From NCBI RefSeq assembly GCF_030316135.1, contig NZ_CP128185.1, positions 4,340,001 through 4,404,000 on the forward strand: a stretch of DNA of 64,000 bases, written 5' to 3'. The position numbers and the translations under genes are program-made. Position 1 is the stretch's first letter. Every line of letters starts with the position of its first letter. Under the pieces are notes generated by a model. That model had not been told where the DNA came from. It saw nothing but the letters and a program-made list of their open reading frames with translations, and ran no database searches. This DNA comes from Aliiglaciecola sp. LCG003. Its GTDB lineage: Bacteria; Pseudomonadota; Gammaproteobacteria; Enterobacterales; Alteromonadaceae. Positions 1 to 64,000 of this stretch are shown here, piece after piece.

Positions 1-1170
1 GTTATTAGCTTGGCTCTCTATGTTTTTTGGCCAAGGCCATTCCTCGCGTATGCTTTTAAACTCTTTTATTATTTCATCTTGCGGACAATTAAATCTCGAT
101 AGGACTTCCAACCATGATTTGATAAAAGTTCCGTGATATTTATTAACGCTGGCTGATAAATATTCAGCAAATTCCTTTGCTGAAGGAAACTCATGAGTAT
201 TTTCAAAGGCATCATACGTACAGAAAGTTGGTACCTCTATCAGGCGAACAGACTGACCAGCGCTCACACTCTGGTTAATACTCAGGAAAAGCTCCTCAAG
301 AGTTAGCTCTCCTGTACTAAGCAAAATAGTGCGCCACCGATACCGTTTGTCTAGTCCACCGTTTTTTGTGCTTCTAAGCTTTGATACACCATTACATAAG
401 TGGTAAATCAGTCGATCCATTTCATTTGCAGGGCACTGCTTAAATTCGTCCAAACAAAGCAACATGTTGTTTCTTGCCCGTGCAATAGACTCAATCCCGT
501 TTGAAGTCGAGCTCCAAGTTTCCCAGTAGGTTTGATCTGAATAAACACTGGCAGCCACTTTCATGACTGTAGACTTGCCAGACTTAGAGCTCCCAACAAT
601 CTGTATTCCAAAGCTTTCCAAATCTGTCCACTCGACAATGGGGGCCGCTAGGGCTGTACACACAGCCATAATCAAGATTGGATTACCTCGGCAGTATTGG
701 GCGACATGTTTTTGCCAATCCAATAGAGAGCCTGACTCTTCTAAACTAGCACCAGCAAAATCACCGACATAGATAGCAGGTGTCTCGTGTCGACCTACGC
801 TCCAATCTGGTGTCACAAACTGCCCGTTAATCCAACCACTTTGTCTTGCACTGTAGGCATGCAATTTACATGGAGCCTCAATTAGGTGTGCTAAAAGTAA
901 CTCCCAAGATCTTTTTTCAGGAGATAGTTGAAATCCAGAGTTCATCAACCGTTGTTTAAAACTTGTTGCTGAGCCTTCGCACACTTCTCCCATAGTGAGT
1001 ACTTCTCGAATTGTTAGACCAAAGTAGTTTTTCCATTCTATAAGACGACCAAAGTCTTCTCGCTTGTTGGGGGAAGACACAATTGCCTTAACCTCAATTG
1101 GCCCAGATATTTTTTTCTCTTCACCGCTACTACTGTATGAGTAGATACCATCAGCTTTTGCTTTTAGCAT
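1..1170 (-). CDS. DUF927-type ATPase/helicase-like protein of an integrative element (C-terminus outside window)
   Basis: An open minus-strand frame of 390 codons begins at ATG 1170-1168, preceded by a GAGAGG ribosome site, and is still open at base 1, so the C-terminus is missing. About 80-120 residues in are GW-ING and SVGRHETPA motifs of the DUF927 type. A clear P-loop, IVGSSKSGKST, lies near residue 200, and LLCLDEFKQ looks like a Walker B motif. DUF927 proteins are P-loop NTPases found in prophages and integrative elements, probably in replication, but no activity is proven here. It is the last gene of a leftward cluster whose other members are small proteins, an XRE regulator and an integrase. 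Family assignment is fairly firm; function is inference. Confidence 0.75.
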   Translation of the reverse strand, partial: MLKAKADGIYSYSSSGEEKKISGPIEVKAIVSSPNKREDFGRLIEWKNYFGLTIREVLTMGEVCEGSATSFKQRLMNSGFQLSPEKRSWELLLAHLIEAPCKLHAYSARQSGWINGQFVTPDWSVGRHETPAIYVGDFAGASLEESGSLLDWQKHVAQYCRGNPILIMAVCTALAAPIVEWTDLESFGIQIVGSSKSGKSTVMKVAASVYSDQTYWETWSSTSNGIESIARARNNMLLCLDEFKQCPANEMDRLIYHLCNGVSKLRSTKNGGLDKRYRWRTILLSTGELTLEELFLSINQSVSAGQSVRLIEVPTFCTYDAFENTHEFPSAKEFAEYLSASVNKYHGTFIKSWLEVLSRFNCPQDEIIKEFKSIREEWPWPKNIESQANN

Positions 1171-1254
1171 GAATTTTACCTCTCAAAATCAACGCATTTG
1201 TATTACTTGAATCATTGAGAGTTAGGTTGACACGGTTTGAGACAGGTTGGATCG

Positions 1255-1287
1255 AAAAAGCCCACCTTACTTTTGATGGGTTTTTCA
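1255..1287. terminator. Bidirectional rho-independent terminator
   Basis: AAAAAgCCCA and TGGGTTTTT form a stem with A-run and T-run on opposite sides, so it can end transcription either way. It separates the small-gene operon (2032 to 1414) from the DUF927 gene, implying that the latter has its own promoter in 1171-1254. Confidence 0.6.
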
Positions 1288-1373
1288 AGCCTTTAAAAAT
1301 GCGGACTTAGCAAAATTAGAGGAGTAATCTTTACTCAAAATGGGGGGAGGAAATGCTGGTTTTGGGCGTTTTA

Positions 1374-1391
1374 AATTAGGCATGCCTAATT
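1374..1391. repeat. 18-bp palindrome, copy 1
   Basis: AATTAGGCATGCCTAATT, a perfect palindrome. It lies 22 bp past the stop of the 33-aa gene. Identical copies are at 2309-2326 and 2679-2696, with a variant at 2047-2064. See the finding on the palindrome network. Confidence 0.85.
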
Positions 1392-1413
1392 CTTTCGCTA
1401 GAAATATTGGAAA

Positions 1414-1515
1414 TCAGTCGATTTTATTGAGCTTGTCGCGATTAAAGTGAAATAGCACAGCAAAAAATATCACCACTGCCAGAACCAAGGCACATCCTGT
1501 AAGCAAAGGAGCCAT
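1414..1515 (-). CDS. Small single-span membrane protein (33 aa)
   Basis: ATG at 1515, stop TGA at 1414-1416. The product is a single hydrophobic helix (about residues 4-22, VLAVVIFFAVLF core) followed by a basic, charged tail FNRDKLNKID. The start lies 2 bp beyond the stop of the upstream 39-aa gene, so the pair is probably translationally coupled. No family is recognised. Small membrane peptides in such elements can be holin-like, toxic or regulatory, but nothing here decides this. Confidence 0.5.
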   Translation of the reverse strand: MAPLLTGCALVLAVVIFFAVLFHFNRDKLNKID

Positions 1516-1517
1516 AA

Positions 1518-1637
1518 CTATATTCTCCCCTCTTTAATTGCTTCAAATAGGTCATGTTTTAGTTTGTCGTACTGGCGAGTAGCGCTAATAGCTAAAACCA
1601 TCAGCACCCACATTTGAAACCATTCATATGTTGTCAT
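1518..1637 (-). CDS. Small membrane protein (39 aa)
   Basis: ATG at 1637 preceded by AGGAAC; stop TAG at 1518-1520. The product starts MTTYEWFQMWVLMVLAIS and ends in a charged tail (QYDKLKHDLFEAIKEGRI), giving one short membrane segment with a cytosolic-type C-terminus. It sits 17 bp after the 125-aa gene and abuts the 33-aa gene. Its charged tail resembles that of the next protein only in general character. No family is recognised. Confidence 0.5.
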   Translation of the reverse strand: MTTYEWFQMWVLMVLAISATRQYDKLKHDLFEAIKEGRI

Positions 1638-1654
1638 AGCAGTTCCTATTAATT

Positions 1655-2032
1655 TTAATGCCTAGTAATGCCGGTAAACACGTCACCTTCCCAATTACAC
1701 AACTCGATAACCCAATTACTGATTTGCTGTCGCTTATTAGGATTATAGCCAGTAAACGGGAATGTTATTTTGGTGCTGCGCGCTTTAAATTGTGAAAAGG
1801 GCTCCCGTCTTATATCCCAGACAACCCCATTTTCGTTGGTTACATCGAACACAAACGCCTTTTGAGATATTAAAGTGAGTAACATATCCTCTTCAGTCTG
1901 AACATCCTTATCAAAAGAAAGGCCTAGTGGCTCACATTCGACTTCAATACCACACAGTCGATGCTTAATCTCAGCCAGCGCGGGTAAAAAGGGCCATAAC
2001 ACAGAGTTATTAATCAGTTTTTCTTCGTTCAT
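1655..2032 (-). CDS. Hypothetical protein (125 aa) of the integrative element
   Basis: ATG at 2032 with a strong GAGGAAAGG ribosome site 6-7 bases upstream. The 18-bp palindrome variant lies directly in front of that site, so it falls in the promoter or 5' leader. The protein is soluble, with no signal peptide or membrane helix, and I do not recognise a family. It heads a three-gene minus-strand run with the 39-aa and 33-aa membrane peptides. The position suggests an element-specific accessory or replication-control function, which is only inference. Confidence 0.65.
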   Translation of the reverse strand: MNEEKLINNSVLWPFLPALAEIKHRLCGIEVECEPLGLSFDKDVQTEEDMLLTLISQKAFVFDVTNENGVVWDIRREPFSQFKARSTKITFPFTGYNPNKRQQISNWVIELCNWEGDVFTGITRH

Positions 2033-2046
2033 AAAAGCCTTTCCTC

Positions 2047-2064
2047 AATTTGGCATGCCAAATT
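2047..2064. repeat. 18-bp palindrome, variant copy 2
   Basis: AATTTGGCATGCCAAATT differs from the other three copies at two symmetric positions, so the palindrome is preserved by paired changes. It lies between the 71-aa and 125-aa genes, 15 bp before the start codon of the latter. Confidence 0.85.
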
Positions 2065-2080
2065 GGGCTGTAAATTAGCT

Positions 2081-2296
2081 CTAGTAATAAGTGTCGTATA
2101 ACTCGCCTCGTGCCTGAGCATCCTCAGCCTCTTGACGAGTCATATGTTCGCCATCAGCGATAATATTACCCATACCATCATCAAGCTTATCGAGTTGTTC
2201 ATTTTCCGTAGATGATTGATCATCAGCCGTAAATATACTAATCAACAAGTAGATAACCCCTACCGACACACACACGAAAGTTTCAAGCATAGTCAT
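2081..2296 (-). CDS. Small membrane-anchored acidic protein (71 aa)
   Basis: ATG at 2296 with GGGAGGAAA ribosome site. An N-terminal hydrophobic segment (about residues 6-23, TFVCVSVGVIYLLISIF) is followed by a strongly acidic, soluble tail rich in D and E. Palindrome copy 3 lies 13 bp upstream of the start, facing the divergent xre gene. Family not recognised. Confidence 0.6.
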   Translation of the reverse strand: MTMLETFVCVSVGVIYLLISIFTADDQSSTENEQLDKLDDGMGNIIADGEHMTRQEAEDAQARGELYDTYY

Positions 2297-2308
2297 TTCC
2301 TCCCAAAA

Positions 2309-2326
2309 AATTAGGCATGCCTAATT
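2309..2326. repeat. 18-bp palindrome, copy 3
   Basis: AATTAGGCATGCCTAATT in the divergent gap between the 71-aa gene (minus) and xre (plus); a plausible operator position for both. Confidence 0.85.
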
Positions 2327-2332
2327 TTGTTG

Positions 2333-2381
2333 CTAAGTATTCCTTAGTATCTAGATTCAATTAAAGCTAAGAAAATCTTAG
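2333..2381. promoter_or_regulatory. Paired CTAAG-N5-CTTAG operators upstream of xre
   Basis: Two 15-bp inverted repeats, CTAAG-TATTC-CTTAG at 2333-2347 and CTAAG-AAAAT-CTTAG at 2367-2381, have centres 34 bp apart (about three helical turns). They lie between palindrome copy 3 and the xre start. Two spaced dyads in front of a phage-type regulator gene are typical of autoregulation; binding by this XRE protein is inferred. Confidence 0.5.
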
Positions 2382-2408
2382 TTTTCAAGAGCAGATGTCT
2401 TACACCAA

Positions 2409-2678
2409 TTGAAAACTAATGATGGTTCACCGTTTCCAACACGGCTAAAGCAAGCAAGAACAAGACTCGGTCTGTCCCAGAAGCAGTTAGGAATAATGGC
2501 GGGGATGGATAAGTTTGTTGCGTCTGCTCGTATGAACCAATATGAACGTGGTGTTCACACTCCAGATTTCAAAACGGTAGTCGCGTTGAGCGGTGTTCTA
2601 AAGGTGCCAACTGCCTTCTTGTACTGCATTGAAGACGAGTTGGCTGAAAAGATATTGGATTGGTCAGTAAGCGGATAA
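2409..2678 (+). CDS. XRE-family transcriptional regulator (89 aa)
   Basis: The frame starts with TTG at 2409; no in-frame ATG occurs before the HTH, so the TTG start is the best choice although the ribosome site is weak. Residues about 11-70 form a lambda/Cro-type helix-turn-helix (RLKQARTRLGLSQKQLGIMAG, then NQYERG). It is a compact repressor-like protein without an extra effector domain. It reads divergently from the small-gene cluster and convergently with the integrase gene. The gap between xre and int stops is exactly the 18-bp palindrome. It likely controls the element's lysogeny-like state; this is inferred from family and context. Confidence 0.8.
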   Translation: MKTNDGSPFPTRLKQARTRLGLSQKQLGIMAGMDKFVASARMNQYERGVHTPDFKTVVALSGVLKVPTAFLYCIEDELAEKILDWSVSG

Positions 2679-2696
2679 AATTAGGCATGCCTAATT
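2679..2696. repeat. 18-bp palindrome, copy 4 (fills the xre/int convergent gap)
   Basis: AATTAGGCATGCCTAATT occupies every base between the xre stop (ending 2678) and the int stop (2697-2699). At this site it cannot be a promoter operator in the usual place. It could act as a short bidirectional hairpin or as a protein-binding site. Confidence 0.85.
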
Positions 2697-3563
2697 TTAA
2701 CTGCCCAAGTAAGCATAGGTTATCTTCAAACGTTCATGACCTAACTCTTGGCTAATTTGCTCACGGACTTTGGTATCGTGCTCATAATCAGTGGGCGACA
2801 GCTCTCTTCTATGCGGGCCACCGTCGGCAGGGCATTTCCAACCTGTAAGCTCTAAATAACGCTCCCTTGCGTAATGGTGACGTAATCCGTGATTTTTATT
2901 TAATCCAACTCTGATGGTTTCGCGATCATACTCCCCCATTTGTAATTTGTAATTCTTATCAGGTTCGATAAGTGCGCCTTTAGTAACAGCAGCTATATCA
3001 CGAATAAGCTGTCGTTGGGATTCTTTTAAAATCGGAATTTTGCGGTATTTGCCACCCTTAGCCCATGAGCCTTTTATTTGTAGAGTGTTAGCGTCTATCA
3101 AAGCATAGGATAAGCTGAATTTCATACACTCCTCTTTTCTAAGCCCAAACTCTTGCTGCAAACGCAGGGAAAGCTTGATTAAGTCACTCTTGATCTTGGC
3201 ATGCTTATCCATATCTAACGTTTTTGACTTGCCAATGGGGTTGTTGCGAACTCTTGGAATGCCGTAATCATCATTGCTACGTGAACAGATATTAGGTTTA
3301 CCTATTTTTTCGGCAATCCAACGCAAGGCCGCCATTCTGTTTTTTATTGTTTTTGCTGCTAGACCTTCATCTTGCCAACGTGTAACAAGATGATTGATAT
3401 GCTTGGTTTTAAGGCCGGTCGGGTCTTTTAATCTATAACCATGTTTGAGTAGCTGCTTTGCAGCAAGGTTTAATACTTTGCTACGGGTAGCTCTAGTGCT
3501 AAAGCTACTTTCGCGGTGAGTGTCGTTCACCATTTGATGAAGACGATATCCTAATTGGCTCAT
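2697..3563 (-). CDS. Tyrosine recombinase / integrase (PF12834-PF12835 type)
   Basis: I choose the ATG at 3563 (MSQLGYRLHQ) because GAGGAAC lies just upstream; the frame runs 28 codons further but that part is hydrophobic and lacks a ribosome site. The N-terminal half looks like a SAM-like core-binding domain. The catalytic half shows FGLRKEE (Arg I), HGLRHHYARERY (H-x-x-R), ELGHERLKITYAYLGS (GH and a Tyr near the end) and the WKCPADGGP stretch typical of the Integrase_1 family of marine and Vibrio elements. It would cut and join att sites of the element to its left. The gene-free folded region just upstream (3.65-4.4 kb) is the likely side for attP or the element border; I could not define the core. 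Confidence 0.85.
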   Translation of the reverse strand: MSQLGYRLHQMVNDTHRESSFSTRATRSKVLNLAAKQLLKHGYRLKDPTGLKTKHINHLVTRWQDEGLAAKTIKNRMAALRWIAEKIGKPNICSRSNDDYGIPRVRNNPIGKSKTLDMDKHAKIKSDLIKLSLRLQQEFGLRKEECMKFSLSYALIDANTLQIKGSWAKGGKYRKIPILKESQRQLIRDIAAVTKGALIEPDKNYKLQMGEYDRETIRVGLNKNHGLRHHYARERYLELTGWKCPADGGPHRRELSPTDYEHDTKVREQISQELGHERLKITYAYLGS

Positions 3564-3987
3564 GTCATGTTCCTCATAAATAAAAAAACTAATTTTTGAA
3601 AGTATTGAGAAAAACACCAAACCGAAGACCAGGGGGCGAAATGCCAAAATAGGTAAGTTTTAAAGCCATATGAACGGTGCGTAACCGAGCATATTGTCAT
3701 AAGACATAAAGGCTAACTGGTCTAAAGCAACAAAGCTGAGCCGTGTGATTTCTGTTGAAATACAGCGCGAACTACTGTGGTTTATATTTGTGTTGTTTAT
3801 AGTGGGGTGGTCGTGTGACCCATAATGCTGCGAATGCAGCTCCTCAGGAACGTGTTGCGGGCAGTGGATACGCCCTTTTTCTTGATGCTCATGTCGAGCT
3901 AGTTCATAAATAAAATTATCACAGTAATCAGAAATTGCAACACCTCTTTGACGCGCTCAAATCTCCATCCCTCTTCTGGCCCTGCAA

Positions 3988-4107
3988 TTTTTCAAGGCGG
4001 ATTGGGTATCGAGGCATCATGAGCAGTGGCCTCGACGAGCGACTCTGCGAGTCGTCCCTACCTCTTTCGAGTAGGGACGACTCGTCGCCAATCCGCCTTC
4101 AAAAAAA
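3988..4107. repeat. Branched (cloverleaf-like) inverted-repeat structure
   Basis: The outer arms AAGGCGGATTGG (3994-4005) and CCAATCCGCCTT (4088-4099) are perfect 12-bp complements. They extend, past one C-C mismatch, into T5 on the left and A7 on the right. Inside lie two further stems: TCGAGGC/GCCTCGA (4009-4015 with 4029-4035) and CGAGTCGTCCCTAC/GTAGGGACGACTCG (4048-4061 with 4071-4084), the latter extended by GCGA/TCGC across a 5-base bulge. T-runs precede and A-runs follow, the opposite of a terminator. It could be a folded RNA, a MITE-like relic or a recombination site. Confidence 0.75.
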
Positions 4108-4132
4108 CCCCGGCAATCTAACCTGGGTTTTT
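4101..4132. terminator. Bidirectional terminator-like hairpin
   Basis: A7-CCCcGG, loop of about 8, then CCtGGG-T5. U-runs would form on either strand. It lies immediately right of the branched repeat. Confidence 0.45.
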
Positions 4133-4164
4133 CCAAACATTATTTTTGGAAAGGGTTTATCTTT

Positions 4165-4359
4165 GTAATTGGCAGCGCACACCGCGATTCGTTATCGATA
4201 GTAACGGCCCACACCTGGGTGCATGAAACAGGGCTATGGTGCATCAGGGTGCGACCCTGGAGGCGAGTAATCCATCAGACGTTAGGGTTTATCGTCTGTA
4301 GTCTTAGAGGATAGTCGTGTAGTTCCTACACGCGCAGCCCATTATATTGGGCTGTTTTT
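4165..4359 (+). ncRNA. Possible structured plus-strand RNA (unidentified)
   Basis: Upstream of a plus-strand terminator there is no plus-strand gene, yet the sequence is rich in short stems: CCAGGGT-type pairing around 4246-4260 (CAGGGTgcgACCCTG), GACG...CGTC at 4279-4296 and GTGTAGttcCTACAC at 4317-4331. This suggests a non-coding transcript of about 150-400 nt. It matches no riboswitch, tmRNA, 6S or SRP consensus that I know. Low confidence. Confidence 0.3.
4335..4359 (+). terminator. Rho-independent terminator, plus strand
   Basis: CAGCCCA-TTATAT-TGGGCTG followed by TTTTTC. The U-run is on the plus strand only. It implies a rightward transcript from the gene-free region, since the hsd operon converges from the right. 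Confidence 0.7.
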
Positions 4360-4403
4360 CTTAAGAATTGGTGTGTGCTGCTTTTAAAAAATTGACATTA
4401 AAC

Positions 4404-5084
4404 TTACAAATCCATTCCCGCACCATTATGTCGCAGCCATGAAACGTGTTTAGAATAATCGGGAAGTACCTTGTCTACCTCATTCCAAAATGCGGGGCTA
4501 TGATTTAGATGTCTAAGGTGAGCTAACTCATGCACAACAATGTAATCAATAACAGCTAAGGGAGCCATCATGCATTTCCAATGAAAATTCAAATCTCCTA
4601 CAGGCGTACATGACGCCCACCGGTGTTGAAGTTCCAGAACTCGGATCACTCCGTACTTTACACCCAACTTTGGTGCAAAATGCGCTACACGATTACGCAG
4701 ACGTTCCACGCCTTTCTTCTTATAGAAGTCCTTAAATAAGTCAGCACCATCTTGAGACTTGTCTCTTCGCATTAAAAAGCATCCACTTTTCAATAACAGA
4801 CTATCTTGCTGCTCATCCACTAATTTCAATCGATAATTGCATCCTAAATACGGAAAGCCTTCACCACTTACAAATTCTCGCTCAATTTTAGTTCGGTTAA
4901 GGTCCTCCCACTCAGCTAAGTTCCGATAAATCCAGCTACGTTTTTCTTCAAGAATCCCCTCTATTTTTGTCAGGCTATAACTCTCTGGCGCTAATACAGT
5001 AACGCAACCATCTCTTTCAATGAAAATACTGGTGGTTTTTCGCTTACTCTGCTTCAAGCTGTATTTGATATCTTTATACTTCAT
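4404..5084 (-). CDS. YgjP-like (DUF45) zinc metallopeptidase-fold protein
   Basis: 226 aa with the signature VVHELAHLRHLNHSPAFW (HExxH plus a downstream H) and the WASC and W--MMAP motifs that precede it in YgjP/DUF45 proteins. These are SprT/M48-like folds; a protease substrate is not known. The ATG lies one base past the hsdR stop, so the two are translationally coupled. Genes of this family commonly close type I restriction operons, which fits its place as last gene of hsdM-hsdS-hsdR. Its role there is unproven. Confidence 0.85.
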   Translation of the reverse strand: MKYKDIKYSLKQSKRKTTSIFIERDGCVTVLAPESYSLTKIEGILEEKRSWIYRNLAEWEDLNRTKIEREFVSGEGFPYLGCNYRLKLVDEQQDSLLLKSGCFLMRRDKSQDGADLFKDFYKKKGVERLRNRVAHFAPKLGVKYGVIRVLELQHRWASCTPVGDLNFHWKCMMAPLAVIDYIVVHELAHLRHLNHSPAFWNEVDKVLPDYSKHVSWLRHNGAGMDL

Positions 5085-5085
5085 A

Positions 5086-8000
5086 TTAATGAAGCTTCTT
5101 ACTTTTTAGCTCATCGCGCTCTTTTATTGCTTTTTCTAACTCTTCCTCAGACACGACACCATAAATGCCAAACGTTGGCTCAATTCGTTCACTCTCCACT
5201 CTGTGTACTTCCATAGCTCCTGGAAGCATTAGTGGAAGCTCTGAGATTTTTTTAAAGAGCTTTTTAAACGTAGCTACTGCAATATAAGTGGCAACATTGC
5301 CGATTACGCCAGTTAGTGCAGCCATTTGAATATACGCTACAACATCAAAATCTTGACTACCTCTTCTTGTCTGCTTTAAGGCAATAAGCGGAGTCTCAAG
5401 ACCATCAACGCTTAATTCTTTTTGAAGAGCAGAAACAATATCCGAAAGAGCATTTTGTGACAGCGATGACATTAGATCATATTCGGTTTTCACTTCATAA
5501 GACATCGTGCTCTCCGATGATAGAGCTGCTGGCGCATTTGGAACATCAATATCAGTTCTTACCGTCACCGAAGCTACCCGAATGAACTGCTCATACTGTT
5601 CAAGCTCACTCGCTAAATAAAGCTCAACACCACAAACTGAATATTTAAGCATATCCAGTATCCTGCGATCATCTTCTATAGTACCTGTAATATTAAGATC
5701 TTTAATGGATTCTATAAGTCTCTCAATTCTGATAGTCAATTCATGATCAGATAGGAGTAGTTGTTCCCGCCTACGTGCTAGTGCTACTACCTCAATAGTA
5801 AGTTGCTCTCTTGCATCTTTAAGCTCTGGGACTTTACTCAGAATAAAATGCTTTTTTATTCTTCCTCGCAATTGAGATACCAGATCTTCACGCTCCCAGA
5901 AATCCAAACTCCCAATATGCTCTCCTAGCTCCTCCATAACGGCTTCAGCACATGCCCTAACTTTATCGATGTGCTTAACCTTCTGACCATCGGGGAAAGC
6001 AATACTAGTGATTAGGTCAAAAAATGGATCGACCACTCGAGCGTTTGGTCCACGTCCTACGTTAATTTGTTCGCGAAGCGCGCTTAACTCAATGATCATT
6101 TTGTCCCAGTTTCCTGAGTGCTTTTTGATCACCTCTTCGAGCTTTTCACTCATTTGCTTGTAAAACGCAGGATCATCTTCAGCATTAACTTTGCAGTGCT
6201 TTCGAATCGCGTGCTCCATTTCACTGGCTTGAGCGCGTTTACTTTTTTCCTTCCCGACGTTATTCATAAACTCAGGACTAAATAGGTCAACAGGATCGAC
6301 TTTAAGGTTAATCCCTAAGCTAATGAGATGTTCACTAACTAGGCTACGAATTTTCTCACCTACACCATGAAAACTCATACTGCTATCTTGATAACGTTGG
6401 CGCGCTTTCGCCTGGATATGCACAAATTGGTACATCGGCGTTTTGTAAGGGTCAGCCAATGAGTTCGGCATGATGATGTCCATACTCTGAAGAAACTTCT
6501 TCAAAAACACGTTGAAGTTGTCACGCTGGCGAGGGTCTTCTAAAACAGCAATAGCCTGAAGCTGAACTTGATAATGTTCATCCACACTTAGCTTCTGATT
6601 CACAAACGCTTCGATGTTGTAAACCTTGAGTTCAGTAAACAGCTGAAGCAATCGGCGATAACGACTTTCTAAAACCGGCACTTCACTATCTATGTTTTGC
6701 AAGCTTTCCAAAATATCGTCTTGGTCATCCTGCGAGTACATCGACAGCGCTTCTCTAAGATGATTAGCTAGCCCTATATAGTCGACGATATAGCCGCGTT
6801 TTTTCTCCTTCGCAGTACGGTTCACGCGAGCAATGGTCTGCAATAAGTTATGTTCCTTCAACTTTTTATCGAGGTACATCACCTGCTCAATTGGCGCATC
6901 GAAGCCTGTTAGCAGCATGTCGCAGACAATTAGAAAAGCAACGCCCGTATTGGGTTTGCTGTGATCAAACTTCTTCTTGAAATTCTCGACTGCTTTTAGC
7001 TCTTTGGCTTGCTTTCTGGCATAAGTGAAAGACGCTGCTTCATTGGTGTCATCACTAGAAATCACAACCGCCGTTTTTAAAAACTCAAGTCGCTCAAGCC
7101 AAGCTTTATCAATACATTGCTCTGGCTGCTTTTTATATCGCTCTATTTCTTTCGCCAACGCTTTTTCAATGTAGGTTCGGTAATGAATAGCCGCTCGTTT
7201 GGAAGAGCACACCACCTGGGCTTTAAAGCCCGCTGGCAAAATCTGCCTTATGTAGTGCTTTACTAAATCCTCAGCTATTTCCTCAATGCGCTTTTCTGCT
7301 TCAAGGATATCCCCCTCCGCACCGTATTTTTTACGGATCTCTCTTAGCTCTTCTTCCGTTCTGTCTGCAAAGAGATCTTCAAATTTGGTATCAAACCCCG
7401 ATTTATCATATATCGCACTGTCAGCAGTTTTACCTTCGTAGAGAATTTTTAACGTAGCGCCATCATCGACAGCATCCTGAAGTTTGTATTTGTCGATATA
7501 GGCTTTTTCTTGGCTGACGCCAAAACGCTTCCAGGTTGGATAAGTGTGGTGCTCAGCAATGAGCGGTGTTCCCGTGAATGCCACTCGGGTTGATTTGGGA
7601 AAAGCATCAAACAGATTGTCCGAAAGGCTAGGGCGATCTTTTCCGCCGCGCTGGGTTCGGTGGGCTTCATCGACCAAGATAAGTACTTTCTCAGTGCTAT
7701 TTATCACACCAAAAGGGCGATGCATGACAATTTCTGCGTCAAAATCTGCTTCTAGCTCTTCAATACGCTCAACATCGCCAGCTTCTTGTGCTTCTGCGAG
7801 ATTCTTAGATAACAGCTTACGCACGGATTCCGGTAGGAAGCTGCTGTCTTGCTCGCGAAACTTATGCACCATTACCATATTGGTGTTTGAAGTGTCGTTT
7901 GCCAGCTTATCCCTTGCATCTTTAGTGCTTTTGATCTCCACCACAGTATCGCCTATTAACGCTGCGGTATTGGTCAGTTGTTCTTCCAGGTCACTCCGGT

Positions 8001-9060
8001 CGTTAACCATCAATACCTTGTAGCTTTTCAGTTCTGGATGGCGACGGAGCTTCCGTACCAAAAACACCATGGTTAGACTTTTTCCGCTTCCCTGGGTGTG
8101 CCAAACCACGCCCGAACGCTGAATCCCTGTTTCCCCCTGCTCCATACGCTCGATGATTTTTTTCACTGCACGGAATTGCTGGTAGCGGCAAATAACTTTT
8201 ACTCGAGAACCATTATCTGTATCCATAAATAGGGTAAAGCAACGGGTGATATCGAGTAGTCTTTGTGGCTCAAGCATACCTTGAACTAGCCGTTCTTGAC
8301 TGCGGTGGGTGCCGATTTCCGATGCTATGTAGGGCTTTGTATCTGGGTAGATAGTTTTCCAGTTAAAATAGTAATCTTCATTTGAGGTAATGGTGCCCAC
8401 TTTACAATCATCACCGTGGGTGCTGATCATCAACTGATTAGTAAAAAATAGAGCTGGCTCACCCTCTCTATATTTACTGTGTTCCGGTTCACGTAAGTCT
8501 GCATAACGGCGCAGTTGCTCTATACCTGCGGCCATTGGGTCACTACAGTGTTGAGAGTGTAATTTGCTTTCAATCACTACAAGTGGCAAGCCATTAATGA
8601 ACAATACAATATCAGGGCGAATATGCTCTTTGCCGAACCCTGGGGTATCTACGCGGAACTGATTTATGGCGGTGAACGAGTTGTTTTCCCAGTTATCAAA
8701 ATCAATCAGCTTAACAACAGGGTCTTCTTCGCCGGTTAACTCGTTACGGTCGAGCTGCCACTTATGCAGACGGCCAATAAACTCCTCATTGGCCGCCAGC
8801 AATTTCTGAGTACCAAAGTCGGTGACATTGTCCAGTAATACATCTAGTTGGCTATCCGTTAGCCATGGTTTACCTTCATCGGTAGTGTTGATGCGATGCA
8901 CTGCGGTTTTAAAAATGTTTTTTAAAATGACTTCACGAAAAGAACTGCGAAAGCTGGTAGTTGGATCGGTAGGTACACCTTGCCCTAAATCCGTCACATC
9001 CCACCCCATACTTTTAAGCTGGTTTAGCAGGGGCTTTTCAACCAATTGGTACTCTGACAT
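5086..9060 (-). CDS. hsdR: Type I restriction enzyme R subunit (HsdR), long form
   Basis: 1324 aa. The N-terminal nuclease domain shows D150 (RPDIVLF) and E164-x-K166 (VVIESK) of the PD-(D/E)xK fold. The SF2 translocase follows, with Walker A HTQGSGKS at 321-328, a VDEAHR Walker B, and the motif VI stretch ARVNRTAKEKKRGYIVDYIG. It pairs with HsdM2S to cut unmethylated DNA after ATP-driven translocation. Most HsdR proteins are about 1000-1100 aa; this one carries an extra C-terminal part of roughly 250 residues with a hydrophobic stretch near 1240-1269 and a charged end. AAGGA lies before the ATG. 60 bp separate it from hsdS. Confidence 0.95.
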   Translation of the reverse strand: MSEYQLVEKPLLNQLKSMGWDVTDLGQGVPTDPTTSFRSSFREVILKNIFKTAVHRINTTDEGKPWLTDSQLDVLLDNVTDFGTQKLLAANEEFIGRLHKWQLDRNELTGEEDPVVKLIDFDNWENNSFTAINQFRVDTPGFGKEHIRPDIVLFINGLPLVVIESKLHSQHCSDPMAAGIEQLRRYADLREPEHSKYREGEPALFFTNQLMISTHGDDCKVGTITSNEDYYFNWKTIYPDTKPYIASEIGTHRSQERLVQGMLEPQRLLDITRCFTLFMDTDNGSRVKVICRYQQFRAVKKIIERMEQGETGIQRSGVVWHTQGSGKSLTMVFLVRKLRRHPELKSYKVLMVNDRSDLEEQLTNTAALIGDTVVEIKSTKDARDKLANDTSNTNMVMVHKFREQDSSFLPESVRKLLSKNLAEAQEAGDVERIEELEADFDAEIVMHRPFGVINSTEKVLILVDEAHRTQRGGKDRPSLSDNLFDAFPKSTRVAFTGTPLIAEHHTYPTWKRFGVSQEKAYIDKYKLQDAVDDGATLKILYEGKTADSAIYDKSGFDTKFEDLFADRTEEELREIRKKYGAEGDILEAEKRIEEIAEDLVKHYIRQILPAGFKAQVVCSSKRAAIHYRTYIEKALAKEIERYKKQPEQCIDKAWLERLEFLKTAVVISSDDTNEAASFTYARKQAKELKAVENFKKKFDHSKPNTGVAFLIVCDMLLTGFDAPIEQVMYLDKKLKEHNLLQTIARVNRTAKEKKRGYIVDYIGLANHLREALSMYSQDDQDDILESLQNIDSEVPVLESRYRRLLQLFTELKVYNIEAFVNQKLSVDEHYQVQLQAIAVLEDPRQRDNFNVFLKKFLQSMDIIMPNSLADPYKTPMYQFVHIQAKARQRYQDSSMSFHGVGEKIRSLVSEHLISLGINLKVDPVDLFSPEFMNNVGKEKSKRAQASEMEHAIRKHCKVNAEDDPAFYKQMSEKLEEVIKKHSGNWDKMIIELSALREQINVGRGPNARVVDPFFDLITSIAFPDGQKVKHIDKVRACAEAVMEELGEHIGSLDFWEREDLVSQLRGRIKKHFILSKVPELKDAREQLTIEVVALARRREQLLLSDHELTIRIERLIESIKDLNITGTIEDDRRILDMLKYSVCGVELYLASELEQYEQFIRVASVTVRTDIDVPNAPAALSSESTMSYEVKTEYDLMSSLSQNALSDIVSALQKELSVDGLETPLIALKQTRRGSQDFDVVAYIQMAALTGVIGNVATYIAVATFKKLFKKISELPLMLPGAMEVHRVESERIEPTFGIYGVVSEEELEKAIKERDELKSKKLH

Positions 9061-9120
9061 TGTTTGCTATCCTTGTAGCTGTCAGCGAGGCGTTTGCCTG
9101 CCGACATTTTTTATTTTTTG

Positions 9121-10359
9121 TTATACGGGTACGGAGACTTTGCCTGTTAGGAGGTCTTGCATTAGGCCTCGTTTGACTGAAATACTCTTCGACTTTTCCC
9201 TTTTGAGATCAGCAATAACTTCGTCTAAAGTATCGATTTTTGATGCTATTAAGATTTGCTCTTTTTCCTTGGGGATTGGACAACGAAACGAGGCTATTGT
9301 AGGTAAATTGATACCTGCTTTTGCACCGGAATCATTGTTTTTTTCAAACTGACCCTGCCCACACCGAGACGACAAATAATTACCAATAAATCTCGCATTT
9401 TCACCATCAGTGGATAAGCGAATTAGTGCCGTATGTTGGTTAATATAGGCTCTCCCCATATCCTCAGGGACAACACCAACAATACCTAAATCCGCAGTAA
9501 TCGAAATAAGAATGTCACCAGGCTGTAGCTGGGTTCTTTCCCCCTCAGAGCCACCGCCGATATTGACATATTTAACGGAATTCCAACGAAAATTCACATG
9601 CTCACGAGTAAGATTACTGATCCGAACAAAAAGATCGCCCTCCGAAGAGTAAAACTTAGCCCAGTCTCTAGAGCCGCTTGTTATCTTTTCTGATATATCT
9701 CCAAGTGTTTTTACATCCCACTCCTTAGGCAACATCCCCAAAGGTGTTTTTTTATAAAGCTCTGGCGCCTCTTCAAAAGTTGGGCGCAGGGTTTTGGTTT
9801 CTGGGTCGATACCTCGGCTAAACAAATCTGCCATCATGCCTTGCTTGATAGCAGTGTACTTGTCGATAAGGGCTTGAGTGGCGTCGAGTTCAGAGTTAAG
9901 GCATTGGATTATATCTGTGACTTTTTCGCCCACTCTACGATTCTTTGGCATAGAAATTTTCATTTCCGAAAGATCTTTTGCGCAAATAGCATCAAACGTT
10001 GAACCTTGAGCACGACGATGAAGAAAACTAGCTGATATAGTGAACGCCTCCCTCAAATATATCGCCGAGACAATATTGCTTTTAACCGCAGCTAACCCTC
10101 GACCAATACAATAATCTTTGTCTGCAACATTGGTTGTACCAACAGGAGCCCTAACACTAACTAATAAGCTACCTTCTTTAGCAACCTTTCCAGGAGACGT
10201 ACAAAAAACATCAGTCTCAGGATAGCTACCTGTAAAGTCTCCACAACCTTGCAAGAAAGGGATGTACCTATCATCATCTATATATGTTTCAGAGTCTGGC
10301 GATTGCCCCATCGTAATCGCAGCAACTTTCCCTAGTTGCACCCATTCAAAATCACTCAT
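9121..10359 (-). CDS. hsdS: Type I restriction-modification specificity subunit (HsdS)
   Basis: 412 aa with the usual two-repeat layout: a first target-recognition domain (from [15 protein letters not shown]), a central conserved helix ([20 protein letters not shown]), a second target-recognition domain (from [16 protein letters not shown]) and a C-terminal helix ([16 protein letters not shown]). It sets the DNA sequence recognised by the complex and shares both MTase and REase assemblies. Its ATG overlaps the hsdM stop by 8 bases, giving translational coupling. Target sequence cannot be read from the protein. Confidence 0.95.
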
Positions 10360-13021
10360 AACCCAGCTCCTTCATAAAGCCAGCCAGCTTACTCGCTTCC
10401 TGCTCTCGTTTAGCAATAATACTCTTAGCTGTGACTTGGTATTTGCGATGTAGGTTCTCGATTGCAGCGATACGGTCAAGCAACAAGGCTCGCACATAAT
10501 TTTGGTATTGGCGATCCAGCGCAGTTTTGAATCGTTCTAGAATCAGCACTTTAGCCTCTTCATCCGTAATATCATTACGTGCTATCTCAAGCAATTCATC
10601 ACGGCGTTTTTCTGTTTCCTTGATTTCAGCGTTCAGTTGCTTTAGCTCATTCTCCAACTCTTTGTGTGCTGTCAACTTGGTTTCAATCGCAATTGCTTCA
10701 GCCGCAGCTTGAGTACCTCGTCGCGCGTGCTCTTTGATCAGTTCAAAGTTATCCAACTGAACGCCGAGTTCATCAGCGAGTGTAAGTATTTCGCTATGAA
10801 CAGCAAAGTTTAGGTCTTTGCCCGTCAGTCCTTTTGCAAAATCCCCTTGCTTGATACCTTTGGGAAGTTCAGCACTGTTTTTCAGCTGTATATACGCATC
10901 TTTGATTTGGGCTTTCAGCACTGCCAGACTAGTTTTGATCGTCGCTTTGTAACTCTTCAGCTCTTCTTTAAGCTGTTTGACGTACTCCGACGGCAGCGCA
11001 GGATTTTCATCGGTCGGCTCGTAATCTTCTTCATCTGCTGCATCCACAAAAGCTTGTAGTGCGCTGATACGCGATTGCTTAGCTTCTAACTCTTCCACCA
11101 CATCCGCGCACTGACTGGCGAATATCACTTCGTCGGGAATGAGTTCAGCATTCCAACCGCTCGCAGCAACAGATTTAAAATCTGCTTCCAGGGTTTTAAA
11201 CCAATCCGCCAACGCTCCACGTACCTTGTATTGGTTCAACAGGTTGATAGGCATTAGGTGCTTCTCAATGGTATTCAGGGATTCGCGGCGCAGTGCAAAT
11301 ACTCCTTTATCACCCAGCTTTTGATCGCCTAGTGCTTCAAACCCCGCGAAGTCCTGTTTCCAACCATCCAACGCTGCTTGGAAAACAGCATGCTTTTTCT
11401 GTACTGCGGGGAAGTTTTCAATATGAAGTTTGAGCGATGACAGTACTTCAAACTCATCGGCAAAATCTTGTAGATCCTTGTCAGAACGTGGAACGAACAG
11501 ACTTTCTTTCAAGCCGGGATAATCAGTCCAAGTGCTTTTCAGCGCGTCAATTTCTGTGGTTGGAATACCGCCGTTTAAATGGGCTTTCACGTTTTGAGGC
11601 TCAGGCGCTGGGCTGTTATCGACATAGCGGCGAATATTGAGGTTATAGTCTTCACGAGCCAGTTCATCTTTGTGAACCAAGCGTGCATATTTTTCGATGC
11701 TTGGGTGCTTTTCACCTTCCAGCATCGCTTTATAAACGCTGGTGATTTTCTCTATGTCTTCAGGGCGAAGGCTGTTTTGGTTTTTGCCTTCACGATATTC
11801 GCGGTCAGCGTTAATAAACAGCACTGAATCGCGGCTTTCGCGCCCGGCTTTATTGAGTACCAACACACAAGCAGGAATGCCGGTGCCGTAAAACAAACCT
11901 TGTGGTAGGCCTATCACCGCTTCCAGAATGCCTCGCTCGATAAAATCTGCGCGGCATGTACGCTCTTCTGCACCACGGAACAATACGCCATGAGGCATCA
12001 CCACGGCAGCTTTACCGTTCGCTTTGAGGGTTGCCACCATATGCTGCACAAACATCAAGTCAGCTTTCTTGCCAGATTCAGGCATAAAGGTGCTAAAGCG
12101 GTCTTTAAATTTCATTTCCGCTTTTTTGTAATTTTGAGAGAACGGAGGGTTCGCAATCACACGGTCAAATGAACGAAGCTCACCGTCTTTCGTTCTGTGA
12201 AGAGGATTTGCTAACGTATCTCCATTTTCAATATCTGCACCACCTGAACCATGTAAGATCATATTCATCTTACAGATAGACCAAGTCCCACCATTATCTT
12301 CTTGACCAAACAGGTGGATGTTTTTGACGTTGCCCCCAGTTTCCTCGACGTAATTACGACTTTGGATGAGCATACCGCCAGAACCACAAGTTGGGTCATA
12401 GATCTCCATACCCTCTTGAGGTTCAAGTATTTCAACTAATAAACGAACAACTTCAGCTGGTGTATAGAACTCTCCACCTTTTTTACCTGCGCTATCGGCG
12501 AAATATTTAATCAGGTACTCATAAGCTGCACCAAGTAGGTCTGGAAACTCGAAGTCATCGTTCGACAAAGGAATTTCGTTAAAGTGTTCAATAAATTCAA
12601 CTAAGCGGGTATCAGGAATTGGCTTCTTACCCGCTTGTTTGTTGAAATTTATATGTTTGAGAACCCCTTCTAACCCTTTTGCAGTATTCCGCTCTTCTAA
12701 TTCTTCAAGTGCCTTCTTTAAGCCAGATCCAACATTTTCTTTAATGTGTTTAATATTTTCCCAACGAGCTCTTTCTGGAACATAAAAATCAAACTGCTCT
12801 TCGTCTTCTAGCAGAAGTTCAATTTCATCATCGTCATGCCCTTCTTCCTTTAGCTTGCTGAATTTCGCTTGATAGTCTTTATGGAATTGATCGGACATAC
12901 GTTTAAGAAACAGGATCCCGAATATGTATTCCTTGTACTCGGAGGCATCCATTTTTCCTCTTAGGATGTCACAGGCCTTAAATAGTTTATTAGATAGCTT
13001 AGCTAGAGTTAGTTTTTGCAT
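10352..13021 (-). CDS. hsdM: Type I adenine methyltransferase subunit (HsdM), long form
   Basis: I prefer ATG 13021 ([14 protein letters not shown]) over the TTG ten codons earlier because the N-terminus then matches HsdM proteins. It shows the helical HsdM N-domain, SAM motif [11 protein letters not shown] (about residues 209-218) and catalytic NPPFS (about 291-295), so it is an N6-adenine methylase. At about 889 aa it is much longer than the usual 500-550. The second half (from about residue 480) is mostly charged, coiled-coil-like helix with many K/E/L heptads. It begins the hsdM-hsdS-hsdR-DUF45 operon and follows a small HTH gene by 74 bp. Confidence 0.93.
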
Positions 13022-13095
13022 AAAATTTCCGCTGTCGCTCGGTATGTCCAAGCAAGCTTTTGTTATCAGGTAGAAGGGGTCAGATGTATAAAGAG

Positions 13096-13275
13096 TTAAG
13101 TATTTTGTTTCTTTTTCTCTTCAATCCATATTTCTATATCCTCACGCTTAAAACGCCACGAACCACCCACCTTAAAGCCAGGTAATTGGCCTTCATTAGC
13201 CAAGCGATAAGCGGTTTTTTCGGCCAACTTTAAATAAGCAGCTACTTCTTTCAAGGTCAAAATTTGGTCTGACAT
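13096..13275 (-). CDS. Small excisionase/AlpA-like helix-turn-helix protein
   Basis: 59 aa from ATG 13275 to TAA 13096-13098, too short for a 60-aa cutoff. It begins [20 protein letters not shown] and continues [20 protein letters not shown], then [11 protein letters not shown], the standard winged-HTH helix-turn-helix type 17 (MerR/excisionase) fold. It lies directly upstream of hsdM in the same orientation. Such genes often precede type I restriction operons and probably control them; alternatively it is a recombination directionality factor of an island. Confidence 0.85.
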
Positions 13276-13394
13276 TTCAATACGTTTACCTGAATATGTA
13301 TATAAATGAGAGAATATGAGAAAATTGGGGAATAGACAATGGTTAGATAGCCCTAAACCACTTCGTTCAAATCCTGTAAAGCCATAAATCGGAA

Positions 13395-13408
13395 CCCCGC
13401 AAGCGGGG
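13395..13408 (+). promoter_or_regulatory. GC-rich hairpin CCCCGC-AA-GCGGGG
   Basis: A 6-bp perfect stem with a minimal AA spacer lies in the gap between the HTH gene (minus) and the small plus-strand gene. No T-run follows directly, so it is not a standard terminator. Probably part of the leader of the gene at 13549. Confidence 0.4.
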
Positions 13409-13479
13409 CCCCCTTGCTACGCAACCCTTCGGGCGATTTCTAGCTTGACTGGCTTTTCTCTGCGTAGTCTGTTTTGGCC

Positions 13480-13532
13480 ATGAGGTATGGCGCGCCTTTA
13501 GGCGGCAAGCGCCTAAAACTTACCAACCTCAT
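13480..13532 (+). promoter_or_regulatory. Nested hairpin in the leader of the 77-aa gene
   Basis: Outer arms ATGAGGT (13480-13486) and ACCTCAT (13526-13532) enclose a second stem TTTAGGCG/CGCCTAAA (13497-13504 with 13510-13517). The structure ends 17 bp before the start codon and next to the AAAAGGGG ribosome site, so it could control translation. Seen directly; function inferred. Confidence 0.5.
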
Positions 13533-13548
13533 AGCAAAAGGGGCTTCT

Positions 13549-13782
13549 ATGAAATCTATGGACTTTATAAACAGGGCTAAAAAAGTAGAATTTGCTGATA
13601 TAGCAAGGTCGGCGAAACCGATTGAACGTGCGACTCTTAAACACGTTCGGGCTAGCGATAAATGTTACCTGGTTAAAGCAGGCAGTAAATTACAATTCTG
13701 GATCATTCGTGATGATTGCTTGTTATCTGTGAATGTTTCTCTGCACTCACCATTTTGTGTTTGTACCGACGCTGATAGTTAG
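13549..13782 (+). CDS. Hypothetical protein (77 aa) with structured leader
   Basis: I start at ATG 13549 (MKSMDFINRAKKVEFADIAR), 8 bases after AAAAGGGG, rather than at the upstream ATG that would read through the nested hairpin. The product is small, soluble and basic, with C, W and H residues in a VNVSLHSPFCVC tail. No family recognised. It reads alone on the plus strand between the divergent HTH-hsd operon and the convergent rhuM gene, and a strong plus-strand terminator follows at 14006-14045. A toxin or regulator of the island is possible, but unsupported. Confidence 0.5.
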   Translation: MKSMDFINRAKKVEFADIARSAKPIERATLKHVRASDKCYLVKAGSKLQFWIIRDDCLLSVNVSLHSPFCVCTDADS

Positions 13783-14005
13783 TTATGTTTCCCATATCCC
13801 AACTTTCCCAGTTAGAAATTGAGCATTTTTTTAATTTTTTTCATAAATTTTTTCGATTTCTTTATGGTGAGTACACCGGTGAGTAAGAGGGCTTAAAAAC
13901 GGGTCAAAAGTACTTTGCAGGCCTTGTTATTACTGAAATCGTGAAATTTAAAACGATAAACAGATCCAGAATATCGAGTAGTTTTTCATCAGTCCAATGT
14001 CAGTT

Positions 14006-14045
14006 AAGGGGTCCAGTAGGAATATTCACTCCGACCCCTTTTTCT
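14006..14045 (+). terminator. Rho-independent terminator
   Basis: AAGGGGTC (14006-14013) pairs with GACCCCTT (14033-14040), followed by TTTTTC. It ends the transcript of the 77-aa gene, about 225 bp after its stop. Confidence 0.65.
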
Positions 14046-14208
14046 TTAGATATAAGATAACTTATCAACCAAAATGCCGTTTTTAGTAAAAATGACACCA
14101 CCGGTAAACAATTCACCGTTTAAAGTAGCCCCTCCCGCATTGTCAAATTTCAATTCAGTAGACAAAACGAGGGAATTTTGTCTTTGCATCATCCTCCTCC
14201 TATTGTTT

Positions 14209-15243
14209 CTATTTTTCTTTTTTAAGTATTGCCTTAAGGGCGGCGATATTAGCTTGCGCGCCTTCAGCTTCTCTTAGACGGCGGCGATTTTCTGCAAAGT
14301 TATCAAACTCCAATTTAGCCTTTTCATCTGACGCTTTTTTTGAAATTTTTCCGGAATCGTTCAACACATTTCTATCATTGAAGTTCAAAAACTGATCAAG
14401 CTTCTCGGCCCAGTCTTGTAAGAAAACTTGCTTGCGGCGCAAAGCTTGGTCTTCGGCAAAATCAAGCCACATGTTAACGATGCGATTGAGCTCTTTAATT
14501 TCATCTTCACGCAAATAGTTCTTTGCAATGGTGACATCTGTCTTGCGAACTTCATCGCCTTTATAACTTGTTAAGCCCATATCTGGCTTTCTGGCATCTA
14601 CACGACTGGAGATAAGCTCAGCAGCAGTCATGTGCGTACAAGCATAATGGAGCTTGTTCTGGATGGTTTGAAAGAAGCGGGTTGTATCTTGGTTAGATGG
14701 CTCATAATCAGCTGCCATTGTGAAAATCTCTTTAACCCTCAAATATATACGTCGTTCACTAGCTCGAATATCGCGAATGCGTTCAAGCATTTCATCAAAG
14801 TAGTCTGGAACGGCAGACTGGCCGACTGGAGGGTTTTTCAGACGTTCATCATCCATGGCAAAACCTTTGATAAGATATTCTTTTAATATCCCAGTCGCCC
14901 ATTGCCTAAACTGTGTACCGCGCTGTGAACGAACCCTGTAGCCCACTGCCAAAATGGAATCAAGGTTGTAGTGGTCGATTTCGCGAGATACCTGGCGAGT
15001 TCCTTCTAATCGAACTATCCGGAATTTCCGGATGGTTGCGTTTTGTACAAGTTCACCTTCATTGTAGATATTAATTAAGTGCTCATTAATCGTACGAACA
15101 TCTTTGTCATAAAGTTCTGCCATCACGGCTTGAGATAGCCACAAGGTATCGGACTCAAAGCGACACTCAACACGAGTTTGGCCGTCTGCGCTAGTAAAAA
15201 GAACAAACTCTCCTTGTGGAGCTTGAGGGACGTGTTCTGTCAT
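14209..15243 (-). CDS. RhuM-family protein
   Basis: 344 aa. The N-terminal half has the RhuM signature: LWLSQAVMAELYDKDVRTINEH, then DHYNLDSILAVGYRVRSQRGTQFRQWA and ILKEYLIKGFAMDDERLKNP. The C-terminal half is charged and helical with a short tail repeated in RhuM proteins (KLDQFLNFNDRNVL). RhuM was named from a Salmonella pathogenicity island; its biochemical role is not established, and its genes sit very often beside type I restriction systems as here. The gene is monocistronic, with a poor ribosome site before ATG 15243. Confidence 0.88.
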   Translation of the reverse strand: MTEHVPQAPQGEFVLFTSADGQTRVECRFESDTLWLSQAVMAELYDKDVRTINEHLINIYNEGELVQNATIRKFRIVRLEGTRQVSREIDHYNLDSILAVGYRVRSQRGTQFRQWATGILKEYLIKGFAMDDERLKNPPVGQSAVPDYFDEMLERIRDIRASERRIYLRVKEIFTMAADYEPSNQDTTRFFQTIQNKLHYACTHMTAAELISSRVDARKPDMGLTSYKGDEVRKTDVTIAKNYLREDEIKELNRIVNMWLDFAEDQALRRKQVFLQDWAEKLDQFLNFNDRNVLNDSGKISKKASDEKAKLEFDNFAENRRRLREAEGAQANIAALKAILKKEK

Positions 15244-15483
15244 TCAATTAACCTTCTTTATAATTGATAGGACTTGCTTAATCACACTATTGCCTCTTCG
15301 TACACTTTTTCGACTTTGGCAAATTTTGTCACGCTCTCTAGGCGAGTTAAGGTTGTGAGCTTCATCGAGTTTTTCATTGGGCGATGTGGCACCTTGGTTA
15401 CCCGTTTAACCGGCCAAAGTTTGTCAATTCCTTGGTTGAACTTTGGGTGTCTGAGGTAGATGCCAACGCCACTGTCATTTCCA

Positions 15484-18400
15484 CTACCCCACAGCCAACT
15501 TAGCGGCTTGTTGCCACATAAAGTTCGGCATCGGCTCTTCTAACTGCCAAGTGATACTCATAGGTTGTGAACCTGTATGCGATACATACTCCACTTCTCC
15601 AAAGTTAACAAAGCCCATAGTGCGACCGTATTCATCTTTGGCTTGCTCACGAACAAATAAAAACAGACGTTTACCCGTTTTTTGGTGCTGGATGTATTCC
15701 AAACCACGCCCCTTGTCTGGCCGTGCGCTATTTTGCGACTGCCAATGGAAAAGGTGTTCGTTAATCGCGTAATCATGGTACATGGTGGTTGGCGAAAACT
15801 GCTTTTCGTTTTTATCTAATGTGACAAACATCAGTTCAATATTTTGATCTTTCAGAACAAATACACCCTCTCGTGCTGGCGGTTGACGCTCGAAAGTAGT
15901 CGCCCCAAATGCAACCAATATTTGTTCACGCGCATAGCGCGCATGTAACCTTAACGAAACCTCTGCTAAGGCACGCATTATTGGCTGTTCGTGCTTTGTT
16001 TGAGCCAGTTGCCAGTTTAGTACGTCTAATAATTCTGATTTTAATTCAGGTGAATTCAGCTTTTCTAAACTCTGCGCAATTGAGTTAAAACCACACTCTG
16101 CTCCTGTTTTCTGCCAAAAGTCGTAATGACACATCAAAGCATGACGATGATTCGTATCTTCAATAACAAAATTCGCTTGGTAGAGTCGCTTTAGAAAACT
16201 CAAATAGGCATGGTCATCACAGATCAAAATACGATTATGGATAGCTTTTTTAAGCACTTTTAGAAGGTTTTCATTCAGTGTATTTTCATTGATTTTATCT
16301 TCAGCTTGCTGAACATGTTGCGACCAACAACCTCGCTTATATAGCTCATTTAAGTCGATATGAGGATTTAGCGCTAAGAAGTTGGATAGGGTTAACGGTA
16401 AAGTAGAATGTTGAGGGAACTGGCGGATCATCGCGACTAAACGATTCAATGTTAGGGATGCTTGGCGAATATTTCTTATCACCATTTCTTGAGTTCGCTT
16501 ACTCAATTCAATACGGCAGCCAAGTGGCGCATGGGGAAACCCTTGCTTTATTTCATCACTGATCGCACGATTGCTTTTCCCTACTAAAGATCTAAATTTA
16601 TTAGCAAAGTCGTATTCCGGGCGAGAATTACCGACAAAATCTAGCACTGTACAACACTCTTTACCGTCAGCTAAACGCAATCCACGACCAAGCTGCTGCA
16701 AAAAAATAGTTAAGCTTTCTGTTGGTCGTAGGAATAACAAGGTATCCACTTCGGGAATATCGACACCCTCATTGAATATATCCACTACGCAGAGCACGTT
16801 AATACTTCCTGAACGAATAGCTTGTTGCTTTTGTTGCCGTTCATGGCTGTTATCACTGGTCAGTACATCCGCTTTAATGCCTTTTAGCAGGAATTGCTGT
16901 GCCATGTACTGGGCATGCTCTTTACTCACACAAAAAGCTAACGCTTTCATTTTGCCAATATCAGTGATGACCTCCTGTAAACTCTGCAAAATTTTGTTAA
17001 AACGTGCTTGGTTGTGTGTATACAAATTAGTTAGTTGGGCAATATCGTAACGCCCTCGACTCCAAGCAATCGTTCGCAGGTCGGTATCATCATCTGTACC
17101 AAAATACTGAAATGGGCATAGATGGCGACGGTTAATCGCTTCGGGCAAACGAATTTCTGCCGCAATCACACCGCCAAAATCCGCTAAAATATCGCCACCA
17201 TCATGGCGCTCTGGCGTTGCTGTAAGGCCTAGTAATATAGCGGGTGCAAAATATTCTAATACCGCTCGATAACTACTTGCAGCAATGTGATGAACTTCAT
17301 CTATCACGATGTAGTCATAAAAATCGGATGTTAGGTTCAACTGAGCAAGCTGATTGTTGAGCGTTTGAATGGAAACAAACAACTGCCGATAATGCTCTGG
17401 CGTATGCTCACCAACCCAAAGTTCACCAAAAGTGCCATTACGTAATACACCACGATACGCCGCTCTGGCTTGTTGTAATATTTCTTCTCGGTGCGCGATA
17501 AATAAGAAATTGGCTTGCGGTTTTTCTTTAATAAAACGCGCAAAATCAAAGGCGGAAATCAGGGTTTTTCCAGTACCTGTAGCCGCGACCACTAAATTGC
17601 GAAAGCGCTGGTGAACACTGCGCTCAACGGCCAGTTGTTCTAAAATTTCACTTTGGTGAGGAAACGGCGAGATATCAAAGAAATGCGTTGGGCTGGCATC
17701 ATAATCACCACGCTGCTTGCTCAAAGCTTTTTTGAGTTTTTCACTGCTTTTCGCATCGCCATTAAAATTTTCAAAATCATTAGAAGCCCAATAGGTTTCA
17801 AAGGTACTTAATGATTTATTGATAATGTGTGGAATTTCTTGCGAAGTGATTTTTAAATTCCACTCTAAGCCATTGGTTAGTGCGGAACGCGACAGGTTGG
17901 ACGAGCCTATGTAGCCGGTGTGATAGCCAGTGTTGCGCAAAAATAGATAGCTCTTAGCATGTAAACGTTCGCGCTCTGTATTGTAGCTCAGTTTAACTTC
18001 TGTATTAGGCAAGCTTGCTAAGTATTCAACCGCTTTCGCATCAGTTGCACCCATGTATGACGTGGTAATGATTTTTAGCTCGCGCCCGCTTGCAGTGAAT
18101 TCTTCAAGCTCTTTGCGAAAAATTCGAATGCCCGCCCACTTAATAAATGACACCAACCAATAAATTTTATCTGCTGATAAAATCTCTCTTTTTAATTCAG
18201 ATTCAAGCGACAATCCGGCATTACTGCCACAGAACAGTTCACTTTGCGTTAAACCTGTTAGGGGGGAAATGTCCTTAATATAATTTTTAAAATCAGCTGA
18301 GACGGGATTTTCTAATTCGTATAGCGCAGTCAGAATTTTACCTTGGCTAACAAGTAAATTGTCTTCGATTAAATCCTTATCTTGAATTTGCGTTTTTAGC

Positions 18401-18624
18401 CATAGTAACAGCTGATTAGACAAAGTAATTTGTTGTTGCAACCGATCATCAGCGGCTGGAACGGAATCAATGGCGTATTCAATAATGTGCGAGAGGAAAC
18501 GAGATAACCAAGTGGATGCTTCACTGCTATTGAGCTCTCGCTCACCTACATAGAATCGCTTACGGTCAATACGACTGGCAATAAGCTGCGTGATTAACTG
18601 CTCATAAATTCCGACTTGTTGCAT
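15484..18624 (-). CDS. PLD-like nuclease - SF2 helicase - DUF3427 protein
   Basis: 1046 aa with three parts. A phospholipase-D-like (HKD) domain carries H222-x-K224 and GSSN at 240-243. An SF2 helicase has Walker A ATGTGKT near 348-354, IDEVHH, TATPER and the QLGRGLRLADGK motif VI. A C-terminal DUF3427 module includes TMYHDYAIN and GRTMGFVNFGEVEYV. Such proteins combine a nuclease-like and a DNA- or RNA-translocating unit and turn up in defence islands; no substrate is established. Its ATG 18624 lies inside the end of the upstream HTH gene (23-bp overlap), so the two form one operon. Confidence 0.88.
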   Translation of the reverse strand: MQQVGIYEQLITQLIASRIDRKRFYVGERELNSSEASTWLSRFLSHIIEYAIDSVPAADDRLQQQITLSNQLLLWLKTQIQDKDLIEDNLLVSQGKILTALYELENPVSADFKNYIKDISPLTGLTQSELFCGSNAGLSLESELKREILSADKIYWLVSFIKWAGIRIFRKELEEFTASGRELKIITTSYMGATDAKAVEYLASLPNTEVKLSYNTERERLHAKSYLFLRNTGYHTGYIGSSNLSRSALTNGLEWNLKITSQEIPHIINKSLSTFETYWASNDFENFNGDAKSSEKLKKALSKQRGDYDASPTHFFDISPFPHQSEILEQLAVERSVHQRFRNLVVAATGTGKTLISAFDFARFIKEKPQANFLFIAHREEILQQARAAYRGVLRNGTFGELWVGEHTPEHYRQLFVSIQTLNNQLAQLNLTSDFYDYIVIDEVHHIAASSYRAVLEYFAPAILLGLTATPERHDGGDILADFGGVIAAEIRLPEAINRRHLCPFQYFGTDDDTDLRTIAWSRGRYDIAQLTNLYTHNQARFNKILQSLQEVITDIGKMKALAFCVSKEHAQYMAQQFLLKGIKADVLTSDNSHERQQKQQAIRSGSINVLCVVDIFNEGVDIPEVDTLLFLRPTESLTIFLQQLGRGLRLADGKECCTVLDFVGNSRPEYDFANKFRSLVGKSNRAISDEIKQGFPHAPLGCRIELSKRTQEMVIRNIRQASLTLNRLVAMIRQFPQHSTLPLTLSNFLALNPHIDLNELYKRGCWSQHVQQAEDKINENTLNENLLKVLKKAIHNRILICDDHAYLSFLKRLYQANFVIEDTNHRHALMCHYDFWQKTGAECGFNSIAQSLEKLNSPELKSELLDVLNWQLAQTKHEQPIMRALAEVSLRLHARYAREQILVAFGATTFERQPPAREGVFVLKDQNIELMFVTLDKNEKQFSPTTMYHDYAINEHLFHWQSQNSARPDKGRGLEYIQHQKTGKRLFLFVREQAKDEYGRTMGFVNFGEVEYVSHTGSQPMSITWQLEEPMPNFMWQQAAKLAVG

Positions 18625-18967
18625 GATATTCCTTTGTTTCTAATGGCTGGATCAATAATACCATCGATTGATATTGCAGTTTCACCGCTAATCCGTGCGG
18701 TGACTTTTGCATTTCAACTAAGTTGTACGTGCCCAATGTTTTCAGTGTTCTCGACACATTACTGACCGCCCGACCGGTAAGCATGGCTAGCTCAGTCACC
18801 GATTGCGGCTGGTGCTCGGCGATCATTTTTAACAATTGCTGGTTTTCTTTCGACAGCACATTGGCCACCGATTTAAGCGAGTCGAACCAAATATCGACGG
18901 GGTAATCTGGGTCGGTCGTTTGCCCTTTAATTCCTATCACACAGCGCGATTGTTTAACGTTTTCCAT
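18602..18967 (-). CDS. HTH transcriptional regulator (HVO_A0114/MarR-like)
   Basis: 121 aa. A winged-HTH core (residues about 40-100: NQQLLKMIAEHQPQSVTELA, then GRAVSNVSRTLKTLGTYNLV) resembles the HVO_A0114 family. It overlaps the PLD-helicase gene by 23 bp and is first in the operon, so autoregulation and sensing of the helicase's stress signal are plausible. Start ATG 18967 is acceptable; an upstream ribosome site is weak. Confidence 0.75.
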   Translation of the reverse strand: MENVKQSRCVIGIKGQTTDPDYPVDIWFDSLKSVANVLSKENQQLLKMIAEHQPQSVTELAMLTGRAVSNVSRTLKTLGTYNLVEMQKSPHGLAVKLQYQSMVLLIQPLETKEYHATSRNL

Positions 18968-19392
18968 TGTTTACTCGAATCGTGTATTCGCTAGCATGAA
19001 TGCTGCAAATAAAAGCAGTGCTTAGCCGATCAAAGACTGTACGTTTATACATAAGTTGTGCATCTTATCAACTGCTGATAATAGCGCAAGAATATTTTCC
19101 TTTTAGTGCAATACCAATCCCCATTTACAGGAAGTGTTCCACCTGTACACTAGCGGTATTGTCTGTACTGTACTTCAACCCTTGTCAAGCCCTTATGTTG
19201 ACTGACAGTGCACTAAAAGGTGACAATCTGGTACTGGGTTTATCGCCCCGTTAGTCATCCAAGTTACGTTATAGTTAATAATCTCTTGACCTGTTAAACC
19301 TAAGTAACCATAGCTCGCATATTAAACCAAAAATTGAAAAGTTTGTTTTAATAAAGGCTGTACCGGTACCATACTGCCGACAGGTACAGTGT
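18968..19392. other. Non-coding gap beside the defence operon
   Basis: 425 bp. It must contain the promoter of the HTH-helicase operon. A plus-strand open frame at 19000-19254 has biased, low-complexity composition and no ribosome site, so I do not call it. GTACCTGT/GGTACCGGTAC-like partial repeats at 19360-19400 mark the end of the truncated SEC-C copy. Confidence 0.4.
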
Positions 19393-19670
19393 TTATATAA
19401 CGTCTTGGAGCAATCGTAAAAAACCCCAATACTGTAAAAATCGTTCAATAAATCTGGATCCAATTAGCATGCTTAAGTTGCTTTCCGGTGACAAGCAATC
19501 ATCTGTAGGGAATGCCTGTAGTAAGTCGGGGAAAGCCATCATCACCTCTTTAACAAGTGTATCCACACTGTTGTGGCTCTGAATACGCCACAGCATAAAC
19601 AACCAAAAGGTACGCAAGTCCACATCATATTCAAATCCGTCCAAAGATCCCCAGTTATTGTTGAGCTTTC
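19393..19670 (-). pseudogene. Truncated copy of the SEC-C gene 3' end
   Basis: The frame reads NNWGSLDG, then a stretch containing [27 protein letters not shown] and RFIERFLQYWGF. This matches the end of the SEC-C protein at 21934-22956 ([46 protein letters not shown]). The first two-thirds, including the SEC-C motif, are missing. Homology begins right at the hipA stop (19671). It ends earlier than the full gene, without the C-terminal tail. A remnant of an ancestral duplication or of an insertion into a SEC-C gene. Probably not functional, although the frame is intact. Confidence 0.75.
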
Positions 19671-21020
19671 TTATTGCTGTAGAAAAAGCGCTGCGTTCTC
19701 TTGTTTTCGCTGGGCAAGCGTCTCAGCAATTGCAAGTACGGTTGTTTTACTGATCGTTTGTTGTGTCGCCAAGGATGAAAAGTTGCTAATCGCCTCAACG
19801 ACTTCTTGAATACATTGCTGCGCTTCTTTCCAATTAGCAAAACCAGCACTTGCTGCCAACTTTTGCATTACTTTGAGTGGGGGCGCTTTTCCATGCCCTG
19901 CAAAGGCTGTTGCATGCTCATTAAAGGGCTGAGGGCTAAATGTGACGTCGTAAAAGGGGGCTAGTTGCCAGTTACCATCATCGCCTTGCAAAAATCCCCA
20001 GTTTTTACTGTGGTCATCTTGGTTTGCAGCAAATAAATTAAAGATAGCGCGACGAAACTGAAGTTGACCTGCCGCAGGAGACTTACACAACTGACGACTG
20101 GCTTTAATAAGGTCGCTATAGTCTAGGCTAGGGGTACGAAAGTCAGCATCTAATAACCCACAGGCACTATGCATATGCAAACGCCCTGCATGTTGTTCAC
20201 CATCTACTTTATGTGCCGGTAACCCTTGTTCATTAGGTAAATAGTCAAAACGTTTAAGTGCTAGCCAAGCCTTTGCACCACTACTTGGTGGTGCATCAAT
20301 TAATTGCCAAACCGGTGGCTGGCACTTTGCTTGTTCAGCCATTTGTAAATACACGGCTTCACATAAGCCTTCTTCATGACCTAGTGCCAAGTTCTTCGAC
20401 GTAAACTTAACTAACCATGCTTCATCCCCTGTCTTTGCATACGTTCGGCATTGCTGTGCATCACCAGTAGGCATATAAACCTGTGCTTTAGGCCTTGCGC
20501 CACCAGCGCTACCCACAGCGACCAAAGTAGCTAAAACTTGTTGAGTCTTACCATCTAACTCTTCAGATAGAGACTGATCAAACAAGGTTTGTGCTTCTAG
20601 CCCTAGCGTTGCTATGTCAATATTTTGATGTTGTTCAGGTGAAAATGCTGATACGGGCGTAAAAGACAACCCTCCCATCCCTTGGTCGCCTACAAACGCT
20701 AAGCGATCCATCGCAGTTACTTGAGCAGGTAAAACGCCTTGTTGGCGAAATATTCGGTCTTGGAGCAAGAGACCCCAGCCATCAGGAAGGCTATCACCAA
20801 AAACGCCATGAATTCCCTGGTGAGGCTCTTTGGGGGCTTGTTGAAGCTGTCCATTAGTTTGTAAAGTAAACGGGGATAAATTTCCAAATTTACTAATGTA
20901 TTCATCAAAGTACTGAAAGAACACTCCCTGACGGTTTTGAGCTATTACGCCCACCGGCACAGTCTCACCCGTTGCGAGCGTTCGTTGCACATTCAGCTTT
21001 TGAATTGATTTAAAGCTCAT
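19671..21020 (-). CDS. hipA: HipA-like serine/threonine kinase toxin
   Basis: 449 aa. The order of motifs fits HipA: GVFGDSLPDGWG N-terminal signature, GSAGGARPKAQV (ATP-binding loop), WLVKFTSKN, and the catalytic/metal part FAANQDDHSKNWGFLQ with FYDVTFSPQ. Classical HipA phosphorylates glutamyl-tRNA synthetase and induces growth arrest; substrate here is unknown. The start ATG overlaps the end of hipB by 11 bp, the usual hipBA arrangement. The copy is full-length. It borders a truncated SEC-C gene at its 3' end. Confidence 0.92.
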   Translation of the reverse strand: MSFKSIQKLNVQRTLATGETVPVGVIAQNRQGVFFQYFDEYISKFGNLSPFTLQTNGQLQQAPKEPHQGIHGVFGDSLPDGWGLLLQDRIFRQQGVLPAQVTAMDRLAFVGDQGMGGLSFTPVSAFSPEQHQNIDIATLGLEAQTLFDQSLSEELDGKTQQVLATLVAVGSAGGARPKAQVYMPTGDAQQCRTYAKTGDEAWLVKFTSKNLALGHEEGLCEAVYLQMAEQAKCQPPVWQLIDAPPSSGAKAWLALKRFDYLPNEQGLPAHKVDGEQHAGRLHMHSACGLLDADFRTPSLDYSDLIKASRQLCKSPAAGQLQFRRAIFNLFAANQDDHSKNWGFLQGDDGNWQLAPFYDVTFSPQPFNEHATAFAGHGKAPPLKVMQKLAASAGFANWKEAQQCIQEVVEAISNFSSLATQQTISKTTVLAIAETLAQRKQENAALFLQQ

Positions 21021-21306
21021 CTTTAAGGACCTCTTCTATACTGGTAGGCAAAGCAGTGCGGTCTGCGCTTACCTGAGTTAGCTGATAAAGCCTATCGAGT
21101 GAGTCAAGTGACTGCCATAATAGTAGTAACTGGCGAAATGAAATTTGCCCAGTGAGTTCAAATTTTTTAATGGTAGGCGCAGGTACACAACTACGCTGTG
21201 CAAGCGCCTCTCGCGATAGCTTAGCTTGTTCACGTAAGCCACGAAGATGAGCTGCAAAAGCTTGGCTAACATCAGTGTCGTCTAAAAGTGAAAATCTCAT
21301 ATTCAA
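21010..21306 (-). CDS. hipB: HipB-like antitoxin / XRE repressor
   Basis: 98 aa with a Cro/CI-type HTH at about residues 17-70 (LRGLREQAKLSREALAQRSC, then APTIKKFE). It neutralises HipA and represses the operon. The two palindromes upstream (21313-21371) are suitable operators. First gene of hipBA. Confidence 0.9.
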   Translation of the reverse strand: MNMRFSLLDDTDVSQAFAAHLRGLREQAKLSREALAQRSCVPAPTIKKFELTGQISFRQLLLLWQSLDSLDRLYQLTQVSADRTALPTSIEEVLKDEL

Positions 21307-21312
21307 CCCTTA

Positions 21313-21371
21313 TGGATACAGTAATGTCCATTATAGTGCAAAAAGGCGGATTTTGGATACAATAATATCCA
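21313..21371. promoter_or_regulatory. Paired hip operators
   Basis: TGGATACAGTAATGTCCA (21313-21330) and TGGATACAATAATATCCA (21354-21371) are near-identical imperfect dyads with centres 41 bp apart, directly upstream of hipB. They resemble the TATCC-N8-GGATA type of HipB site in inverted half-site order. Binding by HipB is inferred. Confidence 0.7.
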
Positions 21372-21933
21372 TAAATATGAGGTGCGATCATATATAGAGA
21401 AAGGCATTCAAAGCCGGTATATTCTTCATCGAGCAAATTAACTGACGCATTCTTTTAACTTAACATCCCCAATACGTTTAGAAGCCATCAGCCGGTGATT
21501 GAAATGGTGAGTAACATTCAATATTACATATCAGTTTAAAGCTCAAGGCATTGACATATTTAAATTTAAAAACATCACTCAATCTTTCGACTTCAACAAA
21601 GCATTAGCTGAACTTCAATCAGGTAAAGGTTTAATGGGTGAAAATGGTGTATTAACGCACCTCATTAAGCAGTTAACCGAAGCTGCTCTAGTATTACGCT
21701 TGGGAAAAGTGTGTAAGGCCCCAAGCCTATTTGCTTGTTGAGCTGACCTATAGTGGCATCGCTAATTTCATTCTCTTGCATATCGTTCAACATAACTTTC
21801 CGTTCATTAATAATGAACAAATCACAAGTGGGATGTGCACTATAAAATCACGTTCAATATTAAGCTGCTGCATTCTTATATATTCAATGGAGTAGCACTA
21901 CACTTAGTTATTGAACGTTATCTGCCACCTAGA
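21372..21933. other. Intergenic region with IS relic
   Basis: Apart from the IS256-type fragment I see no gene. Its promoter side serves hipB at the left. Low-information AT-rich sequence otherwise. Confidence 0.4.
21560..21715 (+). mobile_element. IS256-family transposase remnant
   Basis: Plus-strand translation gives ITQSFDFNKALAELQSGKG and LMGENGVLTHLIKQLTEAAL, which is the recognisable N-terminus of IS256-family transposases (ALxxLQxGKxLxGxDGxLTPLIKQLTEAAL). No start codon or downstream transposase body remains, and no terminal repeats were found. A short decayed fragment. Confidence 0.7.
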
Positions 21934-22956
21934 CTAGAAGTGGAACTCGAATGTTTGTACTAGCAACGGCTGGATATCTGCTTTTCTCGGTAGCGGCTTA
22001 TTATCTAAAACCCTTCTAGGATTAACGATAATAAAGCCCCAAAACTCTAAAAAACGTTTAATAAAGCGAGCTTCAATGCGATAACCGAGCTGCTCTGATG
22101 GTGTACTGTATTCTCCTTTTGGGAACTGAAGAAGCAAATCCGGAAAGGCAATACACATTTCGTCAATTAATTGATCGATAGAGCCATGACTTTGCACACG
22201 CCAGAGCATAAATAGCCAGAATGTTTGCAGATCAATATCCTCAGACCAGCCATCTAAATACCCCCAGTTATACTTTGCTACCGCAGCCTCTAGCATAGGC
22301 AGGAAGAAAGCGCTGATTCCCTGAGCCTGATATTGTTTCTGCGCAGCCTTTTTCATGTGAAAACGCCCGCTTTTTACATAGAGGATCCCTGACAGTTGAG
22401 CCAACACGCGGGTATAGTGCAGCCCATTGAGTTTGTCTTCGTTACTACCCGAATATTCGCTAATGCTTGGCACAGTTTGATACTGGGCCACGGCAAACTC
22501 ATCTAATAGCGCACTGGCTTGTTTAACCAATTTTGCCGGTAGATTGCCTTTGCTCGTTGCTTTGAACGAGCCTCCACTCTGCAAAGCTTCATCTAGTATT
22601 AATGCTAAGTAGCGCATCACTGGGCTGCTGGATAAATCATCCGGCGTGTTTATTTTAACCCAAGCCAATTCATTCAGAGGCGCGTATAGCCAGTTCGCCA
22701 TTTGTGTAGGCGTCAGGCCGCAAAAATCTTCATTGGGGTGATTATTTCTCTGTGCCATTTTGTGCTGAGCAATGACATTCAGCTGGTCAATATCTAGATT
22801 TGGATTCATCAACACGCTTTGTTGGATGTCATCGGCTATTTCGGCGTGCTGCTTGGATACCTGATCCATACAACAACCTTTATATTTTTTGCCACTGCCA
22901 CACGGACAGGGATCATTACGTCCAATTTTCATTTGGTTTAACTCTTGTATTTTCAC
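21934..22956 (-). CDS. SEC-C motif protein (340 aa)
   Basis: Residues 13-30 hold the zinc-binding SEC-C motif [17 protein letters not shown], here at the N-terminus rather than the C-terminus. The rest is helical, with no recognised enzyme domain. The region about 235-310 ([18 protein letters not shown]...) is also present in a truncated copy at 19393-19670. SEC-C proteins bind zinc and often act near ribosomes or in uncharacterised defence-linked contexts. Start: ATG 22956 or the in-frame ATG seven codons later (MKIGRNDPC), which also fits. Confidence 0.8.
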
Positions 22957-23298
22957 CTTACATCAACGGGAATTAGTCTATCTATAGTCAAGCCTATTTA
23001 ATAGTACACGGCGCCCAGTTAACCCATTCAAAAATAAGATTGAGGTTACTGTAAGATGTAACCAATTGAATATAAAGTGAAATTAATTAACCTTTAAAAC
23101 GCATTCTGACAATTCAGCTTGTAGATAAATATAAATAAAACTGATTATTTCAGTAAAAACATTGTGCTAGGCTATTGCCGAAAATAGGTGTAACGCCCGG
23201 AAATCACCGATATTTACACGCCAATTATGGGTGTTTAGAGTCCAGTGATGCTAGGGTTATTTTTGTCAAACAAACTTTGATAATAAGGAAATCGTCTC
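22957..23298. other. Divergent intergenic region
   Basis: 342 bp AT-rich gap between the SEC-C gene (minus) and the lipoprotein gene (plus). It must hold both promoters. I see no defined operator. Confidence 0.4.
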
Positions 23299-25431
23299 TT
23301 GTTTAACAATATTTTTAGATTATGCAGTTGGATATCTGTCACTGCACTAGCACTGCTCCTAGCGGGATGTGGTACTTACGATTCCACCGCAGTGGTTGCG
23401 CCTGAAGAACTGAAGTTTGTTAAAAAACATCCTGATGTCGGTGTAGCAAGAGTCGGAAAATACTTCAATGACGGTAAATTGCGTATTTTTGAAAACGAAC
23501 AAGACGTTTATATCTATGTGTATAGCAATAACATGGGAAGCGGAAGTTTATTTGGACTTAAAAATAGTACTAGCGAGAGCTTCTATGGCAACAAACAACA
23601 GGCAAGAAAATTAGCGGATCAGAGAATCAAGCAAATGGGTTTGAGCTTAATGGCAGACAACCCCAACATTTCGCCGGGCTCCAATGTGTATCACGAGGTA
23701 TCATTAAAATCAGGTATAGAGGTGTTAATCAGACCCTACAAGAGTGACGTAGCTTATCGAAGCTATAGGGTCGAAATTATCGATTACTCCGCTGCGCTAG
23801 CTCAGTTCAAGCAATCATTAAAAACACGAGAAATAGCAGGTCTGGGGCAAGCAAATTTCCATTATTTACAACCATTTCTAGACAAAGAAATCATTGCGCA
23901 GATCAACGCGTCTGACTCAGAACCCGCACTAGCAAAATTGACTTCAGTATTAAACAAGATGTCTCCGGTCAGTACCAAAAACCACTGCATGATGGAAAAA
24001 AGACAAATTGAGATTGAGTTATCGACCGATTTTAACGATATCCAAACGCAGAGAGATGTCACCGCATGGCATAAAAAGCGCAAGCGCACCGCTGATAGAT
24101 GCTACAAGGTCACCAGAAAAAAGCTCATCGCTAATGAAACGCCAAAAGCGGGTGACCTCCATCAAAAGTGGGATTGGACTTATTACAAAGGTGATTACAT
24201 TCAAGGAGAGGTTGGTGCAAACTGGGTAAAAATCAGTAAGAATATTTATGCGTTTTCGCCCGAAACTATGACTATCGGCTACATCAGCAAGCGCGATGTC
24301 ACGCCTGTGATCCCTAAGGTATCTAAAAGTTTGATTGCGCGGGTCAATGGCAAACGTAGTAATATTCAAAACCAAATTGCCCGAGATAAAGATCGCAAAG
24401 CCTTTAACCTTGCAAAAAATGCTGGGTCCATTGCAAGCTATCAGCAGTATTTAAACCATTATCCAAAGGGCGAATTCAGCCAACAGGCAACTAATAATTT
24501 GGAAAGTCTATTCGTCGAATATCATAGCTTTAACGGTTACATGAACGCCTACAGACTGACTGCCAAAAATATCCATTTAAACCATGCCCATCAAGCTGTA
24601 GTTAGCTCCTCATCTAAAGTTGAAGTTGCTAGCAAATTGCTTGAGAACTATTTTGATTCGCGCACCAAATACCTTAGAGACATACCAAGCTTTTTCGATA
24701 TGGCTAGCAACATAGCTAATTTTGAGCAAGCCAAGTACTTTAGAAAATCGATGCAAGTAAGTGGATTTGGACAACACTTGAACCGTCCTGAGCGTTTTTT
24801 TGATTCTGTTGAGTATCGCTACGTCTTGAAGTATCTAACTCCAGCAACCAAGCTGCGTTTTGCACAAGAACAATATTTTGTTGATATCAAGTATGGGGAC
24901 AGCACCTTCCCCCTTAGCTTTGATGGCAGTTGCAAATTCTTGCGTGAAGAAAGTGGCACCCGCGACACAGGCATCATAGAGTCAATATTTACCCTAGGCG
25001 CAGACAAGGCAACCTATTATAATAATGTTTACTCATGCCAAGCCCAATCCGCTGATATAGCCAGTATTGAGCGTTTTAGCCAAACGCTGGGAAATAGTCA
25101 GGCTTATTCTGAATTAGCCAATAAAACAGACTGGCAATATCGAACCACATCTCGCGGCACCGACTATCAATATGAATCTTATGCAAGTAGCGGTTCCAGC
25201 TCTACTTACAATGAGCCTGCCGCCAGCACCAGCCCTAAAAAAAGTGATCGCGGCTATCGAACAGATGGCGATGGACGTCTGTATTTTAACGGTAAAGAAT
25301 TCGCCAATTTAGATTACTCATACGGTTGGAAAATATTATGCAGCAACCGTCGTCATGGCAAAGTTAGACTCATTTCCGACAAGTCCAAAGAGCAAGTGAT
25401 AGAGATGGCCAAGTACGAATGTAAGCACTAA
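23299..25431 (+). CDS. Large lipoprotein of unknown function (710 aa)
   Basis: Start TTG at 23299, 8 bases after AAGGAA; no ATG alternative precedes the signal peptide. Residues 1-24 are a lipoprotein signal ending LLAGC, so the protein should be lipid-anchored. The mature part is soluble, with a tail of low-complexity S/Y/T residues (about 635-665) and a final segment with paired cysteines. No enzyme domain is recognised. It is an orphan gene closed by a strong hairpin at 25504-25532. Function unknown; the residue near 24 after the cysteine is G, which does not signal inner-membrane retention. Confidence 0.75.
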   Translation: MFNNIFRLCSWISVTALALLLAGCGTYDSTAVVAPEELKFVKKHPDVGVARVGKYFNDGKLRIFENEQDVYIYVYSNNMGSGSLFGLKNSTSESFYGNKQQARKLADQRIKQMGLSLMADNPNISPGSNVYHEVSLKSGIEVLIRPYKSDVAYRSYRVEIIDYSAALAQFKQSLKTREIAGLGQANFHYLQPFLDKEIIAQINASDSEPALAKLTSVLNKMSPVSTKNHCMMEKRQIEIELSTDFNDIQTQRDVTAWHKKRKRTADRCYKVTRKKLIANETPKAGDLHQKWDWTYYKGDYIQGEVGANWVKISKNIYAFSPETMTIGYISKRDVTPVIPKVSKSLIARVNGKRSNIQNQIARDKDRKAFNLAKNAGSIASYQQYLNHYPKGEFSQQATNNLESLFVEYHSFNGYMNAYRLTAKNIHLNHAHQAVVSSSSKVEVASKLLENYFDSRTKYLRDIPSFFDMASNIANFEQAKYFRKSMQVSGFGQHLNRPERFFDSVEYRYVLKYLTPATKLRFAQEQYFVDIKYGDSTFPLSFDGSCKFLREESGTRDTGIIESIFTLGADKATYYNNVYSCQAQSADIASIERFSQTLGNSQAYSELANKTDWQYRTTSRGTDYQYESYASSGSSSTYNEPAASTSPKKSDRGYRTDGDGRLYFNGKEFANLDYSYGWKILCSNRRHGKVRLISDKSKEQVIEMAKYECKH

Positions 25432-25503
25432 CTACTAGTTGCTAATAAGAGCTTTCGAGCTTAGCTAATTGGCTCAGTCCATATTTGGAATTTGATAGAT
25501 CTG

Positions 25504-25532
25504 CCTACAACCTCATCATACGAGGTTGTAGG
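25504..25532. terminator. Strong hairpin after the lipoprotein gene
   Basis: CCTACAACCTC and GAGGTTGTAGG form a perfect 11-bp stem with a 7-base loop, followed by TTTGG. It lies between two convergent genes. The T-run is short, so efficiency is uncertain. Confidence 0.6.
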
Positions 25533-25606
25533 TTTGGTTAGCATCCTGAGCTAATGGCTGCACTTTCAACCATCTCTGGATGCCAGTTAAATCATATTCT
25601 TAAAAA

Positions 25607-26524
25607 CTAAGCGTCATCGGTGGGCCGCAAAGAGCTTGCTCTTTTGGACAAACTTCTTTGGCAAATCAAGATCCCCAGCGTTAGTACCAACAGACAAAAA
25701 ACGCCGTTTTCTGGGCCACCGTTGCCGCCGTTTAACCACGTTTGTTGATTGGGCGATAATTGCACAATAAGAGCAGAAACGTCGATTTTGATCCCCGTGA
25801 TAGGGATCTCAAAGCCAACGCCAATAAACCAATTCCATCCTACATGCCAGCCCATGGCGGACCAGATATTGCCTGTCACCAACACTAGGTAGCACGCAAA
25901 AATAGAAAACAAAAAGGAGCCAACAGCCACATACCACGCCACTCTCGGGTCGAAGTGCAGCAAGGTGAACAAGGCTGATGAGACCAGCATGCCCACCAGC
26001 AAGTTACTTTTGCGGCTCACAGTAGATAACAACCAACCGCGGAATAACAACTCTTCGGCACTGGATTGAATGGCGAAACCGCCAAGCAATAACAGAATCA
26101 GTCCCAGTTCAGACAGACTCTCAAATGCGGGCAACCAAGCGCCAATTTCATATCCGCCAGCAAGGCTTATTAGCAACACCACCGTAGCGCTGGTCAACAC
26201 ACCAACCATCACATAACGGGGAAATACTTTAGCGGCAGTTGGCCAGAAAACCCCTATGGTTTGCAAAGAACGTTTTTCGACCTTCAGGGTCCATAAAATT
26301 ACGATGAAGAACATGATTGAAAATGGCAGTATCAGGAAAAGTATAAAACCGGTGATGCTATTGAAACTGCCATCTTCTTCAGTCAAACCGAACTGGCCTA
26401 AGGCGAGATCAACTGGCAAAACAGAGCCAATCACAAACAACATACCCAAAAATGGCGCTAAAACTATCCAAGGTAGCCAGCCTTTAGCCTCGCCACTGTT
26501 ATAAATGTGCTTGCTTAAATACAT
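25607..26524 (-). CDS. CPBP-family (Rce1/Abi) intramembrane protease
   Basis: 305 aa polytopic membrane protein. The catalytic motifs are visible: EELLFRGW (EExxxR), then LLHFDPRVAW (FxxxH type) and GWHVGWNWF (HxxxN). These are glutamate-type intramembrane proteases or bacteriocin-immunity-like proteins. At least seven hydrophobic segments are evident. Monocistronic, convergent with the lipoprotein gene. Substrate unknown. Confidence 0.9.
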   Translation of the reverse strand: MYLSKHIYNSGEAKGWLPWIVLAPFLGMLFVIGSVLPVDLALGQFGLTEEDGSFNSITGFILFLILPFSIMFFIVILWTLKVEKRSLQTIGVFWPTAAKVFPRYVMVGVLTSATVVLLISLAGGYEIGAWLPAFESLSELGLILLLLGGFAIQSSAEELLFRGWLLSTVSRKSNLLVGMLVSSALFTLLHFDPRVAWYVAVGSFLFSIFACYLVLVTGNIWSAMGWHVGWNWFIGVGFEIPITGIKIDVSALIVQLSPNQQTWLNGGNGGPENGVFCLLVLTLGILICQRSLSKRASSLRPTDDA

Positions 26525-26713
26525 GCATACGTCCCTGTTAATTCCATCATTTAAAGAGCCATACTCCCATCTTTTATCCGTTAAGCAGTAAGCATTTAGT
26601 GTAACTAGGCGTGTCCGTTGGATGAAGTTTTGTGTTTATCAAGGCGGCTGAACAGGCCCAGCAGCTAAAAACAAGAGTATCCCTAGCAGCTAAGCCAATG
26701 GTGATGATTGAGC

Positions 26714-28039
26714 TTAAATCATCGTTCTTGGATCGAGTAATTCAGTTAGTTGCTGCTCACTCAAATCCGTCATCTCTTTGGCAACATCCAGTATTGGCCG
26801 CCCTTGTTTATAGGCGCAAGTGGCAATCTCTGCCCCCTTGTCATAGCCCACGATACTGTTTAATGCGGTGACTAAGATGGGGTTACGTGATACTGCCTGC
26901 TCTAGTTTGTTGCGATTGAATTGCATGTCATGGATGGCTTTGTCAGCTAAAGCAGTGCAACTCCCGGCTAGTATCTCGATACTTTGCAGCAAATTATAGG
27001 CGATGACAGGTAACATGGTATTGAGCTGAAAATTACCGGATTGTCCGGCTATGCTAATAGTGGCATCGTTACCCATCACTTGGGCACATGCCATAGCGGT
27101 AGCCTCAGGTATGACCGGATTCACCTTACCAGGCATAATACTGCTGCCCGCTTGTAATTTGGTCAGGACTATTTCGCCTAGCCCGCTATTGGGACCACTG
27201 TTCATCCAACGTAAATCATTGCTGATTTTCATTAAACTTACTGCGAGAGTTTTCAATTGGCCACTTAATTCTACTGCCGCATCCTGCGAGCTGATCGCGG
27301 CAAAGAAATTCACTGCTGGGGTAAAGGGCAATCCCGTTTGTTTGGATAAATGGGAGCAGACTTTTTGTGAAAATTCCACATGGGTATTAATACCTGTACC
27401 TACTGCCGTGCCGCCTACCGCCAATTGGCAAACTCGCGGCAGGGTTTCAGATATACGAGATATACCAGCACGAAGCTGCGCCGACCATCCACCTAGCTCT
27501 TGTGCCACCGAAATGGGCATAGCGTCCATCAAATGGGTGCGCCCGGTTTTTACCAGCGTCGCATACTCTACCGCTTTATGGTCGATGACGTCGACTAAAT
27601 GAGTCACTGTCGGCAATAGTTGATTAGACAAGGTCTTGACTGCGCTGATGTGGATACAACTGGGAATGATGTCATTGGAGCTTTGCCCCATGTTGACGTG
27701 ATCGTTGGGGTGAACTGGTTGGCCTAGGTCGCAGCTAGCAAGCTGGGCGATCACCTCATTCGCATTCATATTAGTACTGGTGCCTGAGCCCGTTTGAAAA
27801 ACGTCTATGGGAAATTGCTGATCAAATTCGCCACCTGCAATACGCTCAGCGGCTGCAATAATACTGTTGGCAATCTTATCATCCAACAGGCCTAAGGCTT
27901 TATTAGCTTTTGCGCAGGCAGATTTAACCTCGCCTAAGGCATGAATAAAAGCAACTGGCATGGTCAAATTGCTAATCTTAAAATTATCTAGCGCATTTTG
28001 AGTTTGTTTGGCGAATAAGTTGTCTTGCGGACTTGCCAT
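26714..28039 (-). CDS. fumC: Class II fumarate hydratase
   Basis: 441 aa, somewhat shorter than the usual 460-470. The superfamily signature GSSIMPGKVNPV is intact, as are TGSGTSTNMNANEV and GRTHLMDAMP-type active-site regions. It reversibly hydrates fumarate to L-malate in the TCA cycle without an iron-sulfur cluster. ATG 28039 follows GGAGAA. It lies 40 bp downstream of the hybrid kinase gene on the same strand, but no functional link is evident. Confidence 0.93.
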   Translation of the reverse strand: MASPQDNLFAKQTQNALDNFKISNLTMPVAFIHALGEVKSACAKANKALGLLDDKIANSIIAAAERIAGGEFDQQFPIDVFQTGSGTSTNMNANEVIAQLASCDLGQPVHPNDHVNMGQSSNDIIPSCIHISAVKTLSNQLLPTVTHLVDVIDHKAVEYATLVKTGRTHLMDAMPISVAQELGGWSAQLRAGISRISETLPRVCQLAVGGTAVGTGINTHVEFSQKVCSHLSKQTGLPFTPAVNFFAAISSQDAAVELSGQLKTLAVSLMKISNDLRWMNSGPNSGLGEIVLTKLQAGSSIMPGKVNPVIPEATAMACAQVMGNDATISIAGQSGNFQLNTMLPVIAYNLLQSIEILAGSCTALADKAIHDMQFNRNKLEQAVSRNPILVTALNSIVGYDKGAEIATCAYKQGRPILDVAKEMTDLSEQQLTELLDPRTMI

Positions 28040-28080
28040 AGTGTTCTCCTGTCAGTCTAAGCAATACTATACCTGCAAAA

Positions 28081-30693
28081 TTAGTCGGCTGCGCGAGCCA
28101 TATCACTAAACATTTTACTCATCAATACGTTAACCGATGGAATATTATTTTGCTGCAGCGCATCTTCAATTTCTTCGGCCAAATCACTAATATGATCGAA
28201 TCCGTAACTCCCCGCTGAGCCTTTTAATTTGTGCAGCAATTCTTTAAGTATGGGCCAATTCTGTTCCGACAACGCGGCGCGAAACTGAATGATTTTATCT
28301 TCAAAACTGGCAGTATACTGCTGGGTTAACTTCGCATAACCCTCTCCTACTGGAGCATCTCCAACCATCCCATGGGGTTGGACGTCAATAACCATGAATT
28401 GTTCTAACAATTTATAAAAACGCTCACTATTGATCGGTTTAGCAAAATGCGCTGTCGCTCCCACCTCCTCCACTTGTTTAATACTTTCATTATCCACATT
28501 GGCGGTCAGCATAATGATTGGCTTAGTGAATCCTTGCTCGAGTAATTTTCCGGTAGCTTGCAATCCATCCATGTCTGGCATTTGCATGTCCATCAAAATT
28601 AAATCAAATTGCTCTTTACCGGCCAACTCCAAGGCTGCTTTACCGCCTTCTGCTAAGCTAAAATGTGCACCGGTTTTAGCCAGTAAATAGGCAACTAACA
28701 GGCGATTGTCTTCGTTGTCATCAACAACTAAGATACGGCCGTTTATCTGCGGCACGGCCAAATCATGACTGTGCTGATGCTGGGCAATCCAATCTACCTG
28801 CTGCTCGCAGGTCAGCATCCGCTCATCTTGGGCCGGCGTCCAAGGCAAGTACACCGCAAATTGACTACCTATGCCTTCCTGACTCGTCACCTTGATATGG
28901 CCGCCCATCATTTCAATTAACTGTTTGCTGATGTGCAAACCTAATCCTGTGCCACCGTACTTACGATTTATTGCCTGATTGCCCTGTGAAAAAGCGGTAA
29001 ACAAACGCAATTGCTGCTCTTCACTCATTCCCAACCCAGTGTCAGATACCACAAAGATAAACCGACCTTTGCTATTATCTAAGTAGACCTGCAGATCCAC
29101 TCGGCCCTGTGCGGTGAATTTAATCGCGTTGTTACACAGGTTCAGCAAAATCTGTTTCAACCGTGTACCGTCTATATTGCAATATTGGGGAAGTGGGTAG
29201 TGCAGTTGTAAGCCAAACTGCAAGTTCTTTTCTTCAGCAAACCCACGCATGTATGAACAGACTTCGTTGAGTAAACTAACCAAGCACACATCGGCTCTAT
29301 CTAACTGAATCTTCCCTGCTTCGATCTTGGATAAGTCCAGCACATCATTGACAATATTGAGTAAATAATGGCCACTATGATTGATTGCTAGGGTGGCCTG
29401 GTGTATCTGTTGTTGACTGGCATGTTGGTCACTCAGCATTTCTGAATAACCAATAATAGAGTTGAGTGGGGTACGTATCTCATGACTGACATTGGCTAAA
29501 AAGCGGTTTTTGGCTTCATTGGCAGAAGCGGCCAATTGCTGTTCTTTTTGGATAATCTCTATTTGATATTTGGCTTTATTGGTTTGGCGTATTTCTTCTG
29601 CTTGATCTTTGATTTTCTGCTCTCGAATCATCACCGCATGTTGCATAGCCGCAAATTCATGGGCCAGTTCACCCAATTCACTCTTCCCCGATATTTCAAT
29701 CGTTTCACTGTATTGGCCACTTGCTACCCGCTTAGCAGCATCAAGCAAACGCCCGACTGGCCGGGTGATACTCCGTGCGATGTAATACGAGCCAAGCACT
29801 GCTAACAGCACACCAACTAAGAAAAAGGGTAGTAACTCAAGCATAAACTCCCGTAATGTCTTTAACCACACTTGAATTGAGTCTTGTAGTACCACCACAA
29901 ATTGATGCTGTTCATCTTCAAATAACACGAAAGGTAGCAGCACGGTTTCTCTGGCATCGACGGTTTGGAATTCAATTGGTCTACGTTGGTCCGGCAGCAT
30001 TAAACTGGTTTGCTGGATTTTCTCAACCATCATAGGATCATTTTGCGCCGAGGACAGCGGCACTACGCTGGTGTCGCCAGTCACTACTGCGAGATTTATA
30101 TCCAAAGAAATCAGGGTCTTGATCCGTGCTAACAAGCTTAGATTCAGCTTTTTACCCATGATCAACCAACCAATAATACCGGGGGCACGAATAGGCTCAG
30201 CGGAGACCAAATAGGGCTCATTTGCCACCATAGCGATCCATGCTCGCTGCTGCTGGGATTGACTTAGTCGCCGTCCTAGTGCTTGGGCTATATCATCGTC
30301 TTGGCCACCGTATTGGGTAATCAACATGAAGTCCTTGTCGAGCACTAAGGCAATATCAGCTTCAATTCGATTACCAAAATTGAACAAGACTGTACGGATT
30401 GATTCGGTATCCTCTGCTGTTCCTATTGCGCTGCGGAGCGCCCAATCTTTAGAGATGGTTTCAACGTTCACATCTAACTGCGATTTAGCATTGGCAATTT
30501 CATTAAGAAATACGTTGCGGCCGACATTTAAGCGCGATAAGAACTGCCTTTCTGCCTGATTGTAAGCAGCGTTGTAGACACTCACCAGAGTAAGGGTGAA
30601 AACTAATGAGAATAAACTGACCACCAACACAAAAATCTTAATTTGCAGTGGTGTCCAGATAAGCGCTTTACCTTTACGTAAATGAGATTTCAA
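28081..30693 (-). CDS. Hybrid sensor histidine kinase (BarA-like layout)
   Basis: 870 aa. Order: N-terminal membrane helix (about 17-37), a large periplasmic sensor, a second helix (about 288-308), HAMP (SITRPVGRLLDAAKRVASGQ), HisKA with the phospho-acceptor in NVSHEIRTPLN, HATPase_c (NLCNNAIKFT, DTGLGMS, GGTGLGLHIS), a receiver domain (VVDDNEDNR, DMQMPDMDG, K in FAKPI) and a C-terminal HPt (HKLKGSAGSYG). So it can run a four-step phosphorelay, as BarA does. No response regulator gene is adjacent. ATG start; ligand unknown. Confidence 0.93.
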   Translation of the reverse strand: MKSHLRKGKALIWTPLQIKIFVLVVSLFSLVFTLTLVSVYNAAYNQAERQFLSRLNVGRNVFLNEIANAKSQLDVNVETISKDWALRSAIGTAEDTESIRTVLFNFGNRIEADIALVLDKDFMLITQYGGQDDDIAQALGRRLSQSQQQRAWIAMVANEPYLVSAEPIRAPGIIGWLIMGKKLNLSLLARIKTLISLDINLAVVTGDTSVVPLSSAQNDPMMVEKIQQTSLMLPDQRRPIEFQTVDARETVLLPFVLFEDEQHQFVVVLQDSIQVWLKTLREFMLELLPFFLVGVLLAVLGSYYIARSITRPVGRLLDAAKRVASGQYSETIEISGKSELGELAHEFAAMQHAVMIREQKIKDQAEEIRQTNKAKYQIEIIQKEQQLAASANEAKNRFLANVSHEIRTPLNSIIGYSEMLSDQHASQQQIHQATLAINHSGHYLLNIVNDVLDLSKIEAGKIQLDRADVCLVSLLNEVCSYMRGFAEEKNLQFGLQLHYPLPQYCNIDGTRLKQILLNLCNNAIKFTAQGRVDLQVYLDNSKGRFIFVVSDTGLGMSEEQQLRLFTAFSQGNQAINRKYGGTGLGLHISKQLIEMMGGHIKVTSQEGIGSQFAVYLPWTPAQDERMLTCEQQVDWIAQHQHSHDLAVPQINGRILVVDDNEDNRLLVAYLLAKTGAHFSLAEGGKAALELAGKEQFDLILMDMQMPDMDGLQATGKLLEQGFTKPIIMLTANVDNESIKQVEEVGATAHFAKPINSERFYKLLEQFMVIDVQPHGMVGDAPVGEGYAKLTQQYTASFEDKIIQFRAALSEQNWPILKELLHKLKGSAGSYGFDHISDLAEEIEDALQQNNIPSVNVLMSKMFSDMARAAD

Positions 30694-31048
30694 ATTCTAT
30701 TCCTAAAATCACCAGATAAATGTCAAATGCAGGCGGCTTTGCGTTGAGCCCAGTTGTGAATATGACCTGCAGGAGTAACTTGGTATTTCATGAACCGCCC
30801 ACTCAACCCTATGCAAGAGTGCCAATAATTGGCGTAGAGGGTCAAAATTGTCAGTAATTTTAACAAATCCCCTATATAAGCCCTTTTTCACTTTAGGTTA
30901 TGCTAATGATTATTAATGAAAAATTTAAAATGGCCCAATTTATGCTGTATATAATTAAACCAAGTAGCCTATCTTATTAATAGCTTTGTGTAAGCCCCTT
31001 TAACGAGTATAGGTGAGTGAGATTGTCCTTGTAGTAAAAGGTGAAGTT
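30694..31048. other. Divergent promoter region
   Basis: About 355 bp between the kinase (minus) and the first small protein gene (plus). AT-rich, with no hairpin or operator that I can name. Confidence 0.4.
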
Positions 31049-31228
31049 ATGTCTTGTTTAACCCGTAAATTGCAGCAAAATATTACTCAGTATCTTAAAA
31101 AACGCCATGATCTGCTGGCTGAAAAGTCTATTGATAATGTCCGTTATGAATTAGTCAATGTTGGCATTTGTCCATCCCATGTGACTGAGGATCAAATGCG
31201 AGACATCTTGCGCGTTGCCCAAAAATAA
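31049..31228 (+). CDS. Small conserved protein A of a twin pair (59 aa)
   Basis: I start at ATG 31049 (MSCLTRKL), preceded by AAAGGTGAAG, not at the upstream ATG. The protein MSCLTRKLQQNITQYLKKRH... ends with a conserved GICPSHVTEDQM motif. It shares the whole frame with the gene at 31535 (MSCLTRKL-N-T-YLK; N-GICPSS-TEDQ). No known family. Paralogous twins suggest a local duplication. Confidence 0.7.
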   Translation: MSCLTRKLQQNITQYLKKRHDLLAEKSIDNVRYELVNVGICPSHVTEDQMRDILRVAQK

Positions 31229-31534
31229 ATAGGGCTGATATCTTCCAAACTACTGGCTCGGTAATAAAAATCTAGCGGCTAGCTAATGATTGGCGTCGGA
31301 AATAATCGAAATGATACAGCGTCTAGACTCTGTAATTTTCACTTGCCAAACTGCGCATTTTTTACACACCACAAACACCCCCCTAACAGCCAAAACCATT
31401 AACCAATTGAAATATAAGTAAAATGTCAGTTGGTTCAAATTATGCTGAAGAGTAAATAGGTTTAATCGAATTCGCATGGTGCATTTTTATCAGCAGTAGT
31501 GCGATTCACCGACAGGAATAATGAAGAGGCGAGC
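31229..31534. other. Gap between the twin small genes
   Basis: 306 bp. It holds the promoter and leader of the second twin. I see no homology with the upstream region of the first twin, so only the coding part appears to be retained. Confidence 0.4.
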
Positions 31535-31711
31535 ATGTCTTGTTTAACACGCAAATTACACTACAACTTAACCCGTTATTTAAAGCGTAATAACCAATTA
31601 GTTTCAAGCAAAGAACCGGCAGAAGTCAGAGCTTTATTGATCAATATCGGCATCTGCCCTTCTTCAATTACAGAAGATCAGGTTGAATCAATCATTAAAG
31701 ACGTCAGTTGA
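31535..31711 (+). CDS. Small conserved protein B of a twin pair (58 aa)
   Basis: ATG 31535 follows GAAGAGGCG. The product MSCLTRKLHYNLTRYLKRNN... GICPSSITEDQVESIIK is a clear paralogue of the preceding small protein. Both have two cysteines at equal positions (residue 3 and the GICPS cysteine). A single helical domain is likely; function unknown. It is convergent with the HD-GYP gene. Confidence 0.7.
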   Translation: MSCLTRKLHYNLTRYLKRNNQLVSSKEPAEVRALLINIGICPSSITEDQVESIIKDVS

Positions 31712-31720
31712 TTAGCAACA

Positions 31721-32932
31721 CTAGATGGCAATGCGTTCATTGAAAAAGCGATTAAAATCTAGGCCAAATTCACTCGCGGTTGCGCCTTTTTCTATTTTCA
31801 ACTGACTGTTTTTCAGATCAATATTTTTTATAGGAAGGTAAGTTTCATTGCGAGCCGAGTAAAATACCTTAACAATCGGACTCAATGGCAGATCTTCATT
31901 TTGATGCACAACCATACCGATTTGGCCATTGGTTAACTTCACCAAGCTCCCAGCAGAATAGACGCCCACACACTTAACGAATTTTTGGACCAAATCACGG
32001 TCGTATAAATCAGGCGAATCGCTCAATAGAATTTTTAGTGCTTTTTGCGAGGGCATACCGGCTTTGTATACCCGATCAGCGGTGATAGCATCATAAGTAT
32101 CTGTAATTGCGATCATACGGCCATATTGACTGATTTCATCACCTCGTAAACCTTCAGGGTAGCCGTACCCATCTAAACGCTCATGATGCTCAGCCATAGT
32201 GCGGATTATATGTTCAGGTAACCCCATTTCTTCTAGTGTCTGGATCCCGTAATAAACATGATCTCGCATAATGTTCATTTCAGGCTCAGTTAATTTACCC
32301 GGCTTATGTAAGATCTCATCCGGAACTCTAATTTTTCCAATATCGTGTAAGAAACCCGCTAATGCTAGTTCCTGTACTTCAACAGCGTCCATTTCTAAAT
32401 ATTTAGCAAAATTAGCCAGTAAAATCGCCACGTTAAGAGAATGCTCAAAGAGGTAGGTATCTTTTTCGCGGATCTTGGTTAGGCACATTAGCGCATTGGG
32501 ATTGCGGTCCATAGAGCCAACTAACTCTTCTGTGAATTCTTCTGGCAGTTTCAGATCAATCGGCAAACCTTTGGCCACAGCGTTGAGCATACGCCGTTGA
32601 ACGGCCTTACCTTTTTCATGCAGCTTTTTAGCTGTGGTGATTTCCGAATCAAAACTAACATGCTGCTGTTCTGGTTGCTGCGGGGCCTGCTGTGCTTCTA
32701 TTGGATCGGCTGCACTGGCAATGTCTGCTTCATCTACTTCGCTTGGATCTGCTGTGAATGCTTTGTCAGTATCCACTAGTAGTCTCAATATTCCCTGCTT
32801 GCGCAACTGAGATACTATCGCTCTTTTAGTGACCTTTCCCTGACTTTTTATTTTCAAGTTACCACGTTGTTCAACTATGCCTTGAACATACATCCCTGGT
32901 TTTAATTCATCAATGGAAATTTCTTTAATCAC
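31721..32932 (-). CDS. HD-GYP domain protein with DUF3391 N-terminus (c-di-GMP phosphodiesterase)
   Basis: 403 aa. An N-terminal DUF3391 region (ISIDELKPGMYVQGIVEQ) is followed by a linker with A/Q/P-rich residues and the HD-GYP domain: FLHDIGKIRVP (HD), HHERLDGYGYPEGLRGDEI (HHExxDGxGYP). HD-GYP enzymes hydrolyse cyclic di-GMP, so it likely lowers this messenger and affects motility or matrix. It is not near a GGDEF gene. ATG 32932 is a standard start. Confidence 0.93.
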   Translation of the reverse strand: MIKEISIDELKPGMYVQGIVEQRGNLKIKSQGKVTKRAIVSQLRKQGILRLLVDTDKAFTADPSEVDEADIASAADPIEAQQAPQQPEQQHVSFDSEITTAKKLHEKGKAVQRRMLNAVAKGLPIDLKLPEEFTEELVGSMDRNPNALMCLTKIREKDTYLFEHSLNVAILLANFAKYLEMDAVEVQELALAGFLHDIGKIRVPDEILHKPGKLTEPEMNIMRDHVYYGIQTLEEMGLPEHIIRTMAEHHERLDGYGYPEGLRGDEISQYGRMIAITDTYDAITADRVYKAGMPSQKALKILLSDSPDLYDRDLVQKFVKCVGVYSAGSLVKLTNGQIGMVVHQNEDLPLSPIVKVFYSARNETYLPIKNIDLKNSQLKIEKGATASEFGLDFNRFFNERIAI

Positions 32933-33036
32933 GTAAACCTAAACACTTTTGTTGTTTCGACAGTTAAAAATAAACTATCGCTGTGTGTGACACAAGTTTA
33001 TAAATAAACAATTGGTTGATTTATAGACACCTTTTA

Positions 33037-33384
33037 CTAGTACTTTAGTTTAATCAGTAAGTCACCCAGCTCAGGCCGCCATTGAAAAATAGCTAATTTC
33101 ACGCGGTGATTAAGTACCGCCACCTCTTCTTGCTGCAATAGCGCTTTTTGTTGTTCGCCAATTTCGCTGCCAACAGGAAAAGCAATTTGTCCTGTTGAGC
33201 GCAGTACTCGATACCAAGGAACCTGCATATCATCTGGGGCATAGCCAAGGGCTTTGCCCACTAGACGCGCTCGGCCCGGCAACCCTGCCAAGTCAGCCAC
33301 TTGACCGTAACTAGCCACCTTTCCGGCAGGAATAGCTTGCACCGTATGCCAGATTTTTTGGTAGTAACTTACACTAGCGGCCAT
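33037..33384 (-). CDS. Alkyltransferase-like protein (ATL, MGMT fold)
   Basis: 115 aa with the MGMT fold, IPAGKVASYGQVADLAGLPG and a VPWYRVL motif where active MGMT has PCHRV. The cysteine is replaced by tryptophan, so it cannot transfer alkyl groups to itself; ATL proteins (YbaZ-like) instead flag O6-alkylguanine for nucleotide excision repair. ATG 33384 lies 6 bp downstream of the Wzz-fusion stop, so it may be co-transcribed. Confidence 0.85.
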   Translation of the reverse strand: MAASVSYYQKIWHTVQAIPAGKVASYGQVADLAGLPGRARLVGKALGYAPDDMQVPWYRVLRSTGQIAFPVGSEIGEQQKALLQQEEVAVLNHRVKLAIFQWRPELGDLLIKLKY

Positions 33385-33390
33385 GAGCGT

Positions 33391-35379
33391 TTAGACCAGT
33401 GAATATTGCAGTTCAAGTTGATCGATGTCTTTTGGTTCGCCACGGCGATTTACCTGGCGGTACAAGCCTAATTCGGCTGGACTTACATACCCCGCAACCT
33501 GCTCTAAGTCATTCAACCTTGCGCCTTGTGAGACTAAAAATGTCAAATAGGTATGCCGTAAGGCTGCCATTGAAAACTGCTCTGGGTAAGCTAAGCCCGC
33601 ATCATGCGCCATATTGATCATCATCTGATCTAGTTGTTGTACGTCGAGACGGCTACTTAATAGCACTTTTTCAGGCGGTTGATTAAGGCTCAAGCCTATC
33701 AGCAATTGCGCACAATCATCTTTCAACCTCAGGCTGCGAGGAAACTCACCGTTCACAAGCAAGGTGTTTGTTTGACTATCTACATCAGCTACTGTCAATG
33801 CCAGTAGCTCGTCTGTTCTGACGCCGCTAAGGAGTAGATGCAATACTATTTTTCCGTCTCTATTCGCTACTTTGTATAACTCTTTTACTTCGAAATCGCT
33901 AAGCAGTCTAGCGGCATTGGCTGCCTCAGCCTGGCCTAACTGTAAGGGTGTATTTTGCTGTTCAAGCATCGCCATCTGTTGTTGCTCTAAAGCCTGCTGT
34001 GCGGCTTGCTGATTGAATGTTAAACCTGTAGGCGGCACGACCGTGTAGCTTGTCATAGTTGCCGCAGGCTGCTTGTGGCGATGAATAAAGCTAAATAGTA
34101 GCAATGCAAACAGGCTCATTAAAACGGCTGCGCCGCCAGCAATTGCCGTATCACGCCAATAGTGCGGAGCGATGGGGTAACTGGGAATAAAGGGCGCTTC
34201 CAACACATTGATTTTGGCTTGAAACGGCTTTTGCACTTCTTTTTCTACCAATTGATCTTTTAATTGTTGCGCCTGCTCTTCAAGCTGTTTGAGTGAGCGA
34301 GTTTGACGGCCATATTCTTCCAACTTCTGATTAAATAACTGCGCCTCACGCCCCAACTCATTTAGTTGTATTTCTAGCTGCTTTTGTTTGTCTTTCGAGG
34401 CCAATACGGTACGCTGTAAATCAGCTACAAACTTTTCCTGGCTCTCCGCCGATATTTCAATAAGGCGGTTTTGCAAGCTGTCTAGGTTACGTTTTTGATT
34501 GACAATAGCTGGGTCCAAATTCATATATTCCGGAGTATAACGTTGCGCCAACTGTGCGAGGGTAGCCTCTAGATCGCGGATCGCTTTTTTCACCTCATCC
34601 AAGCGATTTTTATCCACAGGATGAGTGACTTGTTCACCCTTGGCAATGCTCTGCTTCACACTATTGAGGGTTGAAGTAGATTCTGCGTGCTGAGATTCTG
34701 CCTGATCCAAAGCTGCACCCATGCTCTTAATTTTTGACAGAGCCCGGTTTTCATCTCTTTCCATCGAAATGATATTGTTATCTTCGCTGTATTGCTCCAC
34801 CAGCAATCTTTGTTCAATGATTTTCTCTTCAAGTGCGATCAGCTTTTGTTGCCCAAGTGAAATGTCTTGTTCGGTGTTATCTTCAGTTTCCTCTGCCAAT
34901 AAACTCAAATACAGCGCCAACCATTGTTCTAAAACCGGTTGTAAAACCTCTGCTTGCTCACCTGTTGCATACAGATTGATGATCCGGCTGCTTAGTTGCT
35001 CTTCAGTGAATAGCATCTGTGCCAGCATTTCAGGATTGAGATTAAGGCTGTATTCTTCATCGAGCTTTAGACTTAGCATTTCAAGAATGCGATAACTGGT
35101 AAGGCGCTTACTATTGAGGGTAATTTGCTCTTCAGGCACCGCGGTTTGTTCGTTGTTAAGCGCTTGGGCATAACTAAAGTGGATAATCGCCTGACTCTGA
35201 TAAATAGGTGCACGGGACCAAATCCAAATCATCGCCGTGACAAAAATCACTAGGAATGTCGCCGTGAGTACCCACCATTTCTGTTTTTGTAGCCTTTTCG
35301 CTTCCTGTGTGGCAATTTGATCTGAGCTACCCGCACCGTTTTGTGACGGGATCACTTCTACATTTTCACTAAAAGACAT
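33391..35379 (-). CDS. Wzz/GumC-type chain-length protein fused to a degenerate tyrosine-recombinase domain
   Basis: 662 aa. Residues 35-55 are the first membrane helix, 56-400 a periplasmic part with a long coiled coil (about 165-385), then PSYPIAPHYW and a second helix (about 410-432): the layout of a polysaccharide co-polymerase. In place of the usual cytosolic tyrosine kinase, residues about 490-642 resemble a site-specific recombinase: LLLSGVRTDELLALTVADVD (Arg521), AALRHTYLTFLVSQGA (Arg608-His609), and YVSPAELGLY (Tyr640). The histidine of HxxR is Ala605, and LGH is altered to AGY, so catalysis is doubtful. I read this from sequence similarity only. It might bind DNA or partners. Confidence 0.85.
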   Translation of the reverse strand: MSFSENVEVIPSQNGAGSSDQIATQEAKRLQKQKWWVLTATFLVIFVTAMIWIWSRAPIYQSQAIIHFSYAQALNNEQTAVPEEQITLNSKRLTSYRILEMLSLKLDEEYSLNLNPEMLAQMLFTEEQLSSRIINLYATGEQAEVLQPVLEQWLALYLSLLAEETEDNTEQDISLGQQKLIALEEKIIEQRLLVEQYSEDNNIISMERDENRALSKIKSMGAALDQAESQHAESTSTLNSVKQSIAKGEQVTHPVDKNRLDEVKKAIRDLEATLAQLAQRYTPEYMNLDPAIVNQKRNLDSLQNRLIEISAESQEKFVADLQRTVLASKDKQKQLEIQLNELGREAQLFNQKLEEYGRQTRSLKQLEEQAQQLKDQLVEKEVQKPFQAKINVLEAPFIPSYPIAPHYWRDTAIAGGAAVLMSLFALLLFSFIHRHKQPAATMTSYTVVPPTGLTFNQQAAQQALEQQQMAMLEQQNTPLQLGQAEAANAARLLSDFEVKELYKVANRDGKIVLHLLLSGVRTDELLALTVADVDSQTNTLLVNGEFPRSLRLKDDCAQLLIGLSLNQPPEKVLLSSRLDVQQLDQMMINMAHDAGLAYPEQFSMAALRHTYLTFLVSQGARLNDLEQVAGYVSPAELGLYRQVNRRGEPKDIDQLELQYSLV

Positions 35380-35561
35380 GCTTCTCTTCCATTCTAATAA
35401 CTGTGCGGTTTTGTCAGTGGCAACAGATAAACCAGAGTCTACGTTTATGCTAGATTATCAGTTATAGTAGCGTTGTGTGAATCAATTTGAGTCGAAACGT
35501 GCTTTGCCGCTGACAACTTCACCTTTGTTTAAACCGCCACTTCAAAAGCAACATCAAGTTC

Positions 35562-36161
35562 ATGAATAAACGACAATACTGCCAGCGTTGCCATTATCCA
35601 CAGCAGGTTTGCGTGTGCGACTCAATTCGTGCATTGGATTTGCCGGTTAAACTCATAATCTTGCAACATCCAGACGAAGCCAAACATGCTAAAAATACCG
35701 CAAGGTTGCTGAGGCTATGCTGTGAAAATAGCGAAATAATAATTGGTGAAAATAGCCAAGATTTTGTTCAATTGAAACGCCAGTGCATTGAGTTTCCTAA
35801 GCATCACTGGTTAATTTATCCCAATGCAAGCAGCCAACCCATTGAGAAGCAGCATCCATTGCCTGTGGCGTCATTACCGCAAAAATTGATTCTGATTGAT
35901 GCCACTTGGCGAAAGGCTTACAAGATGTGGCAGCTAAATCCGTGGTTGCAGTCCTTACCGAGCTGGCATTTTGACCAGCTACCAGAGAGCCGGTATGCCA
36001 TCCGCAAATCATCATTAAGCTATAGTTTATCAACCCTAGAAGCTACGGCCTATGCCTTGCAGCAGATGTATGCCATTGACACCTCGCCTTTGTATGATGC
36101 CCTAAATGCCATGCAGAATAACCGTCAACGCTATATTAGCGCTTATCATGATAAACCCTAA
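35562..36161 (+). CDS. DTW-domain protein, probable tRNA aminocarboxypropyltransferase (TapT/YfiP type)
   Basis: 199 aa. An N-terminal zinc-binding-like CQRCHYPQQVCVC, the conserved LQHPDEAKHAKNTARLL motif (usual HP-E--H--NT), IDATWRKAYKM (D-T-W region, here DATW) and YAIRKSSLSYSLSTLEA are all DTW-family marks. Members such as TapT (YfiP) add a 3-amino-3-carboxypropyl group to U47 of tRNAs. The gene stands alone on the plus strand. Assignment to the family is firm; the target nucleoside is inference. Confidence 0.85.
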   Translation: MNKRQYCQRCHYPQQVCVCDSIRALDLPVKLIILQHPDEAKHAKNTARLLRLCCENSEIIIGENSQDFVQLKRQCIEFPKHHWLIYPNASSQPIEKQHPLPVASLPQKLILIDATWRKAYKMWQLNPWLQSLPSWHFDQLPESRYAIRKSSLSYSLSTLEATAYALQQMYAIDTSPLYDALNAMQNNRQRYISAYHDKP

Positions 36162-36196
36162 TGAAACCGCAACGCCTAATGCGCAAAGTAACAACC

Positions 36197-36478
36197 TTAT
36201 GGCTTTTTATCTTTGAAGTTGAACCATCTCGGTAGCCTTCCCATTATCACAACATAATAAGCAAACACGCCTAAAGCGCTAAAAATGATCCCACCGATAC
36301 CAGGATCTTTCCAGTTACCGAAAAATATCGCATGAAGTGAAAAGGCGATAATCAATAGAGTAGGAGAGGCAACAATACCAATCATTACCCTTACATTAGC
36401 CGGTAATTTTTTACGGGTTGGGTTAACTGGCTGATCAGGCTCGTTTTGTGGGTTGTCGAGATGCTCGGAGGTTTTCAT
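36197..36478 (-). CDS. Small membrane protein (93 aa), unknown
   Basis: I prefer ATG 36478 (MKTSEHLDNPQNEPDQ) over the upstream frame start. An acidic N-terminal tail is followed by two membrane helices (about residues 30-50 and 58-78). No recognised family. It is the left of two membrane genes, 98 bp apart on the same strand. Confidence 0.55.
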   Translation of the reverse strand: MKTSEHLDNPQNEPDQPVNPTRKKLPANVRVMIGIVASPTLLIIAFSLHAIFFGNWKDPGIGGIIFSALGVFAYYVVIMGRLPRWFNFKDKKP

Positions 36479-36576
36479 TGTGTCTCGCTGTAGTAAGAGG
36501 TGAACCAGCATAGTATAAGGTTGTGAAGCAATTCAACCTTTGCAACCGTTAAACCTGCTAGTACCCTATAAATTGG

Positions 36577-36984
36577 CTAGTCAGTAAGCTGTACTTCTAC
36601 TCTTTTACATTTGAAATAAAGATACCCACAAATCGCAATGCTAATGGGATATATCAGAGCCAACGTGGCTTCTGTTTGGCTGAAAAACACCGTGGAACTT
36701 AGCACGCCAAACGCGCCACATAGTAAATGAAGTTGGTAGTAGGAGATGCTTTGCTCGTAAGCCTCAGGAAACACCAGTTTCAGCACAATTTGGAATACTC
36801 CCCACACTCCCACTGCGCTGAGAATAAAGCCACCAGCCATAGCATAGCCATACAAGTTGCCAGCCGAAATCATCTTCATGCCAATATCAAACCCCGCTTT
36901 GATACCTAATATCCACAGTGCCATGATAAAGATAAAGCCTAACAGGGCTTCCAGTAAAAAGGTCCAACGTGTTCGTTTCTGCAT
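36577..36984 (-). CDS. Four-helix membrane protein (135 aa), unknown
   Basis: Four clear hydrophobic segments (about residues 10-30, 42-62, 78-98, 105-125) with a charged C-terminus. No recognised family. ATG start after a GAGAGC-like site. May share an operon with the small gene to its left. Confidence 0.6.
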   Translation of the reverse strand: MQKRTRWTFLLEALLGFIFIMALWILGIKAGFDIGMKMISAGNLYGYAMAGGFILSAVGVWGVFQIVLKLVFPEAYEQSISYYQLHLLCGAFGVLSSTVFFSQTEATLALIYPISIAICGYLYFKCKRVEVQLTD

Positions 36985-37042
36985 AATTTAGCTCTCTTTA
37001 TAGCAACGACTTTGTGTCTAGGTGTCAACCTACTGCCATATA

Positions 37043-37705
37043 TTAGTTAGTTTTATCTCGGGTGTATATGCGGTAGGAAACCGCCAACACCAGACAAATT
37101 GAGGCAGGCACCACCAATGCAAAAAACTGCAAAGAGTTAAATAACACAGCACCGCTTGTCCCACCGACAATAAAGCCCACTATGATCAGTAAAAATAGAA
37201 TTCCTTTGCGTTGGTCGAATAGCTCACCCCGTAACTTGGCGCCTAGCATAATACCTAAATCGGTGAAAATACCGGTTACGTGCGTAGTACGCACAATCGC
37301 ACCACTATAAGATGTAGCAAGGGCATTCTGTAACCCACAGGCTGCCGATGCAGCATAATGTCCTGCGGGTAAGCCATTGCTTAATAGATAATAAGACATG
37401 AGTAATAACAGCCCTTCAATTGCCAACAATGAATCATAATGACGGCCTAACTTCAACGAACTGCTAGACAATATAAAGCCAGACACCAATGCGCCCATCA
37501 AAAAGCTAATCAAAACACCAATCAGATGCAGTACATCGCTGGTGGATGCCCCCATGAGTCCTGTTCCAACGAGCGTCGCCGTTCCCGACAGATGGGAAAC
37601 AGATTGATGTTGAAAGCCAAGCAACCCAATGGCATTCACATTTCCGGCGATAAACGCCAGAATAAAAGCGCCGTATTCTACCCAGCGAGGTAATTTTGAA
37701 ACCAC
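37043..37705 (-). CDS. DUF1275 (YoaK) membrane protein
   Basis: 220 aa with a six- to seven-helix layout, AGNVNAIGLLGF and VSHLSGTATLVG at the N-terminus and RTTHVTGIFTDLGIMLGA motif, characteristic of the DUF1275 family (YoaK). The family's function is not established. Start is GTG at 37705. Confidence 0.85.
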   Translation of the reverse strand: MVSKLPRWVEYGAFILAFIAGNVNAIGLLGFQHQSVSHLSGTATLVGTGLMGASTSDVLHLIGVLISFLMGALVSGFILSSSSLKLGRHYDSLLAIEGLLLLMSYYLLSNGLPAGHYAASAACGLQNALATSYSGAIVRTTHVTGIFTDLGIMLGAKLRGELFDQRKGILFLLIIVGFIVGGTSGAVLFNSLQFFALVVPASICLVLAVSYRIYTRDKTN

Positions 37706-37824
37706 GACACCTCCTGATGGTGTTGTATGATTATGTTAGAAAAATCAAATTAGCAACTTGGATTAGATGCACACAGATCAACTTGAAGTGATAGTGCGCT
37801 TGTTAAAAGTCTTAACTTTATCGC

Positions 37825-38298
37825 CTATTGGCTTTGGCAGATTGACGCAAACACTCCATTCACTGCTTGGTGCAAATCAGCGGGACTTAATTCGATTTCC
37901 AAGCCCCGTCGTCCAGCACTGACATAAATGCTGGCAAACTGTTGAGCCGATTCATCGATAACCGTCTTGAGACGTTTTTTCTGCCCCAATGGACTAACAC
38001 CACCTAATACATAACCAGTGCTGCGTTCAACCGAAGCCGGGTCGGCCATTTCGGCTTTTTTAGCGTCACAGGCTTTGGCAATCAGTTTCATACTTAACTT
38101 TGAGGCTACCGGAATTATCCCTACAACCAACTCATTATTGTTCAAGCTGACCACCAAGGTTTTAAAGACTCGCTGGGGAGCCACGCCTAACTTTTCCGCC
38201 GCTTCCAAACCATAGGATTCACTGGCGCTGTCATGGCTATATTCGTGCACGGTATGGGCAATTTTTTGTTTAATGGCAAGGTTTATTGCGGGGGTCAT
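37825..38298 (-). CDS. ybaK: Cys-tRNA(Pro)/Cys-tRNA(Cys) deacylase YbaK
   Basis: 157 aa with the YbaK/EbsC fold: AEKLGVAPQRVFKTLVV, KAEMADPASVERSTGYVLGG and the conserved GGVSPLGQKK. It hydrolyses misacylated Cys-tRNA(Pro) in trans. The start lies 20-28 bases past the R'-like core of a possible old attC at 38318-38361, so it may be a relic cassette gene; this is only inference. Confidence 0.93.
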   Translation of the reverse strand: MTPAINLAIKQKIAHTVHEYSHDSASESYGLEAAEKLGVAPQRVFKTLVVSLNNNELVVGIIPVASKLSMKLIAKACDAKKAEMADPASVERSTGYVLGGVSPLGQKKRLKTVIDESAQQFASIYVSAGRRGLEIELSPADLHQAVNGVFASICQSQ

Positions 38299-38317
38299 TG
38301 CCGTGTCTCCTGTTGCA

Positions 38318-38361
38318 AGATAACGCTTCGGGCAGTTAAGAAAGCGAGATTAACGTTATAC
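38318..38361 (-). repeat. Possible degenerate attC between DUF1294 and ybaK
   Basis: On the minus strand GTATAAC...CGCTT...AAGCGTTATCT reads as R''-L''-L'-R'. The DUF1294 stop codon lies in the R''-like part, as in real cassettes. It is short (44 bp) and the arms pair weakly, so it could be chance. Confidence 0.3.
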
Positions 38362-38619
38362 GGCTACTAAATGCCAATAGTACCAGCCTAGGCCGCTACA
38401 ATTAAGCACCACTGTGCAGCAAAATACCAGCCTGAATGAGGTTTTTTTAGACTTGTGCCGTAACCAGTTTTGCGCCACTAGTGCACCAGGCCAGCCCCCC
38501 AGTAAGGCAAACAAATGCAAGGTACTTTCTTTGGTACGCCAGCGACCTTCTTGCGCGGCTGATTTATCGATTAAGTAAGCCAGAAACGTTACAAGACTTA
38601 TACCTATGTAACTTGCCAC
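38356..38619 (-). CDS. DUF1294 membrane protein, short form
   Basis: 87 aa. The DUF1294 core is visible: YLIDKSAAQEGRWRTKESTLHLFALLGGWPGALVAQ, with QNWLRHKSKKTSFRLVF. Start is GTG at 38619, inside the upstream 126-aa gene (56-bp overlap), so it could be an N-terminally shortened copy. Two membrane helices. Stop sits at the attC-like site. Confidence 0.7.
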   Translation of the reverse strand: MASYIGISLVTFLAYLIDKSAAQEGRWRTKESTLHLFALLGGWPGALVAQNWLRHKSKKTSFRLVFCCTVVLNCSGLGWYYWHLVAV

Positions 38620-38944
38620 CCGCGGCTCCCATCAAGCTAAATACACTGATGGTTTGAAGGCTATATACCAAGGGCGCATCGAATTTTGCAAATAGGAGTA
38701 TTGCTGGAGCAGCACACATTGAGCCACCCATCACAAAGTAAGACCATCCAAAAATGTGCGCTTTTTTGAAAGCAGCAAACAATGGAATGCCTACAATAGC
38801 CGCACAAGCGTAGGCAACCGGAACTCCGAGGATGAATATAAAGAGACCCGTTGGCAGTGATAATATGCTAATAATCCCTATTGGTACTGCCGGCGCAATG
38901 GCAAATGCCTTTGTAATCTCTTGCCAGTCTTTGGTCCAGTACAT
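38564..38944 (-). CDS. Membrane protein (126 aa), unknown
   Basis: ATG at 38944 gives four hydrophobic segments with small polar loops; ends KLHRYKSCNVSGLLNR, which is only the other frame of the DUF1294 start. The last 20 residues therefore may be a chance extension of a gene truncated at a fusion point. No family. Confidence 0.5.
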   Translation of the reverse strand: MYWTKDWQEITKAFAIAPAVPIGIISILSLPTGLFIFILGVPVAYACAAIVGIPLFAAFKKAHIFGWSYFVMGGSMCAAPAILLFAKFDAPLVYSLQTISVFSLMGAAGGKLHRYKSCNVSGLLNR

Positions 38945-39030
38945 ATTTGATTTTCACCTATTATTGGCCGCACGCCACTCTCTCGATAGGTCCTCTATCT
39001 CGGAACTAGGATATGTAGCACTGAATTCTA

Positions 39031-39750
39031 TCAGTAAATCCAAGGAATCAACCGGTAGCGCACGCGACGTGCATAGTCTCGATAGCCCGGTAACTCTTCG
39101 TGTAAAGTCTGGTCTTCAAGGGCGGTTCTAATCACTGTGATAATTAATGCTACCACCGTAGGAATCAGGGTCCAAACCGAGCCCAGGGCAAGAACGATTC
39201 CGAACAGTGCAACAACATTTCCGGCATAACCCGGATGCCGCACAAACTGGTATGGACCACTGTCGCACACCACATGCCCTCTATCCGTCTGAATGCGCAC
39301 CACGCTGGAAAAAAAGCGGTTCTCTGCCAGAGCCCAAACAGCATAAGCGTATCCGAGCGAGATTAAAATAAAGCCAATCACCATGAGCCATAGCGGAAAT
39401 TCGGGGGACCAGTTATAGCGATGATCCAGCCCTGCAACAATGACCATAGGAAACCCGATACTCACCGCCATCAGTGGAGCAAGCACTTTGTCCCAGGCTT
39501 TTGCACTTTGGATATTTTCAATATTTTGTCTTTCGGCTGTTAATCCTGGGTGACGCTGCTCCGCCCACACACGCCCACCTATACCAGCAGCCAAAATCAG
39601 CAAGGAATATGACCACGCCTGCCACCAGCAGACATCTCCACCGCATATGAATAAGATCAGCGGAATTAAGCAATACACGCCTACCAATCTGATCCACTGG
39701 CGAAGGGATACCGTTTGAGCTGCATCTTGATTAATCGTCTTTGCTGACAT
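39031..39750 (-). CDS. Isoprenylcysteine methyltransferase-family (ICMT/PEMT) protein
   Basis: 239 aa from ATG 39750, chosen because GAGGAAT lies directly before it. It is polytopic, with the C-terminal motif GPYQFVRHPGYAGNVVALFG and EDQTLHEELPGYRDYARRV of ICMT/PEMT methyltransferases, which bind SAM in the membrane. Substrate in bacteria usually unknown. The neighbours are hypothetical genes on the same strand. Confidence 0.85.
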   Translation of the reverse strand: MSAKTINQDAAQTVSLRQWIRLVGVYCLIPLILFICGGDVCWWQAWSYSLLILAAGIGGRVWAEQRHPGLTAERQNIENIQSAKAWDKVLAPLMAVSIGFPMVIVAGLDHRYNWSPEFPLWLMVIGFILISLGYAYAVWALAENRFFSSVVRIQTDRGHVVCDSGPYQFVRHPGYAGNVVALFGIVLALGSVWTLIPTVVALIITVIRTALEDQTLHEELPGYRDYARRVRYRLIPWIY

Positions 39751-39846
39751 GTTATTCCTCAAAATAAAATGAATTTGAGAGCGCGCCCAAAGGGTAATCT
39801 ATTCAGCACCAGCTGTAGAGGAGCATCCACAATTTACACATCATTT

Positions 39847-40185
39847 TCAATCATACCACCATGCTGATTTTTCCATAAACGAGCAAAACTCTTTCTTCCT
39901 AAAATCTTTATCCGCTGCTGCAGCATCAAGCGCATTCTTTTTGAGAATAAACCCTGTGACTAATTTTTGTGCGTTGTAAACATTGAACGAACTATATGAA
40001 GTGATAGACCCGTCAATAATTCCAGCTAATAATTTTGTAGCCGATTCAGCTCTTTCTTTAGTGAAATCAGACTCCAAAATTCTCATATCTTCAGCTACAT
40101 TTTTATTTATAGGGCACATATTTGGCTCTGTCGCTAATACCCAATTAGAGAAGAGCAAAATTAAAATTTTCACGTAATACTTCAA
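39847..40185 (-). CDS. Small exported protein (112 aa), unknown
   Basis: I start at TTG 40185, six bases after AGAGG, since the next residues (KYYVKILILLFSNWVLA|TEPN) form a good signal peptide; the GTG-based longer frame would bury it. The mature part has cysteines in NMCPIN and KEFCSFM, suggesting a periplasmic disulfide. No recognised family. Confidence 0.55.
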   Translation of the reverse strand: MKYYVKILILLFSNWVLATEPNMCPINKNVAEDMRILESDFTKERAESATKLLAGIIDGSITSYSSFNVYNAQKLVTGFILKKNALDAAAADKDFRKKEFCSFMEKSAWWYD

Positions 40186-40281
40186 TTTAACCTCTAAGAT
40201 GTTTTGCGCCTGTTTGGGCCGGTAGAGTAATACGGAAGCTACCACAGCACGGACTTTTTATGTGAATGAATGACCGCTTTA

Positions 40282-40884
40282 CTAGCTTTCTTGTCGATGC
40301 ACGATGACTCCACACACAAAAGGGTGTACGTACAAGCTTCGCTTAAACTCACCACTTGACATCATAGTAATGTCTGCTGCTGATGCCCCACTATTAATTA
40401 AGTAATCGGCAACCGTTCTGGCTCTGCTCATGCCAATAGTAGCGGAGTAATTTTCTGAATGACCAGGATCACCATATCCGGTTAGTAATAATTTTCCGAA
40501 TGCCATTGATTCAAGTTTAAGCTTGATATTCTCTTTAGCTACACTAGGTAGCGCATTGGAAAATATTGAGGTGCTATCGTTTTCAAAGTAAATACAGCCT
40601 CTTTCTATACCCCCTACCATTTCAATTTTATTTTCCCAGACTAAGCCAGACTGGACATTTTCATTGTTAGAGTTGAGCTTATCACTTTGATTAAAACCAC
40701 CTAAATAAGATCCAAAAGCCCCGACGGATATCACGACAACTTCTACAACAAGCGCCTTAAAGAGTATCTTTCCGTGATCAGGATCCGGTAACTGATATAT
40801 TCCTGAAACATGTAAAAGGCTAAGAAATGCGGTAAGTATGAAAACAATTACACAAGCCCAAATTATAGTGACTAATGGATCCAC
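40282..40884 (-). CDS. OmpA-like domain protein with N-terminal membrane helices
   Basis: 200 aa. Two N-terminal hydrophobic helices (about 8-28 and 42-62) precede an OmpA_C-like domain: IYFENDSTSI, LLTGYGDPGHSENYSATIGMSRARTVADYL, then ITMMSSGEF. Such domains bind peptidoglycan (D and R residues present in the usual places, DPG...SRAR). It lies 36 bp upstream of the exported protein gene and may be co-transcribed with it. Confidence 0.7.
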   Translation of the reverse strand: MDPLVTIIWACVIVFILTAFLSLLHVSGIYQLPDPDHGKILFKALVVEVVVISVGAFGSYLGGFNQSDKLNSNNENVQSGLVWENKIEMVGGIERGCIYFENDSTSIFSNALPSVAKENIKLKLESMAFGKLLLTGYGDPGHSENYSATIGMSRARTVADYLINSGASAADITMMSSGEFKRSLYVHPFVCGVIVHRQES

Positions 40885-40965
40885 TTTTGCCTCTCTTATT
40901 AAGCCAACAATTAAAAATGACTATACGAAACAGCTTACTTGGTTTTATCTTAGTTTAGCGGCTTT

Positions 40966-41439
40966 TCATAACCTACTAGGCACATATTTACAGCAATTTT
41001 GGACTGCTAATATGCCCTGTTCATAGTTATTAAGCGTTATATCATGAGTACTGTAGACTACCCCTCCCACGCCAGCTATATGAGTATCACCGCCAAACTC
41101 GACAAAGTAATACTTTCCAGCCTCAATATTGAGATTAATCGTCTTGCCTGGAGTCAAAGCTAATAAAGGCCATTTCATCTTAATTTCGTAATCACCTGGT
41201 GTGAGGTACGACCATGAAAATGCATTATTAGGGAGACTCGCAAACTCTTTGTCATTAACTTGGCTGGTTACAGTGTAAATTAATGGTGGAACAGTTTTTC
41301 TATAAAGAACTAATACTGCCTTATCAGCATCTGGAGTGCCGACATGTGCATCAGCATAACTGGGGGCAAATCGTGATGGCTGTGCGCACCCCGCTAATAA
41401 AAAAAGAACAAAAGTGATACGACTAACCATTTTTTTCAT
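40966..41439 (-). CDS. DUF2846-type lipoprotein (157 aa)
   Basis: ATG 41439. A 17-residue signal ends LLAGC, so the protein is lipidated. The mature part reads YRKTVPP, then SWSYLTPGDYEIKMKWP and GKYYFVEFGG, a DUF2846 beta-sandwich. No function known. It begins just right of the OmpA-like gene (81-bp gap, no attC visible). Confidence 0.7.
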   Translation of the reverse strand: MKKMVSRITFVLFLLAGCAQPSRFAPSYADAHVGTPDADKAVLVLYRKTVPPLIYTVTSQVNDKEFASLPNNAFSWSYLTPGDYEIKMKWPLLALTPGKTINLNIEAGKYYFVEFGGDTHIAGVGGVVYSTHDITLNNYEQGILAVQNCCKYVPSRL

Positions 41440-41573
41440 TTTAAAAGGCTCTTAATAACTGAAACGACTTGTTGGGTAACTTTATGCAGCACGAGCTATG
41501 GAAGCGAGTGTGGGTCAGTAGCATTTGCTTGTTATATTTACTCTTAATTGACACAAACGAATTACCACTTTTC

Positions 41574-41846
41574 TTAATCATCCTTGTTAGTGTCCTTCAG
41601 CAAATTTCGAGCCCGCCTTTGCGAGCTAACATCCTGAATAACTATGTAAATGTTATAAATAGTCAGTAGAAAGCAGACTCCTGCGATAAGGGCAGTAGAC
41701 ACGAATAGAACCAGTGTTTCATCGTAGGTAAAGTATGCAAAACCGGCACAAATAAGGCCAATAAATAACTCTATGAAACTAGCTTCAATATTGGTCCTAA
41801 CATTAGTCTTTATCGGTTGTGCATGGTGATTAAGTTTGACAGACAT
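41574..41846 (-). CDS. Two-helix membrane protein (90 aa), likely integron cassette gene
   Basis: ATG 41846 after GGAAGGAAC. Two membrane helices (about 26-46 and 50-72) and charged ends (SSQRRARNLLKDTNKDD). It starts 41 bp past an attC-like site (41887-41931), as cassette genes do. No family. Confidence 0.6.
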   Translation of the reverse strand: MSVKLNHHAQPIKTNVRTNIEASFIELFIGLICAGFAYFTYDETLVLFVSTALIAGVCFLLTIYNIYIVIQDVSSQRRARNLLKDTNKDD

Positions 41847-41886
41847 TTAGGTTCCTTCCATGTAAACATAATACTTTGAATATGGG

Positions 41887-41931
41887 CAAATACGAGTACT
41901 TTGGCCAAAGGCCAGCAAGTATTTGTTATAT
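41887..41931 (-). repeat. attC-like site after the 38-aa ORF (degenerate)
   Basis: Minus strand: ATATAACAAATAC ... GTATTTGCCC with perfect CAAATAC/GTATTTG arms. The 38-aa ORF stops inside the R''-like ATATAAC. The R' core is decayed (no GTTRRRY), so recombination may be weak. Confidence 0.5.
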
Positions 41932-42042
41932 GTCGTTTTTCCACGGTAATTGCAAAGAAAGCAATGATGTAGTCACAAAGGTAACCAAAGACATCCCCTT
42001 GATAAACCTAAAGCTTAACTCTTTTGGCAAAAAATGCTCCAT
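41926..42042 (-). CDS. Cassette ORF of 38 aa (MEHFLPKELS...)
   Basis: Starts ATG 42042, 11 bases past the GTTATGT core of the attC at 42053-42151; ends TAA inside the next attC-like R''. This is the standard cassette layout and the reason to call such a short frame. The product ends in a hydrophobic SLVTFVTTSLLSLQLPW stretch. No family. Could be a fossil. Confidence 0.45.
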   Translation of the reverse strand: MEHFLPKELSFRFIKGMSLVTFVTTSLLSLQLPWKNDI

Positions 42043-42052
42043 TTGCAAAGAC

Positions 42053-42151
42053 ACATAACGCCCGTATTTTCCGAGCAACATTGCTGGCTATACTTGGCGA
42101 AAATAAGCAGCCGTCAGCAAGAAATAGCCACTGAAAATTGGCGTGTTGTGG
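42053..42151 (-). repeat. attC site (VCR-like, ~99 bp)
   Basis: Minus strand: CCACAAC (R''), ACGCCAATTTTC (L''-side) ... GAAAATACGGGCGTTATGT (L'-R'). The core GCGTTATGT resembles the Vibrio cholerae repeat end GCGTTATGC. Internal GGCTAT/ATAGCC pairing extends the palindrome. Best-preserved attC besides the one at 48298-48363. It follows the DUF3303 stop by 6 bp. Confidence 0.75.
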
Positions 42152-42156
42152 ATAAA

Positions 42157-42393
42157 TTAGTCCAGCGGTACTAATTCAAAATCAACGAAATCATCCCACT
42201 TTTTAAACCACTCGTAAAATAGTTCAATGTCGTTTGATTCCATGAGCTGATAACACACATTAAGTTCTTTATTCACCCAAGAGTTTAAATAATGTAGCCC
42301 ATCGGGAAACATGCGCCCATTAGAGTTATATCTTTCATAATTGGCCTCAATGCAACCATCCTTGAACTTTTCTACAACCATATACTTTTTCAA
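42157..42393 (-). CDS. DUF3303 family protein (78 aa), integron cassette gene
   Basis: The sequence follows DUF3303 closely: YMVVEKFKDGCIEANYERYN, then NGRMFPDGLHYLNSW and CYQLMESND, then a WDDFVDFELVPLD end. Start is TTG at 42393 giving MKKYMVVE, matching the family's MKYMVIE; ATG 42381 is the alternative. These small proteins are alpha-beta barrel-like, of unknown role and frequent in integron arrays. Stop adjoins the attC. The upstream border is the core at 42441-42449. Confidence 0.85.
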   Translation of the reverse strand: MKKYMVVEKFKDGCIEANYERYNSNGRMFPDGLHYLNSWVNKELNVCYQLMESNDIELFYEWFKKWDDFVDFELVPLD

Positions 42394-42440
42394 ATCGATA
42401 CTTCCCTAGGAAACTAAACTTGGACTCTATCCGTTTTACA

Positions 42441-42587
42441 CACTAACGCTTCAATTTGTGGCGTTTGTAAGCGCTTTGGTACGCAGTACCAGCAGTAACT
42501 TTCCCAAGCCAACTTGCCGGCTAAACAATATTGGTTTATTTAATGCCATGACTAAATTAAAACTGCAATTGATATGTGCGTTACAAC
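42441..42587 (-). repeat. Possible large attC before DUF3303
   Basis: Minus strand: R'' TTGTAACGC with TCAATT and, 120 bp on, CAAATTGAAGCGTTAGTG (L'-R'). TAACGC/GCGTTA and TCAATT/AATTGA pair. 147 bp, VCR-sized. An internal GGTAC-GCA-GTACC hairpin is present. R'' deviates from consensus. Confidence 0.4.
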
Positions 42588-42670
42588 AATTGAAATAACC
42601 CCAAATCATACATAACGTTTAGTGGTCCTCTGATGACTTTGGATATTGACAACAAATCACTACTTTCAGT

Positions 42671-42704
42671 GGATTAAGTCCGTAATAGAATACGGATTTA
42701 ATCC
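42671..42704. promoter_or_regulatory. Long inverted repeat upstream of the AraC-type gene
   Basis: GGATTAAgTCCGTA-ATAGAA-TACGGAtTTAATCC: 13 paired bases per arm with one G-T pair. No T-run follows. It lies 250 bp before the AraC start; operator or attC loop are both possible. Confidence 0.4.
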
Positions 42705-42955
42705 ATTTATCCAGCTTGACACCTGTGTACGAACTCGGACATTGCCAATAAAGTCAGTAAGTTATCACACCCTTTCTCCGGTATCCGCAAAATAATACGC
42801 CTTTTATCCACCTATCTGGCTGACAAACGAGATGCATCCACAACATCCTGCAACATGGCTACCCCAGCAATTCTGGTGTTTATCTTGGCTGTCCTTCTAA
42901 TTCATTAATAGATAAACTCACACATCTTATATTCTGATAAAACACAAAAATAACT

Positions 42956-44056
42956 ATGTCTCAAGTTCAGACTGTCATACTGGCCATTGGTGGGCTTCAG
43001 GGCTTTCTTCTATTCACACTGCTGGTGAGTGATAAGCGGGTTAACTACGCCAGTAAATTACTGGGTCTACAATGTCTGTTTATAGCGACTACTTTCTTAC
43101 TGCCGCTAATTGTTGCCGGCGGTGATAGCAAATTTACCTGGCTGATTGGCTTCTTAGTATTTCTCCCCGCCTGTTACGGCGCGCTGACCTACTTATATTG
43201 TCGAGCAGCCATTACCGGCTTGCCGCTCAAATATAGTGACACTGTCCATCTACTTCCCTTAGCAATTTGCTACCTACTCAATTATGACATTCTGTTCTCC
43301 CCCGAAAAGGCGTTGAACTTTGTCAGAATGGCCGATATCACACTGTTTAGACACACCCTCACTAAAGCTATTTTTTACGGCCAAGTTGTGGTTTACACGG
43401 CGCTGTTGATGCGAATGGTCAGCTACTACCAAACTAACGCTAAGCAAACGCATTCATCTTACAACCCAGATATTTTTAAGTGGTTATGGAGTCTGATTGC
43501 TTTCATAGTTTCAATTTGGGCCTTAAAAGTAGTATTTTACTTTATTTACCGGTCGCCAATTCTAGATATACTGGCCGACTGTCTATTGGCGGTAATGGTT
43601 TATTTTATTGCAATTGTGCAATGGCGTAACCCAAGCCTGTTTCAGATTCAGCAAATTACAACGCAACAGGAGCAACCAACGCCTGCCGCCAGCAAACACC
43701 TATCGGATGGCTTATTAGATCAAGATACACGGGCAGAAATTTTGCGATCGACGCAACACCAAGTCAAACAACAGGCTTTGTATCGAAATAGTGAGCTAAC
43801 GCTTGCAACACTCGCCGACAAAGTTGGGGTCAGTGTGCATCACCTATCAGAGACGCTGAACCAACATGGAGGGAAGAACTTCAATCAATTCATTAACGAA
43901 TATCGGGTAGCTGAGGTTTGTCAACAACTCGACCAAAAAAGCGATCAAAAATTGATTGATCTGGCGCTAGCCGCCGGCTTCTCATCAAAAAGCAGTTTCA
44001 ATGCCATATTTAAAAAGCTCACCGGACAAACCCCAAGCCTGTACCGACGCCAATAG
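42956..44056 (+). CDS. Membrane-bound AraC-family regulator
   Basis: 366 aa. Seven hydrophobic helices fill about residues 1-225, followed by a linker and a C-terminal AraC-type double HTH: LTLATLADKVGVSVHHLSET, then AAGFSSKSSFNAIFKKLTGQ and TPSLYRR. This 7TM-HTH form is known in marine bacteria as a membrane-tethered regulator. It precedes the amidohydrolase by 140 bp on the same strand and probably controls it. Unlike flanking genes, these two read against the integron array. Confidence 0.85.
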   Translation: MSQVQTVILAIGGLQGFLLFTLLVSDKRVNYASKLLGLQCLFIATTFLLPLIVAGGDSKFTWLIGFLVFLPACYGALTYLYCRAAITGLPLKYSDTVHLLPLAICYLLNYDILFSPEKALNFVRMADITLFRHTLTKAIFYGQVVVYTALLMRMVSYYQTNAKQTHSSYNPDIFKWLWSLIAFIVSIWALKVVFYFIYRSPILDILADCLLAVMVYFIAIVQWRNPSLFQIQQITTQQEQPTPAASKHLSDGLLDQDTRAEILRSTQHQVKQQALYRNSELTLATLADKVGVSVHHLSETLNQHGGKNFNQFINEYRVAEVCQQLDQKSDQKLIDLALAAGFSSKSSFNAIFKKLTGQTPSLYRRQ

Positions 44057-44196
44057 CCGCACCCTGAAGGCGCGGTCAATTTAGACACTAGACTGGTGTA
44101 GAAATACAATATTGGACGTCTAATCTTATAAAGCGGGACGCACCTACCTCTCCTGAGTGTTGAAATAGGGCCATTAATCACAAATGGAACCTACCC

Positions 44197-45723
44197 ATGT
44201 TAAAAACACTTTCGAAATGGCTTATCGGCCTCGCAGCCTGCGCACTAATGGCTATAACCACATACCTATTCTGGTTTAATAACGGCGTCAACTTTATCTA
44301 TGGCGCCCACACCGACCTAGTCGACCATTCAGTTTTTGCTTCATCTATCGAGCTTACAGCGATTACGGATGTCAGCGTACTATCACCAGACGGTCAAATG
44401 ATGCTGCCAAACCGCACGGTAGTCATCGACGGTGGCGAAATCATCTCAGTGACGGCCAACGGCACTGTACCTGCCAAGGCGACGGTAATAGATGGGCGTG
44501 GCAAATACATCATTCCGGGCCTGGTTGATTCGCACGTGCACATACTAAAGAGCCCCAACGATCTATTGCTTTACGTTGCCAACGGCGTCACCCATGTTCG
44601 CGACTTGGGTGGGCCGCCAGAGCGCTTGAAGTTGCGCGAAGAGATTGCACAAGGTCGCGTGGGTCCGCGGATGTTTGTTGCATCACCCCCGATTGATTCG
44701 ATGGGGCTGCTCCAAGGTGCCTTTTATGAACTCATTACGTTTCATAAAAATACCCGCAGTGTCAAGCACGCAAAAACCATGGTGAAGAAATTTGTAGAAC
44801 AAGGTTACGATGCGATCAAAATCTACCACCTCGATATGCCTAGCTATCGAGCAGTGAATGAGTTGGCCGCCACACTGGGAGTGCCGACGACGGGCCATTT
44901 CCCATTAACAATGGAGTTGTCTGAACTCGCTATAACACAGCAAAAGGAAATTGCTCATATTGAGGAAATCGTTCGCGTGCTGATTCGCGAGTTTGGATCG
45001 ATAAATGACCAGGGCAGCACCGCCTTCTATGCTCATGTTGAAGCCCGCAGTGAAGCAATAGTAGATGACTTATTAGCGAAGGATATTACGGTCAACTCGG
45101 TGTTGTGGTTTATGGAAAGTATCCATGATCAATTCAGCAATCTTGAGTTGGCCTTGAAGGATGTCGCTATCGAGTATGCCAACCCCGGCATTGTTGAAGG
45201 CACCAAAGACTCCAAAGATTTTAAAGTTGGCTGGTTGCCTAGCTACAATCAATTCGAACTAACGAGCAATGCCTCTGAAAAATTGCGCAAAGAGAATGAC
45301 ATTTTCTGGCAAGCACGAGAGAAAGCACATCATATTCTGCTAAAGGCGATGATTCGTCGGGGTGTCAAACTGGTAGCTGGAACAGATTCAGGTGCAAACT
45401 TGGTGGTGCCAGGCTTTTCGATACACGATGAATTAACTTCACTTAATGCAGCCGGCATGTCCCCCGCACAAACACTGGCAGCCGCCACTCAAAACCCAGC
45501 AAATATGATGAACAGTAATTCAGGAAGCATTGAAGCTGGCCGACGCGCTGACTTGCTGCTCCTAAATAGGAATCCACTGGTTGATATTGCGAACACTCGT
45601 ACTATCGATACAGTCATACTCAACGGCCGTGTGTTTGATCGTGCAAAACTAGACGCAATGCTAGAAGCGGTTAAGAAAGCCAACGGGAAGAGTAGAAAGA
45701 TTAATATTGACAAGTATTTATAG
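44197..45723 (+). CDS. Exported amidohydrolase-family enzyme (508 aa)
   Basis: A signal-anchor (about residues 8-26) precedes an amidohydrolase barrel. Metal-site residues are visible: HVHI (LVDSHVHILKS), K in IKIYHLD, H in TGHFPL, H in IAHIEE, D in AGTDSGANLVV. Members hydrolyse amides, e.g. prolidase- or imidazolonepropionase-like; substrate not resolved. Ends in a long intrinsic terminator at 45751-45779. Possibly in an operon with the AraC gene. Confidence 0.9.
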   Translation: MLKTLSKWLIGLAACALMAITTYLFWFNNGVNFIYGAHTDLVDHSVFASSIELTAITDVSVLSPDGQMMLPNRTVVIDGGEIISVTANGTVPAKATVIDGRGKYIIPGLVDSHVHILKSPNDLLLYVANGVTHVRDLGGPPERLKLREEIAQGRVGPRMFVASPPIDSMGLLQGAFYELITFHKNTRSVKHAKTMVKKFVEQGYDAIKIYHLDMPSYRAVNELAATLGVPTTGHFPLTMELSELAITQQKEIAHIEEIVRVLIREFGSINDQGSTAFYAHVEARSEAIVDDLLAKDITVNSVLWFMESIHDQFSNLELALKDVAIEYANPGIVEGTKDSKDFKVGWLPSYNQFELTSNASEKLRKENDIFWQAREKAHHILLKAMIRRGVKLVAGTDSGANLVVPGFSIHDELTSLNAAGMSPAQTLAAATQNPANMMNSNSGSIEAGRRADLLLLNRNPLVDIANTRTIDTVILNGRVFDRAKLDAMLEAVKKANGKSRKINIDKYL

Positions 45724-45750
45724 TCGCTATTTTCCCCCGCGCTAAATAAT

Positions 45751-45779
45751 AGGATCAAGGAGTCTGGCCTCTTGATCCT
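45751..45779 (+). terminator. Hairpin after the amidohydrolase gene
   Basis: AGGATCAAG/CTTGATCCT, 9-bp stem, 11-base loop, followed by GTTGG without a clear T-run. The stem is strong; classification as terminator is tentative. Confidence 0.5.
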
Positions 45780-45862
45780 GTTGGCCTTCGGCTAGGAAAA
45801 ATTGAGCCGAGAGCCGCAAAAAGACGGCCAAAAGCTTACCCCTCATTTATACAAAACGCTTA

Positions 45863-45946
45863 CAATAACGGGAAAAGCAGAGCGACAGCGAGGCTTTTTC
45901 CCAGTGAGCGAAGCGAATGTTGTTTGTTTTTTGTTTTTTGTTAGGT
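45863..45946 (-). repeat. attC-like site after the 121-aa cassette gene
   Basis: Minus strand: ACCTAAC (perfect RYYYAAC) just after the stop codon, later TGGGAAAAAGC ... GCTTTTCCCGTTATTG. The stem GGGAAAA(A)GC pairs well. The R'' to L'' spacing is long and A-rich, so it is atypical or decayed. It is the last attC before the reversed AraC/amidohydrolase block. Confidence 0.5.
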
Positions 45947-45949
45947 ATT

Positions 45950-46315
45950 TTATCGCTGAATGTATTCATTGCCTTTAACCCAAACAGGTTCAGAAACAGT
46001 ATGTCTTTGACCATCAATCCAAGCCTGCGTTGAAAACCAAAATAAACATCCAACTTCATCATTAGATTCCCAACGTATTGGAAATCTAATGACCTTTTCG
46101 TAATCATATTTTCCAATCTTTCCTAAATTGCCTTTTTCGACCAGACTGACATTCACTAATTGATCGTTACACAACACATAACAGACCGATTGAGTATTTG
46201 TGTCACAAAATGCTTTAGCTTTTTTATCCTGACTCCATACAGGAGCATGCTCATCTGCGGCAAAGATACTTTGCGATAAAACTACAGCAAGGAGCATGAA
46301 AAGAACTCGAACCAT
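45950..46315 (-). CDS. Exported hypothetical protein (121 aa), integron cassette gene
   Basis: ATG 46315 lies 9 bp beyond the exon-side GGC that follows the intron (46324-46326), so the gene begins at a cassette boundary. A signal peptide (MVRVLFMLLAVVLSQSIFA|AD) leads a small mature protein with four cysteines (CDTNTQSVCYVLC and GCLFWF), probably disulfide-linked in the periplasm. No family. An intron-interrupted attC separates it from cassette 1. Confidence 0.7.
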   Translation of the reverse strand: MVRVLFMLLAVVLSQSIFAADEHAPVWSQDKKAKAFCDTNTQSVCYVLCNDQLVNVSLVEKGNLGKIGKYDYEKVIRFPIRWESNDEVGCLFWFSTQAWIDGQRHTVSEPVWVKGNEYIQR

Positions 46316-46326
46316 AAATTAATGCC

Positions 46327-48297
46327 ATCGTGGTAGAGCGGCCCATTACTGAGCCGACCCCACACAGATCCGGACGTGCGGAATTACCGCATCCGGCTCT
46401 TCAGTTATATATTCACCCGTGTAAATCACGCGCACCTTAATACCAGTCAACATCGATCACTCTTTTGCTAACTCGTAGCTTCTGTATTTGGAAATACTCT
46501 AACATCTTCTTAAAATCACGCCAATTGTAACTTCGACGGCCACTGCGTCGGTTCAGCCATTTGTATAAACTATGCAGTACATAGTTATACAGCTTACTCA
46601 CGCTGCGGCTGTTGTCGGGTAATCCGAAGTAATTTCTAAACCCTGTGAGTTTGCGTTTCAATTGAGGCAGCCAAATTGCTAGCTTCTGCGAGCGTTTGGC
46701 TTTAATGAAATGGTAAAACTCGCTTAGACTGGTTTGCTGCTTCTTACTTGCAGTTCGCCGCCGCAATCTCGGTTTACCTTTCACATCCACTCCCCAGTAA
46801 AACGCAAAACCCAAGAACACAAACTGGCGCTTACGACTGGGATGGAATCGACTGAACCTTATCAGGCTCGTCTTTTCTGGTGCCGTGTCCAGTTTGAACT
46901 TCTTTAGTCGTTTTGGCAGCACGCGGTAAAATCGCTCGGCATCATTGGCATACTGAAACGCACACACAAAATCATCTGCGTAGCGGATAAGCATAGCTCT
47001 GCCTCTCATCTGAGGTTTTACCTTCTTCTCAAACCATAAATCCAATGCATAGTGCAGATAGATATTGGCTAACACAGGGCTAATGATACCGCCTTGTGGG
47101 GTGCCACTTTTTGGTTTGAGATATTCTCCTTGCGGGGTGTGTATCCGTGCTTTTAACCATTGCCCTATTAAGCTCAAGAGCGCGTTATCATCAATGCGTT
47201 GTTTAAGCATCCCCATCAGCCAGTCGTGGTCAATATTGTCGAAGAAGCCTTTAATGTCAGCCTCAACAATATAACCATAACCTTTGAACTGAAGATTCAA
47301 ACTCAAACTATGCACCGCTTGATGCGCACTCTTATTTGGCCGATAACCATAGCTGTTAGGCAAGAAATTCGCTTCCCAGATACCTTGCAGTATCTGGCTC
47401 ACGCTTTGCTGTACCAGCTTGTCATCCACCGTGGGTAAACCTAATGGACGTTGTTTGCCATGACTTTTGGGAATGAAGACACGCTTAATATCATCAGCCC
47501 GATAGCGCTTGGCTTCCAAGGCTGAACTTAAACGTGTGACGTTTTCCACAAGCGATGTCTGGTATTTCGGCATAGTGATACCATCAATACCTGGCGCCGC
47601 TCGTTTATTCAGTTGCCCCCAACTTTGATACAGTAAATCATCTCCTAGTAATCCATATAGGTTCTGAAATCTGTGATTAGGGTGTGTCTGTGATTTAATT
47701 GTGATGGAATTTAGTGCGGTTGTCATAGTGAATCCAGCCCTACTTTGTCCGGCCTATGTATCTGCTAAATACCTGATATAACTGCTTGCCCCTTCGCCAC
47801 GTGATTGGCTTTCCCAACCTCAAACTACTATGAGCAAGTCTGACTGCCAGAGGGTCATCGTTGGCCTCGCTTGTGGCTTAGCGTCACTACCATTTTCCTT
47901 ATGGAACACCTTTGGCTCTCTCAAGTTCTCAATACATCTCTTTATACATGCCACGGCTTAATAACTCCGCTGACTCGCCACAACCTTGCCATCTCAAATC
48001 CATTGAATAATGGTTGCTTTGCATGGACTTCGACGGCGTTACAAGCCTCGTCAGTCAGAACTTAATTTATTATCGGAGCGATAACAGCACTTCAGGAACA
48101 CGTATTCCCTATGGCCTATATAATTCTCTGTGTACGCTTCACCTATATTGTTCATCTAGTCACGAATACATCGCTGATAAGTATTTCACCAATCCTAGAC
48201 TCCGCCATAGGCGCAACACTCGATACAGGTGGCTGGCTAAACCTTACCTGACAGGGACTTACACCCTGCAAGATGCATCAAGCTTCGCTTGACGCAC
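46327..48297 (-). mobile_element. Group IIC intron inserted in an attC core
   Basis: 1971 bp. The 5' end is GTGCGTC at 48297-48291 (GUGYG), the 3' end ACCACGAT at 46334-46327, seven bases past a bulged A. Domain V is unmistakable at 46399-46367: GAGCCGGATGCGG, loop, CCGCACGTCCGG. Domain IV carries the reverse transcriptase. Joining the flanks (GCGTTA + GGC) gives GCGTTAGGC, a perfect GTTRRRY core, which confirms both ends. No endonuclease domain, as in class C. It lies on the same strand as the cassette genes. Confidence 0.93.
46437..47726 (-). CDS. Group II intron reverse transcriptase/maturase (class C)
   Basis: 429 aa. RT motifs are visible in order: RPLGLPTVDDKLVQQ, EADIKGFFDNIDHDWL, TPQGGIISPVLANIYL and the catalytic IRYADDFVC. 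A maturase (X) region follows; there is no HNH endonuclease, as expected for class C introns. It splices the intron and copies it by target-primed reverse transcription. The frame is intact, so the element may still be mobile. Start ATG 47726 in domain IV. Confidence 0.95.
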   Translation of the reverse strand: MTTALNSITIKSQTHPNHRFQNLYGLLGDDLLYQSWGQLNKRAAPGIDGITMPKYQTSLVENVTRLSSALEAKRYRADDIKRVFIPKSHGKQRPLGLPTVDDKLVQQSVSQILQGIWEANFLPNSYGYRPNKSAHQAVHSLSLNLQFKGYGYIVEADIKGFFDNIDHDWLMGMLKQRIDDNALLSLIGQWLKARIHTPQGEYLKPKSGTPQGGIISPVLANIYLHYALDLWFEKKVKPQMRGRAMLIRYADDFVCAFQYANDAERFYRVLPKRLKKFKLDTAPEKTSLIRFSRFHPSRKRQFVFLGFAFYWGVDVKGKPRLRRRTASKKQQTSLSEFYHFIKAKRSQKLAIWLPQLKRKLTGFRNYFGLPDNSRSVSKLYNYVLHSLYKWLNRRSGRRSYNWRDFKKMLEYFQIQKLRVSKRVIDVDWY

Positions 48298-48363
48298 TAA
48301 CGCCCCAATATGCCGACGAAACGAGCGCAGCGAGTTGAGGTCGGAATAATTGGTTTGTTATGT
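48298..48363 (-). repeat. attC of cassette 1, interrupted by the intron
   Basis: Minus strand: ACATAACAAACCAATTATTCCGAC (pairing arms CCAAT-TATTCCGAC and GTCGGCATATTGG) then GGCGTTA, where the intron enters; the final GGC is 2 kb away at 46326-46324. The R'' holds the stop codon of the 80-aa gene. With the intron removed it is a complete attC of about 69 bp. Confidence 0.85.
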
Positions 48364-48600
48364 TGCATTACGATTTAACCACCTGCTCGATAATACTGGT
48401 ACTACAAAGCCGCCGGAGAACAATAATAAAAATGCAAAAAAAGTAGCGTTAAACACCAAGGGTACACAAGAAATTAAAACATAGACTAAGACGAATGTTA
48501 ACTTCCACTTTTTTTTACCTGCACCATTCACAAACCAAACTAATAAGATTATGAAAGATAGAATTGATACTGGAATTACAAATATCAAACCCTCATTCAT
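48358..48600 (-). CDS. Hypothetical membrane protein (80 aa), first integron cassette
   Basis: ATG 48600 after AGGTGA. Three hydrophobic helices fill the chain (about 5-25, 34-50, 53-70). Stop TAA lies in the attC R''. As the cassette nearest attI it is the most recently inserted or most expressed position. No family. Confidence 0.75.
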   Translation of the reverse strand: MNEGLIFVIPVSILSFIILLVWFVNGAGKKKWKLTFVLVYVLISCVPLVFNATFFAFLLLFSGGFVVPVLSSRWLNRNAT

Positions 48601-48628
48601 ATTAGATCACCTATATTCAACATTTGCC

Positions 48629-48720
48629 ATATAACAATATTATTAGTTAGAAAAATTCCGTAAAACCAACATGGAATTTATCCTTAAATTAACGTAGGTC
48701 TTTTTTAGCATAAGTTGTAA
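48629..48720 (-). other. Probable attI site
   Basis: Between cassette 1 and intI, the minus strand has a core TTGTTATATGGC at about 48637-48626. G-TTATAT resembles the R' core GTTAT of attC sites here. The exact attI limits cannot be set by eye. Confidence 0.5.
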
Positions 48721-48822
48721 CTGTATGTACAGGTTAAAAATATGTCCAGTTAGTCCTGTTTTGCATTTATGAAGTACAGTTTTTATCCGTTTTATTGCTG
48801 TTAGGCGGAAAATTTGTCTATT

Positions 48823-48838
48823 CTGTTTTTTTATACAG
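48823..48838. promoter_or_regulatory. LexA (SOS) box in the intI promoter
   Basis: CTGTTTTTTTATACAG (CTGT-N8-ACAG), followed by TA as in the consensus TACTGT-N8-ACAGTA. It lies 25 bp before the intI start. It means intI expression is SOS-controlled, as known for many integrons. Confidence 0.75.
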
Positions 48839-48863
48839 TATTTTTACAAGGAATGTAAACCGG

Positions 48864-49826
48864 ATGAAATCACCATTTTTGCAATTTGTTAAAGAGGAAA
48901 TGTTTAAACGTCATTACGCGAAGCGGACCATTGAAACTTATCTAACCTGGATAAGCAGCTATATTGTTTTTCATAAAAAGCGTCATCCTGCGCAGTTGCA
49001 CGATATTGAAGTGGAGACTTTTTTATCCCATTTGGTATTGGAATTGGATGTGGCAGTGTCTACTCAAAAAATCGCGTTAAATGCACTTTCATTTTTATAT
49101 GCTGAAATCATTGAAAAACCTCTGTCTTTAAAATTGAGATATGTTCGCAGTACCAGACAACAAAAACTTCCGGTGGTGTTAACCCAACTAGAAATGCTTA
49201 GCTTGCTCAATCATATTAATGCCAATTACAAATTAGCCGCTTCGTTGTTGTACGGTAGTGGCCTGCGGTTGATGGAATGTATTCGTTTGCGAGTAAAAGA
49301 CATCGATTTTGATTATAGGTCAATTCGAATTTGGAATAGTAAGGGCGGGAAGCATCGTGTTGTGACTTTGGCAGATTCACTGTTATCTGAATTACACAAA
49401 CAAGTCATTTTCGTTGAGCTCTATTTAGCAGCCGATATCGCCAACCCGGAGTTTTCGGGGGTATGGTTACCGAATCGTTTAAGAGTTAAATTTAAGTCTG
49501 CTAGTAAGGAATTAGGTTGGCAATATCTATTTCCTGCTCGGCAACTTTCAATTGATCCAGAAAGCAAACGCCTACGTCGTCACCATATTGATGAGTCTGG
49601 TTTGCAAAAAGCCATAAGAATTGCTAGCCGCAATGCCGATATCGGAAAAAATGTTACCCCCCATACCTTGCGCCATACCTTTGCCACTCATTTATTGCAA
49701 TCAGGTGCAGATATAAGAACGGTACAAGATCAATTAGGCCATGCTGACTTGCGTACAACGCAAATCTATACCCATATTTTACAGCGAGGGGGTAATGCGG
49801 TAGTCAGTCCTTTAAATTTGCTCTAG
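48864..49826 (+). CDS. intI: Integron integrase IntI
   Basis: 320 aa from ATG 48864; an earlier in-frame TTG would run through the LexA box and so is rejected. Tyrosine-recombinase residues: SGLRLMEC (Arg I), HTLRHTF (H-x-x-R), LGHADLRTTQIYTHIL (H and Tyr). The integron-specific insert LFPARQLSIDPESKRLRRHH is present between motifs. It recombines attI with folded bottom-strand attC. Divergent from its cassettes, which lie to the left. Chromosomal, next to the ATP synthase genes. Confidence 0.95.
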   Translation: MKSPFLQFVKEEMFKRHYAKRTIETYLTWISSYIVFHKKRHPAQLHDIEVETFLSHLVLELDVAVSTQKIALNALSFLYAEIIEKPLSLKLRYVRSTRQQKLPVVLTQLEMLSLLNHINANYKLAASLLYGSGLRLMECIRLRVKDIDFDYRSIRIWNSKGGKHRVVTLADSLLSELHKQVIFVELYLAADIANPEFSGVWLPNRLRVKFKSASKELGWQYLFPARQLSIDPESKRLRRHHIDESGLQKAIRIASRNADIGKNVTPHTLRHTFATHLLQSGADIRTVQDQLGHADLRTTQIYTHILQRGGNAVVSPLNLL

Positions 49827-49860
49827 GCCGTTACAATGGCAATTATAGGTATTATGTAGA

Positions 49861-50286
49861 CTAAGTCTTGTGCCTTTCCAATTGATTCTTTTCAATGAAA
49901 TACAATATATCTCGCCAGCTTAGTATCCCGATTGGTTTGTTATCGCTATTTACCACGGGCAAACAGGATATCTTATGCCTATTAAATAATTGAATAGCAT
50001 GAAACATGCCCTTTTCGGCGTCTATAGTAATAAGTTTACGAGTCATTATTTGATGAACACGTTTATTGAGAGTTGCTAAATCCTTATTCGTTTCGCCAGA
50101 AGTATTGATATTCGGGCTAATCGCTTTGAACAAATCACGATCTGACAATATTCCAACCAGTTTTGCCTCTGCCACTACCAGAATATGATGAAAGCTATTA
50201 AGTTCAAATAATCGCTTCACGTGGGCGAGAGTATCATCCATGGTTACTGTGACTACATCTGGAGTCATAATAGTTTTTATTTGCAT
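49861..50286 (-). CDS. CBS-pair domain protein (141 aa)
   Basis: Two CBS domains: MTPDVVTVTMDDTLAHVKRL, LVGILSDRDLF and then MTRKLITIDAEKGMFHAIQL, PIGILSWRDIL. They bind adenosine nucleotides in general. Stand-alone CBS pair, ligand unknown. Sits between intI and the atp terminator. Confidence 0.92.
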   Translation of the reverse strand: MQIKTIMTPDVVTVTMDDTLAHVKRLFELNSFHHILVVAEAKLVGILSDRDLFKAISPNINTSGETNKDLATLNKRVHQIMTRKLITIDAEKGMFHAIQLFNRHKISCLPVVNSDNKPIGILSWRDILYFIEKNQLERHKT

Positions 50287-50390
50287 ATCTCCCCCAACAC
50301 TCTATCGAAATAGTTGATGTTCCATCAGTTTATAGTGATACATAGAATTATTGTAGAACGCAAAGTGATCATTAGGCTAGCGGACTGAAA

Positions 50391-50421
50391 AATAAAAAAC
50401 CCAGCGCTAGGCTGGGTTCTT
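50391..50421 (-). terminator. Terminator of the atp operon
   Basis: Minus strand: AACCCAGCctagCGCTGGGTT followed by TTTTATTTTT. Strong stem and U-run, 19 bp past atpC. Confidence 0.85.
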
Positions 50422-50439
50422 GATGAATTTTTTGTGCTG

Positions 50440-50853
50440 TTATTTACGCAATTTACGAATAAGTCGAATTTGCGCGATAGCTTCAGCTAGCTCTGCGGCT
50501 GCTTCGGCATAGTCAAAATCAGCACCAGCATTGGCAATATGTTCTTCTGCTCTGCGCTTGGCTTCTAATGCGGATTGTTCATCCAAATCTTCTGCGCGCA
50601 CAGCGGTGTCAGCTAAAACCGTTACACTGCCTGGCTGAATTTCTAACAATCCGCCTGCAATATAAATAATTTCTTCTTCACCGAACTGTTTAACCAAACG
50701 AACCATGCCAGGATTCAATGCAGTAATTAAAGGTGCGTGACCAGGGTGTATACCTAGCTCACCTTCACTACCGGTAATCTGAATCGTTTCAACCAGACCA
50801 GAAAAAATCTTGTCTTCAGCGCTTACTACGTCCAAATTTACTGTCATTGCCAT
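50440..50853 (-). CDS. atpC: ATP synthase epsilon subunit
   Basis: 137 aa, standard size. Conserved [15 protein letters not shown] and [26 protein letters not shown]. It forms part of the F1 central stalk and inhibits ATP hydrolysis via its C-terminal helices. Last gene of the operon, 57 bp after atpD. Confidence 0.97.
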
Positions 50854-50910
50854 GGGACCTCCTAATAAGGTTTAAGAAAAAACACAGGAAAAACGTATCA
50901 AAGATACGTC

Positions 50911-52305
<1,395 letters not shown>

Positions 52306-52327
52306 TCATTAATTTTTAAACCTTTGC

Positions 52328-53188
52328 CTACACCGCTGCCGCGCCGCTCACAATCTCACTAATTTCTTGTGTGATTGCTGCCTGACGTGCTTTGTTGTAT
52401 ACCAATTGCAAATCGTCGATTAGATCGCCGGCATTATCGGTAGCCGCTTTCATTGCGACCATTCGAGCCGCTTGCTCTGACGCAGTATTTTCTACTACGC
52501 CTTGGTACACCTGAGATTCGATATAACGGACCATCAATTTTTCCAAAATAGGTTTTGGATCTGGTTCGTATATGTAGTCCCAACGATGCTTCAATTCTTC
52601 TTCATCAGACTTAGGCAAAGGTAACAATTGATCGATTCTGGGTTCTTGCGTCATGGTATTGATGAAGTCGTTGTAGACCAAAAACAAACGGTCTATCGAA
52701 CCTTCATTGTATGCGTTTAACATTACGCGTACAGAGCCAACCACGTCTTGAACACTGGGTGAATCACCGATGCCAGATTCTGCGGCTAATACTCTGCCAC
52801 CGAATCGACCGAAAAATGTACATGCTTTTGCGCCTAGGGCAGCAAAGTCAACGTCCACGTCTTGTTCTTTCCACTTTTTGATATCTGCAGTAACTTTCTT
52901 AAACTCGTTAGAGTTCAAACCACCACACAAACCACGATCAGTTGAAATAACAATATAACCAACACGTTTAACCTCTCGTTCTTCCAAATAAGGATGACGA
53001 TATTCAAGGTTACCGTGGGCAACGTGACCAATCACTTTGCGCATGCTTTCGGCATATGGACGACTAGATTCCATACGGTCTTGCGCCTTTTTCATTTTAG
53101 ACGCGGCGACCATTTCCATAGCACTGGTGATCTTTTGAGTATTCTTGATACTCCCGATCTTACCTTTTATCTCTTTACCGCTGGCCAT
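52328..53188 (-). CDS. atpG: ATP synthase gamma subunit
   Basis: 286 aa. N-terminal [21 protein letters not shown]-terminal [18 protein letters not shown] helices that make the rotating shaft. [11 protein letters not shown] conserved. Downstream of atpA by 71 bp. Confidence 0.97.
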
Positions 53189-53259
53189 GACTTATCTCCG
53201 ATTACTCAACAGACCAACCGCTGTATTGCTCATATTGAGCTTTACAGCGATTGTATTGA

Positions 53260-54801
53260 TTACCACGTTTGTGTCGCTTTGAATTTTTCCAAAGCTTCAG
53301 CTAACTGGGCTTCAATTTCACCGTTATAGTTACCGGTGTCGTTAAGTGTTTTCATAAGCTCAGCATATTCGCTGTTCATGAATGAATGCAGTGAAGATTC
53401 AAAATCTAGCACCTTATTCAGTTCAATCCCTTTAAGGTAGCCTTTTTCAACTGCGAACAAAGACACACCCATGTCACCTACAGATAGTGGCGCATACTGG
53501 TTTTGCTTCATTAATTCAGTAACACGTTGGCCATGTTCTAACTGCTGACGTGTGGCTTCATCAAGATCAGATGCAAACTGCGAGAACGCCGCCAATTCAC
53601 GATACTGAGCTAGGGCTAGACGGATACCGCCACCCAACTTCTTGATGATTTTAGTTTGTGCCGCACCACCAACACGAGATACCGAAATACCTGCGTTAAC
53701 CGCTGGACGAATACCTGCGTTAAACAAATCAGATTCTAGGAAGATCTGACCATCGGTAATCGAGATTACGTTGGTTGGTACGAATGCTGAAACGTCACCC
53801 GCTTGGGTTTCAATGATTGGCAATGCCGTCAATGAACCTGTTTGGCCTTTAACTTCGCCCTTAGTGAACTTTTCTACATATACATCGTTTACACGAGCTG
53901 CACGCTCTAGTAGACGAGAGTGAAGATAGAAAACATCACCAGGATAAGCTTCACGACCAGGAGGACGACGAAGTAGCAATGAAATTTGACGGTAAGCTAC
54001 TGCTTGCTTGGACAAATCATCATATACGATAAGGGCATCTTCACCGCGGTCGCGGAAGAATTCACCCATAGTACAACCAGAGTAGGGTGCCAAGTATTGT
54101 AACGCAGCTGATTCAGAAGCCGTTGCAGCAACCACAATTGTGTGGCCCATTGCGCCGTGCTCTTCAAGCTTACGTACTACGTTTGCAATTGTTGAAGCCT
54201 TTTGGCCAACCGCAACATAGATACATTTAACGCCAGTACTTTTCTGGTTGATGATGGCATCGATTGCCAATGCAGTTTTACCTGTTTGACGGTCACCGAT
54301 GATCAATTCACGCTGACCACGACCAACTGGGATCATGGCATCAACAGACTTATAACCAGTCTGGATAGGTTGATCAACAGATTGACGTTCGATTACACCA
54401 GGTGCGATTTTTTCTACAGGTTCAAAACCTTCAGCTTCAATCGCGCCTTTGCCGTCGATAGGTTCACCCAAGGTGTTAACCACACGACCAAGTAGGGCAC
54501 GCCCTACTGGCACTTCCAAAATACGACCTGTAGATTGGACTTTCATACCTTCTTGTAGATCCGCATAAGGACCCATTACTACCGCACCCACTGAGTCACG
54601 CTCAAGGTTCAGTGCAATAGCATAACGACTACCAGGAAGCTCAATCATCTCACCTTGCATAACATCGGCAAGGCCGTGGACACGAATGATACCGTCAGTA
54701 ACACCAACGATTGTACCTTCGTTACGAGCTTCACTTTTTACATCAAACTGTTCAATTCGTTTTTTGATCAGTTCTGCAATTTCAGTGGAATTCAGTTGCA
54801 T
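53260..54801 (-). CDS. atpA: ATP synthase alpha subunit
   Basis: 513 aa, usual length. Walker A GDRQTGKT ([16 protein letters not shown]), VYDDLSKQA, and [20 protein letters not shown] all present. Non-catalytic nucleotide site of F1. Confidence 0.98.
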
Positions 54802-54815
54802 GCTCTATTTCCCCG

Positions 54816-55349
54816 CTATGATTGTAGTGTGTCTGATAGACGGTTTAATTTCGATCTAACCGAGCCATCAATTACTGTGTCGCCGGCTTTAATAATTACA
54901 CCAGCTACGATGTCAGCATCGACACTACAATTCAGCTTAACTTTTCGTGCAAGACGCTTCTCAAGAGACGCGCTGATTTCATCAAGTTGTTTTTTACTCA
55001 GTTCAACGGCAGAGGTAACTTCAACGTCAATCTCTTTGTCATACTCAGCTTTGTAGTGATTAAACAACAAGGCAATTTCAGGTAACGCTTTCAGACGTCC
55101 ATTTTCAGCCAAAACATGTATCAGGTTTTGACCCGCTTGGTCGAGTTGTTCGCCACATATATTGACGAATAAATCTGCTAATTTTTCTGCTGCCATAGCG
55201 CCAGACAAGATGTCAGTCACCGAATCATTTTTTGCTACTTCAGCGGCAAACACTAGCATTTCTTGCCATTGTGTAATGGCATTTTTCTCGACCGCATAGT
55301 CGAAAGCTGCTTTAGCATAAGGGCGAGCGACAGTTGTCAATTCAGACAT
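54816..55349 (-). CDS. atpH: ATP synthase delta subunit
   Basis: 177 aa. Six-helix N-domain and C-terminal part ending [10 protein letters not shown]. It links F1 to the peripheral stalk. 14 bp upstream of atpA. Confidence 0.96.
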
Positions 55350-55363
55350 AGCTCATGTGCCCC

Positions 55364-55834
55364 TTATAGCTCAGCGACAAGTTTTTCAACTATGTCACTT
55401 TGTGCAGCGGCGTCGATTTCTCGACCCAAAATCTTCTCAGCACCTGCAACAGCCAAAACTGCTACTTGCTTACGCAGATCTTCCTTCACACGGTTACGCT
55501 CTGCTTCGATCTCAGTGTGACCCTGTGCGATGATTTTTTCACGCTCAGAATGACCACGTTGGGTTTCTTCATCGACGATTTGCGTAGAACGCTTTTTCGC
55601 TTGTTCGATGATTTCAGCCGCTTGAGACTTAGCATCTTTGAGAAGCTCGGTTGCTTTATGTTGTGCCAATTCAAGGTCTTTTTCACCTCGTTCTGACGCA
55701 GCTAAGCCGTCCGCAATTTTTTGTTGGCGTTCTTCAATAGCGCCCATTATAGGGGGCCATACATACTTCATGCAGAACCACACGAAGAATATAAATGCTA
55801 TTAATTCGCCTAGTAGAGTGGCATTGATATTCAA
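55364..55834 (-). CDS. atpF: ATP synthase b subunit
   Basis: 156 aa. One N-terminal helix ([20 protein letters not shown]) then a long charged coiled coil ([26 protein letters not shown]). It makes the peripheral stalk. 39 bp after atpE. Confidence 0.97.
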
Positions 55835-55873
55835 GTCCGCTCCTCCTCTATTCGTTGATTACAAGTAAGGTGC

Positions 55874-56128
<255 letters not shown>

Positions 56129-56179
56129 TCACCTTTGTGTTTTAAGTTAAAGTTTAAATAAAAATAGTAATGTAAAAAA

Positions 56180-57037
<858 letters not shown>

Positions 57038-57433
57038 CTAAGTGAGCTTATCAACCCGATGTAAAAAAATGATTATCGGCCACTGGGCCGCTACCGTAAT
57101 AATATATGTGACTATTAACGGTAAAAACTGAATTTCAGACCACTTCAGCGCTAAGGCGAATAAAATGATGGTCATAAAAAATTTCAGTTTATTGCCTTTG
57201 CTAAAACTCTGCACTACCAACTTGTTTTGCGTAGCGCCAGCATATTTAAACGCAAAATGGGCAAATATGAATGCTGGTATAAGACAGCTAACACCACCCA
57301 AAGCTGCTGATATACCACTATTTTTCCCAGCTAAGAGGGTAAAAATAACAGCACTGACAATGGAAACTATCGTCTGAAAAATCAGAACTTTTCTGGCCAA
57401 CTGTCGACCTACATGGCTCAAACTAGTTGCCAA
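57038..57433 (-). CDS. atpI: ATP synthase subunit I
   Basis: 131 aa, four helices, typical AtpI (GGVSCLIPAFIFAHFAFKYAG). First gene of atpIBEFHAGDC; probable c-ring assembly helper. Its upstream region holds the operon promoter. Confidence 0.9.
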   Translation of the reverse strand: MATSLSHVGRQLARKVLIFQTIVSIVSAVIFTLLAGKNSGISAALGGVSCLIPAFIFAHFAFKYAGATQNKLVVQSFSKGNKLKFFMTIILFALALKWSEIQFLPLIVTYIITVAAQWPIIIFLHRVDKLT

Positions 57434-57802
57434 TTTATCCCTCTATACATTCAAAGCTAAACAAAAAGCGCCAAAAGTATACTGTTTTATCGCAAATATT
57501 CAACCATTAAGCGTGTTTTGTTGTTGCTTTGGTAAAAGTACGAAGCTACCTACAAAAGCCCCACAAAAAGTAATGATTTTGTGTTTCCAACCTTTACGCT
57601 TACTATTTACCCATGTGGGGTAAAATACCGCTTTATTCTAGGCTAATCGGTAGCCGTCAAACAATTCTAACTCAGCCTACATGACCTTAGTTGCTTTGTC
57701 ATTTTAATGCAGAAATCCGGCCCCAACGGGCAGTGGTTGCTGTTAAGCTGCACTATCTAATGTCATAAACGTAAAAATGAAGGTTTTTGGGTGTAAAATA
57801 AC
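57434..57802. promoter_or_regulatory. Promoter region of the atp operon
   Basis: 369 bp gap between parB and atpI, both on the minus strand. It contains a TTTACCC-atgt-GGGGTAAA hairpin near 57606-57624, and AT-rich DNA nearer atpI. A -35/-10 pair could not be fixed by eye. Confidence 0.4.
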
Positions 57803-58672
57803 TTATTTAATGTGTGTCAGAATACCGTCTAGCTCATCCAAACTGGAAAAATTGATGACCAATTTTCCTTTGCCTTTTGCATTGTGGGCAATAGTTACCG
57901 CCGCGCCAAGATTTTCAGATAATTCATTCTGTAAACGCTGCACATCAGGATCAATACTTTGCTCCGTTTTGGCCTTAGCAGGCTCAAGAAGCTTACGCAC
58001 TAAGTTTTCGGTATCTCTTACCGTCATACCTTTACCCGAAACCGTTTGTGCGGCATCGGTTTGCAGCTCACCTGTTAAAGCGAGTAGGGCACGGGCGTGA
58101 CCCATTTCAATATCACCGTGTTCTAATAATAACTTTACATCTTCATTAAGATTATTCAGACGTAATAAATTTGTGACGGTAGTTCGAGATTTACCTACGG
58201 CTTCAGCCACTTCTTGGTGAGTTAACTCAAATTCTGTCATCAGACGGTCTAATGCTTGTGCTTCTTCCATTGCATTAAGGTCTTCTCGCTGTATGTTTTC
58301 AATCAGCGCAATCGCAACAGCAGCTTCATCAGGAACGTTTTTGATAATACAAGGCACAACTTCTTGCTGGGCTAATTGCGAGGCCCGCCAGCGACGTTCA
58401 CCGGCAATAATCTCATATTTTTGTTCGCCAACCTGACGTACCACTATAGGTTGAATGATCCCTTGAGAACGAATTGAAGAAGCTAAATCATCTAACGCTT
58501 CTGGCGACATGTCTTTACGAGGTTGATATTTACCCGGTTGCAAAAATTCAATCGGTATTTTTTGCAATTCGCTTTCACTTTCGGAAATACTAGACTCTTG
58601 CTTGGTATTTGCATTGCTTGTTGCAAGCAGTGCATCAAGTCCTCTTCCTAAACCTCTTTTCTTCGACGACAT
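57803..58672 (-). CDS. parB: Chromosome partition protein ParB
   Basis: 289 aa. ParB/Spo0J: LQPGKYQPRKDM, IIAGERRWRAS (CTP-binding motifs), ALIENIQREDLNAMEEA, then the HTH EVAEAVGKSRTTVTNLLRL. CTP-dependent sliding clamp loaded at parS. No perfect parS was noticed in the window. 23 bp after parA. Confidence 0.96.
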   Translation of the reverse strand: MSSKKRGLGRGLDALLATSNANTKQESSISESESELQKIPIEFLQPGKYQPRKDMSPEALDDLASSIRSQGIIQPIVVRQVGEQKYEIIAGERRWRASQLAQQEVVPCIIKNVPDEAAVAIALIENIQREDLNAMEEAQALDRLMTEFELTHQEVAEAVGKSRTTVTNLLRLNNLNEDVKLLLEHGDIEMGHARALLALTGELQTDAAQTVSGKGMTVRDTENLVRKLLEPAKAKTEQSIDPDVQRLQNELSENLGAAVTIAHNAKGKGKLVINFSSLDELDGILTHIK

Positions 58673-58695
58673 GTCAGCTACTAACCTTTTTTTGC

Positions 58696-59481
58696 TTAAC
58701 TGGCTTTTTTCATATTTTTATCACGGCGGCGCAATATCTCACCTGCCAAGGCTAAATACGCTTTTGCGCCAGTGGACGATTTGTCGTAATACATCGCAGG
58801 TGCACCAAAACTTGGCGCTTCGGCTAGACGCACATTACGGGGAATAACAGTACGATAAACTTGCTCACCAAAATGACGTTTGAGTTGTTCAGACACGTCA
58901 TTGGCAAGTCGATTACGCGGATCATACATGGTGCGAAGTACACCCTCAATTTTTAAATCTGGATTGACCACTGATGCCAGTTTTTTAATGGTGTCCATTA
59001 ACGCAGTTAAGCCTTCCAGAGCATAGTACTCGCACTGCATGGGCACTAGCACTGAATCAGCGGCCGCCATTGCATTAACGGTTAATTGGTTTAAAGAAGG
59101 CGGACAATCAATAAAAATATAATCGTAATAATCTCGCACCGGCGCCAAAGCATTTCGCAGGCGTAATTCACGAGCGAAGACTTCCATTAACTTTATTTCT
59201 GCAGCGGTAACGTCACTATTACCAGCGATTAAATCGTATTTACCGCTGGTTTCGGTGATCACCACATCTTGAATCGGTTTTTCTTCGATCAGCAACTCGT
59301 AACAAGTGGATTCAACATCATATTTATCAACACCACTTCCCATAGTGGCGTTGCCCTGCGGATCCAAGTCGATTAATAATACTTTTCGTTTGGTAGCAGC
59401 CATGGATGCAGCAACATTGACTGCCGTGGTAGTTTTACCCACTCCACCTTTTTGATTTGCAATTGCTATGACTTTCGCCAA
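58696..59481 (-). CDS. parA: Chromosome partition ATPase ParA
   Basis: 261 aa. Deviant Walker A KGGVGKTTTAVNVA with MAKVIAIANQ start; DLDPQGNATMGSG; IFIDCPPSLN. Segregates ParB-bound origin DNA. In operon rsmG-parA-parB context (46-bp gap from rsmG). Confidence 0.97.
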   Translation of the reverse strand: MAKVIAIANQKGGVGKTTTAVNVAASMAATKRKVLLIDLDPQGNATMGSGVDKYDVESTCYELLIEEKPIQDVVITETSGKYDLIAGNSDVTAAEIKLMEVFARELRLRNALAPVRDYYDYIFIDCPPSLNQLTVNAMAAADSVLVPMQCEYYALEGLTALMDTIKKLASVVNPDLKIEGVLRTMYDPRNRLANDVSEQLKRHFGEQVYRTVIPRNVRLAEAPSFGAPAMYYDKSSTGAKAYLALAGEILRRRDKNMKKAS

Positions 59482-59527
59482 GTTATTCTTCCGCTTGCTG
59501 ATTAACTGGTTGTTGATCTTTAAAAGA

Positions 59528-60169
59528 CTAGGCGAGTTTCCTGATTCTAATCAAGTGTCGCTGTCCTTCCAATGTTGGGATCGTTAGTGGTATTGATTCT
59601 ACCACTTCAAAACCTTCTGGTAGAAGGGCAATTTCATGTTCTGGATATTGCCCTTTCAACGCGATAAATTCACCTGTTGAATCTACCAGATGTTGACACC
59701 AGTGCAACATATCTTTTATCGACGCGAATGCTCTGCTTAGCACTCCATCTAGAGCAATCTCGCTATTGTACTGCTCTACCCGCGATTGCACAGGCTGAAT
59801 ATTTTTTAGACCCAGTTCAAAGCTCGCTTGTTTCATAAACCTCACTCGCTTACCTAAACTATCGAGCAATACGAAATGTTTATCAGGGTGCATTATCGAC
59901 AAGGGAATACCGGGTAACCCTGGTCCTGTCCCAACATCAATGTAGTGAGTTCGAGTCAGATGAGGCGCTACAACGATAGAATCAACAATATGTTTGATCA
60001 ACATTTGTTGAGGATCTCGCACCGAAGTGAGGTTATAGGCCTTGTTCCATTTATGCATCATCAGCACAAAATCCACCAGCAGTTGTCGCTGCTGTTCACT
60101 GACTTCTAATTCAAGTGGTGCAACGGCATGATCAAATGCCGCAAGTAACGATGTTTTTAATTCACTCAT
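59528..60169 (-). CDS. rsmG: 16S rRNA (guanine-N7) methyltransferase RsmG
   Basis: 213 aa. SAM motif [16 protein letters not shown]. Methylates G527 of 16S rRNA. Its ATG overlaps the mnmG stop (TAATG), showing coupling. Confidence 0.97.
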
Positions 60170-62079
60170 TAAGCAATTTGCTGTGCGTTATTTGAATCTT
60201 TGCGCAACAACCCCTGTTTTTTTAAGTGAACAAGCAATAATGAAATCGCCGCTGGCGTAATGCCAGAGATACGCGTCGCTTTACCTATGGTTTCAGGCCG
60301 CGTGTCGGTTAACTTGGCCACAACCTCATTAGATAAACCAGAAATAGTACTGTAATCAAAATCCATGGGAAGCAGGGTATTTTCATGACGAAGACTTTTT
60401 GCAATTTCGTCTTTTTGACGCTCAATGTAGCCTGCGTATTTTATTTGGATCTCAACCTGTTCGGCCGCTTGTGGATTTTCAATTGCAGGCCCCAAGCCTT
60501 CAATTTTCATCAACTTGGCATAGGTCATTTCGGGTCGACGGATCAGATCTACGAGGGAATGTTCGCGACTAACTGGATTTTTCAACAGCGGATTAAGCTC
60601 ACTCGTAGCCGGATGATTCGGATGGATCCAAGTGGATTTTAAGCGTTGTTTTTCCAGCTCAATCGCTTCCATTTTCAGATTAAACGCCGCCCAGCGGTTA
60701 TCATCTACTAAGCCAATTTCACGGCCCTTGGCGGTCAAACGTACATCGGCATTGTCTTCACGAAGCAATAAGCGATATTCAGCACGACTGGTAAACATGC
60801 GGTAGGGTTCTTTGGTACCCATGGTAGCTAAATCATCAATTAATACACCAGCATAAGCTTCGTCACGTCGTAAAATTAACGGATCTTTTTGCAATACTTG
60901 TAAGGCAGCATTTGCTCCTGCCAATAAACCTTGTGCTCCGGCTTCTTCATAGCCTGTCGTGCCGTTAATTTGTCCAGCAAAGAACAAGCCTTGGATAAAT
61001 TTGGTTTCAAGGCTTTGCTTTAAATCTCGCGGATCAAAAAAGTCATATTCGATGGCATAACCCGGGCGAATAATATGCGCGTTCTCAAAACCTTTAATTG
61101 AGCGGACCAAATCAAATTGCACGTCAAATGGCAGACTGGTAGAGATCCCATTTGGATAAATCTCTATGCTGTTTAGTCCTTCAGGCTCAACAAATATTTG
61201 ATGTGAATTTTTGTCTGCAAAACGATTAATTTTATCTTCGATGGAAGGACAATAACGCGGCCCAATGCCTTCAATTACGCCCGTATACATCGGTGAACGA
61301 TCAAGGCCTGATCGAATGATTTCATGGGTACGCTCATTGGTGTGGGTGATGTAACAAGAAATCTGACGAGGATGATCTTCTACTTTGCCCATGAATGACA
61401 CCACCGGTAAAGGTGAATCACCGGGTTGTTCTTGCATTAAATCATAATTTAGCGAGCGAGAATCTAACCGTGCTGGCGTACCTGTTTTGAGTCGATCAAC
61501 TCTAAATGGTAAAGCACGTAAGCGCTCTGCTAAAGCGATTGAAGGAGGATCACCGGCCCGACCGCCCTTATAATTTTGCATGCCAATGTGAATAGTACCG
61601 CCTAAAAATGTGCCTACGGTAAGTACCACAGTTTTAGCTTTAAATTTCAATCCCATTTGGGTAACAACACCGCTGACTCGATCATTTTCAACGATCAGAT
61701 CATCACAAGATTGCTGAAAGATCGTTAAATTCGGCTGATTTTCTATCATTGAGCGGATCGCAATTCGATACAGCGATCGATCAGCTTGAGCACGTGTTGC
61801 TCTTACCGCAGGGCCTTTGCTGGAATTAAGGGTTCTAAATTGTATGCCAGCTTTGTCTGTGGCTAGTGCCATAGCACCACCTAAGGCATCAATTTCTTTT
61901 ACCAAATGGCCCTTGCCGATCCCACCGATCGCAGGGTTGCATGACATTTGACCAAGGGTTTCGATGTTGTGGGTCAACAACAGCGTGTTAACTCCCATGC
62001 GTGCAGAAGCTAATGCAGCTTCAGTACCTGCATGCCCGCCGCCTACAACGATCACATCAAATTCTTGTTGGTAAAACAT
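60169..62079 (-). CDS. mnmG: tRNA uridine 5-carboxymethylaminomethyl modification enzyme MnmG
   Basis: 636 aa. FAD site [53 protein letters not shown]. With MnmE it modifies wobble uridines. Borders oriC as in Escherichia coli. Confidence 0.98.
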
Positions 62080-62254
62080 ATACGCCTCTGGCTTTAAAAT
62101 TGAATATTTTTAAACCCGCTGATCAACAGGATCGACCACAGTTTAAAAAAGGGCGCGTATTTTATCCTTTTTTTAAGCAAATATAAATGTTTAAAATTCC
62201 TTCAAGCTAAGATATTTAAAGGTTTTAAATATCTATTTTGTTTTCGATCCGAGT

Positions 62255-62790
62255 TAGATCGGAAATTAGCTGTTTTCTGCAAGATCGCGATCTCTAATCT
62301 TTATGATCTATATTGATCTGTAGTTTGTTTTTATTATTATTAAGCAAGGGATCTTCTGTATATAACCCATAATTATTTATTTAAATCATATAGTTAAAAG
62401 CGTTCAAAGGCTGTGATCAAAAGATGATCAACTGCGTATAAGATGTGGGTAAGTACCGATCTTATCCACAGGGCGATCGACGGGATTTTTTATCCAGTGA
62501 ATAATCATAGGTTACTACAAGCTTATCCGCAGACTTATACACAGATTTCATTTTAACTAAAATGCTTTAAAAATCAAATATTTACAATATTTTGTATTTT
62601 ATAGAGTTGGTGCTTTTTGTGTTTTGTTTGAATGTTAAAACGCTGCCATTTGCAAGCGTGCGCTGATCTAAATAAGATCGTTTCAGACAGATCCTTGCTA
62701 ATAAGATCCCATTATTAGGCTATTCGGATCTTCTTTTGGGCATTTTATTGTCATATTGGATCGATTAATTCTTACTCATATTTATAGTTA
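62255..62790. other. oriC: Chromosomal replication origin (oriC)
   Basis: Left part (62282-62400) is AT-rich with GATCT-type 13-mers (GATCTCTAATCTTT, GATCTGTAGTTTG). Then DnaA boxes: TGTGGGTAA (62445-62453), TTATCCACA (62462-62470), TTATCCAGT (62490-62498), TTATCCGCA (62523-62531), TTATACACA (62535-62543). GATC sites are dense (about 19 between 62.1 and 62.78 kb by hand count). Position next to mnmG fits oriC of gammaproteobacteria. Confidence 0.9.
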
Positions 62791-62878
62791 TAGATTCACT
62801 AGTAAAATTTGCTCTTGATTAAATACCTCCTACATACTAGGTAATCTTTCTATAACAATAATAAGATGAGGGTCTATC

Positions 62879-64000
62879 ATGCCTAAAATTCCACGAGATA
62901 AAATCAATGACTATACGTTACATATGGCTAAAGCCCGCCGCGATTTCTTAACTCAACACAACAATAGTCGTTGGGATCATGTCGGGCATTTTTCAATTCA
63001 GCCTGATACCTTGCCTGGCAACATAGAAAATTTCACTGGAGTGGCTCAAGTACCAATTGGACTGGCCGGCCCTATGTTAATAGATGGCATTGATGCTAAA
63101 GGCGAGTTCTATGTACCTATGGCCACAACCGAAGGGACTTTGGTTGCAAGTTACAATCGCGGTATGCGTTTAACCCGTGAAGCTGGGGGAATCAAAACCA
63201 CGGTTATTGATGATGCTATGCAACGAGCGCCGATTTTTACCTTCAATGATGCCCGTTCAGCTTTAGCATTTGGAGAGTGGGTTGAGCGCAATTTTGAACA
63301 GATAAAACAACAAGCTCAGATGACCACTTCGGTGGGTAAGCTTCGCGATATTCAACAATTTGCAGCCTCAAAAATGCGTTGGCTCAGATTCAATTTTACC
63401 TGTGGTGATGCAGCAGGTCAGAATATGGTTAGTAAAGCCACGCGGCATGCGTGCCAATGGATACTGGATCAAGATATCCCTGGGCTAGAGCATTTTGCGT
63501 TGGCGGCTAATTTGGATACCGACAAAAAACATTCCTTTATGAATGCACTACATACTCGCGGAAAGAAAGTTGTTGCTGAGGTTGTGATACCAGCTAAATT
63601 GCTTTCATCGTTAATGCATTGCACGCCGCAAGATTTGTATAAACAACGTCAATATTCGAATATGGGAGCGTTTATGGCGGGCAGTGTAAGTAACGGTGCT
63701 CATTTCGCTAATGGAATAACGGCGTTATTTATTGCCTGCGGTCAAGATGTAGCGAATGTTGCTGAATCCTCAGCCGGTTATACCTTTAGTGAAATCACTC
63801 CTGAAGGTGATTATTATTTTTCGGTCACTATTCCCTCATTAGTAGTAGCAACTTATGGTGGTGGAACTGGTCTAGCAACACAGCGGGAGTGTTTGGATGG
63901 CTTGGAGTGCTACGGACAGGGTAAGGTAAAAAAGTTTGCTGAGATTGTAGCCGCGACTGTCTTATGCGGCGAGCTTTCCCTCGCATCAGCCATCGTTGCT
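62879..64000 (+). CDS. HMG-CoA reductase, class I-like (3' end outside window)
   Basis: ATG 62879 after GAGGG; open to the window end (374 codons). Motifs: ENFTGVAQVPIGLAGPM, catalytic E in ATTEGTLVASYNRG, GDAAGQNMV, NMGAFMAGSVSNGAHFANG, TYGGGTGLATQ. NADPH-dependent reduction of HMG-CoA to mevalonate or the reverse. Many gammaproteobacteria make isoprenoids by the MEP route, so its presence here suggests transfer or HMG-CoA catabolism. Separated from mnmG by oriC. Confidence 0.9.
   Translation, partial: MPKIPRDKINDYTLHMAKARRDFLTQHNNSRWDHVGHFSIQPDTLPGNIENFTGVAQVPIGLAGPMLIDGIDAKGEFYVPMATTEGTLVASYNRGMRLTREAGGIKTTVIDDAMQRAPIFTFNDARSALAFGEWVERNFEQIKQQAQMTTSVGKLRDIQQFAASKMRWLRFNFTCGDAAGQNMVSKATRHACQWILDQDIPGLEHFALAANLDTDKKHSFMNALHTRGKKVVAEVVIPAKLLSSLMHCTPQDLYKQRQYSNMGAFMAGSVSNGAHFANGITALFIACGQDVANVAESSAGYTFSEITPEGDYYFSVTIPSLVVATYGGGTGLATQRECLDGLECYGQGKVKKFAEIVAATVLCGELSLASAIVA

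Follow-up and report, generated by a model that had tools for sequence, protein, structure and literature searches.

The cytosolic parts known from polysaccharide co-polymerases (PCPs) are mainly tyrosine autokinases. PCPs of the Wzc/GumC type and the XrtA chain-length determinant (TIGR03007) span the membrane with two helices and have a long, helical periplasmic part, and Wzc bears its kinase at the C-terminus. Xer proteins clamp DNA with their N-terminal half, their catalytic domains contact each other and partners through one surface, and XerC and XerD use their C-terminal tail for contacts with each other. In the exosortase system, chain-length determinant proteins are found among the exopolysaccharide neighbors, according to one report (PMC1569441). 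Another (PMC10516654) describes MrpR as a protein of recombinase fold that lost catalysis and became a DNA-binding regulator.

The gene described here lies in a 64,000-nucleotide stretch of the genome of Aliiglaciecola sp. LCG003, hereafter the window. Its product is predicted to share the two membrane helices and the long helical periplasmic part with the PCPs named above, but in the place where Wzc has a kinase it has a domain of recombinase fold. Such a fusion of a PCP with a tyrosine recombinase is not described among the literature matches listed, a scope that leaves out subscription papers and database annotations.

The fusion gene

The fusion is encoded by an intact, single open reading frame (ORF) on the minus strand, with an ATG start, 662 codons and zero internal stops. 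An earlier reading, made from the sequence alone, had placed this ORF at 33391-35379 and given its product two membrane helices. The coordinates are correct, and hydropathy likewise predicts two helices, near residues 35-55 and 410-432. The features of the locus are as follows.

33391..35379, minus strand: whole fusion gene, 662 aa plus stop (ORF, Pfam and NCBIfam matches)
35215..35277, minus strand: first membrane helix, about residues 35-55 (hydropathy)
34165..35211, minus strand: PCP part, predicted to be periplasmic and to form long helices, about residues 57-405; Pro-rich sequence at its end precedes the second helix (TIGR03007 match at 27-375, Wzc profile match, helical full-length model)
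34084..34152, minus strand: second membrane helix, about residues 410-432 (hydropathy)
33928..34077, minus strand: linker, predicted to be cytosolic, residues 435-484, Gln-rich and of variable sequence (alignment; pLDDT under 50 at 433-492)
33394..33927, minus strand: pseudo-recombinase (Xer-type catalytic) domain, residues 485-662 (PF00589 and XerA profile matches, AlphaFold2/Foldseek, lost catalytic residues, acidic pI)
33394..33447, minus strand: C-terminal tail, residues 645-662, resembling the tail of Xer-type recombinases (alignment of 37 relatives and control recombinases)
33037..33384, minus strand: alkyltransferase-like gene (O6-methylguanine methyltransferase DNA-binding domain), downstream, 6 bases after the fusion (HMM)
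31721..32932, minus strand: next downstream gene, HD domain with DUF3391 (HMM), which we take to be of the HD-GYP type

The gene that diverges upstream of the fusion is presumably of the DTW type.

The co-polymerase half

Residues ~27-434 of the window protein are PCP-like. TIGR03007 matches residues 27-375 with an E-value of 8.5e-6 and is also found in 26 of 30 family members at E<=0.01. A family profile of 30 relatives (A2; 30 of the 32 distinct proteins, the near-copies L008 and L011 being omitted) was compared with PDB sequences, among which Wzc is the best match in this half (E 5.1e-5). By profile similarity, the fusion therefore belongs with the PCPs. It is not a member of the TIGR03007 equivalog, because its 24.3 bits fall far under the cut-off of 278.85, whereas all 31 genomes that carry the fusion also have a separate TIGR03007 gene that exceeds the cut-off, a count for which there is no background rate. 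When the PCP profile of the fusion family is used instead, it scores the XrtA PCP of one fusion genome (G198, of genus g8) at 53.9 bits and that of the window's own genome at 26.9 bits; two other PCPs of the own genome score 18.1 and 0.5 bits.

The Wzz family of Pfam (PF02706) scores 15.4 bits against a cut-off of 25.5 at residues 28-75 of the window protein. It matches 16 of 30 family members at E<=0.1, and in a six-frame search of the 31 genomes it rises above the cut-off in five fusion genes (G616, G652, G037, G058 and G009). No kinase family is among the Pfam and NCBIfam matches of the window protein, and thus no tyrosine autokinase domain was found there.

A full-length AlphaFold2 model (pLDDT 64.3, pTM 0.30) returns XerA and XerD in a Foldseek search and no PCP at E<=0.001; a Wzc complex appears at rank 50 with E 0.35, and the model is poor. 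Within its PCP part, blocks at residues 181-370 have pLDDT values of 72-92, and values are low at 51-170. We dropped any reading of the domain arrangement from this model as too weak.

The recombinase half

The C-terminus matches the phage integrase family PF00589 at residues 493-644 with 40.1 bits (cut-off 27.1), and 24 of 30 family members match at E<=0.1. Several Xer models of NCBIfam also match this part of the window protein, and the XerA-type model is found in 23 of 30 members at E<=0.01. Compared with PDB sequences, profile A2 retrieves XerA (E 8.3e-10) and other integrases in this half. An AlphaFold2 model of residues 484-662, built from 12 sequences, is of higher quality (pLDDT 82.4, pTM 0.78), and Foldseek places XerA at the top of its PDB matches (E 5.8e-9, TMq 0.72), with phage and transposon integrases, XerD, XerH, Cre and the dead-recombinase repressor MrpR/YopR among the others. 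The domain thus has the tyrosine recombinase fold, as the sequence-only reading had proposed when it likened the cytosolic end to a phage-integrase catalytic domain and suggested a fold search. That reading also proposed an HMM search for PF02706 and PF00589 in the same protein; in the window protein, PF00589 alone exceeds its cut-off.

The match is confined to the catalytic half of Xer proteins, and their N-terminal half is absent. The fold, the LRHTY region of box II, the position of the tyrosine, and a C-terminal tail with an aromatic residue or His followed by Pro are common to the fusion and to XerC, XerD and XerA. Unlike these recombinases, the fusion family has lost Arg I and the His of HxxR and lacks the N-terminal half, and its domain is acidic and joined to a membrane protein.

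Loss of catalysis and of basic charge

Our alignments hold 36 proteins, 32 of them distinct, to which five distant relatives were added to give 37; the distant five were taken from the upstream stop codon, without choice of a start. Arg I is present in one of the 37, which is the window protein itself (Arg521), and the others mostly have A, S, N or T. None of the 37 has the HxxR histidine (Ala605 in the window protein). Arg II (Arg608) is retained in 35, the His next to it in 33, and Tyr640 in 34; Arg548 is kept in 36 and Arg641 in 33. The family therefore does not have the catalytic set of an active tyrosine recombinase, and, judged from these residues, the domain is catalytically dead. The sequence-only reading was correct that the HxxR histidine is replaced by Ala605 and the LGH histidine by Tyr (Tyr631). 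It also listed Arg521 as kept, which is true of the window protein and not of the family; this Arg is probably a chance reversion.

The C-terminal domains have a pI of 4.50-5.48 and a net charge of -12 to -5 (n = 32). By contrast, 23 control recombinases, measured from the start of the match to the end of the protein, have a pI of 7.99-10.3 and a net charge of +1 to +14, and the two sets do not overlap. The controls are loci that the family and order surveys returned for their resemblance to the query and so are not a random sample; a coiled-coil match (L041) was omitted. All 23 have Arg I and the HxLR motif. As measured by whole-domain charge, the fusion domain lacks the basic character of DNA-binding recombinases.

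These data bear on the possibility that the protein is a membrane-tethered recombinase that still works. Tyr640 and Arg608 are retained in nearly all relatives and the window protein has Arg521, as would be expected of such an enzyme. However, Arg I is gone from 36 of 37 proteins, the HxxR histidine from every one, and the basic charge is missing, so that the sequence family speaks strongly against activity. We reject an active recombinase on residues and charge and consider it very improbable.

Loss of catalysis need not mean loss of DNA binding. MrpR/YopR of the Bacillus prophage SPbeta resembles the fusion domain in having a recombinase fold, lost catalysis and another job, and according to PMC10516654 it is a DNA-binding repressor. 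The dead domain of the fusion might likewise bind DNA, and thereby link the envelope to the chromosome or repress genes. The appearance of MrpR/YopR among the Foldseek matches, the retention of Arg608, Arg548 and Arg641, and the gene with a DNA-binding-type alkyltransferase domain that comes next in 14 of 31 loci would all fit such a membrane-tethered protein. However, the fusion domain, unlike MrpR, is acidic and part of a predicted membrane protein. All 32 domains share the acidity, outside the range of the 23 recombinases, and the DNA-clamping half of Xer proteins is missing. The acidic domain disfavors this explanation, which we regard as unlikely. The sequence-only reading had offered a partner-binding or a DNA-binding module, and of the two the former fits these findings.

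The tail has also been retained. Its Pro, which follows an aromatic residue or His in most relatives, is found in 34 of 37 proteins (the window protein has Tyr-Ser). Among the control recombinases, 11 of 23 end in an Xer-like tail and 12 differ.

The whole fusion, including its pseudo-recombinase domain, is under purifying selection. Median dN/dS is 0.036 for the C-terminal domain and 0.041 for the PCP part in 23 of 190 pairs, chosen by a whole-gene dS of 0.05-1.6; 21 of these pairs lie among seven Alteromonas-type loci (L006-L012) and so are non-independent and come mostly from one lineage.

Conservation and origin

The fusion is widely conserved, with full-length copies in 31 genomes (own included) from six families of one class. 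In the own family, 23 of 246 genomes, counting that of the window, have a full-length homologue, with identity down to 32%; matches were obtained in 32 genomes, of which nine are weak and partial (E 2.4e-4 to 9.1e-4) and were not counted as fusions. A second family of the order adds three fusion genomes in a survey of 345 genomes; 25 of the 345 gave a match, 18 of them weak (E 5.5e-7 to 9.7e-4) and likewise not counted. A class sample of 369 genomes adds five more from four further families. In a phylum sample of 398 genomes there were three matches, none of them outside the class. In all of these surveys, three or four first-look candidates were scored per genome.

A scan of genome contigs also found 11 loci assigned to Aliiglaciecola, Alteromonas, Alteromonadaceae or Gammaproteobacteria, which match residues 1-661 at 57-70% identity. 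Four of these contigs (L002-L005) encode the same proteins as four of the surveyed genomes, and the two sets are thus not independent.

The sequence-only reading had asked whether homologues might carry the two parts as separate adjacent genes, in which case the fusion would be an assembly join. No separate-gene form was found among the strong matches of the family, order, class and phylum surveys, all of which span both halves. An assembly join, split genes or a chance ORF is already refuted by 37 distinct proteins of equal architecture with a dN/dS of about 0.04, and we give it next to no weight. The same reading proposed a survey of homologues for co-occurrence of the two parts and for retained catalytic residues. 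The fusion does recur in relatives, although with the HxxR histidine lost and, outside the window protein, Arg I as well.

In a tree of the 37 fusion domains and the 23 recombinases, one branch parts the two sets with a support of 100/100, which is compatible with a single origin of the fusion. A mobile-element gene was rejected, because tblastn searches (E<=1e-5) of 72,556 plasmid and 50,697 phage records gave no match.

One copy (G141; L026/L070) is broken by an in-frame TAA and was left out of the alignments for this reason, and other members of the genus have intact copies.

Exosortase co-occurrence and polysaccharide genes

An exosortase match is found in all 31 fusion genomes, 27 of them over the cut-off, compared with 91 of 312 genomes in the class sample (59 over). 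Exosortases are common in the own family (176/246 genomes). Even so, TIGR03109 at E<=1e-10 detects them in 23 of 23 fusion genomes and in 153 of 223 others of that family (Fisher p 4e-4, relatedness ignored), a comparison that takes its 246 genomes to be those of the fusion survey and in which 50 match-free genomes are not itemized. At this threshold, the figures are 8/8 for fusion genomes beyond the own family and 91/312 for the class sample. Fisher's test against the class sample, from which two own-family and three fusion genomes were removed, gives p 5e-5, again with relatedness ignored, and the simple product for the five families outside the own family, each taken at 86/307, is 0.0017. 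Above the curated cut-off, TIGR03109 is present in 20 of 23 fusion genomes and 109 of 223 others of the own family, in seven of the eight fusion genomes elsewhere, and in 59 of 312 genomes of the class sample. Four of the 31 (G163, G198, G214 and G809, a group that includes the g8 locus) have exosortase matches below the XrtA cut-off only. An autokinase of the XrtA type is present in both genomes that were examined for it (G000 and G198).

Polysaccharide-type neighbors surround the fusion in three genomes of genus g8. At the locus of G198, about 14-18 kb to one side, are genes for an export protein (TIGR03027), a PCP (TIGR03007), an autokinase (TIGR03018) and a sugar transferase (TIGR03013). 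On the other side, from about 20 kb, are an exosortase (over the cut-off of TIGR02602 and below that of TIGR03109) and two PrsT genes. Between these two groups are genes that HMMs identify as glycosyltransferases, a flippase-like protein, a Wzy_C protein and a deacetylase. To judge from coordinates, G163 has a similar arrangement, with a TIGR03007 PCP and an exosortase about 21 kb either side of the fusion. In G214, the fusion, the XrtA PCP and the exosortase lie on separate contigs, and therefore linkage is not visible there. Elsewhere, G652 has a glycosyltransferase gene and a polysaccharide deacetylase gene close to the fusion, and in G809 the gene directly after the fusion encodes a glycosyltransferase.

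In the window's genus and in most loci examined, the fusion lies outside polysaccharide genes. No glycosyltransferase is apparent among the ORFs that surround it in the window, two of which were scanned with HMMs. The sequence-only reading had reported this lack of flanking glycosyltransferases, which appears to hold for the window and does not hold for some relatives. The link to a surface-polysaccharide system that it suggested could not be seen from the window alone. Such a link is supported by the exosortase co-occurrence and by the one genus with polysaccharide neighbors.

A different explanation would be that the protein descends from a PCP but has abandoned polysaccharide assembly and now serves as an envelope scaffold, its association with exosortases reflecting shared genome types. 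The low scores to curated PCP models, the position of most loci outside polysaccharide regions and the frequency of exosortases among relatives are as this explanation would predict. However, it does not readily account for the polysaccharide genes that surround the fusion in the three genomes of g8, for those near it in G652 and G809, or for the exosortase in every fusion genome outside the own family. We therefore regard an envelope scaffold as doubtful.

Proposed role

We class the fusion as a variant of PCP and not as a recombinase. The explanation toward which we lean is that the window gene product is an inner-membrane protein of the PCP kind and acts as an accessory PCP of exosortase-linked systems, in which an Xer-derived pseudo-recombinase fills the slot of the Wzc kinase and works by protein contact. 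In the predicted layout, a short N-terminus leads into the first membrane helix, and the periplasmic part that follows is long and helical. The chain then enters a second membrane helix through Pro-rich sequence and continues as a flexible linker to the pseudo-recombinase. The PCP half and the exosortase link indicate a role in exosortase-associated exopolysaccharide assembly. Because an XrtA-type PCP is also present in every fusion genome, and its kinase in G000 and G198, the role of the fusion would be that of an accessory co-polymerase or of an alternative one.

We expect the pseudo-recombinase to cleave no strands and, most likely, not to bind DNA; it would instead be a module for protein contact. 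This mode of action appears most likely because the domain is acidic, catalytically empty and without the N-terminal half, yet is selected and keeps box II and an Xer-type tail. Contact would most likely be made through the surface by which Xer catalytic domains bind one another and their partners, because the tail of these proteins has been kept while the catalytic set and basic charge were lost. The domain might tie together the cytosolic ends of a PCP ring, or it might dock a regulator, for example the XrtA-associated autokinase, which is a separate protein. In either case, the outcome may be a tuning of polymer assembly by an accessory second PCP.

A bolder version holds that a dead, membrane-anchored Xer copy keeps the surface for Xer-Xer or Xer-FtsK contacts, so that the PCP ring engages the machinery of chromosome dimer resolution or closes by cyclic exchange of tails. 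We consider this quite unlikely. If it were true, exopolysaccharide assembly would be coupled either to the site of division or to a ring like that of recombinases.

That relatives in several families have preserved the fusion suggests that a recombinase was put to a second use, as the module by which a surface-polysaccharide machine binds a partner. If this conserved replacement holds, the cytosolic slot of PCPs accepts quite different modules. A recombinase fold that serves something other than DNA would also be unusual, and the fusion would offer a handle on the control of exosortase-linked exopolysaccharide systems.

Adjacent genes

The alkyltransferase-like gene is directly downstream of the fusion in 14 of 31 loci, where it begins within 17 bases or overlaps, where each ORF is taken to begin at its first start codon. 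The close spacing or overlap suggests that the two genes are co-transcribed. An obligate operon partner was rejected, because the gene is directly downstream in these 14 loci only. Neighbors of the fusion differ in the Alteromonas-type loci (L006-L012).

In G198, the two genes of the PrsT family, which encode TPR proteins, are in tandem and adjoin the exosortase (L097:12826-18415). Also in this genome, two 391-aa ORFs with identical first 60 residues (L096:14077-15252 and L097:8461-9636) flank the fusion region in opposite orientation, about 32 kb apart, and are possibly an insertion-sequence pair.
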